Assembly: GCF_000384155.1 (NCBI RefSeq)
Contig: NZ_KB913031.1
Coordinates: 2,660,961-2,724,960, forward strand
From: Methylophilus sp. 42
GTDB lineage: Bacteria; Pseudomonadota; Gammaproteobacteria; Burkholderiales; Methylophilaceae
Length of the DNA stretch: 64,000 bases
Direction: 5' to 3'
A model generated the notes under the pieces. It was not told the origin of the DNA. It worked only from the letters and a program-made list of their open reading frames with translations, and made no database searches. Position 1 is the first letter of the stretch, and each line of letters opens with the position of its first letter. Position numbers and translations under genes: made by a program. This document shows, piece by piece, positions 1-64,000 of this stretch.

Positions 1-62
1 AATCTATAGCCTTTCTTGATTTATCTTTATTACTATTCTTTAAATTTGCCGTCAGCAGCCTG

Positions 63-386
63 CTATTGCAGCGTGGCCGACTGCTCCACAAAATCAGTCA
101 CCGCCTGCTGCAGCGCAAACTCCTGATGCGCCTGCAGCAACGCTTGCCAATCCTGCAGCAATTGCTTGGCCGCAGATTGAATCAAACCACTTTCCGCATA
201 CTCAGGTGCTGTCAGCGTCTGCGCTAAACTGCAACCCAGCAACGCCAGATCCTCAGAAGGATTCACGGCATAACGTGTGGCGACACAACTCAGCGAGACC
301 AACACCGCACTGGCCGTTGGCAAATCCGGATCAAACAAATGACTGGCTGGCGCTGCGTAATTCACTTGCATTGCAATGACTTTCAT
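63..386 (-). CDS. Small protein of unknown function, predicted Fur-regulated
   Basis: A 107-residue soluble protein that I do not recognise. It has no signal peptide or membrane segment, two cysteines, and a Gln/Ala-rich helical C-terminal half. The ATG at 386 lies about 10 nt from the transcription start predicted from a consensus sigma-70 promoter (-35 TTGACA at 431-426, 17-bp spacer, -10 TATCAT at 408-403), and a Fur-box-like palindrome covers the -10. No clear Shine-Dalgarno sequence precedes the ATG. It is transcribed away from ilvB. Because the promoter is so good, I think the gene is real and iron-repressed; a role in iron stress is inferred from the operator alone. Confidence 0.7.
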   Translation of the reverse strand: MKVIAMQVNYAAPASHLFDPDLPTASAVLVSLSCVATRYAVNPSEDLALLGCSLAQTLTAPEYAESGLIQSAAKQLLQDWQALLQAHQEFALQQAVTDFVEQSATLQ

Positions 387-399
387 TTAATCGTTTATG

Positions 400-431
400 C
401 AAATGATAATGTTTCTCATTTATGATGTCAA
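400..431 (-). promoter_or_regulatory. Consensus promoter overlapped by a Fur box
   Basis: On the minus strand, TTGACA (431-426) and TATCAT (408-403) are separated by exactly 17 bp. The palindrome AAATGATAATGTTTCTCATTT (about 401-421) overlaps the -10 and spacer; its two 10-nt arms match at 8 of 10 positions and resemble the Fur consensus (GATAATGATAATCATTATC). Its position fits simple repression of the gene at 63-386. Confidence 0.72.
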
Positions 432-523
432 CTATTGTTTGCAATCCACAGCACAGCCAATCCGGCAATTAGGCATACACCCAACATTCCGGCGATATCA
501 CCCTCCTCGATTGATCGACAATC

Positions 524-552
524 TTGACCAAATTAGTAAAGCAAGCTAATGT
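524..552 (+). promoter_or_regulatory. Predicted promoter of ilvBHC
   Basis: TTGACC (524-529) and TAATGT (547-552) are separated by 17 bp, placing the start near 559, about 33 nt before the ilvB ATG. The leader is too short for a classical attenuator peptide, and I see no Ile/Leu/Val-rich leader ORF. Confidence 0.55.
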
Positions 553-591
553 ATAGGGTTCAACATTTATTAGCCGAAAAATCAAGGTTTT

Positions 592-2355
592 ATGGACGCT
601 TCAGCCCACTCCGCGACAGACACCCACGCCAAATCCATGACAGGTGCGGACATCGTTGTCTCCTGCCTGAATGAAGAGAAAGTCAAATTCGTATTTGGCT
701 ATCCAGGTGGCGCGGTCTTGCACATTTACGACGCACTCTATAAACAGAATGGTTTCAAACACATTCTGGTGCGCCACGAACAGGCGGCCGTCCATGCGGC
801 AGATGCCTATTCACGTGCAACCGGCGACGTCGGCGTCGCGCTGGTCACCAGCGGCCCGGGGGCGACCAATGCGGTCACCGGCATTGCCACGGCCTATATG
901 GATTCAATCCCACTGGTCGTCATCAGCGGCCAGGTACCCGTGCCCGCTATCGGCATGGATGCTTTTCAGGAAGTCGACATGGTGGGTGCAACGCGCCCCT
1001 GTGTAAAACACAACTTTCTGGTGAAGCACGTAAAAGATATCGCGCCAACGATTAAAAAAGCGTTTTATATTGCCAAAACCGGCCGCCCAGGCCCGGTAGT
1101 GGTGGATATTCCTAAAGATATCACTGCGCACGTGGCTGACTTTATCTACCCCAAAACGGTAGAAATGCGTTCCTACAACCCGATTTTAAAAGGTCACAGC
1201 GGTCAGATCAAAAAAGCGGTCAAATTACTGCTGGCTGCCAAACGGCCGATGATTTACACCGGCGGCGGCCTGGTATTGGGTAACGGCGCAGCTGAGCTGG
1301 TCAAGCTGGCCAGAGCGCTCAACTTCCCAGTCACCAACACCTTGATGGGTTTAGGCGGCTATCCGGCGACAGACAGGCAGTTTGTTGGCATGCTGGGCAT
1401 GCACGGCACCTATGAAGCCAATATGTCCATGCAGCACTGTGATGTGTTGCTGGCTGTTGGCGCGCGCTTTGATGACCGCGTCATCGGCAACCCGAAACAC
1501 TTCTCCAGCCAGAAGCGCACCATCATTCATATTGACGTTGACCCATCCAGCATTTCCAAGCGCGTGAAGGTTGACGTGCCTATCGTCGGTGATGTGCAGT
1601 CTGTCCTGTCCGACATGAATGAAATTCTGGCCCAGGAAGAAAACCAGACCACGGATACCGCTGACTGGTGGACACAGATTAACGAATGGCGCGGCGTGCA
1701 ATCGCTGGATTACGCCTATTCAGATACCGTGATCAAACCACAATACGTGGTGCAGAAACTATGGGAAGTGACCAAAGGCGAAGCCTATGTGACTTCTGAC
1801 GTCGGCCAGCACCAGATGTGGGCAGCGCAATACTATAAATTTGACAAACCACGCCGCTGGATCAACTCCGGCGGTCTTGGCACCATGGGCGTGGGCTTGC
1901 CATACGCCATGGGCTGTCAGTTTGCCGATAAAAACGCGCAAGTGGCCTGTATCACCGGTGAAGGCAGTATCCAGATGAACATCCAGGAACTGTCGACCTG
2001 TGCCCAATACGGCCTGCCGATCAAGGTGATTCTGCTCAACAACCGCTACCTTGGCATGGTGCGTCAGTGGCAAGAGTTCTTCTACGAGAACCGCTACTCC
2101 GAGTCTTATATGGACAGTCTGCCGGACTTCGTCAAACTGGCTGAATCTTATGGCCACGTTGGCATGCAGATCACCAATCCGGCCGACGTAGAAGGTGCGC
2201 TCAAAGAAGCGTTTGATAAAAAAGATAAGTTTGTATTTATGAACTTTTTAACCGACCAAACCGAAAACGTCTTCCCTATGGTTGAAAACGGCAAGGGCTT
2301 ATCTGAAATGGTGTTAAGCCCACGCACGGCCAGCCGCCTGAAAGGGGAAGAATAA
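592..2355 (+). CDS. ilvB: Acetolactate synthase, large (catalytic) subunit
   Basis: Thiamine-diphosphate enzyme that condenses two pyruvates, or pyruvate with 2-oxobutyrate, in the first shared step of branched-chain amino acid synthesis. At 587 residues it has the usual length. The N-terminal ThDP domain carries the activating Glu (about residue 63, in RHEQAA). A central FAD/NAD-fold domain follows, and the C-terminal ThDP domain has GEGSIQMN...LNN (about 457-485) as the metal/ThDP motif. GEG in place of the textbook GDG appears common in betaproteobacterial homologues. AAGG lies 5 nt before the ATG. The stop overlaps the ilvH start (TAATG), so the two subunits should be translationally coupled. 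The family is often named ilvI in gamma-proteobacteria. Confidence 0.97.
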   Translation: MDASAHSATDTHAKSMTGADIVVSCLNEEKVKFVFGYPGGAVLHIYDALYKQNGFKHILVRHEQAAVHAADAYSRATGDVGVALVTSGPGATNAVTGIATAYMDSIPLVVISGQVPVPAIGMDAFQEVDMVGATRPCVKHNFLVKHVKDIAPTIKKAFYIAKTGRPGPVVVDIPKDITAHVADFIYPKTVEMRSYNPILKGHSGQIKKAVKLLLAAKRPMIYTGGGLVLGNGAAELVKLARALNFPVTNTLMGLGGYPATDRQFVGMLGMHGTYEANMSMQHCDVLLAVGARFDDRVIGNPKHFSSQKRTIIHIDVDPSSISKRVKVDVPIVGDVQSVLSDMNEILAQEENQTTDTADWWTQINEWRGVQSLDYAYSDTVIKPQYVVQKLWEVTKGEAYVTSDVGQHQMWAAQYYKFDKPRRWINSGGLGTMGVGLPYAMGCQFADKNAQVACITGEGSIQMNIQELSTCAQYGLPIKVILLNNRYLGMVRQWQEFFYENRYSESYMDSLPDFVKLAESYGHVGMQITNPADVEGALKEAFDKKDKFVFMNFLTDQTENVFPMVENGKGLSEMVLSPRTASRLKGEE

Positions 2356-2846
2356 TGCGTCATATCATTTCACTGCTGATGGAAAACGAAGCAGGCGCCC
2401 TGTCACGCGTGGCAGGCCTGTTTTCCGCACGCGGTTACAACATTGAATCACTCACTGTGGCGGTCACTGAAGACCCCACCCTGTCACGCATGACCATTGT
2501 GACGACAGGCTCTGATGATGTGATTGAACAAATTATCAAGCAACTCAACAAGTTGATTGACGTGGTCAAAGTGCTGGACCTCAACGATGGCAAGCACATT
2601 GAGCGCGAACTGATGCTGGTCAAGGTCAAAGCCACCGGCGTCCATAAAGACGAAATGAAGCGCATGTGCGACATTTTCCGCGGCCGTATTATCGATGTGG
2701 CCGACAATAGTTACACCATTGAGCTTACCGGCTCTTGCAGCAAACTGGATGCGTTTATTGAAGCCATCGACCGCAGTGCGATTCTGGAAACCGTGCGTAC
2801 GGGCGCGTCCGGCATTGGTCGCGGCGACCGCATCCTTAAAGTTTAA
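2355..2846 (+). CDS. ilvH: Acetolactate synthase, small (regulatory) subunit
   Basis: Regulatory subunit that activates the catalytic subunit and mediates feedback inhibition by valine. The 163 residues match E. coli IlvH in length. An N-terminal ACT domain (about 3-77, beginning RHIISLLMENEAGALSRV) is followed by the C-terminal ALS small-subunit domain (about 83-158). Its ATG shares one base with the ilvB stop. It is followed after 56 bp by ilvC. Confidence 0.97.
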   Translation: MRHIISLLMENEAGALSRVAGLFSARGYNIESLTVAVTEDPTLSRMTIVTTGSDDVIEQIIKQLNKLIDVVKVLDLNDGKHIERELMLVKVKATGVHKDEMKRMCDIFRGRIIDVADNSYTIELTGSCSKLDAFIEAIDRSAILETVRTGASGIGRGDRILKV

Positions 2847-2887
2847 TCGACAGTATTTCTACACTATTACCTAAGCATTTGTATTGA

Positions 2888-3919
<1,032 letters not shown>

Positions 3920-3968
3920 TTTTGGAATTTAACCAAGCCGAAAACTGTTTAATTTAACAGTCATAGGC

Positions 3969-4003
3969 AAAAAGCACAGGCCGATATATCGCCTGTGCTT
4001 TTT
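3969..4003 (+). terminator. Rho-independent terminator of ilvBHC
   Basis: A 13-bp stem, AAAAAGCACAGGC paired with GCCTGTGCTTTTT around a 9-nt loop, runs into a T-tract (TTTTTTATTT). Confidence 0.9.
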
Positions 4004-4082
4004 TATTTGTAGAATCACGAATAAATACAAGATAAAAAACCAGCTCTTGCAACAAACAAGAACTGCTCAATAAGGGATAGAA

Positions 4083-4931
4083 GTGAAACTCGCCATTCTG
4101 CTGCAATACATCGCCCCCAAACAATTACTCACCGCTGCCGCCGGCAAACTGGCGCACTGGCAAGCAGGTGGCCTGACCACAGCCTTTATCGGCTGGTTTG
4201 TGCGCAAATACCATGTCAATATGGAAGAAGCACTCAATGGTGATATTGCCAGCTACGCCTCATTTAACCTGTTCTTTACCCGCCCATTAAAACCAGGTGC
4301 CCGACCGTTGGCAGACAATGCTTTTGTGTGCCCGGTAGATGGCGCGATCAGCCAGTTTGGCAAAATTGAACAAGGCCAGATATTCCAGGCCAAATGTCAC
4401 CATTACACGGCACAAGCGTTAGTCGGCGGCGATGCAAATTTAGCGGCCAACTTTGCCAACGGCAGTTTTGCCTGCCTGTATTTAAGCCCGAAAGACTATC
4501 ACCGCATCCATATGCCTTGCGATGGCAAACTGCTGAGCATGACTTACGTGCCTGGCGATTTATTCTCGGTGAATCCACTGACTGCGGCCAATGTACCTGG
4601 CCTGTTTGCGCGTAATGAGCGCGTGGTGTGTACGTTTGAATCCGCGCAGCATGGCAAGTTTGTATTGGTGCTGGTCGGCGCCACCATTGTCGGCAGCATG
4701 GCCACCGTCTGGCACGATGCCAAAGACCGCATTATCAACCCGCCACGTCCGGGCAAAGTGGTGCAATGGGATTACAGTGACCGCAACATCACCTTAAAAC
4801 AAGGCGAAGAAATGGGCCGCTTCCTGCTGGGCTCTACCGTTGTCATGCTGTTTGAAAAGGATGTATTGAAATTTAACGACAGCTGGCATGCAGGTAAACC
4901 GATACGGCTGGGTGAGGCCATGGGGCACTAA
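4083..4931 (+). CDS. psd: Phosphatidylserine decarboxylase proenzyme
   Basis: Makes phosphatidylethanolamine from phosphatidylserine at the inner membrane. The 282-residue protein belongs to the E. coli-like class I family. It carries the autocleavage motif LGST (in RFLLGSTVVMLF, about residue 242), where serine becomes the pyruvoyl prosthetic group and divides the chain into beta and alpha subunits. The Asp of CPVDGAIS and the His of KDYHRIHMP are consistent with the self-cleavage triad. The start is GTG, preceded by AAGGGA at good spacing. It has its own unit between two terminators; adjacency to ilvC is common in Betaproteobacteria. Confidence 0.95.
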   Translation: MKLAILLQYIAPKQLLTAAAGKLAHWQAGGLTTAFIGWFVRKYHVNMEEALNGDIASYASFNLFFTRPLKPGARPLADNAFVCPVDGAISQFGKIEQGQIFQAKCHHYTAQALVGGDANLAANFANGSFACLYLSPKDYHRIHMPCDGKLLSMTYVPGDLFSVNPLTAANVPGLFARNERVVCTFESAQHGKFVLVLVGATIVGSMATVWHDAKDRIINPPRPGKVVQWDYSDRNITLKQGEEMGRFLLGSTVVMLFEKDVLKFNDSWHAGKPIRLGEAMGH

Positions 4932-4952
4932 AACGAATCTTTTCCAGATTAT

Positions 4953-4981
4953 AAACGGGCTAGTTATATACTAGCCCGTTT
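4953..4981. terminator. Bidirectional terminator between psd and the lectin gene
   Basis: A perfect 11-bp inverted repeat, AAACGGGCTAG / CTAGCCCGTTT, encloses a 7-nt AT loop. It sits between two convergent genes and could serve both. Confidence 0.75.
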
Positions 4982-5056
4982 ACATTTCAACGCTGTACTA
5001 AGCTGTGAGCGCCTAACTTCAAGACTCACGAAAAAGCGTTACTCATCATAAAAGCA

Positions 5057-5617
5057 TTAATGTGCAGCGGTCCGAGAATCCCACAATGGCCGCTTATTAC
5101 CAGTGTCATAAATCACAAGGTTATTGTCATTTTGAATCACCAATATGGCAGGCCCAAATTGAGTAGTGTAAGTCTGACTATCAATTTCATAAGGTGGTAG
5201 AGCGTCAGTCCATTTCTTATCGCGCTTTTTGGCCTCTGCAATCGAGTTCCAATAATTAGAGACACCATCCGGCTTATAAAGCACCAGATTACCGTCTTTT
5301 TGGAAGACCGCTTTTGCCAGCAACCCAGCGGTACGGGTATTCCAGATAGCTTTAAACTTTTTAGGGTGACATGAAATTTGTTTATAGAGCACCAAATTCG
5401 TGTCCTTTTGAAAAGTCAGGAAAAGTGTATTGTCCTGAGACCAATAATTTTTTCCTCTCTCGAAAACAGTATTAGAAGGGATGATCCATGGCGTAGAGCC
5501 TGGCACACGAATCTTCGGCGGATCACCGGGACAATCCGCAATGGCTAGATTCGTGGTGAATATCAGACTGCCCGCGAACAAGGTTGTGATACACGTCATT
5601 GTTAAACGCTTATTCAT
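5057..5617 (-). CDS. Secreted bulb-type lectin (B-lectin) domain protein
   Basis: A 186-residue exported protein with a signal peptide (residues 1-28, positive N-terminus then a hydrophobic core, likely cleaved near AIA-DC). The mature part has three complete copies of the mannose-binding motif QxDxNxVxY, at about residues 70-78, 106-114 and 162-170, which is the three-fold layout of a monocot-type B-lectin. Two cysteines in the mature chain (29 and 83) may pair. The start at 5617 was chosen over an ATG at 5668 because AGGGGGA precedes it at ideal spacing and it begins the signal peptide. It is monocistronic. Sugar binding is inferred from the motif; such proteins include bacteriocin-like lectins (LlpA) and adhesins, and I cannot tell which this is. 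Confidence 0.8.
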   Translation of the reverse strand: MNKRLTMTCITTLFAGSLIFTTNLAIADCPGDPPKIRVPGSTPWIIPSNTVFERGKNYWSQDNTLFLTFQKDTNLVLYKQISCHPKKFKAIWNTRTAGLLAKAVFQKDGNLVLYKPDGVSNYWNSIAEAKKRDKKWTDALPPYEIDSQTYTTQFGPAILVIQNDNNLVIYDTGNKRPLWDSRTAAH

Positions 5618-5734
5618 ACATCCCCCTATCATGATTGAAAATGCCAAGACGAATCTGAACAATACCATATATAGAAAATGTAAATTAAATTAAAGCACAA
5701 AAACGCTGGATGCCCTTGTCCAACGCACCATGCA

Positions 5735-5763
5735 AAAATAAAAGGGAGGCTATTGCCTCCCTT
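5735..5763 (-). terminator. Terminator of pepN
   Basis: On the minus strand, AAGGGAGGC pairs with GCCTCCCTT around AATA and is followed by TTTTATTTTT, 22 nt after the pepN stop. Confidence 0.9.
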
Positions 5764-5784
5764 GTTTACCGCTACAAGCGCTAG

Positions 5785-8391
5785 CTAGCCGTTAAGGCTC
5801 TTACTCACCACCTCAAACACGTCACCAGACAAGCTAGGCGTGGCCAATACAGCTTCCAGCGCCGCTTTCATCTGCGCTTGCAATGCAGGTGTGTAGCGCT
5901 TCCACTCGCGCAATGGTGTCACCATGCGCGCGGCAATTTGCGGGTTAATCGTGTTGAGCTCGATAATCGCATCACGCAGGAAAGCATAACCTTTGCCGCT
6001 AGGGTCATGGAACTTGACCGGGTTATTAATCGCAAACGCGGTATACAGTGAGCGTACGCGATTCGGATTCTTGATATTAAAATCCGGGTGCTTGCGCAAC
6101 ATGGCCAGGTCATCAAAAATCGCCTCGCGATTAGCCAAGGCTTGCAATGAAAACCACTTATCCACCACCAGCGGATAAGCTTCAAATTCCTGGTAGAAAT
6201 CCGAGAATGCTTCCGCGCGTTGCGGCTGCGTGCTGTCGCTCAGGCAAGCCAGTGCGGCAACGCGGTCAGTCATATTATCAGCGGCGTCATAGTGCGCCTT
6301 GGCACGTGCAGCGCAGCCGGTGCCGTTGGTTACGGTGAGAATCTCCAGCACAGCACTTTGCAAGGCGCGGCGGCCCATGGCTTCAGGCGTTACCGAGAAT
6401 GTGCCGGGGTTGCTGTTCGCGTCGTATAGCGCCGCTAACGTATCTTTATGGGCACGTTTAATCTGCGTCAGGATACTGGTGCGCGCCGCATCAATCGCCG
6501 CCGGGTCGACCACGGGCAGATACTGCCCAATCACGCCTATCATCGGCAAACTCAACGCACGTGCCAGCAAGGCTTTATCACCCTGCCCATTTAAACCTTG
6601 CTCAATCAAGCGGCCAAAATCAGCGACAAACTGGGCAATATCCGCTTGCGGGTCTGCCATCACGCGCTGAATAGTGCGCAAAGCCAATGTTTGGCCCGCC
6701 TCCCATTTGTTAAAGCCGTCAGTGTCATGCACTTGCAGCAAGCGCAGGTCATCATCACTTAAATCCGTTTCCAGTTTCACCGGCGCCGAGAAGCCGCGCA
6801 AAATGGAAGGCACTGGCCTGGCGGCAATCCCAGCGAAAGTGAATGATTGTTCACGTGCCGTCATTTCCAGCACTTGTGTCGACAGAATCTCTTTACCCGT
6901 GGCATCCAGCAAGCCAACCGCAATTGGGATATGCAAGGGCTGTTTATCACTCTGCCCTGGGGTATCCAGCTGAGATTGTTTAAACGTCAGCGTATAGGTC
7001 TTATGCGCTGCATCGTAATGGCTGCTGGCTTGTAGTGTTGGCGTGCCAGCCTGTTTATACCAGCGGAAGAACTGCGATAAATCGCGACCAGACGCATCCG
7101 CCATACACTGCACAAAATCATCACAGGTCACGGCGTGACCGTCATAGCGGTCAAAATACAAATCCGTCGCTTTGCGGAACGTCTCCGCGCCCAGCAAAGT
7201 ATGCTGCATGCGAATCAGCTCAGCGCCTTTTTCATAAATGGTTTTAGTGTAAAAGTTGCTGATTTCAATAAACTGGTCCGGCTGTACCGAATGCGCCAAC
7301 GGGCTGCCATCTTCAGCGAACTGCAAGCGACGCAAACCGTTCACATCGTCAATGCGTTGTACCGCACGCGAGTTCATATCCGCGCTGAATTCCTGGTCGC
7401 GGAACACAGTAAAACCTTCTTTGAGCGACAGCTGAAACCAGTCACGGCAAGTCACGCGGTTACCGGTCCAGTTGTGGAAATACTCGTGACCAATCACGCC
7501 TTCCACACTCATAAAATCGCTGTCGGTCGCGGTTTCCTGATGCGCCAGCACCAGCGCCGTATTGAAAATATTGAGCGAGGTGTTTTCCATCGCGCCCATA
7601 TTAAAATCGCTTACCGCGACAATATTGAACAAGTCGAGCTGATACTCGCGACCATATACTTCCTCATCCCACTTCATCGATTTTTTCAGCGATTCCATCG
7701 CATGGTCGCACTGCTTTTCATCGCCTGCCCGCACATAAATATGCAAATCCACCTTACGGCCAGACATAGTTGTAAACGTATCTGCCACGCGCTCCAAATC
7801 GCCTGCCACCAATGCAAACAAATAACAAGGTTTAGGGAATGGGTCATGCCAGACGAGGAAATGACGGCCATCCGCCAAACCGCCCTCCTCCTGCAAATTA
7901 CCGTTTGAGAGCAACACCGGATACAACTTGGCATCCGCCTCAATGCGCACGGTGAACACACTCAACACATCAGGGCGATCTTGATAGTACGTAATCCGCC
8001 GGAAGCCTTCCGCCTCGCACTGCGTGCAATAGTTGCCCTGTGATTGATACAAGCCTTCCAGCGCCGTATTCGCCGCCGGGTCAATCTCGCCGACGATGGT
8101 TAACGTGAATTCATTACCTGGATTCACTATCGTCATTTGCCCATCAGCCACGGTGTAACCATCAAATGGCTGACCATTAATCGAAACAGAAACGATTGTT
8201 TGGTCATCACCATCCAACACCAGATCATTTGAAACACCCGCCGAATTTTTCACATACTTCACTTCAGACGTGACGATGGTTTTACCTGGCAGAAGGTTAA
8301 AACTCAAATTCACCTGCGCAGCGTTATACGGCGCAGGCGTGTAGTCTTTGAGGTAAATGGTTTTTGGTGCAACAGCGTTTTCGGTTCGCAT
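5785..8391 (-). CDS. pepN: Aminopeptidase N (M1 family alanyl aminopeptidase)
   Basis: Cytoplasmic zinc aminopeptidase that removes N-terminal residues from peptides in the last stages of protein turnover. The 868 residues match E. coli PepN. The N-terminal beta-sandwich is followed by a catalytic domain with the substrate-anchoring GAMEN motif (about residue 265) and the zinc site HEYFHNWTGNR (about 300-310, HExxH), with the third ligand Glu in LKEGFTVFRDQEF about 20 residues later. The C-terminal helical bowl domain is present. Only a weak AGG precedes the ATG. It is monocistronic with its own terminator. Confidence 0.96.
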   Translation of the reverse strand: MRTENAVAPKTIYLKDYTPAPYNAAQVNLSFNLLPGKTIVTSEVKYVKNSAGVSNDLVLDGDDQTIVSVSINGQPFDGYTVADGQMTIVNPGNEFTLTIVGEIDPAANTALEGLYQSQGNYCTQCEAEGFRRITYYQDRPDVLSVFTVRIEADAKLYPVLLSNGNLQEEGGLADGRHFLVWHDPFPKPCYLFALVAGDLERVADTFTTMSGRKVDLHIYVRAGDEKQCDHAMESLKKSMKWDEEVYGREYQLDLFNIVAVSDFNMGAMENTSLNIFNTALVLAHQETATDSDFMSVEGVIGHEYFHNWTGNRVTCRDWFQLSLKEGFTVFRDQEFSADMNSRAVQRIDDVNGLRRLQFAEDGSPLAHSVQPDQFIEISNFYTKTIYEKGAELIRMQHTLLGAETFRKATDLYFDRYDGHAVTCDDFVQCMADASGRDLSQFFRWYKQAGTPTLQASSHYDAAHKTYTLTFKQSQLDTPGQSDKQPLHIPIAVGLLDATGKEILSTQVLEMTAREQSFTFAGIAARPVPSILRGFSAPVKLETDLSDDDLRLLQVHDTDGFNKWEAGQTLALRTIQRVMADPQADIAQFVADFGRLIEQGLNGQGDKALLARALSLPMIGVIGQYLPVVDPAAIDAARTSILTQIKRAHKDTLAALYDANSNPGTFSVTPEAMGRRALQSAVLEILTVTNGTGCAARAKAHYDAADNMTDRVAALACLSDSTQPQRAEAFSDFYQEFEAYPLVVDKWFSLQALANREAIFDDLAMLRKHPDFNIKNPNRVRSLYTAFAINNPVKFHDPSGKGYAFLRDAIIELNTINPQIAARMVTPLREWKRYTPALQAQMKAALEAVLATPSLSGDVFEVVSKSLNG

Positions 8392-8535
8392 TTGGATAAC
8401 CTGAGAATAGGAAATATAAAGGATTATATTTGAGAGTTGGCTCAGGCCAATTGGTTTAATGCAATTGCATGCAAATGTTGCTACGAAATATCATGAATCG
8501 GGCAGCAGCTGCCCAGTTTGCCTAGGGCAACGCTG

Positions 8536-8802
8536 CTATTTGGTAATTTCAATCTCATCCACAATGCCATCGTTCACGACAAATTCAGACACCGGTTGGC
8601 CGCTCTTATAAAGCAACGCCGCATTTGCTTCAGTTGCTGGCACGGTGATGCGGGAGTTATTGATCATAAAAACGGTAAAGTACTTGTTAGCGTTTTTGTC
8701 GAAATGCTCCCATACCGAAAATACATCTTCCAGATACAGACCAACAATACTCAAGCCATCCAGCGTTAAATCAGTTTTATTCAGATTATTCATTACACTC
8801 AC
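8536..8802 (-). CDS. Hypothetical small protein (88 aa)
   Basis: I do not recognise this protein. It is short, acidic and soluble, with a mixed alpha/beta pattern and no membrane segment or cysteine. The frame opens with GTG at 8802; an in-frame ATG at 8793 is equally plausible, and neither has a strong Shine-Dalgarno. It lies 40 bp downstream of the 59-residue membrane-protein gene on the same strand, so the two may be co-transcribed. Two tandem small hairpins just after its stop (8500-8530) could end the transcript but lack a T-run. Confidence 0.5.
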   Translation of the reverse strand: MSVMNNLNKTDLTLDGLSIVGLYLEDVFSVWEHFDKNANKYFTVFMINNSRITVPATEANAALLYKSGQPVSEFVVNDGIVDEIEITK

Positions 8803-8842
8803 TTCAGAAACTTGATTTGGTGACAGTAAAGCCGCCCCCCTT

Positions 8843-9022
8843 TTAGCTACGGGAGATATCCTTAGTTCTTGTATGTGACACAGCCTTTAATATGCCTATA
8901 CCGGTGAGTATCACTGAAGCAATCACGATATACAAATGCGGCACACCCGCTTCAACTAGCGCCCATGCAATCCCGCCAATCAGAATAGCGAACCCGATAA
9001 GATACAGAACGAACGATGACAT
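8843..9022 (-). CDS. 59-residue two-helix membrane protein
   Basis: Read directly from the minus strand, the frame from ATG at 9022 gives 59 residues beginning MSSFVLYLIGFAILIGG. The ribosome-binding site is near-perfect (GAGGAGG, 6 nt before the ATG). Two hydrophobic segments (about residues 4-22 and 28-47) are joined by a short turn containing EAGVP, and the C-terminal tail is basic (KAVSHTRTK), suggesting a hairpin in the inner membrane with the tail in the cytoplasm. The function is unknown. The strong ribosome-binding site, the balanced codon use and the transmembrane pattern make a chance ORF unlikely. It may form an operon with the gene at 8536-8802. Confidence 0.7.
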   Translation of the reverse strand: MSSFVLYLIGFAILIGGIAWALVEAGVPHLYIVIASVILTGIGILKAVSHTRTKDISRS

Positions 9023-9266
9023 ACAGCCTCCTCATTTAATTTAAATTTTTAGTAGTTAAATGATAGTTTCTGAGAAAGATAGTGGTATCAGACAGTTGCT
9101 GAAAAGTGTGTAGGAAAAGTGGAAATCCATGCAGAATAGCTAGTCAGTTTGAAATCATTTTTTCCCAAATTAATCTTTACTTTTAAAAGTGTTAGATTCG
9201 CAACTAAAATTACATCGTATCAAAGTGCTTCCTCATAACAATTACTCAAGAAAAATATAGCATCTC

Positions 9267-11210
9267 ATGTCTAATAAAACTTTCGGAACTGAGTTAACAC
9301 CAATATCCCAAATATTTCAGGATAGATTATTTACTATTCCAGATTATCAACGTGGATATGCTTGGGAAAAAAAACAAATAGATGAGTTACTAAAGGATAT
9401 TGACCATTTACTCAACGATGATGAAGCGCTACGTCACTATACTGGCACATTAGTATTAAACAGAAATATAAATGCGCAAAATGAAGAATACTATATTGTA
9501 GATGGACAGCAACGCCTCACGACTCTGATTATTTTCATCAAGGTATTGAGTGACCAACTGCAAGAGGAAACAGAACGTAATGAGCTGCATGAATTGTATT
9601 TAAGACGCGGTTCTATAGGAAATCAAAGACCTGTATTACGTCTTAACTCAGACACTTATCGTTTCTTTGAAAAGGTAATAATTGGTAATGAAACTATAAA
9701 TAGTAATCCGCCCACTTTAGAAGCTCATAACCGCCTGTTCGATGTGCAAAAACTCATACGCAAATGGCTCTTGGATAAAATAAGTTCAGGGATAAGCGTC
9801 GCAGTTATTCGAAATATCCTTGAGAACAAACTAGGGTTTCTAATTTACGCACCAAAGCAAGATGCCGAAACTGGAATAATGTTTGAGGTAATTAACAATA
9901 GAGGAAAACCTCTTAGTGAATTAGAGAAAGTAAAAAATTACCTTATTTATTGCAGTGTAAAACTCTCAGCGGCGGTATTACGTTCAGACATTGATACATC
10001 TTGGTCAAATATTCTACGCATGCTGAATACAGCAGGTAAAACCACCCCGTCTGATGAAGGGGGCTTTTTACGGTATTGCGTAACAGTTCACTTTAGATTG
10101 AATAAAACAGATAGCCAATATGGATACGAAGAGCTAAAAAAGCGTATAAATATCGATAAGGCAATGATAGATCAGGCGTTTAAAGATGAAGCTGTCAAAA
10201 AAATAGCAGATTTCGTTACCTTTTTAGACACTGCTGCGCTATGGTATTCACGTTTATATGGCCAACAACATAAAGATCTAGATATTCGCCTTTCAGCGAT
10301 ATTGAACCAAATTCGAGCTCAAGAACAACACGCTTCCATCATGCCTCTGTTTTTGGCTTTAGTAATTAATCTACAGCAAATAGACCGTTTGATTCAATTA
10401 TTAATGCTTCTAGAAATACTTAATTTCAGAGTCTACATGACGAGAAACATGACTGCTCGCAATGATACTGGTCAAGGTGACCTATACTCCTATGCCTCTA
10501 AATACTACCACTCTCAACTCCTAGACAACTATGCTGAGGAATTTCCCAGCTTGCCTTTAAATCAAGAAAACGCACTGGAGTCCTTATTAGTAAAGTTTGT
10601 ATTATGGTACTCGTCTGATGAAAGGTTTAAGAACTCGTTTACTTTAGAACATGATAGTCCAGACGACTTCTATCGGTGGGGAGGATTACGTTATTTTTTA
10701 ATGACGTATGAAGCCACCCTTCAACCAAATAAAACAATCCAAATAGACAAAATCTTACTATCAAGAAAAGATGGAAAGTCAGCTGATTACTTATCTGTTG
10801 AACACTTATGGGCTCTTGAAAATAGAAATCAAATTGGAGAAAACACGCGCAAGGTTGATAGGTTTGAAAAAAGAAGACTTGGAAACTTTGTTCTTCTCGA
10901 ATTAAGGTTAAATATACAAGGATACAAAGACAATTTAGAGCACAAACTGAAAAAATATTTAGAAGGCTTGGATAATGAGCCTGCAACAGATCTTGAGCAG
11001 GTACGAAGGATGGCGAGAGATGCGAAGAAAATATTTAGCAAATTTGAGAATAAAACAAAAAGTAAAAACTACTATTTAAGTCTTTACAGAGAGTTAAACA
11101 AACTTCAAGAGAATCATTATATTAATTTTGCAGAAAATCGCTGGTCTATAAAGAAGTTTCTTAATTACAAAGAGCATAAAAAAGCTCTATTAGATGAAAA
11201 CGAGGGATAG
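9267..11210 (+). CDS. DUF262/DUF1524 protein, candidate GmrSD/SspE-like defence nuclease
   Basis: A 647-residue protein with the architecture of GmrSD-type IV restriction enzymes and related phage-defence proteins. The N-terminal DUF262 has FTIPDYQRGYAW (22-33) and the ParB-like DGQQR nucleotide motif (79-83), then the conserved NNRGKPLSELEKVKNYL (about 207-225). The C-terminal part resembles DUF1524, an HNH-like nuclease: VEHLWA (about 511-516) keeps the motif His, followed by RRLGNFVLLE (about 535-545). The usual HxxP proline is Ala here, and the usual HRLGN is RRLGN, so catalysis needs testing. Base composition is clearly AT-richer than all neighbours, suggesting acquisition. It stands alone, with no restriction-modification, Dnd or Ssp partner, and its stop abuts the stop of yjdM with no gap. 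Cleavage of modified phage DNA is inference from the family. Confidence 0.85.
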   Translation: MSNKTFGTELTPISQIFQDRLFTIPDYQRGYAWEKKQIDELLKDIDHLLNDDEALRHYTGTLVLNRNINAQNEEYYIVDGQQRLTTLIIFIKVLSDQLQEETERNELHELYLRRGSIGNQRPVLRLNSDTYRFFEKVIIGNETINSNPPTLEAHNRLFDVQKLIRKWLLDKISSGISVAVIRNILENKLGFLIYAPKQDAETGIMFEVINNRGKPLSELEKVKNYLIYCSVKLSAAVLRSDIDTSWSNILRMLNTAGKTTPSDEGGFLRYCVTVHFRLNKTDSQYGYEELKKRINIDKAMIDQAFKDEAVKKIADFVTFLDTAALWYSRLYGQQHKDLDIRLSAILNQIRAQEQHASIMPLFLALVINLQQIDRLIQLLMLLEILNFRVYMTRNMTARNDTGQGDLYSYASKYYHSQLLDNYAEEFPSLPLNQENALESLLVKFVLWYSSDERFKNSFTLEHDSPDDFYRWGGLRYFLMTYEATLQPNKTIQIDKILLSRKDGKSADYLSVEHLWALENRNQIGENTRKVDRFEKRRLGNFVLLELRLNIQGYKDNLEHKLKKYLEGLDNEPATDLEQVRRMARDAKKIFSKFENKTKSKNYYLSLYRELNKLQENHYINFAENRWSIKKFLNYKEHKKALLDENEG

Positions 11211-11549
11211 TTAAGCTTTCTTCACGAACGTTGACTTCAATTTCATCGCGCCAAACCCATCAATCTTGCAGTCGATATCATGGTCACCATCGACCAAGCG
11301 GATGTTTTTGACTTTAGTACCGACCTTCACCACTGATGAAGAGCCTTTGACTTTAAGGTCTTTGATCACAGTAATCGTATCGCCATCTTGCAGCACGTTG
11401 CCGTTGGCATCACGCACAACTTTAACCTCGTCTGAATCTGTTGCTGCAACCTTGCTCCATTCATTTGCGCATTCCGGGCAGATGTAGTTATCACCGTCTT
11501 CGTAGGTGTATTCGGATTGGCATTGTGGGCAGGCTGGTAATGTAGACAT
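11211..11549 (-). CDS. yjdM: YjdM/PhnA-family zinc-ribbon protein
   Basis: A 112-residue protein of the PhnA/YjdM family. The N-terminal zinc ribbon has C7-x2-C10 and C24-x2-C27, and the C-terminal SH3-like beta domain (about 40-112) includes the family signature [20 protein letters not shown]. Despite the old name 'alkylphosphonate uptake protein', the family does not have an established phosphonate role. It is convergent with the DUF262 gene, whose stop codon is immediately adjacent; no terminator lies between them. Confidence 0.92.
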
Positions 11550-11653
11550 ACGGACTTTCTTGGTGCAAACAATAAAACCATATATTTTACAGGGTTATTA
11601 TTGAATACCCTAGTTCGCTTGTCGCGCAAAGCAATTGACTAACGACAGGCGTA

Positions 11654-11684
11654 AAAAAACCGCTTCACGAGGAAGCGGTTTTTT
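11654..11684 (-). terminator. Terminator of tkt
   Basis: An inverted repeat AAAAAACCGCTTC / GAAGCGGTTTTTT with a 5-nt loop lies 19 bp beyond the tkt stop; on the minus strand the stem runs into a T-tract. It could also act on the plus strand. Confidence 0.9.
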
Positions 11685-11702
11685 ATCGGTTAAGCTGTCT
11701 GA

Positions 11703-13685
11703 TTACAGAACAGATTTAACAGTTGCTACAACATTCTCAACTGTGAAGCCGAAGTGTTTTAACAGCACGCCGCCTGGAGCAGACTCACCGAATGTGTCGA
11801 TACCGACAACAGCACCTTCCAAACCAACATACTTACGCCAGAAGTCTGGGTGAGCAGCTTCAACAGCCACGCGTTTAACGCCTGGTGTCAATACGCTGTC
11901 TTTGTAAGCTTGGTCTTGGCGGTCGAATACGTTGGTGGATGGCATTGAAACCACACGCACTTTAGTACCCGCTGCGTTCAACTCGGCAGCTGCTTGAATA
12001 GCCAGATCCAACTCGGAACCGTTAGCTATGATGATAACTTGTGCGCCAGCCACGTCAGAGAACACGTAGCCACCTTTACGGATCAAGTCGAAGTCTTTGC
12101 TGTCGTGCTTGATACCTGGCACAGCTTGACGGCTCAATACCAAGCTGGTTGGGCCTTCAGTACGCTCTACTGCAGCAACCCATGCAACGGTTGTTTCTGT
12201 AGAGTCAGCTGGACGCCATACATCCATACGAGGAATCAGACGCAAGCCAGAAGTGTTTTCAACTGGTTGGTGTGTAGGACCATCTTCACCTTGACCGATA
12301 GAGTCATGGGTCAGTACGTAAACCACACGTTGATGCATCAACGCAGACATACGCATGCCGTTTTTCATGTAGTCAGAGAACATGTGGAAAGTACCGCCGT
12401 ATGGCAACAAGCCACCGTGCAATGCCATACCGTTCATGATGGCAGCCATACCGAACTCACGTACACCGTAAGAGATGTAGTTGCCTGGCTCTTTACCACT
12501 CACGTGTTTGAACTCTTTAGCTGCTGTCAGGTTTGAACCTGTCAAGTCAGCTGAACCGCCCAGGAATTCTGGCAAGATTGGCGCCAAAGCAGTAATTGCT
12601 TTTTGTGAAGCTTGACGAGTAGCCAATTTCTCAGCTTTTTCGTTAGTTTCGGCAATGATTGCGTCAGTCAATGCTTTCCAGTTAGCTGGCAATTCACCTG
12701 CCATACGGCGTTTGAATTCTGCAGCTTCTGCTGGGAATGCTTTTTCGTAAGCAGCGAACTTGTCGTTCCATGCAGACTCACGTGCAGCACCTTTGGCTTT
12801 TTGATCCCAGCCAGCGTATACGTCAGCAGGAATTACGAATGGCTCATGTGGCCAGCCGATTTCAGCACGGGTTGCAGCAACTTCTGCGTCGCCCAGTGCG
12901 GAACCGTGACAGTCGTGTGAACCGGATTTGTTTGGAGAACCTTTACCGATGATGGTTTTGCAGCAGATCAGTGATGGTTTGTCAGTCACTGATTTAGCTT
13001 CGTCAACGGCTTTTTGAATCGCAGCCTGGTCGTGACCATCTACTGAAACAACGTGCCAGCCGTATGCTTTGAAGCGGCCTGCGGTGTCGTCTGTGTACCA
13101 GCCTTCGATGTGGCCGTCGATAGAAATACCGTTGTCATCCCAGAAAGCAACCAATTTGCCCAGGCCCCATGTACCAGCCAAAGCACAAGCTTCGTGAGAA
13201 ACGCCTTCCATCATACAACCGTCGCCCAGGAACACGTATGTGTAGTGGTCAACGATGTCGTGGCCTGGCTTGTTGAACTGGCTAGCCAGCAATTTTTCAG
13301 CCATCGCGAAACCAACGCCGTTAGCGATACCTTGGCCCAATGGACCAGTAGTGGTTTCTACGCCTGGTGCGTAGCTAAACTCAGGGTGACCAGCACACTT
13401 GGAGTGCAATTGACGGAAAGTTTTGATGTCGTCGATAGATACATCGTAACCTGTCAGGTGCAGCAAGGAGTAAATCAGCATAGAGCCATGGCCGTTAGAC
13501 AACACGAAGCGGTCACGGTTAGCCCATTGTGGGTTAGTTGGGTTGTGGCTGAGGTTGTGGTTCCACACTACTTCAGCAATTTCAGCCATGCCCATAGGTG
13601 CGCCTGGGTGACCGGAATTTGCTTTTTGTACAGCGTCCATGCTCAGAGCACGGATGGCGTTGCACAAGTCGACACGAGTTGCCAT
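11703..13685 (-). CDS. tkt: Transketolase
   Basis: ThDP enzyme that moves two-carbon units between sugar phosphates. In a ribulose-monophosphate-cycle methylotroph it would help regenerate the formaldehyde acceptor (inference). At 660 residues it has the expected length. The N-terminal ThDP domain has SGHPGAPMG and the [13 protein letters not shown] motif, the middle pyrimidine-binding domain contains [13 protein letters not shown], and a C-terminal domain follows. The start at 13685 (MATRVD) was chosen over an upstream ATG because AGGGAGA precedes it at ideal spacing. It is monocistronic, and its codon use looks strongly biased, as in a highly expressed gene. Confidence 0.97.
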
Positions 13686-13955
13686 TGTTTTCTCCCTAGA
13701 GTGAAAGTGAGCGGTCTTACACAAAATGCTGCAAAACCTTGATTGAATTCTTTAAAAAGGCCAGAAAACCCGCCTTTTACGGAAAGGCTAGATTATTCAC
13801 TAGAACCCGTTTTTCTTCAAGCGTTAATCACCTTTTTCTCATGATGGTTTTGCGATGGCTGACCTATGAAAAAGGTCATTCTGCTGCCTGCAAGGGTAGC
13901 TTTCAGCGAGGGTTTCCCCTACCATGACAAAACATTGATAGCAAAGGAAGTAATG

Positions 13956-14507
13956 ATGTCTGACGAACGAATTATCATGCGTGTGGGTGAAGCTCTGGTC
14001 GCTGGCGGCCCACCCGGCACAGCTGCCGAACCTGAAGTGGCGATTGGCGAAATGAACGGGCCCATGGGCACAGCATTTGCCAACCTGCTCGGTGACCAGG
14101 TTAAAGGCCACACCCGTGTGCTGGCGATTATGAATACCGACATTATGGTGCGCCCGGCGACCCTGATGGTGAGCAAGGTGACGGTGAAAGACCCACGCTA
14201 TACCAATATCTTGATGGGCACCGTGCAAGGTGCAATTGCCAACGGTGTGCTGGATGCCGTGCGTAGCGGTGATATCCCGAAAGAGAAAGCCAACGACCTG
14301 GGCATTATCGTCTCCGTGTGGCTAAGCCCGGCGATTCTGGAACAGGAAAAAATCGACCACAAAGCCCTGTTTGATATTCACCGTGAAGCGACTTTCAAGG
14401 CCATTCAAAAAGCCTTGCGCAATGAGCCTAGCATTGATTGGTTATTGGAAAACCAGGAGAAAATCGTGCATAAGTATTACCAGATGGGCTTAGATGGAAA
14501 GATCTAA
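13956..14507 (+). CDS. Formaldehyde-activating enzyme (Fae) homologue, divergent
   Basis: A 183-residue protein of the Fae family, whose founding member condenses formaldehyde with tetrahydromethanopterin. Family features visible are VGEALVAGG (10-18), GTAFANLL (about 38-45), NTDIMVRPATLMVSKVTV (about 60-77, matching the conserved PxTLMxxKVT) and the QxGxAxGVxDAV-like TVQGAIANGVLDAV. In my hand alignment Glu25 takes the place of the histidine proposed as the catalytic acid in authentic Fae. This groups it with the paralogues often called Fae2/Fae3, whose roles are less clear. The start at 13956 was chosen because AAAGGAAG lies at the right distance; an ATG one codon upstream is possible. It is divergent from tkt. 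Confidence 0.82.
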   Translation: MSDERIIMRVGEALVAGGPPGTAAEPEVAIGEMNGPMGTAFANLLGDQVKGHTRVLAIMNTDIMVRPATLMVSKVTVKDPRYTNILMGTVQGAIANGVLDAVRSGDIPKEKANDLGIIVSVWLSPAILEQEKIDHKALFDIHREATFKAIQKALRNEPSIDWLLENQEKIVHKYYQMGLDGKI

Positions 14508-14544
14508 AAGCATGGCAAAATATAAAAGCCTGCCAAGATTTAAA

Positions 14545-14580
14545 TAATAAAAAAGGATGCCCAGGCATCCTTTTTTATTA
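14545..14580. terminator. Bidirectional terminator between the Fae homologue and the Gfo/Idh gene
   Basis: GGATGC / GCATCC with a 4-nt loop is extended by a perfectly paired run of A's and T's (AATAAAAAA / TTTTTTATT), giving a U-tract on both strands between convergent genes. Confidence 0.9.
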
Positions 14581-14588
14581 AGCTCACT

Positions 14589-15602
14589 TTAGCGCTTTAA
14601 CGCCGTGATCACCGCTTCAATCGCCTTGCAGTTACCGCGTGCATCATCAAAGGTCAGCAACGGTGTTTTGCCATAAAGCACGCAATCACTAAAGTGCTCA
14701 ATCTCTAAATTAAAATGGTTGGCTTTGGGCAACACGATGGTTTCTGATTTGCCACCGGCCTCCCAGCTAATCACCGGGTCATCACCTGGGTACGCCCACA
14801 TATTGTGGCACTTGATCCAGCCTTTATCGCCAATGATTTCATACTCAGCTTTGCGGCCACGCTCGAAGCTGACATCAAAGTTGCCAAAACGTGCGCGACC
14901 TTGCGCATCCGGCCCAAAATCGAGCACACCACTGGCCACCACATCCGCACCATGTTCATTCAGTTTGCCATAAGCCACCACATGTTGCGGTTCGGCAGGC
15001 ACATTGTCTTTGCCAAAACACCAGCGCAAAGCATGTATCGCATAAGGCCCAATATCCCACATGGCACCACCACCGTTTGCCATATCACGGTTGATGCGGT
15101 ACATACGCGACGGCGCCATCAGGAACGAAAAACTGGCGCGACAGGACAATACATCACCGATCAGGCCGGAGGCCACCAGCTCGGCAACTTTGGCATGCTG
15201 CGGATGAAAGCGGTACATAAAGCCTTCCATCACCGTCAAGCCTTTGGCTTTGGCCGCGGACTCAATAGTATCGATATCAGCCAGATTAGTGGTCATCGGT
15301 TTTTCAATCAGCACATGTTTGCCCGCCTGAATCGCCTTCAGCGCCCATTCAGCATGCTCCTCGTTGGCCATCGGGCAATACACGGCTTCAACATTACTGT
15401 CAGCCAGCAGGCTATCCATGTCGTCATAGCAAGCGACACCGCCGAGGTTGGGCGCATATTTATCCAGCGTCGCTTTGGCTGCCCCGGCGCGGCGGCTGGC
15501 AACCGCCACCAGTTGCGAGTTTGCGGCCTCAACAATGGCGGGCAGCAACCGCTCATTGACCCGCGCAGCCCCGAGAATGCCCCATTTAAGTTGTTTTTGC
15601 AT
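14589..15602 (-). CDS. Gfo/Idh/MocA-family oxidoreductase
   Basis: NAD(P)-dependent dehydrogenase of 337 residues, the usual family size. The N-terminal Rossmann domain begins WGILGAARVNERLLPAI, and the conserved EKP lysine motif (HVLIEKPM) lies near residue 99. The C-terminal alpha/beta domain includes GGAMWDIGPYAIHALRW, typical of the active-site helix. The substrate, probably a sugar or cyclitol, cannot be read from the sequence. The start is supported by AAAGGG upstream. It is preceded on the same strand by nsrR-hmp about 80 bp away. Confidence 0.88.
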   Translation of the reverse strand: MQKQLKWGILGAARVNERLLPAIVEAANSQLVAVASRRAGAAKATLDKYAPNLGGVACYDDMDSLLADSNVEAVYCPMANEEHAEWALKAIQAGKHVLIEKPMTTNLADIDTIESAAKAKGLTVMEGFMYRFHPQHAKVAELVASGLIGDVLSCRASFSFLMAPSRMYRINRDMANGGGAMWDIGPYAIHALRWCFGKDNVPAEPQHVVAYGKLNEHGADVVASGVLDFGPDAQGRARFGNFDVSFERGRKAEYEIIGDKGWIKCHNMWAYPGDDPVISWEAGGKSETIVLPKANHFNLEIEHFSDCVLYGKTPLLTFDDARGNCKAIEAVITALKR

Positions 15603-15682
15603 GCTTGAACCCTTTCCAGGCGCTGATCGAAGACCGTCATTCTAACGCCAGTTTATGAATACCGCTGCTTTTGTACATGCCG

Positions 15683-16882
15683 CTAAGACACCTGGTTCAG
15701 GCTTTCGGGGCCAAACACTTCGCGATGAATGTGCTGTGGCGGGACACCCAGCGCCAGCAATCCCTGCCATTGTTCGATCATAAACGGCAGCGGGCCACAC
15801 AGATAATACTCAGCATTGAGTGCGGCATTGAATGGCCACTCAGCCAAACGCATACGTCCTGCCTGAACCAAACGCTCTGCCGCAAAGCCCGGCTTATCTT
15901 CAATATATAAGGCCAAATTCAGCGCTGGCAGTTGCCCGGTACTGGCAATCAGCTCATCCAGATGCGGTACATGCTGCAAACTGCGGCCAGCATGTAAAAA
16001 CCAGACATCGCGTGTGGATTGGTCACGCACCAGCGTCTTCAACATCGACAACATGGGGGTGATACCAACGCCAGCCGAAATCAGCACCAACGGCTGCTTT
16101 GCCTTGAGGTCAGGGGTGAATTCGCCATAAGGATGGCTGATCAGCAATTTTCCGCTCACCGCTGCGTTCTGATGTAGCCAGTTAGACACCGTACCCTGTG
16201 GCGTGTGTGTATCGCCTGCTTCACATTTGACACTGATACGGTAGCCAGCGTTTTGCTCGGCATCTGACAGGCTGTATTGGCGGATCTGACGCAAACCATC
16301 AGGCAAGGTAACAGCAACGCTGATATATTGCCCGGCCTTGAACGCGGGCAATGCCTGATCTTCGGCCGCTAACTGAATCGACAGAATACCGTCTGCGGTT
16401 GGGTTGACCTCAGTGATATGCGCAGCTATCCATTGGTCTGCCGCATAGCCAGTGCTTTGATATAGCCTGGCTTCGGCAGCGATAAATTCCCCGGCCAACA
16501 ACCAGTAAGCCTCATCCCAGGCCGCGATCAGGGGTGGCGTGGCGGCCTCCCCCAACACTTCGGCAATCGCCCCCAGCAAATGACGCCCCACAATCGGGTA
16601 ATGCGCTGGCTTGATGCCTACCGCAGCATGTTTGTGCACAATACGGTCAATCACTGGCTGCAGTACATGGGCCTGGTCAATATTGGCCGCATAGGCAAAT
16701 ACCGCCGCGGCCAGCGATTGCTGCTGGCTACCATTGGCCTGGTTGCCCATATTGAACAGATGCTTCAACTCGGGATGCGCGTTAAACATATTGTGGTAAA
16801 ACGTGGTGGTAATCGCCAAACCATGTGCTTGCAACACGGGCACACTGGCTTGGATATACGGACGGGCAGCACTGGATAACAT
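15683..16882 (-). CDS. hmp: Flavohaemoprotein, nitric oxide dioxygenase
   Basis: Converts NO to nitrate with O2 and NAD(P)H. The 399-residue protein has the full three-domain layout: an N-terminal globin domain with the proximal His in VHKHAAVGIKPAHYPIVG, an FAD-binding barrel with RQYSLSDA (about residue 205-212), and a C-terminal NAD-binding domain starting LVLISAGVGITPMLSML. The start at 16882 was chosen over one at 16903 because AAAGGAG is at ideal spacing there. nsrR lies just upstream on the same strand, and an NsrR-type operator sits 18 nt upstream of the start, so repression relieved by NO is expected. Confidence 0.95.
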   Translation of the reverse strand: MLSSAARPYIQASVPVLQAHGLAITTTFYHNMFNAHPELKHLFNMGNQANGSQQQSLAAAVFAYAANIDQAHVLQPVIDRIVHKHAAVGIKPAHYPIVGRHLLGAIAEVLGEAATPPLIAAWDEAYWLLAGEFIAAEARLYQSTGYAADQWIAAHITEVNPTADGILSIQLAAEDQALPAFKAGQYISVAVTLPDGLRQIRQYSLSDAEQNAGYRISVKCEAGDTHTPQGTVSNWLHQNAAVSGKLLISHPYGEFTPDLKAKQPLVLISAGVGITPMLSMLKTLVRDQSTRDVWFLHAGRSLQHVPHLDELIASTGQLPALNLALYIEDKPGFAAERLVQAGRMRLAEWPFNAALNAEYYLCGPLPFMIEQWQGLLALGVPPQHIHREVFGPESLNQVS

Positions 16883-16899
16883 AAACACTCCTTTAACTA

Positions 16900-16915
16900 G
16901 CATTTAAAATGAAAC
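16900..16915 (-). promoter_or_regulatory. NsrR-type operator before hmp
   Basis: GCATTTAAAATGAAAC matches the NsrR half-site pattern (yATTTnAAATr) and agrees at 14 of 16 positions with the reverse complement of the site between nsrR and nnrS. It lies between nsrR and the hmp start. Confidence 0.72.
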
Positions 16916-16972
16916 ATTTAATGTAAAAAAATGGTCTTTTAAAAAAAGACCGCTCACTCAAATCACTGCAAT

Positions 16973-17413
16973 CTATGCCGCATGGGCTTTGTGCATAAAA
17001 ATAATTTTGTCCCTGGTATTGTTGTTGACGATATCCAGCAGGCGATGTTGATTCATGTGGGTATAAAAAGATTCCAACCCCGCCTGCAAAGCATCTTTGA
17101 GCAGGCAATTGCCATGAAACTGGCACACCGGCTTCTCGCAATTAATCAACTCAGTCGTATTTTCAAGCTCGCGCAAAATATTGCCTATGCGCAAATTGAG
17201 CGAATCCGGATTCAACTCCAGCCCGCCATTGCGGCCACGTGTCGCCTTGATCCAGCCCAGTTTATTCAGGCGTGTAATCACTTTAATCAGGTGGTTACGC
17301 GGTAAATCAAACGTCGTAGCGATCTCGTCTATGGTCACCTGCTGACCAAAGCGTGACTGCGACAAATACATGAGTACGCGCAGGCCAATATCGGTAAATT
17401 TGTTGAGTTGCAT
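16973..17413 (-). CDS. nsrR: NO-sensing Rrf2-family repressor
   Basis: A 146-residue Rrf2 regulator that holds an Fe-S cluster and loses DNA binding when NO reacts with it. The winged-helix domain spans about residues 1-75 (VTIDEIATTFDLPRNHLIKV). The three cluster cysteines are C92, C97 and C103 in the pattern CEKPVC-x5-C, which is characteristic of NsrR rather than IscR. Neighbours hmp and nnrS are known NsrR targets, and both have matching operator sequences here. It is divergent from nnrS, with one operator in the shared 85-bp region, suggesting autoregulation. Confidence 0.93.
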   Translation of the reverse strand: MQLNKFTDIGLRVLMYLSQSRFGQQVTIDEIATTFDLPRNHLIKVITRLNKLGWIKATRGRNGGLELNPDSLNLRIGNILRELENTTELINCEKPVCQFHGNCLLKDALQAGLESFYTHMNQHRLLDIVNNNTRDKIIFMHKAHAA

Positions 17414-17430
17414 GTCTGCATTCTAAATAT

Positions 17431-17449
17431 GTTTCATTTACAATGCAAC
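17431..17449. promoter_or_regulatory. NsrR-type operator shared by nsrR and nnrS
   Basis: GTTTCATTTACAATGCAAC lies in the intergenic region between the divergent genes. Its reverse complement matches the hmp site at 14 of 16 positions. Confidence 0.68.
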
Positions 17450-17498
17450 TTTAAATTGCTATGCTGATATGCATTGCCAGTCTCCAAGGAGCATCCAT

Positions 17499-18713
17499 AT
17501 GCAGCCGCTGATTCAAATTTCCCCGCCTAGCCGCAAGCTCTCCGCGCAAGGATTTGCGCTATGGAACCTCGGATTTCGGCCATTCTTCCTGCTGGCGGCA
17601 GGCTTTGCCGCCCTGTCTATGCTGGTCTGGATGGCAAACTATTTTCAGCTGTATGCCCAGCCATTGGCAACCATTTCCCCTTCGCAGTGGCATGCCCATG
17701 AAATGCTGTATGGCTTTGCTTTTGCCGTGATTGCCGGCTTTTTGCTGACAGCGGTCAAAAACTGGACCGGCATACAAACCCTGCATGGCCGCCCGTTACT
17801 GGGGCTCGCCGCGTGCTGGATCATTGCCCGCAGTGTGATGTTGATCGCTCCTGATCAAGTGCTCTTGGCAGCAATATTCGATTTACTCTTTAACGCATGG
17901 CTCATCGCCGCAGTCGCCCAGCCGATTATCAAGGTCAAGCAATGGCGGCAACTTGGCGTGCTGTCGAAAATCATTTTTCTCACGGCAGGCAATGCTGCTT
18001 TTTATACCCAGGCACTAGGCTGGACCGCCAATGGCGCACACGCCGCATTATGGATAGGCCTGCTGCTCAATGTCAGCCTGATTATGGTCATCAGCCGCCG
18101 CATCTTGCCGATGTTTATCGAGCGTGGCGTGAAAGAAGAAGTCACCCTGAAAAACAGCGCCTGGATAGACCGATTGCTGATGGTGTGCCTGGCAACCTTG
18201 CTGATCAATATCTTGACCGTTAACGCCGAAATGCTTAACGCAGTGTTAGGACTCACTATCAGCTTGAGCGCTGGGTTTAGATTGTGGCGCTGGCACACGC
18301 CAGGTATCTGGCAAGTACCGTTGCTATGGAGCTTTTATTGTGGATTGTGTTTAATCAATCTGGGATTTCTACTTTATGCCGCCAGCTTTTTCGCACACAG
18401 CATTTCCATAATTCTTGCTATCCACTGCTGGGCCATTGGCGGCATCGGCGTGATTACATTGGCCATGATGGCACGCGTCTCATTAGGTCACACCGGCCGC
18501 AATATCCACACACCACCACGCAGCGTGGTCTGCGTATTTGGCCTGGTGATTTTCGCTACCCTGAGCCGGGTGCTCCTGCCCATCGTGCTGCCTGAGTTTT
18601 ACCGCTTATCCGTGATGCTGGCGGCTGGTGGCTGGATCGCCGCATTCACGCTCTTTGCGATCGTCTATTGGCCGATACTCAGTCAACCACGTATCGATGG
18701 GACGCCCGGTTAA
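17499..18713 (+). CDS. nnrS: NnrS-family haem-copper membrane protein
   Basis: A 404-residue polytopic inner-membrane protein (about 12 predicted helices) of the NnrS family, which is found in NO-response regulons and relieves nitrosative stress affecting metal centres. The N-terminal signature LWNLGFRPFFLLAAGFAAL and the early WHAHEMLYGFAFAVIAGFLLTAVKNWTG are conserved, including potential metal-ligand histidines. The start at 17499 was chosen because AAGGAG precedes it at 7 nt. It is divergent from nsrR. Confidence 0.92.
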   Translation: MQPLIQISPPSRKLSAQGFALWNLGFRPFFLLAAGFAALSMLVWMANYFQLYAQPLATISPSQWHAHEMLYGFAFAVIAGFLLTAVKNWTGIQTLHGRPLLGLAACWIIARSVMLIAPDQVLLAAIFDLLFNAWLIAAVAQPIIKVKQWRQLGVLSKIIFLTAGNAAFYTQALGWTANGAHAALWIGLLLNVSLIMVISRRILPMFIERGVKEEVTLKNSAWIDRLLMVCLATLLINILTVNAEMLNAVLGLTISLSAGFRLWRWHTPGIWQVPLLWSFYCGLCLINLGFLLYAASFFAHSISIILAIHCWAIGGIGVITLAMMARVSLGHTGRNIHTPPRSVVCVFGLVIFATLSRVLLPIVLPEFYRLSVMLAAGGWIAAFTLFAIVYWPILSQPRIDGTPG

Positions 18714-18716
18714 GAC

Positions 18717-19268
18717 TTATTCTTTCCACTTAATCGAACAACCGATACTTGCGATCTGCTCCTGTGGCCCTTTCCCGGTTTCTGCCACCAGTCTCATGGC
18801 CTTGAACAGCTCGCGCGTACTTTCAGGCGCGGTTTCCTTGCGGCTTTCATCAAAGCGGCCACGATATTGCAGCTCGAAGTTTTTATTAAAGCCGAAGAAG
18901 TCAGGCGTACAGACCGCACCATAAGCTTGCGCCACAGTTTGCCGCTCATCCCACAAATAAGGGAAAGGAAACTGCATCTCGGTGGCAATTTTTTGCATGT
19001 TTTCAAAGCTATCTTCAGGATATTCGAAGTCATCGTTACTCGAAATAGCCACGGTATTGATGCCCAAGGTTTGCAGCTCGCGTACATCAGCAATCAGCCG
19101 CGGCAGTATGGCTTTGACATACGGGCAATGATTGCAGATAAACATCACCAACAAGCCGTTTGAACCCATGCTATCGCTAATGCTGACCGCTTTTTTATCG
19201 GTGCTAAACAGATTAAACAAAGGGGCTTTCCAGCCAAAATCACATACGGGGGGACTAATACTTGCCAT
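18717..19268 (-). CDS. Thioredoxin-like/peroxiredoxin-like protein
   Basis: A 183-residue protein with a redoxin (AhpC/TSA-like) fold. The core has GLLVMFICNHCPYVKAILP, where a single Cys sits at the position of the peroxidatic or first thioredoxin Cys (NHCPYVK motif), a second Cys occurs in YGAVCTPDFFGF, and a third near the C-terminus. This matches the 'thioredoxin family/PRX-like1' group of uncertain substrate. The start at 19268 was chosen because AGGAG is 7 nt upstream. It ends 3 nt after the convergent nnrS stop. Confidence 0.88.
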   Translation of the reverse strand: MASISPPVCDFGWKAPLFNLFSTDKKAVSISDSMGSNGLLVMFICNHCPYVKAILPRLIADVRELQTLGINTVAISSNDDFEYPEDSFENMQKIATEMQFPFPYLWDERQTVAQAYGAVCTPDFFGFNKNFELQYRGRFDESRKETAPESTRELFKAMRLVAETGKGPQEQIASIGCSIKWKE

Positions 19269-19410
19269 CAGAATACTCCTGCCATTAAACTCTAAAACAA
19301 TATGGTACGTGATTAAGGCGCCAAGGTGAATCTTGTGGGCAGCGCGCTCGCATCGCCATGCGTACCACGCTAGCGCCATAAATAGTGGCATTTTGGTTAC
19401 AATGCCAGTC

Positions 19411-20145
19411 ATGAGTAATTTACGATTTCATAGCCCGACTGCATTGATTGTCGGCCAGCAAGCCCCACTCAGTGAAAACGCCATGGCACATGCAGTGAGG
19501 GTCATGCGGCTGAAAGTGGGCGATACACTGACACTCTTTTGTGGCGATGGTTTTGACTACCAGTGCGCGCTCACCAGCATAGAGAAAAGGTCCGCACAGG
19601 TTGAGGTGTTGAGCAGAAGCGAAGTGAATAACGAATCGCCACTCAATATTCGTTTGCTGCAAGGCGTTTCCAGCGGCGACCGCATGGATTACACCATCCA
19701 GAAAGCAGTAGAGCTCGGTGTGACCGAGATTTACCCGCTCAGTACTGAGCGCTGCGTGACCAAACTCAGCGGTGACCGTGCCGAGAAACGCACTGAGCAC
19801 TGGCAAGGCGTGGCCATCGCGGCATGCGAGCAAAGCGGCCGTGCAATGGTGCCGCTGGTGCATGCGCCAGTCACGCTAGCGCAATGGTTAAGCCAGCATG
19901 CCACGCCAGATTGCCTAAATTTATTACTCAATCCGGTAGGTGCCAAACGGCTGGCAGTTTTAAGCAAACCTGAGCACGCCATTCATCTGCTGATTGGCCC
20001 GGAAGGTGGTTTGAGCCCTGCTGAAATTGAACTCGCCACACAACACCACTTCCAATCTATCGTGCTCGGCCCCAGAATTTTACGCACCGAAACCGCCGCA
20101 CTCACTGCCATCGCCAGCATGCAGTCACTGTGGGGCGATTTTTAA
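19411..20145 (+). CDS. rsmE: 16S rRNA m3U1498 methyltransferase
   Basis: SPOUT-class, SAM-dependent methyltransferase that modifies U1498 of 16S rRNA in assembled 30S subunits. The 244-residue length is typical. An N-terminal PUA-like domain (about 1-72) precedes the knotted domain with LLIGPEGGLSPAEIE and LGPRILRTETAALTAIA. No convincing ribosome-binding site was seen; starts at 19402 and 19411 are both possible. Its stop overlaps the next start (TAATG). Confidence 0.93.
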   Translation: MSNLRFHSPTALIVGQQAPLSENAMAHAVRVMRLKVGDTLTLFCGDGFDYQCALTSIEKRSAQVEVLSRSEVNNESPLNIRLLQGVSSGDRMDYTIQKAVELGVTEIYPLSTERCVTKLSGDRAEKRTEHWQGVAIAACEQSGRAMVPLVHAPVTLAQWLSQHATPDCLNLLLNPVGAKRLAVLSKPEHAIHLLIGPEGGLSPAEIELATQHHFQSIVLGPRILRTETAALTAIASMQSLWGDF

Positions 20146-21302
20146 TGTGGTTTTATTTGGGAGTTTTTACCACTGTCATCGCAATTATCATCCGCCTGCA
20201 TCAGAAAACGTCCCTGCATTCAGCCTTGCAGGACCGGGATAAAAGCCTTATCCCGGTTCATGGAAAATACAAATACAACTGGTCCGATGCAACTGATAAA
20301 GCGCCAGCGACTGGTCGTCTCGAAATTCCCTGTTCATCCTCATTACAGTTTTCTGCCAGACTTGAAAGAGGCTTTGATAAGTGGGCAAAATTTACAGGAT
20401 TATCTTATGAATGCCAGACTGGAGAAAAAAGCTTTGATGAGCGCATTTATCTGAGCTGCATTACCCAGGAAGATGCAGACCTGATTGGCCAACAACCAGA
20501 ACTCTCACAAAAAATCATTCTTGCACTCCAAACAGATGCGAACAATATTTCATTTCATCCTGGCAGCGAATTAATTTGTGATGGGCAGCATCTTTTTTTG
20601 AAGCTCTCTTATCCCGCCAAGGATCGGCCTGCTAAAGACAATTTTATTGATGAGAAACTACCCGCTCTACAATCCCTGGCTAACGCATTAAGGCAGCAAA
20701 AAGAGTTAAACCCTCACTTCTGGAAAGTGCCTAACCAGCGCAACGCAGCCATTACCTTGGCCCTCAGTTCAGCACTGGCTGTAGTAGGAGGACTGGAATT
20801 TATCCGTTTCTTTGGTTTTCACGACAACGAATTACTCCACCCATGGGATTTGGCCCCTTATGCCATCATTACCGCCCTCATAGGTGCAATACTCATCATT
20901 ATTTTTTGCCTGACTTCAATCACGGTTTCTGCCCGCCGACACCTGATACTCGCTGAAATATGTATGTTTGGTTTTCCTGGACTGGCCTTTGCGTGTTACG
21001 GCTGGATGTACGATGCCAATATTCGGCTTGACCACGGCCCCTACGAGACCCGTGTACTCCATGTAACAGATAAATATTCCGTGACGCATCGCGTAAAGAA
21101 TGGCAAATACCATACATATCATTTGGCTGTTAGCCCGAACCAACCACCCTTACCGGATAATCTCAGTATTTCAGGTCAATTTTATAATCACATAGAAAAA
21201 AATGATTCAGTAAAGGTCAGCATCAAAAGTGGTTTTTTGCATCAACCATGGCTTAAAAAAATCGAGAAAATGAATCCGCCTGCAATAGAAGGTGACTTTT
21301 AA
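20145..21302 (+). CDS. Membrane protein of unknown function, coupled to rsmE
   Basis: I do not recognise this 385-residue protein. Hydrophobicity suggests an N-terminal anchor (about 2-18), a long soluble region (about 20-200), three clustered helices (about 206-228, 240-264, 272-292), and a C-terminal soluble domain of about 90 residues. That domain (YETRVLHVTDKYSVTHRVKN, ending near HQPWLKK) is reminiscent of the small beta domains in DUF3592-like membrane proteins, but the match is weak. The ATG overlaps the rsmE stop, so it is probably translated from the same mRNA. Codon use is ordinary to slightly AT-rich. Confidence 0.75.
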   Translation: MWFYLGVFTTVIAIIIRLHQKTSLHSALQDRDKSLIPVHGKYKYNWSDATDKAPATGRLEIPCSSSLQFSARLERGFDKWAKFTGLSYECQTGEKSFDERIYLSCITQEDADLIGQQPELSQKIILALQTDANNISFHPGSELICDGQHLFLKLSYPAKDRPAKDNFIDEKLPALQSLANALRQQKELNPHFWKVPNQRNAAITLALSSALAVVGGLEFIRFFGFHDNELLHPWDLAPYAIITALIGAILIIIFCLTSITVSARRHLILAEICMFGFPGLAFACYGWMYDANIRLDHGPYETRVLHVTDKYSVTHRVKNGKYHTYHLAVSPNQPPLPDNLSISGQFYNHIEKNDSVKVSIKSGFLHQPWLKKIEKMNPPAIEGDF

Positions 21303-21340
21303 TGACTCTTTTAGACTCTTTAATCAGGTAGCATCGCCCC

Positions 21341-22270
21341 ATGTTCCAAGTCATGTTACAAATGGCGCTATTGATCGCTGCCGGGATGCTCTGGCAACGC
21401 ATGGCGCCTGACCATATGTCGGCGCTTGCGCACCGCCGCGCACTGACAGACCTGGTGTTTTACATATTACTGCCTGCATTGGTGCTGGATATCTTATGGC
21501 AGGCGCCATTTGATGCCAGCACGCTCAGCATTGCGCTGACCGCGCTCAGCCGCCTCACAGTGGCCGCCTTGTGCATGTGGCTGACGCTGCAACTGTTGCA
21601 GCGCGTCATGACTATTTCGCGTGCGCAACAAGGCGCATTGATGCTGGCGGCCACGTTTCCCAACGCGACTTATCTAGGGCTCCCCGTGACCAGCGAAGTA
21701 CTTGGCGACTGGACGCATGAAATCGTACTTAAATTTGATCTGTTCGCCTGTACGCCGGTATTGCTGACGCTGGGCATGCTGATGGCGCAAACCTATGGCC
21801 AATCTGAACACAAATCGCACCCAATCAGGGAGTTAATGCGCGTGCCTCCGCTGTGGGCATTGCTGCTGGCGACCGTTTTGAACGTGAGCCATGTGCCGCA
21901 ACCCGTCATGATCGGCCATGCGCTGCACACGCTGGCAGGCGGCGTGGTGCCGTTGATGCTGATCGCCCTCGGCATGAGCATTCGCTGGGATACCTTTAAA
22001 CTCAAATTGATTCCCTTATTGCTGCCTGTGTGCGTGATCGGTTTGCTGATTGCACCATTGGCGGCGCAATATACCGCCATCGCCCTGGGTCTGCATGGCG
22101 ACCAGCTCACGGCCTGCATTCTGCTCGCCGCCATGCCTACCATGGTGTTTGGTATTGTCATTTGCGAACGCTACCGACTGGACGGCGCTCTCTACGCCGC
22201 AGCCGTGTTCATGAGCACCCTGCTCAGCATCGGCAGCCTGTCACTCTGGTTTGCCATCTTGCAGCCATAA
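21341..22270 (+). CDS. AEC-family (auxin efflux carrier-like) transporter
   Basis: A 309-residue inner-membrane transporter with about ten hydrophobic helices in two five-helix repeats. Conserved AEC features include the asparagine-containing FPNATYLGLP in helix 4 (crossover region) and the C-terminal AAMPTMVFGIVICERYRLD. Bacterial members export or import small organic acids such as malate or malonate; the substrate here is unknown. It is followed by a modest terminator. Confidence 0.88.
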   Translation: MFQVMLQMALLIAAGMLWQRMAPDHMSALAHRRALTDLVFYILLPALVLDILWQAPFDASTLSIALTALSRLTVAALCMWLTLQLLQRVMTISRAQQGALMLAATFPNATYLGLPVTSEVLGDWTHEIVLKFDLFACTPVLLTLGMLMAQTYGQSEHKSHPIRELMRVPPLWALLLATVLNVSHVPQPVMIGHALHTLAGGVVPLMLIALGMSIRWDTFKLKLIPLLLPVCVIGLLIAPLAAQYTAIALGLHGDQLTACILLAAMPTMVFGIVICERYRLDGALYAAAVFMSTLLSIGSLSLWFAILQP

Positions 22271-22294
22271 ATTCAATATTATTTCGCGCATCAA

Positions 22295-22327
22295 CACGTG
22301 AAATCTCGCATTTCATGTGAATTTTTA
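22295..22327 (+). terminator. Probable terminator after the AEC transporter
   Basis: CACGTGAAAT / ATTTCATGTG (9 of 10 paired, one G-T) with a 5-nt loop is followed by AATTTTTAT. The stem is AT-rich and only moderately strong. Confidence 0.55.
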
Positions 22328-22344
22328 TGATGCATGCTGTCATA

Positions 22345-22387
22345 CGTCATATGACGAGTTGTCAGCAGCAGCGACTGTTTTTAAGAT
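22345..22387 (+). promoter_or_regulatory. cfa promoter with an upstream perfect palindrome
   Basis: TTGTCA (22359-22364), a 17-bp spacer and TAAGAT (22382-22387) form a plausible sigma-70 promoter. A perfect 12-bp palindrome, CGTCATATGACG (22345-22356), ends 2 bp upstream of the -35, a position suited to an activator. The identity of any regulator is unknown. Confidence 0.5.
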
Positions 22388-22440
22388 GCTACTAACCCGC
22401 CACCCTTTCGCTTTGTGTTATTTGGGATTATCAGACGATT

Positions 22441-23613
22441 ATGCCGAAAACCACGACCAACCAATATATTGCGCAGCAGCCTGCGCCACCCGAGACGCTC
22501 ACCCGCCTGCTCGCTGAAACCGGCGTGACCATTAATGGCAATGCACCATGGGATATCCAGGTCTATGAAGAAAGTGTTTACCGCGACGTATTGACCAAAG
22601 GCACGCTTGGCCTTGGGCAGGCTTTTATTGAAGGCCGCTGGGACTGCAAACGCCTGGACGAATTCTTTCACCGCGTCATGCGTGCCGACATTGATGAAAA
22701 AATGGGCGGCATGGCCAAACTGACTTTGCTGGGCGAAGTGATCCGACACACACTGTTTAACTTGCAGGCCCCTCACCGTGCCTACCAGGTGGCGCAACAA
22801 CATTACGATATTGGCAATGATGTGTTTGAAGCAATGCTAGATAGCAGCATGAGCTACTCCTGTGCCTACTGGCAGCACGCCAACACCCTGGAAGAAGCGC
22901 AATTTAACAAGCTGGACATGATCTGCCAAAAGCTGGATTTGCAACCTGGTGACCGCGTTCTCGAAATCGGTTGCGGCTGGGGCGGCCTGGCCAAACACAT
23001 GGCCAAGCACTATGGCGTACAAGTCGTGGGGATCACTGTCTCGGTCGAGCAACAAACCGTGGCCAAAGAACGCTGCGCCGGATTACCAGTGGATATCCAA
23101 TTAAAGGATTACCGCGAACTGCACGGCCAATTCGACAAGATCGTATCCGTGGGCATGTTCGAGCATGTCGGGCAAAAAAATTACGCCATGTATTTTGAAA
23201 CGGCGCACCGACTGCTTAAGGATAACGGGCTGTTTTTACTGCACACCATAGGCAACCACAGAACCGCCTTGCATACCGATGCCTGGATAGACCGCTATAT
23301 TTTTCCCAATGGCAAAGTGCCTTCGGCCAGCGAAATCAGCCAGGCCATTGAACAAAAGTTCCTGATCGAAGACTGGCATAATTTCGGACCCGATTATGAC
23401 CGCACGCTGATGGCCTGGTGGGACAAATTCAATCGCGCCTGGCCGGAACTGCAGTTTAAATATGATGAAAGTTTTTATCGGATGTGGAAATACTACCTGA
23501 TGTGTTGCGCAGGCTATTTCCGCGCCCGGCAAGGGCAACTCTGGCAACTGGTATTGAGCAAACGGCAGAGCAACCGTATGTACCGCTCAATGCGCCCGGC
23601 GCCAGCAAGTTGA
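22441..23613 (+). CDS. cfa: Cyclopropane-fatty-acyl-phospholipid synthase
   Basis: SAM-dependent enzyme that converts cis double bonds in membrane phospholipid acyl chains to cyclopropane rings, usually in stationary phase or stress. At 390 residues it matches E. coli Cfa. The N-terminal domain (about 1-110) is followed by the catalytic methyltransferase domain with motif I VLEIGCGWGGLAKHMA (about 174-189), DYRELHGQFDKIVSVGMFEHVG, and the conserved SYSCAYW and YRMWKYYLMCCAGYFRAR segments. It has its own promoter and a strong terminator. Confidence 0.95.
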   Translation: MPKTTTNQYIAQQPAPPETLTRLLAETGVTINGNAPWDIQVYEESVYRDVLTKGTLGLGQAFIEGRWDCKRLDEFFHRVMRADIDEKMGGMAKLTLLGEVIRHTLFNLQAPHRAYQVAQQHYDIGNDVFEAMLDSSMSYSCAYWQHANTLEEAQFNKLDMICQKLDLQPGDRVLEIGCGWGGLAKHMAKHYGVQVVGITVSVEQQTVAKERCAGLPVDIQLKDYRELHGQFDKIVSVGMFEHVGQKNYAMYFETAHRLLKDNGLFLLHTIGNHRTALHTDAWIDRYIFPNGKVPSASEISQAIEQKFLIEDWHNFGPDYDRTLMAWWDKFNRAWPELQFKYDESFYRMWKYYLMCCAGYFRARQGQLWQLVLSKRQSNRMYRSMRPAPAS

Positions 23614-23645
23614 TGTTGACGTAGTCTCTCTGTTCTTGACCTCAT

Positions 23646-23671
23646 ATGACGGCTATTGCCGTCATTTTTTT
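23646..23671 (+). terminator. Terminator of cfa
   Basis: A perfect 8-bp stem ATGACGGC / GCCGTCAT with a TATT loop is followed by seven T's. Confidence 0.9.
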
Positions 23672-23731
23672 GTGCGTTGAATGCATACACCAATGCACAC
23701 AGATAAAACCTCCGCCCCACCTCCACTTTAT

Positions 23732-23777
23732 TTGCAATAAAAACCATTTTTAATTATTATTTTGCATAATCATTATG
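23732..23777 (+). promoter_or_regulatory. Promoter of the XRE-ArgA gene with a 13-bp palindrome at the start site
   Basis: TTGCAA (23732-23737), a 17-bp spacer and TATTAT (23755-23760) predict a transcript beginning near 23767. The perfect palindrome CATAATCATTATG (23765-23777) lies on that start and ends 12 nt before the ATG, the classic position for a repressor. It resembles half of a Fur box too, but an obvious candidate ligand is the XRE domain encoded immediately downstream. Confidence 0.6.
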
Positions 23778-23789
23778 AATAAATAACAA

Positions 23790-25358
23790 ATGCTCGGATC
23801 AAACATCAGAGATTTGCGTAAATCGCAAAATTTAACCTTACAGCAACTGGCTTCGCGCATGGGCACAGACGCAAGTAATTTATCACGCATTGAACGTGGC
23901 GAAATTGGTATTTCAGAAGTTCTGCTACGCGCAGCGGCACAGGCATTGAACACCACCCCTGGCCGCCTGTATGACGCCAACCTGACACCCGTCTCACTGA
24001 CCAACACGCCACCGGCCATTCTTTCCAGTGCCAATAGCAAAGACTTTGTGCACTGGTTCCGTTCGGCGGCGCCGTATATCCACGCCTTTGGCGGCAGCAC
24101 GTTTGTGATTGCCTTTGGTGGCGAAGTGGTCAGCGAGCAGCAATTTGTCGCACTCTCACATGACCTTAACCTGTTAGCCAGCCTGGAAGTGAGACTGGTG
24201 CTGGTGCATGGCGCCCGACCACAAATTGAACAGCGCCTCAAGCGAGACAACCTGACGCCAAAATTGCACAACGGCCTGCGCATTACTGACGATGCCGCCA
24301 TGGAGGCAGTGAAAGAAGCCAATGGCGCCATCCGCGTCGAAATTGAAGCCTTACTCTCGATGGGCATTGCCAACTCGCCGATGGCGGGCAGTGATATCCG
24401 CGTCGCCAGTGGCAACTTTGTCACGGCAAAACCATTAGGCGTGCGCGACGGCGTAGATTTACAACATACCGGAGAAGTACGCAAGATAGATGCTATTGGC
24501 ATCCAAAAGCGGCTAGATGACGGCGAATTGGTGCTTTTATCCCCCATGGGCTACTCACCCACCGGTGAAACCTTCAACCTGACACTGGAAGATGTGGCGG
24601 TCAGCGCGGCCAGTGCGCTGGATGCGGAAAAACTAATTTTCCTGATGGACTCAGAAGGCGTGCATAACCTGCGCGGCGAACTGTTACGTGAAATGACTTC
24701 GGCCAAAGCCAAAAACCTGCTGCGCAATGTGCAGGAGAGCGATGTGCCTATTCATTACTCGGAAGACGTCAATTACTACCTGCCTGCCGCCGTGCGCGCC
24801 TGCGAGCATGGCGTGACCAGGACGCACCTGATCTCGCGCCATATCGATGGCGCCATTATTCAGGAGCTGTTTACGCGGCAAGGCATAGGCACCATGATTA
24901 CCGAACTGCCGCTGGAAACCATGCGCCAGGCCAATATTGATGATGTCGGCGGCATCCTGATGCTGATTGAACCATTGGAAAACGAAGGTATCCTGGTGCG
25001 GCGCGGGCGCGAACGCATCGAGATGGAAATTAATTATTTCTATGTGATGGAACACGATAACCGCGTAATTGGTTGCGCTGCGCTGTATCCGTTTGCCCAG
25101 GAAAAAATGGTGGAATTTGCCTGCCTGGCGATAGACCCGACCTATCGTGGCGGTGGCCGGGGCGATAAATTGTTTAACTATTGCCAGGAGCAAGCCAGCC
25201 AAAAAGGCTTCAAAAGGTTATTTTGCCTGACCACGCGCACTGAGCACTGGTTTCTGGAGCGCGGCTTTACCGAGCAAAATGTTGACCAATTACCGCACGA
25301 AAAACAAAAACTCTATAATTTTCAAAGAAAATCCAAAGTTTTCATCAAATCGTTATGA
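23790..25358 (+). CDS. argA: N-acetylglutamate synthase fused to an N-terminal XRE helix-turn-helix domain
   Basis: The 522-residue protein joins a DNA-binding domain to the first enzyme of arginine synthesis. Residues about 4-62 are a Cro/C1-type HTH (LTLQQLASRMG, then recognition helix DASNLSRIERGEIG). Residues about 83-345 are the ArgA amino-acid-kinase-like domain (FVHWFRSAAPYIHAFGGSTF, LVLVHGARPQIEQRL), the arginine-sensing part. Residues about 370-515 are the GNAT acetyltransferase domain with the acetyl-CoA loop in DPTYRGGGRGDKLF. Normal ArgA is about 440 residues and begins near residue 83 here, so the HTH is an addition in one continuous frame. No Shine-Dalgarno is visible upstream. 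argB follows 70 bp downstream. The fusion could let the enzyme repress its own gene in response to arginine; that is inference. Confidence 0.9.
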   Translation: MLGSNIRDLRKSQNLTLQQLASRMGTDASNLSRIERGEIGISEVLLRAAAQALNTTPGRLYDANLTPVSLTNTPPAILSSANSKDFVHWFRSAAPYIHAFGGSTFVIAFGGEVVSEQQFVALSHDLNLLASLEVRLVLVHGARPQIEQRLKRDNLTPKLHNGLRITDDAAMEAVKEANGAIRVEIEALLSMGIANSPMAGSDIRVASGNFVTAKPLGVRDGVDLQHTGEVRKIDAIGIQKRLDDGELVLLSPMGYSPTGETFNLTLEDVAVSAASALDAEKLIFLMDSEGVHNLRGELLREMTSAKAKNLLRNVQESDVPIHYSEDVNYYLPAAVRACEHGVTRTHLISRHIDGAIIQELFTRQGIGTMITELPLETMRQANIDDVGGILMLIEPLENEGILVRRGRERIEMEINYFYVMEHDNRVIGCAALYPFAQEKMVEFACLAIDPTYRGGGRGDKLFNYCQEQASQKGFKRLFCLTTRTEHWFLERGFTEQNVDQLPHEKQKLYNFQRKSKVFIKSL

Positions 25359-25425
25359 GTTTTTAGCTAAAATTCTGCCTGTACCCGATTGACTGCAATC
25401 GCCTGATGATTGAATGAAAGTTTGA

Positions 25426-26310
<885 letters not shown>

Positions 26311-26349
26311 GCGCCTACTTACGTACTAACAAATCAAGCATTGCAATAT

Positions 26350-27006
26350 ATGTCGCGCAGGGTGTGGATTTTCGATCTGGATGACACCCTGCACAATGCC
26401 TCTGCGCATATTTTCCCGGTCATGAATCAATCCATGACGCGTTACATCATGCAGACGCTGGATATGGAAGAAGCGGCCGCGCACCAGCTACGCCAGCATT
26501 ACTGGCGCGTTTATGGCGCCACCCTCAAAGGCCTGATGCGCCATCATGGTGTCAATCCCCATCACTTCCTGTCAGAAACGCATGCTTTTCTGACCGACGA
26601 CATGGTGCAAACCACCAAGCAGTTACGTCAATTGATTCAGCGCTTGCCGGGGCGAAAATGCATTTTCACCAATGCCCCGCGCGCGTATGCCCTGCATGTG
26701 CTGGAGGTGCTGGGTATTGCCGATTGTTTTTCATTGGTATTCAGCGTCGAATCCAGCCGTTTCCATGCCAAACCTAGCGTCCGTGGTTTTCGCCTGTTAT
26801 TGCGGCAACTGCAATGCCGCGCCGAAGACTGCACCCTGTTTGAAGACAGCCTGCCCGCCCTGATGACGGCCAAACGACTCGGCATGCGCACCGTATGGAT
26901 CAGCCGTCGATTGCACAAACCGAACTTTGTGCAATATAGGTTGCCGCATGTGTTGGCACTCACTCACAGTGCATTGAAAAAAGCACCCTATGCATTCCCG
27001 TGCTGA
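26350..27006 (+). CDS. HAD-family phosphatase, pyrimidine 5'-nucleotidase type
   Basis: A 218-residue haloacid-dehalogenase superfamily hydrolase. The catalytic DxD motif is at residues 9-11 (FDLDDTL). Motif II is in RKCIFTNAPRAYA, the motif III Lys in FHAKPSVRGFRLLL and motif IV in TLFEDSLPALMTAK. The helical cap and the spacing resemble the SDT1/pyrimidine 5'-nucleotidase group. The ATG at 26350 was preferred to a TTG at 26341. The argB-HAD-slmA order is common in Betaproteobacteria. Confidence 0.88.
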   Translation: MSRRVWIFDLDDTLHNASAHIFPVMNQSMTRYIMQTLDMEEAAAHQLRQHYWRVYGATLKGLMRHHGVNPHHFLSETHAFLTDDMVQTTKQLRQLIQRLPGRKCIFTNAPRAYALHVLEVLGIADCFSLVFSVESSRFHAKPSVRGFRLLLRQLQCRAEDCTLFEDSLPALMTAKRLGMRTVWISRRLHKPNFVQYRLPHVLALTHSALKKAPYAFPC

Positions 27007-27071
27007 GCGAATACAGTTAAAATAGCGGTCAAAATAACAACATCAGCATGGGGTTGGGTCCCGAAATCATT

Positions 27072-27665
27072 ATGGCAACCATCAATAAAGAAGTACGCGC
27101 AAACCGCAAACAGCAAATTCTGGAAACACTGGCAGGCATGCTGCAAACACCGCGCGGTGAAAAAATCACGACCGCCGCGCTGGCAGCCAAACTGGAGGTG
27201 TCAGAGGCCGCGTTATATCGCCACTTTGCCAACAAAGCCAAAATGTTTGAAGGCCTGATTGAGTTTATTGAAGGCGCGCTGTTTGGCGTGATGAATAAAA
27301 TCACCACCGACGAAACTGATGGCCTCAAGCAAGTGCAACTGATGTTGCAAACCATGCTCAAGTTTGCCGAGCGCAACCCGGGCATGTCACGCGTGCTAAT
27401 AGGCGATGCGCTGGTCAATGAAGACGACGCCTTGCAAGCCCGCATCAACCAGTTACTGGACCGCCTCGAAGCCAGCCTGAAGCAGTCACTGCGTATTGCT
27501 GAGGCACAAGGCAATAAAATCACCGATGCTGGCATCGCCGCCAACACCATGATCAGTTTTGTACTTGGCCGCTGGCATGCCTTTGCCAAAAGCGGCTTCA
27601 AGCGTAAACCCAGCGACAACCTTGAACAGCACGTCACACAACTGATTACCGGCTGTTTGCAATAA
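27072..27665 (+). CDS. slmA: Nucleoid occlusion factor SlmA (TetR family)
   Basis: DNA-bound FtsZ antagonist that stops septum formation over the chromosome. The 197-residue form aligns with E. coli SlmA from its first residues. The TetR HTH includes TTAALAAKLEVSEAALYRHFANKAKMFEGLIEFIE, nearly identical to the family signature. The start at 27072 was chosen by alignment; an upstream ATG at 27048 adds eight residues, and neither has a clear ribosome-binding site. Confidence 0.93.
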   Translation: MATINKEVRANRKQQILETLAGMLQTPRGEKITTAALAAKLEVSEAALYRHFANKAKMFEGLIEFIEGALFGVMNKITTDETDGLKQVQLMLQTMLKFAERNPGMSRVLIGDALVNEDDALQARINQLLDRLEASLKQSLRIAEAQGNKITDAGIAANTMISFVLGRWHAFAKSGFKRKPSDNLEQHVTQLITGCLQ

Positions 27666-27688
27666 GCAATAGTAAGAAAGCGTTATAG

Positions 27689-27913
27689 ATGGAAACCACT
27701 GTTTTTGGCATGAATGAAGCCCAGCTGACCGAGTTTGGCATGAGCTGGGGCCTTGCCGGCCTCATTCTGTTCATCGTTTTTATTGTCGGCAACCTGGCCT
27801 GGAAATCCAAAGCGGGTAAAACCGGGACATTCGCCTTGTTTCTCGCGCTCACATTAGGCATGGTGGGTTTCCTGGCCAAGCTGGTGATTCAGCACTACCT
27901 GAATATCCACTAG
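27689..27913 (+). CDS. DUF2788 small membrane protein
   Basis: A 74-residue protein of the DUF2788 family. The N-terminal FGMNEAQLTEFGMSWGLAGL leads into a first transmembrane helix (about 20-38), a basic loop WKSKAGKTGT, and a second helix (about 46-66). The function of the family is unknown. It lies 23 bp after slmA and is probably co-transcribed. Confidence 0.88.
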   Translation: METTVFGMNEAQLTEFGMSWGLAGLILFIVFIVGNLAWKSKAGKTGTFALFLALTLGMVGFLAKLVIQHYLNIH

Positions 27914-28057
27914 TCTCACTGCTAAACAGGTCGGCGCCTGCCATGCCGCGGCTCACCTGATTAACGCTTTATTACGTGAATGACGCCAATGGACTATTGC
28001 GGCGTTTGCCGCAGTCCGCTACTCTAAGCCATACATAGTGATAAATACTTGCGTGAT

Positions 28058-28981
28058 ATGGACAACTCCCCTCCCAACGACAGTGACATCTACAAAACGT
28101 TACTCGAATCGACCAAGGCCATCCCGTGGAAGATAGACTGGGCTAGCAAGCAATTCAGCTACATCGGCCCACAAATCGAACCATTGCTGGGCTGGGCACC
28201 ATCGAGCTGGCAATCAGTTGAAGACTGGGTTAACCGTATTCATGAAGAAGACCGTGAACGTGTGTTCAACTTTTGCGTCCAGCAATCGTTGCAAGGCCTG
28301 GATCACGAAGCGGATTACCGCGCACTGACAGCCACTGGTGATTTTGTCTGGATACGTGATGTCGTGCATGTCATACGGGCGCCTAGCGGTGAGCCCGAAG
28401 CGCTCATCGGCTTTATGTTTGATATCAGTGAACGTAAAAAGACCGAAGAGCAATTGCTGATCATGCAAAGAAAACTGGAAGAGCTTTCTTATAAAGACGG
28501 CTTGACCGGTGTCGCCAATCGCCGCATGTTTGATACGGTACTGGAACGTGAATGGCTGGAAGCCAGACAACACCAGCAGCCGTTGTCACTGATCATGATT
28601 GATATCGACTACTTCAAGCAGTTCAATGATTTTTACGGACATCTGCAAGGCGATGAAGTGCTCAAGCAGGTGGCGCAGGCGGGTGTGCGTGCCAAGGACT
28701 TTTTTGCCCGTTTTGGCGGTGAAGAGTTTGCGCTGATCCTGCCAGAGACCAATGACGTCTCGGCCAGCAAAATTGCCGAGCGTTGCCGTAACCTGGTGTT
28801 CAAAGAGCAAATCCCGCATGCAAAATCAGAAGTCAGCCAGATACTGACGATTAGTGTTGGTGCGGGCAGCATCACCCCCAGCCAAACCGATGACCTCAAA
28901 ACATTTGTTGAATCTGTAGATGCCCTGATGTATCAAGCCAAACGCAATGGCAGGAATCGGATTGAGGTAAAAAGCATTTGA
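28058..28981 (+). CDS. PAS-domain diguanylate cyclase
   Basis: A cytoplasmic 307-residue sensor enzyme that probably makes cyclic di-GMP. An N-terminal PAS/PAC domain (about 12-125, ending in GFMFDISERKKTEEQL) leads through a short coiled-coil linker to a GGDEF domain (about 145-305). The active-site motif is GGEEF (about 220-224), a catalytically competent variant, and an RxxD inhibitory site (RAKD) lies exactly five residues before it, so product inhibition is likely. The ATG at 28058 was preferred to TTG at 28049. The PAS ligand is unknown. Confidence 0.92.
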   Translation: MDNSPPNDSDIYKTLLESTKAIPWKIDWASKQFSYIGPQIEPLLGWAPSSWQSVEDWVNRIHEEDRERVFNFCVQQSLQGLDHEADYRALTATGDFVWIRDVVHVIRAPSGEPEALIGFMFDISERKKTEEQLLIMQRKLEELSYKDGLTGVANRRMFDTVLEREWLEARQHQQPLSLIMIDIDYFKQFNDFYGHLQGDEVLKQVAQAGVRAKDFFARFGGEEFALILPETNDVSASKIAERCRNLVFKEQIPHAKSEVSQILTISVGAGSITPSQTDDLKTFVESVDALMYQAKRNGRNRIEVKSI

Positions 28982-28997
28982 AGCAGGCCTGATGGCG

Positions 28998-30209
28998 CTA
29001 ATGCAGCGCGGCCTGAATGGCGTGTATACGCGCCTCGGCCACAGATTGCTTGATATGCACTGGGGAACTGCATTGTTTGGCGATGGCACCTGCATCTACA
29101 GTGAGTGCCGCTTGCAAGGCAATGGTCAGATGCGCGGCATCTTCCAGGGGGCACGCTTCCAGCCCCAAGCGCCCGCGGCTATCGCACTCACAAGCGAGCA
29201 AAAAATCCGCGAAACGTGGACGTTGGCGGAAGGCATCGAGCTCTTCCAGAAACTGCAATAAAGTACTGGATTTCATTTGCCGGGCGGCGTGCAATTTACC
29301 ATGATATTTGGCCACGACCAGTGCCAGATCCTTGCAATCATTCGGCACCCGCAGGCGGGCAACCACTTCGCGAATGAGGTCCACACTGCGCAACTCATGG
29401 CCGATATGGCGCGGCAATACCTCTACAGGTGTTGTGCCCTTGCCCAAATCATGGGTCAGTGCAGCAAACCTGACTGGCAAGCTGTAGCCTTGCTTGGCGG
29501 CATAATCAATCACCATCATGACGTGAATGCCGGTATCGATTTCCGGGTGATATGTAGCCGTTTGCGGCACTCCCCACAAGCGGTCAAGCTCAGGCAGGAT
29601 GATTTTCAACGCGCCGCAGTCACGCAACATATCAAACATACGGCTAGGCTGTTTTTCCATCAGACCTTTGGCGATTTCCTGCCACACACGCTCAGGCACT
29701 AGCGCGTCAACTTCACCGGCAGCCACCATCTCGCGCATCAGGGACAAGGTTTCCGGCGCGACAGTAAACTCGGTAAACCGCGCTAAAAAACGGGCGGCGC
29801 GCAGGATGCGCACCGGATCTTCACCAAAAGCATCGGTGACGTGTCGAAGGACTTTTTCCTGGATATCCAATTGGCCGCTAAAAGGGTCTATCAGGCTGCC
29901 ATCTTCAGCCTGTGCGATGGCATTGATCGTAAAATCGCGTCGCGCGAGATCCTCTTCCAACGTCACTTCAGGATCAGCATAGACGCTAAATCCCTTGTAG
30001 CCTTTGCCGGTTTTACGTTCGGTACGTGCAAGCGCGTACTCTTGTTGAGTCTTGGGATGTAAAAAAACAGGAAAGTCTTTGCCAACGGCGCGATAGCCTG
30101 CAGCCAGCATTTGTTCAGGGGTGGCACCGACGACCACATAATCACGGTCTTTCACCGGCAAGCCAAGCAGACTATCGCGGACCGCGCCGCCTACCTGGTA
30201 AATCTGCAT
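28998..30209 (-). CDS. cca: Multifunctional CCA-adding enzyme (tRNA nucleotidyltransferase)
   Basis: Adds or repairs the 3' CCA of tRNAs without a template. The 403-residue protein is a class II enzyme. The N-terminal nucleotidyltransferase head has YQVGGAVRDSLLG and the catalytic DRDYVVVG, then RRDFTINAIA and the RNA-binding core with DPVRILRAARFLARF. A C-terminal HD domain (FAALTHDLGKGTTP) adds phosphohydrolase activity, as in E. coli Cca. It ends convergently 16 nt from the GGDEF gene and follows the NDUFA9-like gene by 6 nt, so the two are probably co-transcribed. Confidence 0.96.
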   Translation of the reverse strand: MQIYQVGGAVRDSLLGLPVKDRDYVVVGATPEQMLAAGYRAVGKDFPVFLHPKTQQEYALARTERKTGKGYKGFSVYADPEVTLEEDLARRDFTINAIAQAEDGSLIDPFSGQLDIQEKVLRHVTDAFGEDPVRILRAARFLARFTEFTVAPETLSLMREMVAAGEVDALVPERVWQEIAKGLMEKQPSRMFDMLRDCGALKIILPELDRLWGVPQTATYHPEIDTGIHVMMVIDYAAKQGYSLPVRFAALTHDLGKGTTPVEVLPRHIGHELRSVDLIREVVARLRVPNDCKDLALVVAKYHGKLHAARQMKSSTLLQFLEELDAFRQRPRFADFLLACECDSRGRLGLEACPLEDAAHLTIALQAALTVDAGAIAKQCSSPVHIKQSVAEARIHAIQAALH

Positions 30210-30215
30210 GCCTGG

Positions 30216-31178
30216 TTAGCGCCTGGCGTTAATGACACGACCGGCAGCGGCACGAAACTGGTCATAAGCGCCGCGCGGATTGTTCTTCACCAGGTAACCC
30301 GAGATTACCGCAAACATATCCGTAGGCACCACACACAGCTCGTTCGCCATCGGTTGCTGGCAAACATTATCCACCTGCATCGATTTCACATTGTCGCGAG
30401 AAAGGAGTTTGATCGGTAGCAACTGCATAAAGCTGCCCTGCAACAAGGACATATTCAGACTCAGGCCAATAATCGGGCGCTGTACATTGATCGTCTTCAT
30501 CACCGCCTCCATGATTTGCTGCAAGGTCATGATAGCCGGGCCACCGAGCTCATAAGTTTTGCCATAAGTTGCGGGTTCATCCACAGCATTGACCATGGCA
30601 GCGGCGACATCCTCTACCCAAATTGGCTGAAACTTGGCTTGCGGCATGGCGAGCGCCAGCACCGGAATGGCCTGTATCAGTTTGGCGAATAAATTAATAA
30701 AGCGGTCGCGGGTCCCAAAAATAACCGATGGCCTGAAAATGGTGACATGCAGTTTTTTGCTGAATTCCAGCACGGCCTGATCACCAGCTGCTTTGCTGCG
30801 TAAATACTCACTCGGTGCATTCACAGAAGCTTGTAAGGCACTCATGTGCAACAAGCGTGGAATGCCTAACTCTTCGCATAATTGCGCAACACGGCGTGGA
30901 AACTGGTGATGCATTTTTTCAAAGCCGTTGTCGCTGGTCTGATGCAAAATACCGATCAGGTTAATCACCACATCACTGCCCTGCAATTGCGCCTTCAGCG
31001 CGGCCTGGTCGTGGATATCGCTTTCAACCACTTGCACATTGGGCAACAGGATCAGGTGCTTGGCCTGTTCACGACGGCGCGTCAGTACTTTGACCTGATA
31101 GCCCGCCTGGTCTAACCTGGCAACCACACTACTGCCTACAAAACCGCTACCACCTAATACAGTCACTGTCTTCATCAT
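30216..31178 (-). CDS. NDUFA9-like NAD(P)-binding epimerase-family protein
   Basis: A 320-residue atypical short-chain dehydrogenase. The N-terminal dinucleotide motif is TVLGGSGFVGSSVVARL. The usual YxxxK is replaced by YLRSKAAGD-type residues, as in the 'complex I NDUFA9 subunit family' group. Bacterial members have no proven function; ubiquinone-related or lipid-related roles are proposed for relatives. CAGGAA is 6 nt before the start. It lies just upstream of cca on the same strand, which is common in Betaproteobacteria. Confidence 0.87.
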   Translation of the reverse strand: MMKTVTVLGGSGFVGSSVVARLDQAGYQVKVLTRRREQAKHLILLPNVQVVESDIHDQAALKAQLQGSDVVINLIGILHQTSDNGFEKMHHQFPRRVAQLCEELGIPRLLHMSALQASVNAPSEYLRSKAAGDQAVLEFSKKLHVTIFRPSVIFGTRDRFINLFAKLIQAIPVLALAMPQAKFQPIWVEDVAAAMVNAVDEPATYGKTYELGGPAIMTLQQIMEAVMKTINVQRPIIGLSLNMSLLQGSFMQLLPIKLLSRDNVKSMQVDNVCQQPMANELCVVPTDMFAVISGYLVKNNPRGAYDQFRAAAGRVINARR

Positions 31179-31234
31179 GCTTATTCCTGATCCGTCTTGC
31201 GATTAGCCCTATTGTACCAAAATCCAGATGCAAG

Positions 31235-33214
31235 CTACTCCTGCTCCGAAATGCTGATAGTGGTGGTCACGTTTTCAACGTCACCCGTACTGCGGGCAGG
31301 GATGGTGCCCAAACGTTTTTTAAGTGTCAGCATGGGCAGGCCCAGCCGCGGGGCGTACATATGCGCATTGGCCAACACTTTTTTCACATAATTGCGTGTT
31401 TCACTAAACGGGATGGTTTCTGCATAAATGGCGCCTTCCAACGGGGCATTGGCCGCCCAGCGTCGGGCGCGGCTAGGGCCTGCATTATAGGCCGCCGTCG
31501 CCATCACTTCCTGGCCATTAAAGGTATCCAGTGTATAGCGCATGTAATAAGTCCCCAGGTTCACATTGGTATCAATGTCGTGCAGCATGCCATCGTTATA
31601 ACTGCTCCAGCCGAGTTTTTTAGCGATCCATTTGGCAGTAGCAGGCATCACCTGCATCAGGCCACCTGCGCCCACCGATGACTTGGCGTAGTGCATGAAA
31701 CGGCTTTCCTGGCGAATGATGCCATAGACCCAGGCTTCATCAATGGCGCGACTACGCGAGGCTTTTTGCAAATAATCGCGATAAGGCGTTGGATAGCGTA
31801 ACTCAAAATTATGCGTACGGCTGGTTTTATCAGCCGCCAGCACAGCGAGGTCATACCAGCCCTTTAACAAACCATATTGTGCGGCGACGATACGCGTAGG
31901 ATCATCCAGCGCTTCCAACAGATACATCCACTCCAGCCGCGCCTCATAGCGGGCCTCGACATCAAACAAAGCCTCCATGCGCTTCACCGCAGGCTGTTTG
32001 GAAAACTGGCGGACTTCTTCATCACTGGGCTGGTAAGTCGCCATCGGCTCACTAACCACCGGCCCCAAATCTTCCGCCGCCAGCCAGCCGTAAAAATGAC
32101 GTTCCTGGGAGAGCTTGGCCAGTATCTGGTTGGCGTCTGCCACCTGGCCTTTGGCGATCAAGGCGCGTGCTTTCCAATAACGCCATGTGGATTCCTCAGC
32201 CAACACGGCCGGCATGTCATTAATGACTTTGAGCACCGTGCCCCAGTCTTGCTGGCGCAAGGCAGTGCGCGCATACCACTCCCATTGCTCACTGCTTAAC
32301 AACGCGGCATTGACTTTGCCAAAGCCCTGCAATGCCTCTGGCTCATGCTTGCGCGCGGCTTCGAGTGCCATATAGGCCTGAGCCAGTTGCTTTTCATCGT
32401 TATCGAGCAAACCGCTGTATTTCTGGTAGCTGGTTTTCGCCACGCCAAGATCCGCCTTGGCCTGGCGATGAATCGCATACATGTACAGCGCACGCGCATA
32501 AGGTGAACGCTCTTGAATGCCGCCTTTTTTCAAGGCTTGGGCAGGATTCTGCGCCATGTCATCAATCTGTTTCAGCAACCCTGCATCGGTTTTGCTACTA
32601 CGTTTGACCAACACTTTGGCCAGGCTGGTTTTATTGCTAAACAAGGCATCGCGATACAAGGTCAGCAATAGCTTTTCATCCAGCACGCCCACTTGCTGCA
32701 AAGCTTCAAGCATGCCCTGGCAATCTGCAGGCAAATCTTTACCTGCCAGCAGCAGTTTTTTGCCATCTTCATAGGCATTGGGGTCATCCAGCGCAATGCC
32801 TGCCTGTACCTGGTAACACTGGTTACCCACATCATTGATGCTGTAATACATCGGCATTTGCGCACGCATCTCGATAAACTGGTCCCAGAACTGCACGCGG
32901 CCCAGCCGTTTGAGCCACAGTTCGCGTACGCGCTGCGACAACAAGGATTCATTGTTTTCCTGCAAAAATACCTGTACCTGGGTGTAAGACAACTGGTCCA
33001 TGGTCAGGATCATTTGCCAGTATTGCAGGTAGGGCAATAAGGGCGAACGACGCTGCCTGAGGGTTTCAGTAGCCTCGGCCAGTTGTGACAGGTTGCGCGT
33101 TTGATAGGCCTGCTTGGCCTGGAGATAGACATCGCCATCTCCAGCGAAGACTGACTTGGCCAAACCTAGCAAACAGGCGCCAAAAATAAGGAGGGAAGTG
33201 AGTCTAGTCTTCAT
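31235..33214 (-). CDS. slt: Soluble lytic murein transglycosylase
   Basis: Periplasmic enzyme that cleaves peptidoglycan glycan strands and leaves 1,6-anhydro-MurNAc ends. The 659-residue protein has a signal peptide (about 1-24, ending SVFA-GD), a long superhelical alpha-domain as in Slt70, and a C-terminal lysozyme-like domain with the catalytic Glu in IIRQESRFMHYAKSSVGA, then GLMQVMPATAKWIAKKLG and ATAAYNAGPSRARRW. It sits immediately beyond the dcw cluster on the same strand. Confidence 0.94.
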   Translation of the reverse strand: MKTRLTSLLIFGACLLGLAKSVFAGDGDVYLQAKQAYQTRNLSQLAEATETLRQRRSPLLPYLQYWQMILTMDQLSYTQVQVFLQENNESLLSQRVRELWLKRLGRVQFWDQFIEMRAQMPMYYSINDVGNQCYQVQAGIALDDPNAYEDGKKLLLAGKDLPADCQGMLEALQQVGVLDEKLLLTLYRDALFSNKTSLAKVLVKRSSKTDAGLLKQIDDMAQNPAQALKKGGIQERSPYARALYMYAIHRQAKADLGVAKTSYQKYSGLLDNDEKQLAQAYMALEAARKHEPEALQGFGKVNAALLSSEQWEWYARTALRQQDWGTVLKVINDMPAVLAEESTWRYWKARALIAKGQVADANQILAKLSQERHFYGWLAAEDLGPVVSEPMATYQPSDEEVRQFSKQPAVKRMEALFDVEARYEARLEWMYLLEALDDPTRIVAAQYGLLKGWYDLAVLAADKTSRTHNFELRYPTPYRDYLQKASRSRAIDEAWVYGIIRQESRFMHYAKSSVGAGGLMQVMPATAKWIAKKLGWSSYNDGMLHDIDTNVNLGTYYMRYTLDTFNGQEVMATAAYNAGPSRARRWAANAPLEGAIYAETIPFSETRNYVKKVLANAHMYAPRLGLPMLTLKKRLGTIPARSTGDVENVTTTISISEQE

Positions 33215-33247
33215 GTGTCAACGATCACGTACACGACGTGATGACAA

Positions 33248-33430
33248 TTAAATTCTGGCCAAGCGACTCAGAAAGAAAAACAGCAACAGTAGCAGCAATA
33301 GCACAAAGCCACTGCGCCAGACGGTTTTGAGCCAGCGCCAATAACGTGGCTGGCCAGTTTGCCATCCCAACAGTACCAGTACCAGCGTACTAATCACCAG
33401 CACCGTAAATAAAATACGTATCCACCACAT
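33248..33430 (-). CDS. Small membrane protein between lpxC and slt
   Basis: A 60-residue ORF starting 5 nt after the lpxC stop and ending before slt. It has two strongly hydrophobic stretches (about 4-24 and 40-58; the second contains LLLLLLLFFF) around a Trp/Arg-rich loop. It lacks a strong ribosome-binding site and would depend on translational coupling with lpxC. I do not recognise a family. Its fit in the gap on the coding strand favours a real gene, but low complexity leaves doubt. Confidence 0.5.
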   Translation of the reverse strand: MWWIRILFTVLVISTLVLVLLGWQTGQPRYWRWLKTVWRSGFVLLLLLLLFFFLSRLARI

Positions 33431-33435
33431 ATGAA

Positions 33436-34371
33436 TCAGGCAGGCAGCAAGGGGGCCGGACTAAAATAGTCGCGTTGTTTAAGAAAGCCAACCGGCGCCT
33501 GTGCATCATTGTCAAAGGTGCAATATTCCCAGGCGCTTTCATCTGCCAGCAAAGCGCGCAATAACTGGTTATTCAGCGCATGGCCGGATTTAAAGGCCGT
33601 AAACTGGCCAATAATCGGGTAGCCCAGAATATACAGATCGCCAATCGCATCCAGTACCTTGTGTTTGGCGAACTCGTCGTCATAGCGCAAACCACCGCCA
33701 TTGAGGACTTTATATTCATCCAGCACAATCGCATTGTCCAGGCTGCCACCTTTCGCTAAACCATTCGCGCGCAGGTATTCCACCTCGTGCATAAAACCAA
33801 ACGTGCGGGCACGGCTGATTTCGTCGACATAACTCTGGCTATCGTAATCAATGGTCACGGTTTTGCCTGAGAATTCGAACACGGGGTGTGCAAAATCAAT
33901 GGTAAATTCGGCTTTAAAGCCATGGTGCGGCGTAAATTTTGCCCATTTATCGCCATCGGTCACTTCAACCGGCTTGAGGATGCGCACAAATTTCTTCGGC
34001 ACTTCCAGTTCTTGCAGACCCGCAGTCTGCAGCAAATAGATAAACGGCCCTGAACTGCCATCCATGATGGGCACTTCAGCGGCCGTCAGTTCTATCAGCA
34101 CATTATCTACCCCCAAACCGGCGAGGGCAGACATCAAATGCTCCACGGTCGCAACGCGCGCACCTGAAAACTCTAGGGCGGAGCTCAGGCGAGTGTCATT
34201 CACTGCCGTCGGGGCGACCCGCATGGCAGGCGTATCGGGCAAATCGACACGCTGGAACACCACTCCGTGATCAGCGGGCGCAGGTTTGAGCGTCAGCGTG
34301 ACTTTCTCACCGCTGTGCAGCCCAACGCCAGTGGCGCTGATCGATTGTTTAAGCGTGCGTTGCTTTAACAT
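33436..34371 (-). CDS. lpxC: UDP-3-O-acyl-N-acetylglucosamine deacetylase
   Basis: Zinc deacetylase for the first committed step of lipid A synthesis. The 311-residue protein shows the two-domain LpxC fold, with the N-terminal signature [22 protein letters not shown] and [16 protein letters not shown] (zinc His). The catalytic Glu/metal region is in MDGSSGPF, and the second zinc pair is in [15 protein letters not shown] and the later [15 protein letters not shown]. It is the last gene of the dcw cluster and lies about 110 bp after ftsZ. Confidence 0.97.
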
Positions 34372-34485
34372 GGTTTTCTCTGTGTTAATGAATCACTATT
34401 ATTATAAGCCAATCCGTCACCAGCCATTTAATCACATGGCGAGATTGCACCAGCCTTTGCTGGTCAGGCAATCCAACCTTAACGA

Positions 34486-35649
34486 TTAATCAGCCTGTTT
34501 ACGCAAAAACGCTGGAATATCATATTCTTCAATCCCGGAGTTTTTCATGGCTTCAACCTGTGCACGACGGCTGTTGCTGGTAAATACCGCTGGCTCATCT
34601 TCTTCCACCACCGTGTTGAAGATCGGCTGGTTGGTCGTACCATCACGCAGCGTGGTCATGACTTTGAGCTCAGGTTTGGCCTGACGTTTGCCCAGTGAAC
34701 CATTCAAACCGGTGGCCACCATGGTCACGCGCAGGTTGTCACCCATGCTTTCGTCCATCACATTACCCACGATCACGGTCGCATCTTCAGCAGTGAACTC
34801 TTTGATGGTATTCATCACATCATAGTATTCACGCATTTTGAAGCTGCCACTGGCGCTGATGTTGACCAATACACCACGGGCGTTTGCCAGATTCACGTCT
34901 TCCAGCAATGGGCTGGCGACCGCTTGTTCGGCGGCGATACGCGCACGGTTAGGGCCGCTGGCTTCAGCAGAACCCATCATTGCCATGCCCATTTCAGACA
35001 TCACGGTGCGTACGTCAGCAAAGTCAACGTTCACCATGCCTGGGCAATTGATAATTTCAGCAATGCCAGAGACGGCGTTATGCAACACGTCGTTGGCAGC
35101 ACGATAGGCTTCTACCACAGTCACGTCTTCACCCAATACATCCATCAACTTTTCGTTAGGGATAACGATAAGAGAGTCGACATACTGTGAAAGTTCTTCC
35201 AGGCCTTCTTGTGCCACTTTGGCGCGCTTGCCTTCAAATGCGAAAGGCTTGGTCACCACGGCCACAGTCAGGATACCCATTTCACGGGCGACTTCGGCAA
35301 TAATTGGTGCCGCACCGGTACCAGTACCGCCACCCATACCTGCAGTAATAAACAGCATGTCAGCACCATCAATGGTTTCTGCAATGCTGTCACGGTCTTC
35401 CAATGCAGCTTCGCGGCCGATTTCCGGTTTGGCGCCAGCGCCCAGACCTTTGGTGATATCAGAACCAATTTGCAGCACGACTTTGGCATGGCTCTTCTTC
35501 AGTGCCTGCATGTCGGTGTTGGCGCAAATAAACTCAACGCCAGTCACGCTCTTGGTCATCATGTGCTCAACGGCGTTACCACCGCAACCACCGACACCAA
35601 TTACCTTGATCACGGCGCCGTCATTCTCTTTGTCAAAAATCTCAATCAT
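34486..35649 (-). CDS. ftsZ: Cell division protein FtsZ
   Basis: Tubulin-like GTPase that polymerises into the Z-ring. The 387-residue protein has the GTP-binding tubulin signature GGGTGTGAAP (about 106-115), the T7 catalytic loop around NVDFADVRTVM (about 208), a variable linker, and the C-terminal conserved peptide EEYDIPAFLRKQ that binds FtsA, ZipA and SlmA. AGGGTTAG precedes the start. An 82-bp gap after ftsA may hold an internal promoter. Confidence 0.98.
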   Translation of the reverse strand: MIEIFDKENDGAVIKVIGVGGCGGNAVEHMMTKSVTGVEFICANTDMQALKKSHAKVVLQIGSDITKGLGAGAKPEIGREAALEDRDSIAETIDGADMLFITAGMGGGTGTGAAPIIAEVAREMGILTVAVVTKPFAFEGKRAKVAQEGLEELSQYVDSLIVIPNEKLMDVLGEDVTVVEAYRAANDVLHNAVSGIAEIINCPGMVNVDFADVRTVMSEMGMAMMGSAEASGPNRARIAAEQAVASPLLEDVNLANARGVLVNISASGSFKMREYYDVMNTIKEFTAEDATVIVGNVMDESMGDNLRVTMVATGLNGSLGKRQAKPELKVMTTLRDGTTNQPIFNTVVEEDEPAVFTSNSRRAQVEAMKNSGIEEYDIPAFLRKQAD

Positions 35650-35732
35650 ACTAACCCTCCATTGCCTATTATTTGAGTGATTGGTTTGCCCCGCACACTC
35701 GCCCTAAAACAGTTTAAAAAAACAACAAAACC

Positions 35733-36971
35733 CTAAAAATTACCGGTAAACCAACTCTTCATCCGCTCCAGCAATCTGCCAACTGAGCCAGATTGCAAAT
35801 TACCCACCATTTGTTTTTCTACCTGCTGCTTGGCCATCAGCAACAAGCCTATGCCGGTGGCATAACGTGGATTGCCCACCACTTCGGACAATCCTTCCAC
35901 GCCCCTGGGCACGCCCAGGCGTACCGGGGTATGGAAAATTTCTTCACCCAACTCAACCATGCCACGCATTTGTGCCGCGCCGCCGGTAATGACGATGCCG
36001 GAGGCGATCATGGATTCCATGCCGCTGCGGCGCAGCTCTTGCTGCACAAACTCATAAATCTCCTCCACGCGGTCTTCAATCACCTCGGTCAAGGCCTGGC
36101 AAGACAACTGGCGTGGCTCACGGCCGTCCACCGCCGGCACCTCCACCACTTCACGCGGGTCAGCCAGCTGGCGCAAGGCACAGCCATGCTTGACCTTGAT
36201 TTCTTCTGCTGACTGCGTCGGCGTACGCAAGGCCACCGCGATGTCATTAGTAATCTGGTCACCGGCAATCGGGATCACCGCCGTATGACGAATGGCACCA
36301 TTCTTGAACACAGCCAAATCAGTCGTACCGCCACCAATATCCACCAGGCACACGCCCAGTTCTTTTTCATCATCAGTGAGCACAGACTCACTCGACGCTA
36401 ACGGTTGCAAAATGAGGTCACTTACTTCGAGCCCACAGCGCTTGATGCACTTGACGATATTCTGTGCCGCTGCAATGGCGCCAGTGACAATATGCACACG
36501 CACTTCGAGGCGGATGCCGCTCATACCCAAGGGTTCGCGCACATCTTCCTGGCCATCGATAATGAATTCCTGGGTCAGGATATGCAGAATCTGCTGGTCA
36601 GCAGGCAGGGCAATCGCGCGGGCGGTTTCCACCACACGGTCGATATCCATCTGCGACACTTCGCTCTCTTTAATCTTCACCATGCCATGTGAATTCAGGC
36701 TCTTGATATGGCTGCCAGCAATGCCTGAGTACACGGTATTAATTTTGCAATCCGCCATCAGTTCGACTTCTTCAATCGCACGCTGAATCGCCTGCATGGT
36801 GGAGTCAATATTCACCACCACGCCTTTTTTCAAGCCACGGGAAGCATGTTGCCCGACACCAATCACCTTCAATGTGCCTTCCGGCAAAATCTCGGCCGCA
36901 ATCGCAACAATCTTCGAGGTGCCGATATCCAGCCCCACGATTAAATTTTTATCTTCTCTGACTCTACTCAT
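35733..36971 (-). CDS. ftsA: Cell division protein FtsA
   Basis: Actin-like ATPase that anchors FtsZ filaments to the membrane. The 412-residue protein begins with the phosphate-1 motif GLDIGTSKIVAIAAEI. The 1C subdomain and the later CLVDIGGGTTDLAVF and IASGIVITGGAAQMRG nucleotide loops are present. The C-terminal amphipathic helix (VGRLLERMKSWFTGNF) serves as the membrane-targeting sequence. It lies between ftsQ and ftsZ. Confidence 0.97.
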   Translation of the reverse strand: MSRVREDKNLIVGLDIGTSKIVAIAAEILPEGTLKVIGVGQHASRGLKKGVVVNIDSTMQAIQRAIEEVELMADCKINTVYSGIAGSHIKSLNSHGMVKIKESEVSQMDIDRVVETARAIALPADQQILHILTQEFIIDGQEDVREPLGMSGIRLEVRVHIVTGAIAAAQNIVKCIKRCGLEVSDLILQPLASSESVLTDDEKELGVCLVDIGGGTTDLAVFKNGAIRHTAVIPIAGDQITNDIAVALRTPTQSAEEIKVKHGCALRQLADPREVVEVPAVDGREPRQLSCQALTEVIEDRVEEIYEFVQQELRRSGMESMIASGIVITGGAAQMRGMVELGEEIFHTPVRLGVPRGVEGLSEVVGNPRYATGIGLLLMAKQQVEKQMVGNLQSGSVGRLLERMKSWFTGNF

Positions 36972-37007
36972 GTCTTTTCCTTGAACTTCTTTCTGGCAGT
37001 CTTATTC

Positions 37008-37712
37008 TCAGGCGCCACTGCGCGGCATGCGCAAGGCAAAGCCGTTGGGGTAACGCAAATCGGCATAACGCCAGTCACTTTCCGCGATACTTGCCTGCTG
37101 GCGATACGCCGACACAAACTGTTGTAATCGCTGCTTGGCCGCTTCACGGCCTAGCATCATTTGTCGACCATCCACGGTCTTGATCTCCCAGGCACGGCGT
37201 GAGGACAAACTCAACTGCTGAATCTGCAGGGGGGTATCCGTCAGCATCTGGGCAAAACTGGCATAGCCTTGTGCCACTTCTTTAATCGCATCGCCCGGGC
37301 CGTAAAAAGTCGGCAATTGTTCATCAGACGCGGCCTGGAACAACTCGCCATGACGGTTCACCAGTGCCACGCCGCCCCAGCGACCTAGGGCCTGATGTTC
37401 TTCAATCTGCACGACAATGGTGTCCGGCCACTGGCGACGCACACTCACCTTGCGTGCCCAGGGCAATTTTTCAAATGCGGCACGCGTACGCTGCAAATCC
37501 AGGGTGTAGAAGTTCCCCTTGAGGTACTTGCTGACGATCAACTGAATCTGCTCATGATTGACATGATCCAGGTTGCCTTCGACCTGTACCTGTTTGACCG
37601 GGAAGATAGGCAAATGCAGCACCACAAACAACATGGCGTAAAGCAGCATCACCACTGCCAGTGAAAACAGCAGGTTGGCGATCCAGTTCAGCAATGTTGG
37701 TCTATCCCACAT
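37008..37712 (-). CDS. ftsQ: Cell division protein FtsQ
   Basis: Bitopic divisome protein that links early and late division proteins through FtsB/FtsL. The 234-residue protein has a short cytoplasmic tail, one transmembrane helix (about 12-34), a POTRA domain beginning PVKQVQVEGNLDHVNHEQI, and the beta domain with WARKVSVRRQWPDTIVVQIEE. It lies 17 nt after ddlB. Confidence 0.95.
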   Translation of the reverse strand: MWDRPTLLNWIANLLFSLAVVMLLYAMLFVVLHLPIFPVKQVQVEGNLDHVNHEQIQLIVSKYLKGNFYTLDLQRTRAAFEKLPWARKVSVRRQWPDTIVVQIEEHQALGRWGGVALVNRHGELFQAASDEQLPTFYGPGDAIKEVAQGYASFAQMLTDTPLQIQQLSLSSRRAWEIKTVDGRQMMLGREAAKQRLQQFVSAYRQQASIAESDWRYADLRYPNGFALRMPRSGA

Positions 37713-37729
37713 CGTCGTAGTCGTCCTCT

Positions 37730-38650
37730 TTACACTTCACGCAACGTTTGTTGCAAAATACGAATCACCAGTGCCTCAAAGTCCATGCCAGCAGCCTTGG
37801 CCGCCATCGGCACCAGGCTGTGATCCGTCATACCCGGGCTGGTATTCACTTCCAGGAAATAGTGCTTACCAGACTCATCCATCAGAAAATCGACACGGCC
37901 CCAGCCACGGCAACCCAGTACGTTAAAAGCCTGCAAGGCTTCGGCCTGGATTTGCTTTTCCTGCTCGGCAGACAGGCCGCTCGGGCAGCGATACTCGGTG
38001 TCATCACGCAAATACTTGGCTTCGTAATCGTAATATTCGTTTTTAGGCACAATGCGCACGATAGGCAGTGCAGTCTCACCCAGGATGCCGACGGTATACT
38101 CGCCGCCACCGACAAACTGCTCGGCAATCACCAGCGGGTCTGACTGTTTGGCCAGGTGATAAGCCGCCATTAAATCGCCCGCCTGTTTAACTTTGCTTAC
38201 ACCAATGCTGGAGCCTTCGTTGGCCGGTTTTACAAACAGCGGCAAGCCAAGCGCAGTGACTACATTTTCAGCATGTGTACTGTCATCCATCAGCACATAG
38301 TTAGGCGTGGTGACGCCAGCAGCCGTCCACAACAACTTGGTACGCCATTTATCCATGCCCAGCGCGGAAGCCATGACGCCGCTGCCCGTATAAGGAATAT
38401 CCATGAGTTCCAGCGCACCTTGAATCGTGCCGTCTTCACCGTAGCGACCATGCAAGGCGATAAAGGCGCGGTCAAACGCTTTCAAGGCAGACAGGTGCTG
38501 ACTGGCTGGATCAAACGCATGCGCATCCACGCCCTGACGTTGCAATGCCGCCAAGACAGCAGAACCACTTTTGAGCGACACTTCACGCTCGCCAGAACGG
38601 CCGCCGAACAGTACCGCGACCTTGCCAAATGACTGTTGACTCACACTCAT
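37730..38650 (-). CDS. ddlB: D-alanine--D-alanine ligase
   Basis: ATP-grasp ligase that makes D-Ala-D-Ala for the peptidoglycan stem. The 306-residue protein has the N-terminal [17 protein letters not shown] with the conserved Glu-Ser, [17 protein letters not shown], the ATP-grasp [14 protein letters not shown], and the metal-binding [17 protein letters not shown]. Its start overlaps the murB stop by 4 nt (ATGA). Confidence 0.97.
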
Positions 38651-39552
38651 ACTTTTAAAACACCTTCCCCAATCACTTTCACTTCCTGTATCAACGCGAT
38701 CCCTTGCTGTTCAAGCACCGTGGTTTTAACGTGCTCAATCAAGGTCTCAATGTCAGCTGCTGTCGCCTGACCCAAATTCACAATAAAGTTGGCATGCTTT
38801 TCAGACACCTGCGCCCCACCAATGGTGGTGCCTTTGAGTCCTGACGCTTCTATCAACCTGGCAGCAAAATCACCCTCAGGATTCCTGAACGTTGATCCTG
38901 CGCTCGGCATATTCAGTGGCTGGCTCGCCAGGCGTTTTGCCAGCAACTGTTTAATCTGTTCGGCAGACGCTTGACCATCGCCCGCGGGTACCGCAAACCA
39001 GCTGCCCAGAAACCACTCGTCTGCCGCCGGATGCACCACATGGCGATAGCTAGGCCGGTATTCCGTACGTGATCGCACTTGCACATCACCACGACGATTA
39101 ATCGTTTTTACCTGATCTACCCATTGCCAAGTTTCACCACCATAACAACCAGCATTCATCGCCAGCGCACCGCCTACGGTGCCTGGAATACCCGCCATAA
39201 ACTCCGCACCTGCTTTATTGTGACTGGCAGCAAAACGGGCCAATTTGGCGCAAGTCACACCGGCATCGGCGTACACACGTTCACCGTGCATCTCCAGCGC
39301 TTGCAGCGCCTGGTGCATCACCACGACTGTGCCGCGCACACCGCCATCACGCACCAGCAAGTTACTGCCCAGACCAATAAAGGTCAGTGGTTCGCTGGCT
39401 GGCAATTGCTGCAAAAACTGCTGCAGATGTTCTACGCTATCAGCCAGCACCAGGCGGTCTGCCGGACCACCGACGCGCCAGCTGGTATAGCGTGCCAATG
39501 GCTCGTTATTCAGCACTTGCAGGCCAGTCGCTTTTAATCCTGAGGCGCTCAT
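38647..39552 (-). CDS. murB: UDP-N-acetylenolpyruvoylglucosamine reductase
   Basis: FAD- and NADPH-dependent enzyme that completes UDP-MurNAc synthesis. The 301-residue protein has the FAD-binding segment [17 protein letters not shown], then [20 protein letters not shown] and the catalytic serine in [20 protein letters not shown], with the C-terminal [11 protein letters not shown]. It overlaps murC and ddlB by 4 nt on each side. Confidence 0.97.
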
Positions 39553-40943
39553 ACGCTGGCCAGCTCCCTGGTTCTCGCTGCGACGCTGCCAATGTTGCCA
39601 GCCCCCATCACCACCACTACATCACCCGGTTGTACACTTTCCAGGATGGTGGCAGGCAATTCATCGGTGGTTTCGACGAAACGCGGCTCGACCTTGCCAT
39701 TGACGCGAATGGCGCGAATCAGGCTACGCGTATCCGCGGCCACAATCGGTGTCTCCCCAGCCGAGTACACTTCTGTCAGCAACAAGGCATCAACGGTGGA
39801 CAACACTTTGACGAAATCTTCAAAGCAGTCACGCGTACGCGTGTAACGATGCGGCTGGAACGCCAGCACCAGTCGGCGATCTGGAAAAGCGCCACGCGCC
39901 GCCGCAATCACTGCCTGCATCTCAATCGGGTGATGACCGTAGTCATCCACCAGGGTAAAGTGACCGCCATTGACCGGAATCTCGCCATAACGCTCAAAAC
40001 GACGACCAACGCCGCGGAACTCTGCCAGGGCTTTCAGAATGGCCGCATCCGGCACATTCAATTCGGTGGCAATCGCAATCGCGGCCAGCGCGTTCAATAC
40101 ATAATGATGGCCGGGCAAGTTCAGTGTCACTTCGTTGCGCACTGTCACGCCGTTTTTACGCACTAGCGTGAAATGCATCTTGCCGTTATCGGCCACAATA
40201 TTCTCGGCACGAATTGCAGCCTCTTCATGTGTGCCGTAAGTGGTGACCGGGCGGGTCACGCGCGGCAGGATTTCACGCACATTGGCATCATCAATACACA
40301 ACACCGCCATGCCCCAGAATGGTATCTGCTGCAAAAATTCAACGAACGCGGTTTTGAGCTTCTCAAAACTGTGTTCATAAGTATCCATATGGTCCTGGTC
40401 GATATTGGTCACCACCGCCATGATCGGGGTCAGGTGCAAGAAGGACGCATCAGACTCGTCAGCTTCCACCACGATCCACTCACCCGTGCCCAGGCGTGCA
40501 TTGGCACTGGCGGCCTCCAGTTTGCCGCCGATGACAAAGGTCGGGTCCATATCTGCTTCGGCCAGAATGCTGGCAATCAGGCTGGTGGTCGTGGTTTTGC
40601 CATGCGTACCGGCGATGGCAATACCTTGCTTAAAGCGCATAAGTTCTGCCAGCATCACTGCGCGCGGAATTACCGGCACCTTACGCGCACGTGCGGCGAT
40701 GATTTCCGGGTTTTCTTCGTTAATGGCACTGGAGACCACCACCACATCGGCATCATTCAGGTGCTCGGTCGCGTGCCCCTGAAACACCGTTGCACCAAAA
40801 CCTTGCAGGCGTTTGGTGGTCGCATTGCTGGCCAGGTCAGAGCCGCTGACTTCAAAATCCAGGTTCAGCAACACCTCGGCAATGCCGCTCATGCCTGAGC
40901 CGCCGATACCGATAAAATGTATTTTTTTAACTTTATGTTTCAT
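39549..40943 (-). CDS. murC: UDP-N-acetylmuramate--L-alanine ligase
   Basis: ATP-dependent Mur ligase that adds L-Ala to UDP-MurNAc. The 464-residue protein has the UDP-binding N-terminal domain ([18 protein letters not shown]), the P-loop [15 protein letters not shown], the [13 protein letters not shown] metal/ATP segment, and the C-terminal domain with [14 protein letters not shown]. It is translationally coupled to murG and murB by 4-nt overlaps. Confidence 0.97.
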
Positions 40944-42040
40944 GCTGAACCTGGTGTTCCTTTTTTATTGCCTGTCGCCAGCTGCTGGCAAATTTGTGCA
41001 ACCTGTTGCGTGGCTTGCGGCCTGGCCAGCGCCCGTGCTTTCTGTGCCATCGCCAGGCAAGTCGGTCTATCCAGCGTTTGCAAAGTCGCCGCTAATTGCG
41101 CGACATCCATATCACGCTGCTGTATCAGCAAAGCCGCACCTGCCTGCTGCAAATAAGCCGCATTCGTTGTCTGGTGATCATCCACCGCAAATGGGAACGG
41201 CACCAGGATGCTGGCGGCACCAACATTAGCCAGTTCAGCCACGGTCAATGCCCCAGCGCGGCAAACCACCAAATCCGCCCAGGCATACACTTCAGCCATA
41301 TCGTGGATAAAGGCACGGCAATCTGCAGCTACACCAGCATCGGCATAAGCCTTTTTCAGAGCCTCAAACTGTTTTTCACCGGCCTGGTGAATAATCTGCG
41401 GACGCGCATTGACAGGTAATTGCGCAAACGCCTGTGGCAACAAGGTATTCAAGGCGACCGCACCCAGGCTGCCGCCTACCACTAACACGCGCAACACGCC
41501 ATGATGGTCGGCAAAACGTTGTTCCGGTGTGGGCAATGTCGTAATGCCTTCACGCACCGGATTACCCACCATCTCGCCTTTAGTGCCCAAAGCCCCCGGA
41601 AAACCAGTCAATACACGGTGAGCGATCTTGGCCAACACTTTATTGGTCAGCCCTGCAATTGAGTTTTGCTCATGAATCACCAGCGGTATACCCGCCAACC
41701 TGGCCATCACACCGCCCGGAAACGCCGCAAAACCGCCCATGCCCAGCACCACATCCGGCTGATGTTGGCGGATGGCTTGTCTGGCTTGTGCAAAGGCGCG
41801 CACCAGCTTCACGGGTAAAGTCAGCCAGCCCAGCAGGCCTTTGCCACGCACGCCTCGCATCGTCATCATGGCTTTGTCATAAGGTTTGTCGGCAATCAGG
41901 CGGTTTTCCATACCGCCTTCAGTGGCCAGCCAGACGATTTTCCAGCCTTGCGCATGCAGCGCGTCGGCCACCGCCATGGCTGGGTAAACATGCCCACCGG
42001 TGCCACCGGCCATCACCATCAATGTGTATGAACGGCTCAT
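40940..42040 (-). CDS. murG: Lipid II synthase (MurG glycosyltransferase)
   Basis: Transfers GlcNAc from UDP-GlcNAc to lipid I on the cytoplasmic face of the membrane. The 366-residue protein begins with the GT28 glycine loop [19 protein letters not shown] and has the second loop [16 protein letters not shown] and the donor site [15 protein letters not shown]. The frame is open 60 codons upstream, but the start at 42040 was chosen because it overlaps the ftsW stop (TGATG) and begins at the family's usual N-terminus. Confidence 0.96.
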
Positions 42041-43188
42041 CAGTTCAAGCCTTTCTGCAAGCGACGGTTCTCGAAATCGATACGCAGCAGCACCGACAGC
42101 GCAATGCAATTCGCCAGGATGCCGCTGCCGCCGTAAGACAACAATGGCAAAGTCAGCCCTTTGGTCGGCAGCAGGCCCATGTTCACGCCCATATTGATAA
42201 AGCCTTGCACGCCCATCCACACACCAATGCCTTGCGCCAGCAAGGCAGAGTAATAACGTTCGTTAGCCACGGCTTCTTTGGCGATACTGAAGGCACGGAT
42301 AACCAGCCAGGCAAACAGCAACACCACCACCAGCACGCCGACATACCCCAGCTCTTCAGCCACCACCGCCAGCAGGAAGTCGGTATGCGCTTCTGGCAAA
42401 TACAATAATTTTTCTACGCTGCCACCGAGACCTACGCCCCAGAACTCGCCACGGCCAAACGCGATCAGCGCATGTGACAACTGGTAACCGGTATCAAACG
42501 GGTCATCAAACGGATTCAAAAAGCCCTTCATACGCTCCAGACGATAGGGCTCCATTACCACCAGGCCGATCACAGCCAATGGCAAGGCGCCTAGCATGGC
42601 CAGGAACACCTTCAGGTTGACGCCGCCCAGCCACATGATAGAGAACGCGATGGAGGCGGTGACGGCAAAGGCACCGAAATCCGGCTCCTTCAGTAGCAAC
42701 ACCCCAACAAAGACCATCACGCCCAGCATGGGCAAGAATCCTTTTTTAAAGCTATGCATGCTGCCGGCTTTGCGTACAGCGTAATCGGAGGCATACATGG
42801 CGATAAACAGCTTCATGAGTTCTGAAGGTTGCAGATTCATGACGAGCAAGGAAATCCAGCGACGGCTGCCGTTGACCACTTTGCCGATGCCTGGAATCAG
42901 CACCATGATCAGCAAGACGATGCCCATAATGAACAGGTAAGGCGACATCTTTTGCCACCAGGCCATAGGCACCTGGAACACAATCACGGCCGCCACCAGG
43001 CCGACCACGATATACAAGGCCTGACGCATCAGGAAATAGGTGCTGTTATGACCAAACATCTTGCTTGAATCTGCGTAAGCAATTGAGGCGGAATACACCA
43101 TGACCATGCCAAACGCCAGCAATGACAACACTACCCACAACAGCGATACATCGTAGTTGGGGGAGTTATAACGCTCGCGGTTCATCAT
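42040..43188 (-). CDS. ftsW: Peptidoglycan glycosyltransferase FtsW (SEDS family)
   Basis: Septal glycan polymerase that works with FtsI. The 382-residue protein has about ten transmembrane helices, with LQPSELMKLFIAMYASDY, the catalytic Asp region KEPDFGAFAV (large loop) and the C-terminal SEDS signature NMGVNMGLLPTKGLTLPLLSYGGSG. The start at 43188 was chosen because it overlaps the murD stop (TGATG); 43203 is also open. Confidence 0.96.
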   Translation of the reverse strand: MMNRERYNSPNYDVSLLWVVLSLLAFGMVMVYSASIAYADSSKMFGHNSTYFLMRQALYIVVGLVAAVIVFQVPMAWWQKMSPYLFIMGIVLLIMVLIPGIGKVVNGSRRWISLLVMNLQPSELMKLFIAMYASDYAVRKAGSMHSFKKGFLPMLGVMVFVGVLLLKEPDFGAFAVTASIAFSIMWLGGVNLKVFLAMLGALPLAVIGLVVMEPYRLERMKGFLNPFDDPFDTGYQLSHALIAFGRGEFWGVGLGGSVEKLLYLPEAHTDFLLAVVAEELGYVGVLVVVLLFAWLVIRAFSIAKEAVANERYYSALLAQGIGVWMGVQGFINMGVNMGLLPTKGLTLPLLSYGGSGILANCIALSVLLRIDFENRRLQKGLN

Positions 43189-44558
43189 CAATGGCCCAAG
43201 CATGCGGCCTCCATGGTTTTCACAGCCTCAACGAACACTTCGGCCCTATGTTCGTAATTGCGGAACATATCAAAGCTGGCGCAAGCTGGTGATAACAGGA
43301 CGGCATCGCCCGCTTCGGCCAAGGTTTTGGCAATATGGACAGCGGCGGTTAAATCAACCGCATCGACGACTGGCAATTGCAGGTTATGCAGGACCTGCTG
43401 GATTTTTGGCGCATCGCGACCGATAAGCACCACGGCTCTGGCGTGATGCAAAATTGCTTCACGCAAAGGTGTAAAATCCTGGCCCTTGCCATCACCACCG
43501 GCGATCAATACTACTTTTTGCGGCTTGCCCTGCTTGAGCATGCCACTAATCGCAGCGCAGGTCGCGCCGACATTGGTGCCTTTAGAATCATCATAGAAAT
43601 CGACATCGTCGATATTTGCCACCCACTCTACGCGATGCGGCAAGCCTGCAAATGCCTGCACCGTATGCAGGATAGAGACTTTGTCGATGCCGATCGCTTG
43701 TGTCAGCGCAATGGCTGCCAGCGCGTTGGCGATATTGTGTTTGCCGCGAATCTGCAAGCTGTCAGCTTCAATGTAATGACGGTTGCCCGCGCATAACCAG
43801 CCGGCGTCGTTGAGGCCGTAATCATTGATCGATGGTGCCGGATTCACACCAAACGACACCTGTGGCAGCTGACCAGCCAAGGCCGCACTGGCAGGGTCAT
43901 CACGATTCACCACAGCAATGCGCGCGTGTTGGTAAATGCGTGCCTTGGCTTGCGCATAACCTTCCATGCCGTCATAGCGATCCATATGATCTTCAGACAG
44001 GTTGAGAATAGTCGCCGCATCTATTTGCAGTTGATGGATACCTTCCAGCTGGAAGCTGGATAACTCCAGCACATAAACATCAGGCGCCGTCATCTGCAAG
44101 GTATCCAGCACCGGTAAACCGATATTGCCGGCAACAATGGTATTCAATCCAGCCTGCTTGCAGATTTCACCCACCAGTGACGTGACGGTCGTTTTACCGT
44201 TGGAACCGGTAATCGCGATCACCTTGGCATAAGGGGCACGGAAGCGCGCAAACAACTCGACATCGCCGACCACATGCTTGCCCTGTGCCATCAGCTGTGC
44301 AATGACTGGCTCGTTGAGTGAGACGCCAGGACTGGCCACAATCAAATCCATGCTGGATAACAAGACATGGTTAAAAGGTCCCAGGTGGCACTCCACCTCC
44401 GGAAACTCCGCAAGCAAACGATCTTGCCCGGCCGGGTGCAGGCGTGAGTCGAACATCACTACATCTGCGCCCATATGGCGCAGCCAGCGCAAAGCCGAGA
44501 AGCCGGTGTCACCCAGTCCCAGTACTGCAATCCGCTGTTGTTCAAACTGTTTTTTCAT
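43188..44558 (-). CDS. murD: UDP-N-acetylmuramoylalanine--D-glutamate ligase
   Basis: Mur ligase that adds D-Glu. The 456-residue protein has the N-terminal AVLGLGDTGFSALRWL, the P-loop [18 protein letters not shown], the ELSSFQLEG segment, NLSEDHMDRYDGMEGYAQAK and the C-terminal SPACASFDMFRNYEHRAEVF. The ATG at 44558 was preferred to a GTG six bases upstream. It lies 28 nt after mraY. Confidence 0.97.
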   Translation of the reverse strand: MKKQFEQQRIAVLGLGDTGFSALRWLRHMGADVVMFDSRLHPAGQDRLLAEFPEVECHLGPFNHVLLSSMDLIVASPGVSLNEPVIAQLMAQGKHVVGDVELFARFRAPYAKVIAITGSNGKTTVTSLVGEICKQAGLNTIVAGNIGLPVLDTLQMTAPDVYVLELSSFQLEGIHQLQIDAATILNLSEDHMDRYDGMEGYAQAKARIYQHARIAVVNRDDPASAALAGQLPQVSFGVNPAPSINDYGLNDAGWLCAGNRHYIEADSLQIRGKHNIANALAAIALTQAIGIDKVSILHTVQAFAGLPHRVEWVANIDDVDFYDDSKGTNVGATCAAISGMLKQGKPQKVVLIAGGDGKGQDFTPLREAILHHARAVVLIGRDAPKIQQVLHNLQLPVVDAVDLTAAVHIAKTLAEAGDAVLLSPACASFDMFRNYEHRAEVFVEAVKTMEAACLGH

Positions 44559-44586
44559 GTTCACGCCTGACGATGCATTCCGTGTC

Positions 44587-45690
44587 TTATCGCAACTTCA
44601 AGGTGGATAACCCCACCAGCACCAACATCATGGTAATAATCCAGAAACGCACGACGACTTGCGTCTCTTTCCAGCCTTTTTGCTCGTAGTGATGATGCAA
44701 AGGCGCCATCAGAAAAATACGCTTGCCGGTACCTGTCATCTTCTTGGTATATTTGAAATACAGCACCTGTGCCGCCACCGAGAAGGTTTCAATCACAAAC
44801 ACACCGCCCATGATGAACAGTACGATCTCCTGGCGCACAATCACCGCCACTACACCTAGTGCAGCACCCAGTGCCAACGCGCCGACATCGCCCATAAACA
44901 CTTCTGCCGGATAAGCGTTAAACCACAAAAAGCCCAAGCCGGCACCCGCCATGGCCGCGCAAAACACCATCAATTCGCTGGCACCGGCGACATAAGGAAT
45001 CCCCAAGTATTTGGAAAACACTGCGTGACCAGCCACATAAGAGAAAATCGCCAGCGCACTGCCGACCATCACGGTTGGCAAGGTCGCCAGGCCATCCAGG
45101 CCGTCGGTCAGGTTCACGGCGTTGCTGCTACCGACAATCACCAGGTAAGTCAGCACGATGAAGCCCACTGCGCCCAGCGGAAACACCAGGTGCTTGAAGA
45201 AAGGCACGATCAGCGTCGTTTCTACCGGCGTTGTCGCCGTTGCATACAGGAAGCCGGCGACACCAAAACCCACCAGGCTTTGCCAGAAGTATTTTTCTTT
45301 GGCAGACAAACCCTTAGGATTCTTGTAGACCACTTTGCGGTAGTCATCGACCCAGCCCACCGCGCCAAAACCCAGCGTGGTAATCAGTACCACCCAGATA
45401 AAGCGGTTATGCAGGTTGCCCCACAGCAAAGTCGATACTGAAATCGCCACCAGGATCAGGGCACCGCCCATGGTTGGTGTACCTGCCTTGACCAGGTGTG
45501 TTTGTGGACCATCATCACGTACCGCCTGGCCGACCTTGTACTCGGTCAGCTTGCGGATCATGGCCGGGCCAACCAGGAATGAGATCGCCAGCGCCGTCAG
45601 CGTCGCCAGGACGGCACGGAAGGTGATGTAATTAAATACATGAAATCCGTGTACATCCGATGCCAGCCATTTCGTCAGTTCTAATAACAT
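44587..45690 (-). CDS. mraY: Phospho-N-acetylmuramoyl-pentapeptide transferase
   Basis: Inner-membrane enzyme that forms lipid I from UDP-MurNAc-pentapeptide and undecaprenyl phosphate. The 367-residue protein has about ten transmembrane helices and the conserved cytoplasmic motifs [11 protein letters not shown], the aspartate pair in [44 protein letters not shown] and [15 protein letters not shown]. Confidence 0.98.
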
Positions 45691-45697
45691 ATGTTCC

Positions 45698-47089
45698 CTA
45701 TTTCCCCACTAATCCAGTGGCTTGCGATTCCACCAACGATTCCACTAGCGCATTCACCACACGCTCCATTTGCATAAAGCGCGAGCCTTTTACCAACACC
45801 ACATCATCGGCGGTGGTCTCTGCCTGCAAAGCAGAAACCAAGGCTTCTATCGAAGCAAAATGGTGTGCTTGCGCACCGAACGCCTGCACTGCGGCCTGCG
45901 TGAATTGACCCAGTGCATACAATTTGCCAATCCCTTGCTGTTTTGCATAACGACCGATCTGCGCATGCATAGCTTCTGCATCTGGCCCCAGCTCTCCCAT
46001 ATCACCCATCACAAACAACGTGTTTGAACCGGCATTTTTCAATACATCCAGCGCCGCCTGCATGGAATCCGGGTTGGCGTTATACGTGTCATCAATCACT
46101 TTGGCGCCGTTAGCAGCCACTTTCACTTGCAAACGCCCTTTGACCCCGGCGAAGCCTTGCAACCCTTGGGCAACATCGGCCAGACTGGCACCTGCGGCTA
46201 AACTCGCAGCGGCAGCGGCCAATGCATTCATGATGTTGTGCACGCCCGGCACTGCCAGTGTTAACGTGATGCTGTTGCCCTGATAATGCAGCTTGAAGCC
46301 AGCCTCAGCATCCAGCACTTCACCACAAACATCGGCGGCGGCGTGCAAGCCAAAACTCAGCACACGACGCCCTGCGTTCAAACCACGCCAGTCGTCAGCA
46401 AACTCACTGTCCGCATTAATCACGGCGATACCGTCATGGTTCAAGCCTGCAAATATCTCGCCTTTGGCTTTGGCAATGTTTGCACGCGAACCCAATTCGC
46501 CAATATGCGCCGTCCCGGCGTTGTTAATCACCGCCACATTCGGGCGTGCCAGGCGGGTCAGGTAATCAATCTCACCTAAATGATTCATACCCATTTCAAT
46601 CACGGCACAGCGATGATTTGCACGCAAACGCAACAAGGTCAGCGGCATACCGATATCGTTATTAAAGTTACCGGCCGTGGCCAATACTTTGTCAGCGCTG
46701 CCGACATGCACTTGCATAATGGCGGCAATCATTTCCTTGGTAGTGGTCTTGCCATTACTGCCGGTGACCGCAATCAGCGGTAAGGCCAACTGCTGGCGCC
46801 ACCAACTGGCTAACTGCCCCAAAGCCAGGCGCGTATCCTTGACCAGCACCGTCGGCAAACCACCATCGACAGGCTTGCTCACCAGCGCAGCAACAGCACC
46901 TTGCGTCGCCACTTGCGGCAAGAAATCATGGCCATCAAACTTTTCACCTGGCAAGGCAACGAACAACTGGCCGGCTTGCACGCGACGGCTATCGGTATCG
47001 ACAGAGGTCACAGTGACATCCGCGCCATGCCCATTCACCGCCTGTAAACGGCCTTGTAATACTTCAGCAATCGTTTGCAGCGCGATCAT
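45698..47089 (-). CDS. murF: UDP-N-acetylmuramoyl-tripeptide--D-alanyl-D-alanine ligase
   Basis: Mur ligase that adds D-Ala-D-Ala to finish the pentapeptide. The 463-residue protein has the N-terminal substrate domain, the P-loop [18 protein letters not shown], the conserved [19 protein letters not shown] and the C-terminal [15 protein letters not shown]. The start at 47089 overlaps the murE stop (ATGA); an upstream extension of 22 charged residues in the same frame lies wholly inside murE and is rejected. Confidence 0.97.
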
Positions 47090-48546
47090 GCCTGTGCCTT
47101 TTGATTCAAAGCGTTCTGATTCAATACGTTTTTTTTCAACGCGCTTTGCACCCAAGCGGCATCGCTAAATGGATAGCGTATGCCCTGGATCTCCTGATAA
47201 TCTTCATGGCCTTTACCGGCGACCAGCACCACATCGCCCTTGCCAGCCTGGCTAATGGCGAGAGCAATGGCTTTGGCCCTGTCGGTTTCCACGGTCACTT
47301 CACGCGCCATGCCTTCGGCAATCGCCGCAATAATCGCGTAAGGATTTTCACTGCGTGGATTGTCATTGGTCACCATCACGCTATCCGCCAACGTGTCGGC
47401 AATTCGGCCCATTTCGCTGCGCTTGCCGCTGTCACGGTCGCCACCGCAGCCAAACACGCAGCTCAATTTGCCGCGCGCCTGAATACGCAAGGTATGTAAT
47501 GCTTTTTCCAGGGCATCTGGCGTATGCGCATAGTCAACCACAACCAATGGCAAATCACCGCCGCCAAACATCTGCATGCGCCCTGCCACCGGCACCAGGC
47601 CAGATACCGCTTGCAGCGCTGCTGGTAAAGCCACGTCCTGCGCTAATAAACAAGCCAGCACAGCCAAGGCGTTATAGACATTGAACTGCCCTAGGGCATG
47701 CAACTGAATATCGCCGTTGCCTTGTGCCGTACGCACCTGAATTTCAAAACCGGTGGCATGCATGGTGACAGCGGTTGCGCACACATCCGCCTCCTGATGC
47801 AGGCCATAACTCAATACTTTTTTACCTTGCTTACGCAGGTCTTCAATCAATGCCAGGCCAAATGCATCATCAGCATTCACTACAGCAGCCGACAGGGTTT
47901 GCCAGTCAAACAGTTTGCGTTTGGCCGCCTGGTAGGCTTCCATGGTCAGGTGATAATCAAGATGATCACGCGTGATATTGGTTAGCACCGCGACATCAAA
48001 GGCTACGCCATTGACACGGCCTTGATCCAGACCGTGAGAAGACACCTCCATGGCCACCGTGCGCACATCATCCAGCACAAAATTCGCCAGCACTTTTTGC
48101 AGCTCTACCGGGCCGGGCGTGGTATTTTGCGTCGGCTGCAAATCGTCCAGCGCGCCATTACCCAATGTGCCAATCACAGCAGACTTTTGTTGCAGGAAAC
48201 GGTAAGCCTGGGCCAGCCAGTGCGTAACCGTTGTTTTGCCGTTGGTGCCGGTCACCCCTATGCACCACATTTGTTCGGACGGGTCTTTATAAAACTGGCT
48301 GGCAATATGACCAACCTGGGACTTGAGGTCAGCAATGGCGATGTTATGTACAGTCCAGGATGGATTCCAGTCGAAACCCTGACTATCCCAGATCACGGTA
48401 TTGGCGCCTTTGGCAATCGCATCTTCAATATAATCGCGGCCATCGCTGTGCTGGCCCGGGTAAGCCAGGAACAAGCCATGCTTTTCTACCTGGCGGCTAT
48501 CTGCGGTGATGCCATGTACCGGCGCTGGAATAATATATTTACTCAC
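47086..48546 (-). CDS. murE: UDP-MurNAc-L-Ala-D-Glu--meso-diaminopimelate ligase
   Basis: Mur ligase that adds the third residue. The 486-residue protein has the P-loop GVTGTNGKTTVTHWLAQAY, MEVSSHGLDQGR, ITRDHLDYH, and the DNPR signature (VTNDNPRSENP) that marks meso-diaminopimelate specificity. The C-terminus carries an unusual short tail from a 15-nt tandem repeat (NVLNQ/NALNQ, codons in 47099-47128). It overlaps ftsI and murF by 4 nt on each side. Confidence 0.97.
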   Translation of the reverse strand: MSKYIIPAPVHGITADSRQVEKHGLFLAYPGQHSDGRDYIEDAIAKGANTVIWDSQGFDWNPSWTVHNIAIADLKSQVGHIASQFYKDPSEQMWCIGVTGTNGKTTVTHWLAQAYRFLQQKSAVIGTLGNGALDDLQPTQNTTPGPVELQKVLANFVLDDVRTVAMEVSSHGLDQGRVNGVAFDVAVLTNITRDHLDYHLTMEAYQAAKRKLFDWQTLSAAVVNADDAFGLALIEDLRKQGKKVLSYGLHQEADVCATAVTMHATGFEIQVRTAQGNGDIQLHALGQFNVYNALAVLACLLAQDVALPAALQAVSGLVPVAGRMQMFGGGDLPLVVVDYAHTPDALEKALHTLRIQARGKLSCVFGCGGDRDSGKRSEMGRIADTLADSVMVTNDNPRSENPYAIIAAIAEGMAREVTVETDRAKAIALAISQAGKGDVVLVAGKGHEDYQEIQGIRYPFSDAAWVQSALKKNVLNQNALNQKAQA

Positions 48547-50276
48547 ATCGCCTCCTTCACTTCAGCCGCATCAGCAGGGGTGGTCGCTGGAATAGCATTG
48601 CCATCTTGCGGCACCACCAGCATACGCAGCACATCATTCATGACCGCACTAAACACCGGCGCAGCCACACTGCCGCCGTAATATTCACCATTGCTGGGCT
48701 CATCTATCATCACCGCCATAATCAGGCGCGGATTGGAGGCCGGCACCATGCCAACAAAAGAACCCACATATTTATCATGCTCGTAGCCATGATCACCCAA
48801 TTTATGCGCCGTGCCGGTTTTGCCAGCGACGCGATAACCCGTCACTTGTGCTTTTAATGCCGTGCCGCCTGGCTGCACCACCAGCTCCAACATGTCCTTA
48901 ACTGCGTTGGCCACTTTGGCAGAAAACACCGGACGGCCGACCGGCGGCTCAGACAGCTTGGTCAAGGTCACCGGCAATAACTCACCTTCATTGGCAAACA
49001 CCGTGTATGCACGCGCCAATTGCAACAAGGTCACGCTAATGCCGTGACCATAGGACATCGTCGCCTGCTCAATCGGGCGCCAGGTTTTGTAGTCACGCAC
49101 TTTACCGGAGGCCTCACCAGGAAAACCAATCTTGGTGGCTGAGCCAAAGCCCAGTTGTACATAGGTGTTCCACAACTGTTCGCGATTTAAATCGAGCGCC
49201 ATTTTGGCCGAGCCGACGTTGGAGGATTTCTGGATCACTTGTGACACGGTCAACACCTGGTTAGGGTGCGCGTCATGAATGGTGGCTGTGCCAATACGCA
49301 GGTAGCCTGGCGCCGTCTGGATTTTGGTATCCGGCTGGTAAGGGCCAAACTCCATCGCCGCCGCCGCAGTGACCGGCTTCATAGTAGAACCTGGTTCGAA
49401 AATATTCACGATGGCGGAGTTGCGCAACTTGCTGGCCACATTGACCGGATTGTTCGGGTTGTAGGTCGGAATATTCACCAACGCCAGCACTTCACCGGTT
49501 TTTGCATCCAGCACCACAGCCGCCGCCGCTTTGGCTTTATGTTTTTCAACCGCCCGTGACAACTCTCTATGCACCACATATTGCACAGTACGGTCTATGC
49601 TCAGCACCAGGTCCTGGCCATCGTGCGGCAACTTTACCGCGACCAGGTCTTCTACCACATGGCCTTTGCGGTCACGCACAAAATCACGCTTGCCTGCGCT
49701 GCCAGACAATACGTGGTTACGGTAAAGCTCCATACCCTCAACGCCAGTGTCATCCACCCCGGTAAAACCGACGATATGCGCCGTCACTTCTGCCGCCGGG
49801 TAGAAGCGTTTGTATTCCTTTTGACTGAATACACCGGGCACTTTCATCGCCATCACCTGTTTTGCCACATCGGGCGCCACTCTCCGTTTGATATAAACAA
49901 ATTCTTTTTTCTTTTTTTGCAGCTTTTGTTGCAATTCCTTGGCTGGCATATCCAGCAGCTTGGCCATTTGCTTTAACTGCACCGCCGTCACCTGCACGTC
50001 AGTCGGGTTTGCCCATACTGACTCCACCGGCAAACTGATCGCCAATGGCTTGAAATTACGGTCATAAATCTTGCCGCGATGCGGCATCAACACCACTTTG
50101 CGTCGCGAAAACGCTTCACCTTTTTTAATCAGGTAGTCTTTATGCAAGGTTTGCAGGTAAAACCCGCGCCCCAGCAGCAAGACAAAACTCAACAGCAGCA
50201 ATACCAGCAGCGTTCTTCTGCGCCAGGCCGGCAATTTCACCAGCTTGTGTTGACTCTCTTTAAGCAGCATGACCAT
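48543..50276 (-). CDS. ftsI: Septal peptidoglycan transpeptidase FtsI (PBP3)
   Basis: Class B penicillin-binding protein that cross-links septal peptidoglycan. The 577-residue protein has a short cytoplasmic N-terminus, one transmembrane helix (about 22-42), a dimerisation/pedestal region, and a transpeptidase domain with the catalytic motif STMK (FEPGSTMKPVT), SSN (KSSNVGSAKM) and KTGT (VAGKTGTAHK). It lies 19 nt after ftsL and overlaps murE by 4 nt. Confidence 0.97.
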   Translation of the reverse strand: MVMLLKESQHKLVKLPAWRRRTLLVLLLLSFVLLLGRGFYLQTLHKDYLIKKGEAFSRRKVVLMPHRGKIYDRNFKPLAISLPVESVWANPTDVQVTAVQLKQMAKLLDMPAKELQQKLQKKKKEFVYIKRRVAPDVAKQVMAMKVPGVFSQKEYKRFYPAAEVTAHIVGFTGVDDTGVEGMELYRNHVLSGSAGKRDFVRDRKGHVVEDLVAVKLPHDGQDLVLSIDRTVQYVVHRELSRAVEKHKAKAAAAVVLDAKTGEVLALVNIPTYNPNNPVNVASKLRNSAIVNIFEPGSTMKPVTAAAAMEFGPYQPDTKIQTAPGYLRIGTATIHDAHPNQVLTVSQVIQKSSNVGSAKMALDLNREQLWNTYVQLGFGSATKIGFPGEASGKVRDYKTWRPIEQATMSYGHGISVTLLQLARAYTVFANEGELLPVTLTKLSEPPVGRPVFSAKVANAVKDMLELVVQPGGTALKAQVTGYRVAGKTGTAHKLGDHGYEHDKYVGSFVGMVPASNPRLIMAVMIDEPSNGEYYGGSVAAPVFSAVMNDVLRMLVVPQDGNAIPATTPADAAEVKEAM

Positions 50277-50295
50277 TTACTCGCAATGATTCCGG

Positions 50296-50574
50296 TTATG
50301 GCGCAGGCGGCACATCAACCATGATCACTTGTGTCTGCTGCATGCTCGGGCTATGCATATGCAAACGCGTGGTCGCAAAGTCTTCCAGCCGCGAATGCAT
50401 GGCCCAGGTGCTTTGCTCGATCTGCAACTGGTCATATTCCGTCATATATTGCTTGGTCAACACTTCTTGCCTGTCCAGCTCAAAATACAATTTGCGCGCC
50501 TTGTATTGCGCCGTCACCACGCCCAAAGCCATGGCAATCGTCAACGCAAACAAAATCAAATTGAGCCGGATCAT
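50296..50574 (-). CDS. ftsL: Cell division protein FtsL
   Basis: Small bitopic divisome protein of 92 residues. A transmembrane helix (about 4-23) is followed by a periplasmic coiled coil (about 28-70) that pairs with FtsB and activates FtsWI. Sequence conservation in this family is low; the call rests on size, topology and its place between rsmH and ftsI, 8 nt after rsmH. Confidence 0.92.
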   Translation of the reverse strand: MIRLNLILFALTIAMALGVVTAQYKARKLYFELDRQEVLTKQYMTEYDQLQIEQSTWAMHSRLEDFATTRLHMHSPSMQQTQVIMVDVPPAP

Positions 50575-50582
50575 GAAACAGC

Positions 50583-51572
50583 CTATTGCACCTGCGTGCG
50601 TTCAGCCACACGCAACACCGCACTGCGTGAACGCACATTAGCCGCCACTTCCGCCTTACCAGGCTTGATGGCCTTACCCACAGCCAGTAAGCGCGGCTGC
50701 GGTAAATCCTTAGCGCGCACAGGCAATCCGGCAGGCAAGTTATCTCTATCCACTTCAGACTGGATAAAGCGCTTGACGATACGATCTTCCAGCGAGTGAA
50801 AGCTGATCACCGCCAACCGACCTTGCGGACGCAGCAGCTGCAGGCAATCTGGCAGCACTAGCGAGAGTTCCTCAAGCTCTTGATTGACGAAAATCCGTAG
50901 AGCTTGAAATGTGCGCGTTGCAGGGTTCTGGCCCGGCTCATTCTTGGGGATGGCGCCTGCCACGATCTTGGCAAGTTGCCCTGTAGTGGTGATGGCATGC
51001 CCATCTTCGCGCTCTTTAACAATCGCCCTTGCAACCTGCTTAGCAAACCGTTCTTCACCATAATCTCTAATCACCTCAGCCAATTGTTTTTCAGACATCG
51101 TCGCCAACCACTCTGCGGCGGTTCTGCCCCGACTTTGATCCATGCGCATATCCAGCGGTCCGTCAAAACGGAAACTGAAACCACGCACACCCTCATCAAT
51201 TTGCGGCGACGAAATGCCCAGGTCGAGCAATATTCCGTCCACCGCCTGCACATCCATCTCGGCCAACACTGCCGCCATGGCGGAAAAATGCGCATGCACC
51301 ATCGTAAAACGCGCATCGACAATCGTTTGCCCATGCGCCACTGCCGCCAGATCGCGATCCAAGCCGATCAAGCGCCCTTTATTACCTAATTTGGAAAGAA
51401 TGAGTCGGCTATGCCCGCCACGCCCGAAGGTGCCATCGACATACACGCCATCGGCCTGTACGTTCAGCGCATCCACCGCCTCATGCAACAACACGGTGAT
51501 ATGACTGGCGGCGACTGGTGACACTGACGTTTCCGTCAAGGACGCGGGCGCTGACTTCGCGCCCCGCGTCAT
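50583..51572 (-). CDS. rsmH: 16S rRNA m4C1402 methyltransferase
   Basis: SAM-dependent N4-methyltransferase acting on C1402 of 16S rRNA (formerly MraW). The 329-residue protein has [13 protein letters not shown], motif [28 protein letters not shown] and the C-terminal [16 protein letters not shown]. The frame extends upstream, but the start at 51572 overlaps the mraZ stop (ATGA), which gives an N-terminal tail of about 25 residues before the conserved core. Confidence 0.96.
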
Positions 51573-52015
51573 AGCGAGAATCCTTCTAGCTCTTGCGGTA
51601 TCTGCAACTGGTCGGTCGCCATCAGGCTCTCCAGCTGCTGATCCCATGCTGCCAGATCCCACAATTCAAAATGACTGCCTTGCCCGACCATCATCACGTC
51701 TTTATCGAGCTTGGCAAACTTGCGCAGTACGGCATTCACCAGCAAGCGACCGGCAGAATCCAGATGCATCACATCTGCCTGACCGACGATCATGCGCTGA
51801 ATGCCACTGGTTTGAGGATTAAAACTGGACAAACTGGTCAGCTTGGTTTCAATCGGCTCCCAAGCTGTTTTTGGATACAGAATCAGACAACGGTGCGGAT
51901 GGGCCGTGAGCACAACTTCGCCCTGCCCGCCAGCCGTCAGGGCGTCACGATGCTTGGCCGGCACACTGAGCCGCCCCTTTGCATCCAAACTTAACTGTAC
52001 CGCCCCGCGAAACAT
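51569..52015 (-). CDS. mraZ: Transcriptional regulator MraZ
   Basis: First gene of the dcw cluster. It is an AbrB-like DNA-binding protein that represses its own operon by binding short direct repeats. The 148-residue protein has two SpoVT/AbrB-type halves ([17 protein letters not shown] near residue 10 and [19 protein letters not shown] near residue 82). AAGGA lies 9 nt upstream of the start. Three 10-bp repeats lie in its leader. Confidence 0.96.
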
Positions 52016-52058
52016 GGAATATTGTCCTTACCAACCTGTTTTGATTAAAAGTGGGATA

Positions 52059-52088
52059 AATTTCCCACAATTCAACACAAAATCACCC
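52059..52088 (-). promoter_or_regulatory. MraZ-type 10-bp direct repeats
   Basis: On the minus strand three consecutive 10-mers, GGGTGATTTT (52088-52079), GTGTTGAATT (52078-52069) and GTGGGAAATT (52068-52059), match the known MraZ pattern of TGGGN-type boxes repeated every 10 bp. The last also forms the palindrome GTGGGA/TCCCAC (52051-52068). They lie just after the predicted start of transcription. Confidence 0.6.
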
Positions 52089-52096
52089 TTTTGCAC

Positions 52097-52132
52097 ACTA
52101 TAGATAAAAAAAAAGTGCTTGGCAAGCACTTT
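52097..52132 (-). promoter_or_regulatory. dcw (mraZ) promoter with a hairpin across its -35
   Basis: On the minus strand TTGCCA (52125-52120), a 17-bp spacer and TATAGT (52102-52097) form a good sigma-70 promoter. A 9-bp inverted repeat AAAGTGCTT / AAGCACTTT (52112-52132) spans the -35 and runs into nine T's, so the same DNA would also be a Rho-independent terminator for any transcript entering from upstream on this strand. Confidence 0.6.
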
Positions 52133-52362
52133 GGGAGAAAAAATCTCTTTTAAAGACAAAGACTTAGAGCATTTTAACAAAGCAATTTAAATCAAGAGAT
52201 TGGCGCAATTAACACATAAAATTGTTTAATAAAAATAGCTATCTCATTGAAAATATTGAATAATTAAAAAATGTCATTTTTTGCTGACTTTTTTAGCATC
52301 AAAAAAGGTCCGGCATGGTCGAATAAAACATACCAACCAGCACCCAACCATCCAATACATAC

Positions 52363-52749
52363 ATGTCCAGCAGATTGAAATTTTTAATCATAGGCGCAGG
52401 CATTTTACTGGCCATGGAGTGGCGCGCATGGTGGTACACCCTGACGCCGACACCAGACTACAGCCACGGCAAAGTGCTGCTGTACGCCACCGACTGGTGC
52501 CCTTACTGCGAAAAGACCAGAGCATTGCTGCAACAACGGCAGATTAGCTATCAGGAAGTCAACATTGAAAGGTCTGCCGAAGCGCAGGCTCAATACCAGC
52601 GGCTGGCAGGCAAAGGCGTGCCGGTGTTGCTGATTGCAGGAGAAGTAGTACGAGGGTACAACGAACAGCGCATCAGTACAGCGCTGGATCAATGGCAAGC
52701 GCGCCAGGCGCAGACCATGCTTCAGCCAAACATGATGAAGGAAAAATAA
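52363..52749 (+). CDS. Membrane-anchored glutaredoxin-like protein
   Basis: A 128-residue protein with an N-terminal hydrophobic anchor (about 6-19) and a glutaredoxin domain (about 37-112) bearing the active site C46-P-Y-C49 (ATDWCPYCEKTRALL). The GVPVLLIAGEVVRGYNE segment holds the cis-Pro glutathione-binding loop. By the positive-inside pattern (R and K before the helix, few after) the domain probably faces the periplasm, which is unusual for glutaredoxins. The stop codon lies at the 3' edge of the convergent RNase P RNA gene. Confidence 0.82.
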   Translation: MSSRLKFLIIGAGILLAMEWRAWWYTLTPTPDYSHGKVLLYATDWCPYCEKTRALLQQRQISYQEVNIERSAEAQAQYQRLAGKGVPVLLIAGEVVRGYNEQRISTALDQWQARQAQTMLQPNMMKEK

Positions 52750-53077
52750 AGCCAACCGGTAAGCCGGGTTCTGTATCCACTTGCGTGGCTGACAGTCATT
52801 CATCTAGGCGTGCAATTGCTCACACGCTCAAGCTATCTACCCGCTGGCAGCGCGAGCCACGCCTTATTACTTGCGTAAAATGCCAGCCTATTTGATATTG
52901 CTGCAGATGGAGGTTACCGCGTTTCACCGTAACTTAATACGCTCGTCTCTGTGGCCCTATTCCTCACCTTATACTGTTACCAGCTTTCAGCGTACGGCCG
53001 TTAGCCGTCATCCCGCTCTGTGCAGCCCGGACTTTCCTCCCCCTGTTTGCACAGGCGGCGACTGTCTGGTTGGCTTC
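52748..53077 (-). ncRNA. rnpB: RNase P RNA (M1 RNA)
   Basis: Catalytic RNA that matures the 5' ends of tRNAs. On the minus strand the 5' end GAAGCCAACCAGACAGTCGC pairs with the 3' GGTTGGC; the hallmark GGAGGAAAGTCCGGGCT (P4 and J regions) and the 3' conserved ACAGAACCCGGCTTA are all present, as is the AGATGAATGACTGTC segment. About 330 nt is a normal size for the bacterial type A form. A TAAAAT -10 (53089-53084) lies six bases before the 5' end. The 3' end runs into TTTATTTTT, inside the end of the convergent glutaredoxin gene. Confidence 0.95.
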
Positions 53078-53138
53078 ATGGCTATTTTACCACGCGGACC
53101 ACTAGACCTATAATATTGAAAAAACATTCCCGCCTCCA

Positions 53139-53831
53139 ATGATCATGACCACAACAGAAAAGTCCGGCCAGCTAGACCCTTCCTGGCAAACCCACATCGG
53201 CGCTGAATTCGACAAGCCTTATATGCAAACACTGAAAACGTTTTTGCAGCAGGAAAAAGTCGCCGGCAAAACCATCTTTCCGCCGGGGCCACTCATCTTC
53301 AATGCGTTTAACCATACCCCGTTCGACAAAGTGCGTGTGGTGATTATCGGGCAAGACCCTTACCATGGCCCGGGGCAAGCGCATGGCCTAAGTTTTTCAG
53401 TACCGCCAGGCGTCGCTTTGCCGCCTTCGCTGATGAATATTTTCAAGGAGATTCAGGCGGATTTAGGCGTACGCATGAGCGGGAGCGGCGACCTGACTGC
53501 CTGGGCAGATCAGGGCGTATTACTATTGAACGCCACACTGACGGTACAACTGGCCAATGCTGGCTCGCACCAGAACCGGGGCTGGGAGCAATTTACCGAT
53601 GCCGCCATTGCCGCGCTCAACCAGCACAGGGAAGGCTTGGTGTTTGTATTGTGGGGCAGTTATGCCCAAAAGAAAGGGGCCATGATAGACCCCAATAAAC
53701 ATCTGGTTTTGAAATCCGTACACCCTTCACCACTGTCGGCGCACCGGGGATTTTTTGGCAATCACCAGTTCTCCAACATCAACCAGTATCTGAGCAGTAA
53801 AGGGCAGGCGCCGATTAACTGGCAACTATAA
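53139..53831 (+). CDS. ung: Uracil-DNA glycosylase (family 1)
   Basis: Removes uracil from DNA to start base-excision repair. The 230-residue protein has the catalytic water-activating motif [18 protein letters not shown] (about 70-87), [10 protein letters not shown], and the minor-groove loop [13 protein letters not shown] (about 190-202). The ATG at 53139 and one two codons later are both possible; no good ribosome-binding site was seen. Confidence 0.97.
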
Positions 53832-53851
53832 ATCCGGGCAAGCAACGCCAA

Positions 53852-54361
53852 CTAAGGCTTAACAACCAGCGCGTTTTTGACGGATTTCACGCCACTGACA
53901 CTGCTAGCAATCTTTTCAGCACGCGTTTTCTGCTCGGCGTTATCGACAAACCCACTCAAAATCACCACATTGCCTTTGGTTTCGACACTGACTTTAAAGC
54001 TGCTGAAGTTTTTTTCTACCAGGTATTTGGATTTAATTTTGGTTGTGATGGCACTGTCTGTCGCCGCCTGCTTATTTTCAGCGTTATCCACCTTGGATTT
54101 ATAAGCGGCGAACTCGTCCAGATCCAGGCTGCCATTATGGTTTGTATCCGCTTTAGCAAAAGAGCCAGTGTGGAAGTCCTTATCCTTGGCAGCCTCTTTC
54201 TTGGATAACTTGCCATTACCATCCGCATCCACCGCTTTAAAGGCCTGCGCATACGGTGCTTGCTCACCGCGCATTTCGTCTATCGTCACCGCAAATGCCT
54301 GCGCACTGAATATCACACCAGACATCACACCGAATCCTGCAATCAACCACTTGTTGTTCAT
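53852..54361 (-). CDS. Exported EF-hand plus BON domain protein
   Basis: A 169-residue periplasmic protein with a signal peptide cleaved near residue 24 (QAFA-VT). Two canonical EF-hand loops follow, DADGNGKLSKKE (45-56) and DTNHNGSLDLDE (72-83), both with full calcium ligands. The C-terminal BON domain (about 102-167; NVVILSGFVDNAEQKTRAEKI) suggests phospholipid or envelope binding. Joining calcium binding and BON in one short protein is uncommon. The start is supported by GGAGGG upstream. The function is unknown; an envelope-stress role is inference. Confidence 0.85.
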   Translation of the reverse strand: MNNKWLIAGFGVMSGVIFSAQAFAVTIDEMRGEQAPYAQAFKAVDADGNGKLSKKEAAKDKDFHTGSFAKADTNHNGSLDLDEFAAYKSKVDNAENKQAATDSAITTKIKSKYLVEKNFSSFKVSVETKGNVVILSGFVDNAEQKTRAEKIASSVSGVKSVKNALVVKP

Positions 54362-54387
54362 CGCTTACCCTCCAATGTTTTAAAGTG

Positions 54388-55422
54388 TTATACCAACTTC
54401 CATGCAATGGTTTGTCCGGCACGCAATGGCACTAGCACATCATCCGCAAACGGGATGCTTTCAGGCACCAGCCAGCTTTCCTTGCGCAATGTGATGGTGT
54501 CAGTGTTGCGCGGCAAACCGTAAAAATCTGCCCCATAAAAACTGGCAAAGCCTTCCAGCTTATCCAGCGCACCCGCCTCTTCAAATGCTTCGGCATACAA
54601 CTCAATCGCCGCATGGGCAGTATACATGCCCGCACAACCGCAACTCGCCTCTTTGGCGGATTTAGGATGCGGCGCACTGTCAGTGCCCAGGAAAAATCTG
54701 GATGAGCCTGAAATCGCCGCTTTCACCAAGGCTTCACGATGTGTTTCACGCTTGAGTACTGGCAAGCAGTAATAATGCGGGCGGATACCACCAGTAAACA
54801 TGGCATTACGGTTCATCAGCAAATGGTGTGCAGTAATGGTCGCGGCCAGGTTGACCGGTCCTGCGGCCACAAACTCAGCCGCGTCTTTGGTGGTGATATG
54901 CTCGAACACCACTTTGAGGCCAGGGAAATCCTTTAACAACGGTTGCAAATGACGCTCGATAAATACCTTCTCACGGTCAAACACATCCACATCGCCATCG
55001 GTCACTTCGCCGTGGATCAGCAAGGGCATGCCCTGCTTTTCCATCTCGGCCAATGCGCCTGCACATTTGGCCAGGCTGGTCACGCCAGAGTCACTATTGG
55101 TGGTCGCGCCAGCCGGATACAACTTCACCGCCTGCACCACACCACTCGCGCGGGCCGCCGCAATTTCTTGCGCCAGTGTATTGTCAGTCAAATATAAAGT
55201 CATCAACGGCTCAAATGCAAGCCCGGCAGGCTGCGCCTGTTTGATACGTTGATAATAAGCCAGCGCCAGGTCGGCTGTCGTCACCGGTGGCCGCAAATTG
55301 GGCATAACGATGGCGCGGGCAAATTGTTTCGCCGTGTCTGGCAATACAGACTGCAGGCCAGCGCCGTCCCTCAGGTGCAAATGCCAGTCATCCGGGCGGG
55401 TCAGGGTGATTTCAGTGGTCAT
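54388..55422 (-). CDS. pyrC: Dihydroorotase
   Basis: Zinc hydrolase that closes carbamoyl-aspartate to dihydroorotate in pyrimidine synthesis. The 344-residue protein is the class II (E. coli) type. Metal ligands are seen in [10 protein letters not shown] (HxH), the lysine to be carboxylated in [36 protein letters not shown], and the Asp in [16 protein letters not shown]. It lies 13 nt after rsmI on the same strand, so the two are probably co-transcribed. Confidence 0.96.
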
Positions 55423-55435
55423 ACTCTGTTACCTT

Positions 55436-56290
55436 TTAATCTGGGCTTGCCGCTTTAAGCGCAAGCGCTGCTTCATATAATTCGTTTTTCTTCTGGCCTG
55501 TAATATCGATTGCCAGCGCCACCGCCTGCTTAAGTGGCAACTCCTGCAATAGACGCTGCAATATCCTTAATGTCTCTTCATCCAGGCCATCAGGCTTTTC
55601 CTGCAGATCAGGATGCACCAGCACCACAAACTCGCCGCGCTGCTGATTGGTATCTGCATTTAACCAGTCTACCGCGTCTGTCAACAGGCAGGTATGGATG
55701 GTTTCAAAGGTTTTGGTCAGCTCGCGCGCCAGCGTCAGTTGCCGCGCACCACCTAACACATCATGCAAATCTTGCACGCACTCGACAATGCGGTGCGGCG
55801 CCTCGTAGAACACCAGCGTAGACGGAATTGCCTTAAGTAACTGCAAGCGCTTGCGGCGCTGTGAACCACTTGCCGGTAAAAAGCCTTCAAAATAAAAACC
55901 AGACTGGGTAATGCCTGCGGCTGACAACGCCGTAATGATCGCACTCACACCGGGGATAGGTACCACCTTCACGCCCGCCTGCCGCACCACTTGCACGACT
56001 ACTGCGCCAGGATCGCTGACTGCTGGCGTACCGGCGTCAGTAATCAGCGCGATGGATTCGCCCGCCAGCAAGCGCTTCACCAGGCCTTGCGCAGACTGCT
56101 GTTCATTATGCTCATGCACAGCCAGCAAAGGCTTGCTGATGCCAAAATGCCGTAACAAACCGACACTATGGCGGGTATCTTCAGCCGCAATCGCATCGAC
56201 CTGCTGTAAGGTGGTGAGTGCGCGCTGGGTGATATCCCCCAGATTGCCGATGGGCGTTGCCACCACATATAATGTACCAATCTCGTTCAT
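55436..56290 (-). CDS. rsmI: 16S rRNA 2'-O-methyltransferase (C1402)
   Basis: Ribose methyltransferase for C1402 of 16S rRNA, the same residue modified by RsmH. The 284-residue protein of the tetrapyrrole-methylase fold has LYVVATPIGNLGDITQRAL, ALITDAGTPAVSDPG, VVPIPGVSAIITALSAAG and the C-terminal extension with GQKKNELYEAAL. It is divergent from yraN, the classic rsmI/yraN arrangement. Confidence 0.95.
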   Translation of the reverse strand: MNEIGTLYVVATPIGNLGDITQRALTTLQQVDAIAAEDTRHSVGLLRHFGISKPLLAVHEHNEQQSAQGLVKRLLAGESIALITDAGTPAVSDPGAVVVQVVRQAGVKVVPIPGVSAIITALSAAGITQSGFYFEGFLPASGSQRRKRLQLLKAIPSTLVFYEAPHRIVECVQDLHDVLGGARQLTLARELTKTFETIHTCLLTDAVDWLNADTNQQRGEFVVLVHPDLQEKPDGLDEETLRILQRLLQELPLKQAVALAIDITGQKKNELYEAALALKAASPD

Positions 56291-56368
56291 GCACGTATTT
56301 TATGCCATCGCGCCAGTTTCGCTAAGCACTAAAGCAGGCTGCGTGATGCGACAAAAGCCAAAGGCATC

Positions 56369-56725
56369 ATGAAACTCAACGCTAATAATCAAGGACTGGC
56401 CGCAGAGATGGCGGCTGTGCATTTTTTGCAGCAGCAAGGCCTGGTGCTATTGGCGCAAAACTACAGTTGCCGCTTTGGTGAGATTGATTTGATCATGCGC
56501 GACCAACACACCCTGGTTTTTGTTGAAGTGCGCTTACGCAGCCACCAGGCATTTGCCAGTGCAGCCGACAGCATAGACCATCGCAAACAACAGAAACTCA
56601 TCCGCGCCGCTCAACATTACTTACAAATAAACGACCTCAACACGCCGTGCCGCTTCGATGCGATCCTGTTTGACAACCCCCAATACCGGACGCCGAATTG
56701 GATTCGTAATGCAATCGACACATAA
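56369..56725 (+). CDS. yraN: YraN/UPF0102 family endonuclease-like protein
   Basis: A 118-residue protein with the restriction-endonuclease-like fold of UPF0102. It has the N-terminal GLAAEMAAVHFLQQQGLVLL, the catalytic-looking core RFGEIDLIMRDQHTLVFVEVR (D-x14-ExV pattern) and the conserved HRKQQKLIRAAQHYLQ. The biological role is not established. It is followed by a BON lipoprotein gene, as in E. coli (yraN-diaA-dolP) but without diaA here. Confidence 0.92.
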   Translation: MKLNANNQGLAAEMAAVHFLQQQGLVLLAQNYSCRFGEIDLIMRDQHTLVFVEVRLRSHQAFASAADSIDHRKQQKLIRAAQHYLQINDLNTPCRFDAILFDNPQYRTPNWIRNAIDT

Positions 56726-56802
56726 AAAGCGTAGAATTTTATTTATCCTCTGCTGTCACACCCAACATCTTTAAGTTTTTCTCGTAGATCTAAGGAAGTT
56801 TC

Positions 56803-57387
56803 ATGACCCAACAAATTTTCACCAGAAAAGTCTCTGCTATTGCCTTGTTATTGATCAGCACGCAATTGAGTGGCTGTTTTCCTGCAGTCGTGGGCGGCGC
56901 AGCAGCCGGTGGCGCGATGGCAGCAGATCGTCGTACGTCTGGCATTTATGTCGAAGATGAAAATATCGAATTAAAAACACTGAAGCGTTTGTCGCAATAC
57001 ATGGACAAAGCATCGCATATCAATGTCACCAGCTACAACCGCATTGTGCTGCTGTCTGGCGAGGTGCCGAATGAAGCCCAACTCACGCAGGCAGAAACGC
57101 TGACGCGTGAAATTTCCAATGTGCGCAACATTCACAACGGATTGACCGTTGCCCCGGCCTCTTCCATTGGTGACCGCAGCAATGACACGTATATCACCAC
57201 TAAAGTGAAAGCGCGTTTCGTCAGTGAGCGCCTGTTCCCGGCCAATGTGGTGAAAGTGGTCACTGAAGCCAGCGTGGTTTACTTGATGGGCATTGTCTCT
57301 GAGAAAGAAGCCACCGACGCCGTAGAAATTGCCAGAACGACAGAAGGCGTGACTAAAGTCGTCAAAGTATTTGAATACACCAATTAA
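56803..57387 (+). CDS. Outer-membrane lipoprotein with two BON domains (DolP/YraP-like)
   Basis: A 194-residue lipoprotein with a signal ending in the lipobox LSGC (Cys25 lipidated). A glycine/alanine-rich linker precedes two BON domains (about 48-117 and 126-194). The domain pattern and position after yraN match DolP (YraP), which binds anionic phospholipids and maintains outer-membrane integrity. TAAGGAAG precedes the start at ideal spacing. The next residue after Cys25 is Phe, so sorting to the outer membrane is expected. Confidence 0.9.
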   Translation: MTQQIFTRKVSAIALLLISTQLSGCFPAVVGGAAAGGAMAADRRTSGIYVEDENIELKTLKRLSQYMDKASHINVTSYNRIVLLSGEVPNEAQLTQAETLTREISNVRNIHNGLTVAPASSIGDRSNDTYITTKVKARFVSERLFPANVVKVVTEASVVYLMGIVSEKEATDAVEIARTTEGVTKVVKVFEYTN

Positions 57388-57414
57388 TTGTTAACTTCGC
57401 TTTAAGGAATCTGC

Positions 57415-57702
57415 ATGGAAAATCAGGAAATTATTATTCAGGGCATTACATTGGCCGGAAAGCCTTTTCGCCCGAGTGACTGGGTGGACCGCATGTGCAG
57501 TACCTACGCCACGTTTGGCGATGATAAAAAGTTGCGCTATTCGCCTTACCTGAAACCAAAACTGGTCAATAACGTGCGCAGCTTGTCGGTAGACATGAAA
57601 TTGAAAGACGTTAACCCGGCAGGCTTTGAGCAACTGATTCAGTTTGCCAAAGAGAATCAGCTCAGCGTGATTAACCCGGCAGGGGAAGCAGTGACTATCT
57701 AG
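57415..57702 (+). CDS. DUF3579 family protein
   Basis: A 95-residue soluble protein of DUF3579, common in Betaproteobacteria. The conserved N-terminal IIIQGITLAGKPFRPSDWVDR and the middle RYSPYLKPKLVNNVRSLSVD are clear. The function is unknown. It lies 27 nt after the BON lipoprotein gene with TAAGGA upstream, so it is probably in the same transcript, and is convergent with the TlpA-like gene. Confidence 0.88.
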   Translation: MENQEIIIQGITLAGKPFRPSDWVDRMCSTYATFGDDKKLRYSPYLKPKLVNNVRSLSVDMKLKDVNPAGFEQLIQFAKENQLSVINPAGEAVTI

Positions 57703-57711
57703 TTTTAAACG

Positions 57712-58191
57712 TTATTTAGGCGCTGACGCGGCCTCCTTAAGCAGGTTTTCCAACCATTGCCTGCTTAAGGCGCCGCGTTTTACTTTGTACAGCGAACCAT
57801 CCGGTGCATAAATATAAGTCGTCGGCAGCACCTCAGGGCTTGATATCGCCATCTTTTGCGCCTCCCCGAGCACAACCGGGTAAGAAATCAGCATGTCGTC
57901 CGCATATTTTTGCACGCTTTGCACAGAGTCATACTTCACAGCCACCCCCAGCACCATCACCCCCTCTTTGGCATGGGCATCATAAAAAGTCACCAACTGC
58001 GGCATTTCTTCAAGACATGGCGGGCACCAGGGCGCCCAGTAATTCACTACCAGCCACCGGCCTTTGTACTGCGAAAGCTGATGGACCTGACCTGCCATAT
58101 CCTGCATGCGCCAATTAGCCAAGGGCACTGCAGCCAGGCATTGAGTTGTCAGGCACAGGCCCAACACAACCTTTAATAGATGAAATAACAT
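57712..58191 (-). CDS. TlpA-like periplasmic thiol:disulfide protein
   Basis: A 159-residue exported thioredoxin-fold protein. A signal peptide (about 1-20, QCLA-AV) precedes the redox site WAPWCPPCLEEMP (Cys56, Cys59) and the cis-Pro loop EVLPTTYIYAPDG. WCPPC is typical of the TlpA/ResA group that reduces disulfides, for example for cytochrome c maturation; the partner is unknown. The start at 58191 was chosen because it begins the signal peptide; the frame is open 16 codons further. Confidence 0.88.
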   Translation of the reverse strand: MLFHLLKVVLGLCLTTQCLAAVPLANWRMQDMAGQVHQLSQYKGRWLVVNYWAPWCPPCLEEMPQLVTFYDAHAKEGVMVLGVAVKYDSVQSVQKYADDMLISYPVVLGEAQKMAISSPEVLPTTYIYAPDGSLYKVKRGALSRQWLENLLKEAASAPK

Positions 58192-58252
58192 GCTGCAGCC
58201 CTTGTTTTTAATCAAAACGCTCCCCATACTGGATAGCATAGACGGAAAAAAC

Positions 58253-58282
58253 TTGATTATGCGGGAAAACTGTTGCTATACT
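58253..58282 (+). promoter_or_regulatory. Predicted trxA promoter
   Basis: TTGATT (58253-58258), an 18-bp spacer and TATACT (58277-58282) predict a start near 58289, giving a leader of about 130 nt. Confidence 0.5.
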
Positions 58283-58419
58283 AGTTGTTATCTCGTTTGG
58301 TAATTTCATCTTTCAGCAAATTACTAATTCAAACAAAATTTAGCCACACTTTCAAAAAATTTCTGTTTAAATCCAGTCTACATTTGATTTAAATTCTTCA
58401 CCATTCTTAAGAGGCAATA

Positions 58420-58746
58420 ATGAGCGACAACATTACCCATTTAAGCGACGCCAGCTTTGAACAAGAAGTACTGCAATCCACAGTGCCAGTATTGGTTGAT
58501 TATTGGGCAGAATGGTGCGGCCCTTGTAAAATGATTGCGCCGATTCTGGATGACATCAGCAAAGAATATGCTGGTCGCCTGAAAGTGGCAAAACTGAACA
58601 TTGATGATAACCAGAATACGCCGCCAAAATACGGCATTCGTGGTATCCCAACCCTGATGTTGTTTAAAAACGGCAATGTGGAAGCGACTAAAGTCGGTGC
58701 ATTGTCCAAGTCTCAACTCAGCGCGTTTATCGACAGCAACATTTAA
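58420..58746 (+). CDS. trxA: Thioredoxin 1
   Basis: Main cytoplasmic disulfide reductant. The 108-residue protein has the active site WCGPC (Cys33, Cys36), the buried Asp region VLVDYWAEW and the cis-Pro loop [18 protein letters not shown] lies about 6 nt upstream. A terminator follows, then rho, the standard trxA-rho arrangement. Confidence 0.98.
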
Positions 58747-58753
58747 TCTACTT

Positions 58754-58788
58754 ACCCGGTTTCCAGTCTGCGAAACCGGGTTTTCTTT
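58754..58788 (+). terminator. Terminator of trxA
   Basis: ACCCGGTTT / AAACCGGGT (extended by one C-G pair) with an 8-nt loop is followed by TTTTCTTTT. Confidence 0.85.
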
Positions 58789-58827
58789 TCAATCTCTCCG
58801 CCGTTTCTCAGTCTAGCGAGTTACTCA

Positions 58828-60087
58828 ATGCACTTATCCGACCTCAAACATCTCCCCGTGACCGAACTGGTCGACATGGCCATTGCCAATGACATTGAAA
58901 ATGCCAGCCGCATGCGCAAGCAAGATCTTATTTTTGCGATCCTTAAAAACAAGGCCAAAAAAGGCGACAGCATTTTTGGTGATGGCACGCTGGAGGTATT
59001 ACCAGACGGGTTCGGCTTTTTGCGCTCCCCGGATACGTCATACCTGGCGGGCCCGGACGATATTTACGTATCTCCGTCGCAAATACGCCGCTTTAACCTG
59101 CACACAGGTGACAGCATTCAAGGCGAAATTCGTACGCCTAAAGATGGTGAGCGTTATTTTGCCTTGGTGAAAGTGGATAGCGTCAATAATGAAGCGCCGG
59201 AAAATACCAAACACAAAATCCTGTTTGAGAACCTGACGCCACTGTTCCCAACCATACCACTGACACTGGAACGCGAAATCCGCGGTGAAGAAAACATTAC
59301 CAGCCGCGTGATCGATATGATTGCGCCGATTGGTAAAGGTCAACGTGCGCTGCTGGTTGCCAGCCCGAAAAGCGGTAAAACTGTCATGCTGCAAAACATT
59401 GCCCATGCGATTACCGCCAATCATCCTGACTGTATCATGATCGTGTTACTGATTGATGAGCGTCCGGAAGAGGTGACAGAAATGACACGCTCTGTACGCG
59501 GCGAAGTAGTGGCATCCACCTTTGACGAACCAGCGACCCGCCACGTGCAAGTGGCCGAGATGGTGCTGGAAAAAGCCAAACGCCTGGTAGAACACAAAAA
59601 AGACGTGGTGATTCTGCTGGATTCGATTACCCGCCTGGCACGTGCTTACAACACGGTGATTCCTTCTTCCGGCAAAGTATTAACCGGTGGTGTGGATGCC
59701 AACGCCCTGCAAAAACCCAAACGTTTCTTTGGTGCGGCACGTAATGTCGAAGAAGGTGGTTCACTGACCATTATCGCCACTGCGCTGGTAGATACCGGTT
59801 CGCGTATGGATGACGTGATTTACGAGGAATTTAAAGGTACCGGCAACATGGAAATCCATCTGGATAGACGCATGGCCGAAAAACGTACTTACCCTGCCAT
59901 TAACGTCAACAAGTCTGGCACCCGTCGCGAAGAGCTGCTGCTGGACAAAGACGTACTGCAAAAAATCTGGGTATTGCGCAAACTGCTCTACCCGATGGAC
60001 GACCTCGAGGCGATGGAATTCTTGCTCGACAAAATCAAGGCGACCAAGAGCAATAACGACTTCTTCGACAGTATGCGTAGAGGCTAG
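58828..60087 (+). CDS. rho: Transcription termination factor Rho
   Basis: Hexameric RNA-dependent ATPase that ends transcription. The 419-residue protein matches E. coli Rho in length. The N-terminal RNA-binding domain (about 1-125; [20 protein letters not shown], the cold-shock-like primary site) is followed by the ATPase core with P-loop ASPKSGKT (about 180-187), Walker [17 protein letters not shown], and the Q/R-loop region [19 protein letters not shown]. Confidence 0.98.
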
Positions 60088-60191
60088 CGCCACCTCGGAT
60101 GCAATTATTTATCGATCTGCTATTGATAAATCAATAAAAATCATAGATAATCGCGCGTTTACTGCAACTGCTTAAAGATTAGAGAGAAAGC

Positions 60192-60392
60192 ATGAAAGCT
60201 GATATTCACCCAAATTACCCGGAAATCAACGTCACATGTAGCTGTGGCAACAAATTCCAAACTCGTTCTACGACAGGCAAAGACCTGAACATTGAAGTAT
60301 GTTCACAGTGCCACCCGTTCTACACTGGCAAACAGAAGATCGTGGATACTGCTGGTCGCGTTGAGAAATTCCGCCAAAAATACGGCATGTAA
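60192..60392 (+). CDS. rpmE: 50S ribosomal protein L31 (zinc-binding form)
   Basis: A 66-residue ribosomal protein at the subunit interface. It is the C+ form, with zinc ligands Cys16, Cys18, Cys37 and Cys40 (CSCG and CSQCHPF). That form is normally replaced by a Cys-less paralogue under zinc starvation in species that have both. GAGAGAAAG precedes the ATG. A strong terminator follows. Confidence 0.97.
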
Positions 60393-60412
60393 TTTCGGCG
60401 AATATGGTCCAG

Positions 60413-60437
60413 AAAGGCAGCATGGCTGCCTTTTTTG
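60413..60437 (+). terminator. Terminator of rpmE
   Basis: A perfect 9-bp stem AAAGGCAGC / GCTGCCTTT with an ATG loop is followed by TTTGTTTTT. Confidence 0.9.
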
Positions 60438-60480
60438 TTTTTATAGCTAGGCATTTCAGGGGTAATATCACACTCTGATC

Positions 60481-62208
60481 ATGCGTTCATCCCGCGATCC
60501 ACACCCAACCATGCAGTTTTATATTGATCACGATTGGCAAGAAAACATGGCCACCCCACGCGCCAAAGTGGGGGAGCGCGCCAAAACGCATCTGCTGATT
60601 TTGCTATGCGCCATCTGGCTGTGTGTGGGTTTGATTGGCCACTCGCCGTGGAAACCGTTTGAATCGCAATCGGCCAGCATTATTCAAAGCCTGATCGATC
60701 ACCCTTTTCTGTCTGCTAACAGTTGGACACACGGCCACTGGATTGCGCCAGTCTCAGCCGGACACCCCTTACTGGAAACGCCACCATTATTTTACTGGGC
60801 AGCCACCGGCTTTGCCCATTTACTCTCGCCCTTGCTACCAACGCACGACGCTGCCAGGCTCAGTGTAGGTCTCTGGATGCTGCTGACCCTGATCATGACC
60901 GGGCTGAGTGGTCGCGAATTATGGAATCTGGGCGTAGGTCGTCAGACCAATTTTATTTTTATCGGCTGCCTGGGATTGGTCGTCAGCGCCCATACCATGA
61001 TGCCTGCCGTTGCCGCTCTCAGCGGCATCACCATGGCTTTTTACGCCCTGGCCCTGGTGATGCGCAAACCTATACGCGCCATGTGGTTACTTTGCACCGG
61101 CCTGTTAATCGCCTTTTTGGCAGGTGGCGTGGTGCCTGCTCTCACGATTATGTTATCTGTGCTTGGCCTGTTATTGGTCCCCGCCATTCGCCAGCACAAA
61201 CCCACCTACCGGGCCATGTTAGCGGGCACTTTGCTTGCCATGCCAGGGATCTGGCTATGGTGCTGGCTATGCCAGCAATGGGCGCCTGGCCTGTGGCACG
61301 CGTGGTGGCAATCGCAATGGCAACTCCAGCTGCCTGGCAATCATGGCTACTTTTTAAGAACACTGGCTTGGTATGCCTGGCCAGCCCTGCCGTTCGCCAT
61401 GTGGGGCGTTTGGCGATTCAGGCACTCCGTGCTGACCACTTACCGCTTTCAGCTCGGGCTGATTTTCTTCGGCATTGCTTTTATATTGATCGGCTTCATG
61501 AGCGACCGCAGCGAAGTGAGTGCATTACCACTACTGGTGCCATTGACCGTATTGGCCGCAGGCAGCATCGAAACCCTTAAACGCGGCGCCGCCGGTGCTT
61601 TAAACTGGTTTGGCCTGATTTTGTTTGGCATTCTGATTGCCACGGCCTGGCTGGGCTGGTGGGCCATGCTCAACGGCTCGCCAGTGAAGCTCTACCAGCG
61701 CCTGAGTTACCTGTCAGGACTGGAAACCATCCATTTCAGCCTGTTATACGGCGCGATTGCCGTTGCGGTGACCCTGATCTGGCTGTCAATTGTGTTGCGT
61801 GCCAAGCACTCCAACCGTTCTAGCGCCACCAACTGGGCCATCGGCATGACCTGTGCCTGGACAGTGTTTATGAGCTTATGGCTGCCAATGATAGAAGCCG
61901 CACGTACCTACCAGCCACTGTTTGAAGACCTGCGCAAGCACCTGCCTGCGCATTACAATTGCATCCACGCACAAAATATCGGTGCGTCACAAGAAGACTT
62001 GCTGCACTATCATTCTGGCATACGCTTGCATGCAGGCATACACCTAAAAGACCACGAGCAAGCCAAGTCTACGCAGTGCGATTTGTATTTGATTGAAGAC
62101 CAGCCGGGCAAGCGCCACATATTGCCTGGTGAAGAGTGGCGTGTGATCTGGGAAGGCGAACAAACCCGCCAGAACCGGGAATCTTTCAGACTATTGCAGC
62201 GCCACTAA
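60481..62208 (+). CDS. ArnT/PMT-like membrane glycosyltransferase
   Basis: A 575-residue polytopic membrane protein of the GT-C superfamily (GT39/GT83-like), which transfers sugars from undecaprenyl-linked donors at the periplasmic face. About 11-12 hydrophobic helices precede a C-terminal periplasmic domain (about 475-575). The first periplasmic loop has KPFESQSASIIQS, where Glu replaces the usual Asp/Glu catalytic position, and GHPLLETPPLFYW resembles the conserved PPL motif. The acceptor is unknown; lipid A or another envelope glycan is possible. The start is uncertain: ATGs at 60481, 60511 and 60547 are in frame. Confidence 0.85.
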   Translation: MRSSRDPHPTMQFYIDHDWQENMATPRAKVGERAKTHLLILLCAIWLCVGLIGHSPWKPFESQSASIIQSLIDHPFLSANSWTHGHWIAPVSAGHPLLETPPLFYWAATGFAHLLSPLLPTHDAARLSVGLWMLLTLIMTGLSGRELWNLGVGRQTNFIFIGCLGLVVSAHTMMPAVAALSGITMAFYALALVMRKPIRAMWLLCTGLLIAFLAGGVVPALTIMLSVLGLLLVPAIRQHKPTYRAMLAGTLLAMPGIWLWCWLCQQWAPGLWHAWWQSQWQLQLPGNHGYFLRTLAWYAWPALPFAMWGVWRFRHSVLTTYRFQLGLIFFGIAFILIGFMSDRSEVSALPLLVPLTVLAAGSIETLKRGAAGALNWFGLILFGILIATAWLGWWAMLNGSPVKLYQRLSYLSGLETIHFSLLYGAIAVAVTLIWLSIVLRAKHSNRSSATNWAIGMTCAWTVFMSLWLPMIEAARTYQPLFEDLRKHLPAHYNCIHAQNIGASQEDLLHYHSGIRLHAGIHLKDHEQAKSTQCDLYLIEDQPGKRHILPGEEWRVIWEGEQTRQNRESFRLLQRH

Positions 62209-62304
62209 AGACTCGGGATGGCTGCTGATTTCTAGCAGCCCAGCGACAGGGCAAATGCCCCCAATAATGCGCGCGCAGCCGTGCGCTTATGCTAAAAAGG
62301 GATA

Positions 62305-62523
62305 TTATGCCTGCACGTGTTGCTGGATAGCGGCAATCACTCGCGGATGCAGCCCCTGCCCTTGATGTTGCTGCACATGGGCAACCAGCGATTTAATCAT
62401 GACTGAATTCCAGAACTTTTTAAGGTGGCTGGCAATTTCCAGCTTAGCCTCTTCCACATCTGGATTCGCTTCAAAAAAGTCGCCAATCTGGTTGGCCATC
62501 TTGATTAATTTTTCCACTTCCAT
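62305..62523 (-). CDS. fdsD: NAD-dependent formate dehydrogenase, delta subunit
   Basis: A 72-residue helical protein of the FdsD family, the small subunit of soluble molybdenum NAD+-linked formate dehydrogenase. It begins VEKLIKMANQIGDFFEANPD, the family signature, and ends with a helix containing HPRVIAAIQQHV. It is the last gene of the fds operon, 15 nt after fdhD. No terminator is obvious downstream. Confidence 0.93.
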   Translation of the reverse strand: MEVEKLIKMANQIGDFFEANPDVEEAKLEIASHLKKFWNSVMIKSLVAHVQQHQGQGLHPRVIAAIQQHVQA

Positions 62524-62538
62524 AGGCTTACACTCTTT

Positions 62539-63450
62539 CTAGCGAAACGCACGCGCATCTGGTTCTGACAGTGCACCGCTATACACCACGCACTGCCCGG
62601 TTTTGGCAAAGCCAACCAGCAAAAAACCATATTCCTGCGCCAAATTGACTGCCAACGCAGTGGGGGCAGACAGCGCGATCAGTACCTGCCCGCCACACAT
62701 CGCAACTTTTTGCACCATTTCGTAGCTGGCCCGGCTGGTCGTCAACACCCAGTGCTGCGCCCAGAAGGTTGAAAAGTCACAGCCCTGGCGCAACAAGCTG
62801 CCAATCAGCTTATCCAGTGCATTATGCCTGCCAACATCTTCGCGCACACACACCACCTGCCCACTGGCATCCGCAATCGCACTCGCATGCGTAGCGCCCG
62901 TCAGTTGCTGCAAGGGTTGCTGTGATTTCAATCCGGCCAGCGCCGCATCAATGGCCGACAATGACACCGTCACCAATGGCCCAGTCGCCGACACGGGCTG
63001 TTTAAACACTTGCTGCAAACTCTCAGCGCCACACAAACCACACCCTGTGCGCCCGGTTAAATTACGCCGCTGCGCTTTGAGCATGGCGAACTGTTCTGCG
63101 GCCAATTCAATATGTAACTCTATACCTTGTAATGGCCCGTTCGCATGAAACAAGGCTTTCGCATCTATGCCATAAATCTGGCTACGATGACTGATAATGC
63201 CTTCAGTAAACGAAAAACCATAGGCAAAATCCTCAAGATCAGCTGGGGTCGCCAGCATCACCACATGCGAAATACCGTTATACACCAGCGCAATCGGCAC
63301 CTCTTCTGCCACCGCATCCGGCAAGGCAGACGACACCCCTTCGCGCCAGCGGGTCACATGCAGTGTACTCACCGCCTGTTCAGCCGCAATGGCTTGCCAT
63401 TCACTACTGGCAGGCAGCGGGCAATCTTTTACATCAACGTCAACTGTCAT
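62539..63450 (-). CDS. fdhD: Formate dehydrogenase sulfurtransferase/accessory protein
   Basis: Delivers sulfur to the molybdenum cofactor so that formate dehydrogenase becomes active; called FdsC in fds operons. The 303-residue protein has the redox Cys pair in TGRTGCGLCGAESL and the conserved EDVGRHNALDKLIG. ATG at 63450 was chosen because it overlaps the fdsA stop (TGATG); a TTG one codon upstream is open. Confidence 0.95.
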   Translation of the reverse strand: MTVDVDVKDCPLPASSEWQAIAAEQAVSTLHVTRWREGVSSALPDAVAEEVPIALVYNGISHVVMLATPADLEDFAYGFSFTEGIISHRSQIYGIDAKALFHANGPLQGIELHIELAAEQFAMLKAQRRNLTGRTGCGLCGAESLQQVFKQPVSATGPLVTVSLSAIDAALAGLKSQQPLQQLTGATHASAIADASGQVVCVREDVGRHNALDKLIGSLLRQGCDFSTFWAQHWVLTTSRASYEMVQKVAMCGGQVLIALSAPTALAVNLAQEYGFLLVGFAKTGQCVVYSGALSEPDARAFR

Positions 63451-64000
63451 CAAGAAACAACCGTATGCGGATCCATCCCCGACAATTCAATTTGCGTGTC
63501 GCTAAACGAACGGTAATGTTGCTGCCAATCTGACAGCTGATTGACTTTAGACACTTGCACCGCCGTTACCTTGTATTCCGGGCAATTGGTCGCCCAGTCG
63601 GAGTTGTCTGTGGTAATCACATTCGCACCGGATTCAGGATGATGGAACGTGGTATACACCACACCAGGCTGTACGCGCTCGGTAATCTTGGCACGCAACA
63701 CCGTTTGTCCGGCACGACTGCTGATGCCTACCCAGTCGCCTTCGGCAATCCCGCGATCTTCAGCATCGTGCGGATGAATTTCAATCAGATCCTCATGGTG
63801 CCAGGCCACGTTTTCTGTGCGGCGTGTTTGCGCGCCCACATTGTATTGCGACAGAATACGGCCAGTGGTCAGAATCAGCGGATATTTCTGGTTCACGCGC
63901 TCTGTGGTTGGCACATATTGGGTAATAAAGAACTTGCCCTTACCACGCACAAATTCATCGACGTGCATGGTTGGCGTACCACTAGGCGCTTCGTCATTAC
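63450..64000 (-). CDS. fdsA: NAD-dependent formate dehydrogenase, alpha subunit (C-terminal part; cut by window edge)
   Basis: The catalytic subunit oxidises formate to CO2 at a molybdopterin site, the last step of dissimilatory one-carbon oxidation. Only the C-terminal 183 residues are in the window; the frame is open through base 64000. The visible part is the molybdopterin-dinucleotide-binding barrel: YPLILTTGRILSQYNVGAQT, EIHPHDAEDRGIAEGDWVGI, TFHHPESGANVITTDNSD and CPEYKVTAVQV, all typical of FdsA/FdhF-like enzymes. It is followed by fdhD and fdsD in the fdsGBACD order. Confidence 0.95.
   Translation of the reverse strand, partial: NDEAPSGTPTMHVDEFVRGKGKFFITQYVPTTERVNQKYPLILTTGRILSQYNVGAQTRRTENVAWHHEDLIEIHPHDAEDRGIAEGDWVGISSRAGQTVLRAKITERVQPGVVYTTFHHPESGANVITTDNSDWATNCPEYKVTAVQVSKVNQLSDWQQHYRSFSDTQIELSGMDPHTVVS

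Follow-up and report, generated by a model that had tools for sequence, protein, structure and literature searches.

Why would an enzyme that opens arginine biosynthesis carry a DNA-binding domain? In the window, the whole 64,000-nt stretch of Methylophilus DNA analysed here, a single uninterrupted frame on the + strand (23790..25358, ATG to TGA) encodes a protein of 522 amino acids in which an XRE/Cro-C1 helix–turn–helix (HTH) precedes a complete N-acetylglutamate synthase (ArgA). A sequence-only reading of this locus had suggested a one-protein feedback circuit, with arginine controlling both the activity of the enzyme and its transcription. The fusion is real and conserved throughout the family (Methylophilaceae), while the feedback circuit itself is something that we infer. 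The follow-up revealed a conserved pair of 15-bp sites overlapping the predicted promoter of the fused argA, and on balance we lean towards viewing HTH-ArgA as an arginine-gated enzyme that represses its own gene.

The existence of the HTH–ArgA fusion as a sequence is certain. The HTH occupies residues 1–62 (23790..23975, +), as delimited by Pfam and by the helices of the AlphaFold2 model, with the recognition helix at residues 28–35 (23871–23894, +); it is matched above the curated cut-offs by both HTH_31 (residues 2–57, E 1.5e-10) and HTH_3 (residues 6–58, E 2.2e-10), the scores being 41.7 bits for HTH_3 (cut-off 27) and 40.8 bits for HTH_31 (cut-off 23). A linker that varies in sequence and length follows (residues 63–84, 23976..24041, +; pLDDT <50 at residues 65–88) and leads directly into the N-terminal helix region of ArgA (residues 85–100, 24042..24089, +), modelled as helices 83–92 and 94–100, in part with low confidence. 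Next come the amino-acid-kinase-like domain (residues 104–349, 24099..24836, +; Pfam AA_kinase, E 7.6e-27), the motif ELFTRQGIGT of the arginine site (residues 359–368, 24864..24893, +) and the GNAT acetyltransferase part (residues 375–522, 24912..25355, +; Pfam and NCBIfam), within which Acetyltransf_1 covers residues 412–482 (E 7.8e-13), both Pfam matches again exceeding their curated cut-offs. Two NCBIfam equivalog models identify the protein as ArgA, NF003641 over residues 81–522 (691.9 bits, cut-off 344) and TIGR01890 over residues 86–522 (580 bits, cut-off 202.85), so that ArgA proper starts at residue 81–86, in agreement with the start near residue 83 given in the sequence-only reading, whose description of one open frame joining an HTH to a complete ArgA was likewise accurate. 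A Pfam search of the protein found neither of the Arg_repressor domains, PF01316 and PF02863. This is the sole argA detected in the 2.97-Mb genome, the next match in the search being the downstream argB (acetylglutamate kinase, NCBIfam argB equivalog; 25429..26310, +), which lies 70 bp 3′ of argA and is possibly co-transcribed with it by read-through.

The enzyme part closely resembles its classical counterpart. Residues 85–519 align over the whole of the N. gonorrhoeae N-acetylglutamate synthase (NAGS; 2R8V/3D2P) with an E value of 3.4e-90, and the ArgA part of the AlphaFold2 model (mean pLDDT 81.9, pTM 0.61, linker disordered) superposes on the arginine-bound chain 3D2P_A with an rmsd of 2.5 over 437 columns, the corresponding value for the native form 2R8V being 10.7. 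The 50 structure matches listed for the whole model comprise NAGS/NAGK-type chains only.

Could translation bypass the HTH by starting near residue 80? The first in-frame ATG codons of the window gene are those of residues 1, 24 and 171, further ones come later, and residue 87 is encoded by GTG. Across 125 family sequences, 79 have no ATG, GTG or TTG between residues 63 and 86 and 46 have one, while GTG at residue 87 is present in 57. Reading of the sequence before Met1 in the window revealed no clear Shine–Dalgarno motif. On this survey of the window and the 125 relatives, internal initiation near residue 80, a possibility voiced along with the original proposal, is unlikely as far as sequence can tell.

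The fusion is a property of the family. A match was obtained in 179 of its 187 genomes and, after follow-up of incomplete matches, the HTH is visible in 177; in 170 of these a single match begins at residue 6 or earlier and joins the HTH to ArgA, and in seven (G006, G013, G028, G047, G056, G153 and G181) the HTH appears as a separate stretch (the counts of 177, 170 and 187 were tallied by hand from the match rows). Among the ten genomes without a visible HTH, eight gave no match, G119 gave a C-terminal fragment only and G184 only argB. The HTH persists, at 40–57% overall identity, even in two genera of reduced genome size, whose single-contig members measure 1.3–1.4 Mb. A frame artefact of a single genome is rejected by the joining of HTH and ArgA across the family, and the alternative that the HTH is not conserved in relatives is disfavoured by the same counts. 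Beyond the family, a search of 399 genomes of the order placed the beginning of every extra-family match, among the matches listed, at residue 50 or later, and a search of 369 genomes of the class gave, among the matches listed, five extra-family matches beginning before residue 50 (G617, G772, G780, G786 and G912), all with internal stop codons; in the four that were read (all but G780), the ArgA frame contains no HTH. The extent of the fusion, which the earlier reading had left to a wider search, is therefore family-wide, with no case outside the family among the matches listed. At 33 loci of HTH-less relatives, no XRE gene of the HTH-ArgA type was found beside argA at E ≤1. The simplest history would be one fusion event in the ancestor of Methylophilaceae. 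We found no description of the fusion in the open-licence PubMed Central literature.

The regions upstream of argA at 129 distinct family loci share a recurring palindrome, usually present twice, which takes the form TTGTA-N5-TACAA in Methylotenera and some reduced genomes and is of a TTGC type in other genera. Scored as the best site pair within 133 bp upstream, with a threshold of 17, the family upstreams average 17.2 as against 14.8 for dinucleotide shuffles (126 loci, three of the 129 rows having been dropped for short flanks), and 83 of the 126 score at least 17. The argA upstreams of 24 HTH-less relatives average 13.9 and none reaches 17, in a control set that is mostly G+C-richer than the family and includes two nearly identical members. 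This bias is answered by controls drawn from the same loci, where 79 of 122 upstreams reach at least 17 but none of the 122 argA–argB gaps and none of the 122 coding stretches does so (seven of the 129 rows dropped for short flanks). A conserved site pair on the promoter of the fused gene, missing from the 24 HTH-less upstreams, supports the one-protein feedback idea, if indirectly.

The arrangement of the two sites is itself conserved. The best pair is spaced 29–31 bp at 74 of the 126 family loci and, with spacings of 28–32 bp allowed, 40 of 45 pairs at Methylotenera-like loci lie exactly 30 bp apart. In those 40 loci the information content per base is 1.46 and 1.47 bits in the two sites, 1.14 between them and 0.33 and 0.27 in the flanks. 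In relatives, site 1 opens with a TTGxAx box that is followed after 17 bp by a TATATT or TATTAT box, and together these constitute a predicted sigma-70-like promoter; site 1 lies over the predicted −35 box and site 2 over the expected transcription start. Since the right half-sites fall outside the promoter, conservation of the promoter alone does not account for them. Some reduced genomes depart from this spacing, having their best two sites 39–42 bp apart or only one clear site, and in one reduced-genome group (L145–L149) the palindromes are 42 bp apart, the second ending just before the argA start codon.

In the window itself, a terminator-like hairpin with a T tail (23646..23665, +; one found in the scan, 0.1 expected in shuffles) ends the upstream gene, which implies that argA has its own promoter region. 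Predicted operator site 1, TTGCAATAAAAACCA (23732..23746, +), lies where relatives have the palindromic site; it has a strong left half, TTGCA, and a weak right half, and overlaps the predicted −35 box (23732–23737). The predicted −10 box, TATTAT (23755..23760, +), begins 17 bp after TTGCAA at a position conserved in relatives, and the two boxes make 9 of 12 matches, which is chance level when taken alone, about one such site being expected in shuffles of the region. In predicted operator site 2, TTGCATAATCATTAT (23762..23776, +), which covers the expected transcription start, the left half lies 30 bp downstream of the left half of site 1. In loci throughout the window's genus, degenerate right halves leave the sites non-palindromic, and the pair scores of 14–16 lie within the range of shuffles. 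What persists is the pattern of the left halves: TTGCA followed by TTG at +30 occurs at 15 of 16 loci of the genus and in 0.2% of mononucleotide shuffles, a count that does not amount to 15 independent observations because the loci are related, and a looser TTGC form is found in none of the 16 argA–argB gaps and in 0.35% of shuffles.

Our proposal is that HTH-ArgA would be an N-acetylglutamate synthase that represses its own gene. The HTH domains would extend from the ArgA ring on flexible linkers and pair up, and the pairs would occupy the two operators, some three helical turns apart at the −35 box and the transcription start, an occupancy that would exclude RNA polymerase. L-arginine, bound at its site in the kinase-like domain, would move the N-terminal helix that is joined to the HTH linker; as a co-repressor it would thus most likely set DNA binding as well as enzyme activity. 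The elements of this scheme differ in strength. That HTH-ArgA binds its own promoter is very probable, given the sites found there; that it represses the gene is probable, in view of the geometry of those sites; and that the predicted binding depends on arginine is a point on which we incline, not strongly, to the affirmative. The protein is presumably an active enzyme, considering the conservation of its substrate and arginine residues. In its broadest form, namely a family-wide feedback through a single chain, in which a transition of the ring would switch catalysis together with the occupancy of tandem operators, and operator and recognition residues would drift jointly in a lineage without ArgR, the proposal is tentative, and we hold it with slightly more doubt than belief.

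The case for arginine comes from the enzyme. In a review that covers N. gonorrhoeae NAGS (ngNAGS), the arginine site is located at the end of the kinase-like domain and includes Lys201 and Glu270, its motif is given as E-(L/I)-(F/M)-(T/S)-X-X-G-X-G-T, which the window protein fits, and arginine is reported to shift the N-terminal helix and to widen the ring (PMC4490483). By alignment count, assuming 20 tag residues, Lys201 and Glu270 correspond to K281 and E359 of HTH-ArgA. Both residues are present in all 125 family sequences and the motif in 123, while the substrate residues R513 and S515 are kept in 124 and 123, respectively; HTH-ArgA thus retains the arginine and substrate residues of the classical enzyme. 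As the HTH linker is joined to the helix that arginine moves, the most parsimonious guess is an arginine switch.

The strongest competitor accepts autorepression but removes arginine from it: the HTH would bind the promoter according to protein level and thereby steady the amount of enzyme, with arginine acting on activity only. All of the operator evidence fits this account equally well, and the linker, which ranges from 5 to 50 residues across the family, argues against a rigid coupling of helix and HTH and makes tight communication between ring and HTH doubtful. Against it stand, as indirect arguments, the position of the HTH, adjoining the very helix that arginine displaces in ngNAGS (PMC4490483), and the conservation of the arginine site throughout the family, and we regard arginine-independent autorepression as unlikely, if a serious contender.

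Arginine-gated autorepression by HTH-ArgA would operate where the usual regulator seems to be missing. The ArgR domain PF02863 was detected in none of 250 genomes of the order by a search that was positive in 8 of 14 control genomes, and PF01316 exceeded its cut-off in none of the 187 family genomes, with two weak partial matches. Among proteobacterial classes, ArgR is reported to be confined to the gammaproteobacteria (PMC5343134). ArgJ is present in all seven family genomes searched. With this other source of N-acetylglutamate at hand, control of argA by itself may bring little benefit, and ArgA may mainly top up the acetyl cycle.

A second possibility is that the HTH responds to a different ligand (acetyl-CoA, glutamate, N-acetylglutamate or a partner protein), acts as an activator, or serves further target genes. 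The NAGS ring also binds acetyl-CoA and glutamate, and the regulon scans covered selected genomes, both of which give this view some ground. These scans point to argA itself. The strict palindrome was found 19 times in six Methylotenera genomes, compared with 9 times for the reversed control; argA accounts for 10 of the 19, a single recurring place in coding sequence for 5 and other places for 4, and two strict sites 30 bp apart are seen at argA alone, in four of these genomes. The recurring place is the metX–metW junction (genes read by eye), where ATGTAAATATTACAA lies in coding sequence in five of the six genomes (L212, L207, L202, L209 and L211, near position 1501), and in G108 and G114 it is followed 42 bp later by another, similar site; we take this palindrome to be a matter of chance. 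With one mismatch allowed, G108 yields 39 sites (reversed control 19), two of which are the argA pair, and inspection by eye of all 39 contexts recognised no arginine gene behind the others; G114 and G158 yield 64 and 48 sites, respectively, with contexts viewed for some. In the genome of the window, the half-site pair pattern gives 18 matches at ≤1 mismatch (reversed control 2), the exact pair occurs once, at argA, and no arginine gene was recognised by eye behind the other 17. Upstream of argJ, seven loci contain no site with ≤1 mismatch, the single such site, in the L283 locus, lying far downstream. Within the genomes scanned, this looks like local autoregulation of argA. With strict double sites confined to argA in the six Methylotenera genomes, and with a repressor-like geometry in which the sites overlap the −35 box and the transcription start expected there, a different ligand, mode or set of targets appears improbable.

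It is more improbable still that some other regulator owns the conserved sites and that the HTH of HTH-ArgA does not read them. Further XRE proteins do exist in these genomes, as illustrated by a weak HTH match elsewhere in G047, but the sites are located at the gene that encodes the HTH, are absent from the 24 HTH-less argA upstreams, and seem to covary with a residue of the HTH. In the 90 of 125 sequences that come from outside the window's genus and whose loci have a pair score of at least 16, Gln39 went with a C-type operator in 25 of 25 cases and other residues with a T-type operator in 60 of 65. On the tree of the enzyme part, Gln39 changes four times and the operator type five times; three independent pairs agree in 2.7 cases on average, with none against (p 0.25), which makes a joint change of residue 39 and the operator base suggestive. 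The window protein has Ile at this position.

How well conserved is the HTH domain itself? In 125 sequences the mean consensus frequency is 0.83 over residues 27–41 (the recognition helix and the following turn) and 0.67 over residues 4–62, as compared with 0.81 and 0.75 in the enzyme parts and 0.31 in the linker. A comparison of 16 close relatives puts dN/dS at 0.031 in the HTH, as against 0.155 in the linker and 0.023 and 0.047 in the two enzyme domains, and in a wider Methylotenera set it is 0.088 for the HTH and 0.027 and 0.041 for the enzyme, all of these ratios being rough because synonymous sites are near saturation. AlphaFold2 places HTH helices at residues 2–12, 17–24, 28–35 and 43–52, with block pLDDT values of 77–90 over residues 1–60, and the sequence relatives of the domain include C.AhdI and PezA. 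That the HTH is a relic, or a structural extension of the N terminus that does not bind DNA, is scarcely credible, for even if fusions can start out neutral, this HTH has a low (if rough) dN/dS, is kept in reduced genomes and is conserved in its recognition region.

Enzymes that double as transcriptional repressors are exemplified by PutA, NadR and BirA, and HTH-ArgA would likewise combine a pathway enzyme and a repressor in one protein. These three have other DNA-binding folds or enzymes, and to our knowledge none is an N-acetylglutamate synthase. In the open-licence literature, the nearest described architecture, by analogy, appears to be that of BzdR: like BoxR, it has an N-terminal XRE domain, a linker and a former enzyme domain serving as effector (PMC3602430), and a model of anaerobic-benzoate regulators is indeed a weak match of the HTH of HTH-ArgA. 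The C-terminal domain of BzdR/BoxR is shikimate-kinase-like, whereas that of HTH-ArgA is ArgA; and BzdR is reported to have no detectable enzyme activity and to act on the promoter of a catabolic pathway, where benzoyl-CoA is the inducer (PMC3602430), whereas HTH-ArgA keeps its substrate and arginine residues and its target is seemingly its own gene. Classical NAGS is described as consisting of two domains (PMC4490483), to which HTH-ArgA adds the XRE domain, the linker and the operator pair. With ArgR it would share arginine-dependent repression of arginine synthesis, the role we presume for it; ArgR is an unrelated protein and controls many genes (PMC5343134), unlike HTH-ArgA with its seemingly single target.

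If our reading is true, a feedback-inhibited biosynthetic enzyme, apparently still active, represses its own gene, where BzdR has lost its activity. HTH-ArgA would then be a candidate for transcriptional control by arginine in an order in which ArgR was not found (250 genomes), and streamlined methylotrophs may in this manner keep regulation with few regulators. With a DNA target, with operators and recognition residues that can be compared from genus to genus, and with hosts that grow in culture, the family makes the control of transcription by an allosteric enzyme ring testable.

Elsewhere in the window, the 647-aa protein encoded at 9267–11210 (+) has a GmrSD_N (DUF262-type) domain and matches the PADLOC models HEC-06 and Orf5. 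The gene sits in a patch of low G+C content (0.398 for 8001–12000, about 0.52 around it) and, from this composition and the PADLOC matches, may be an acquired anti-phage defence gene.
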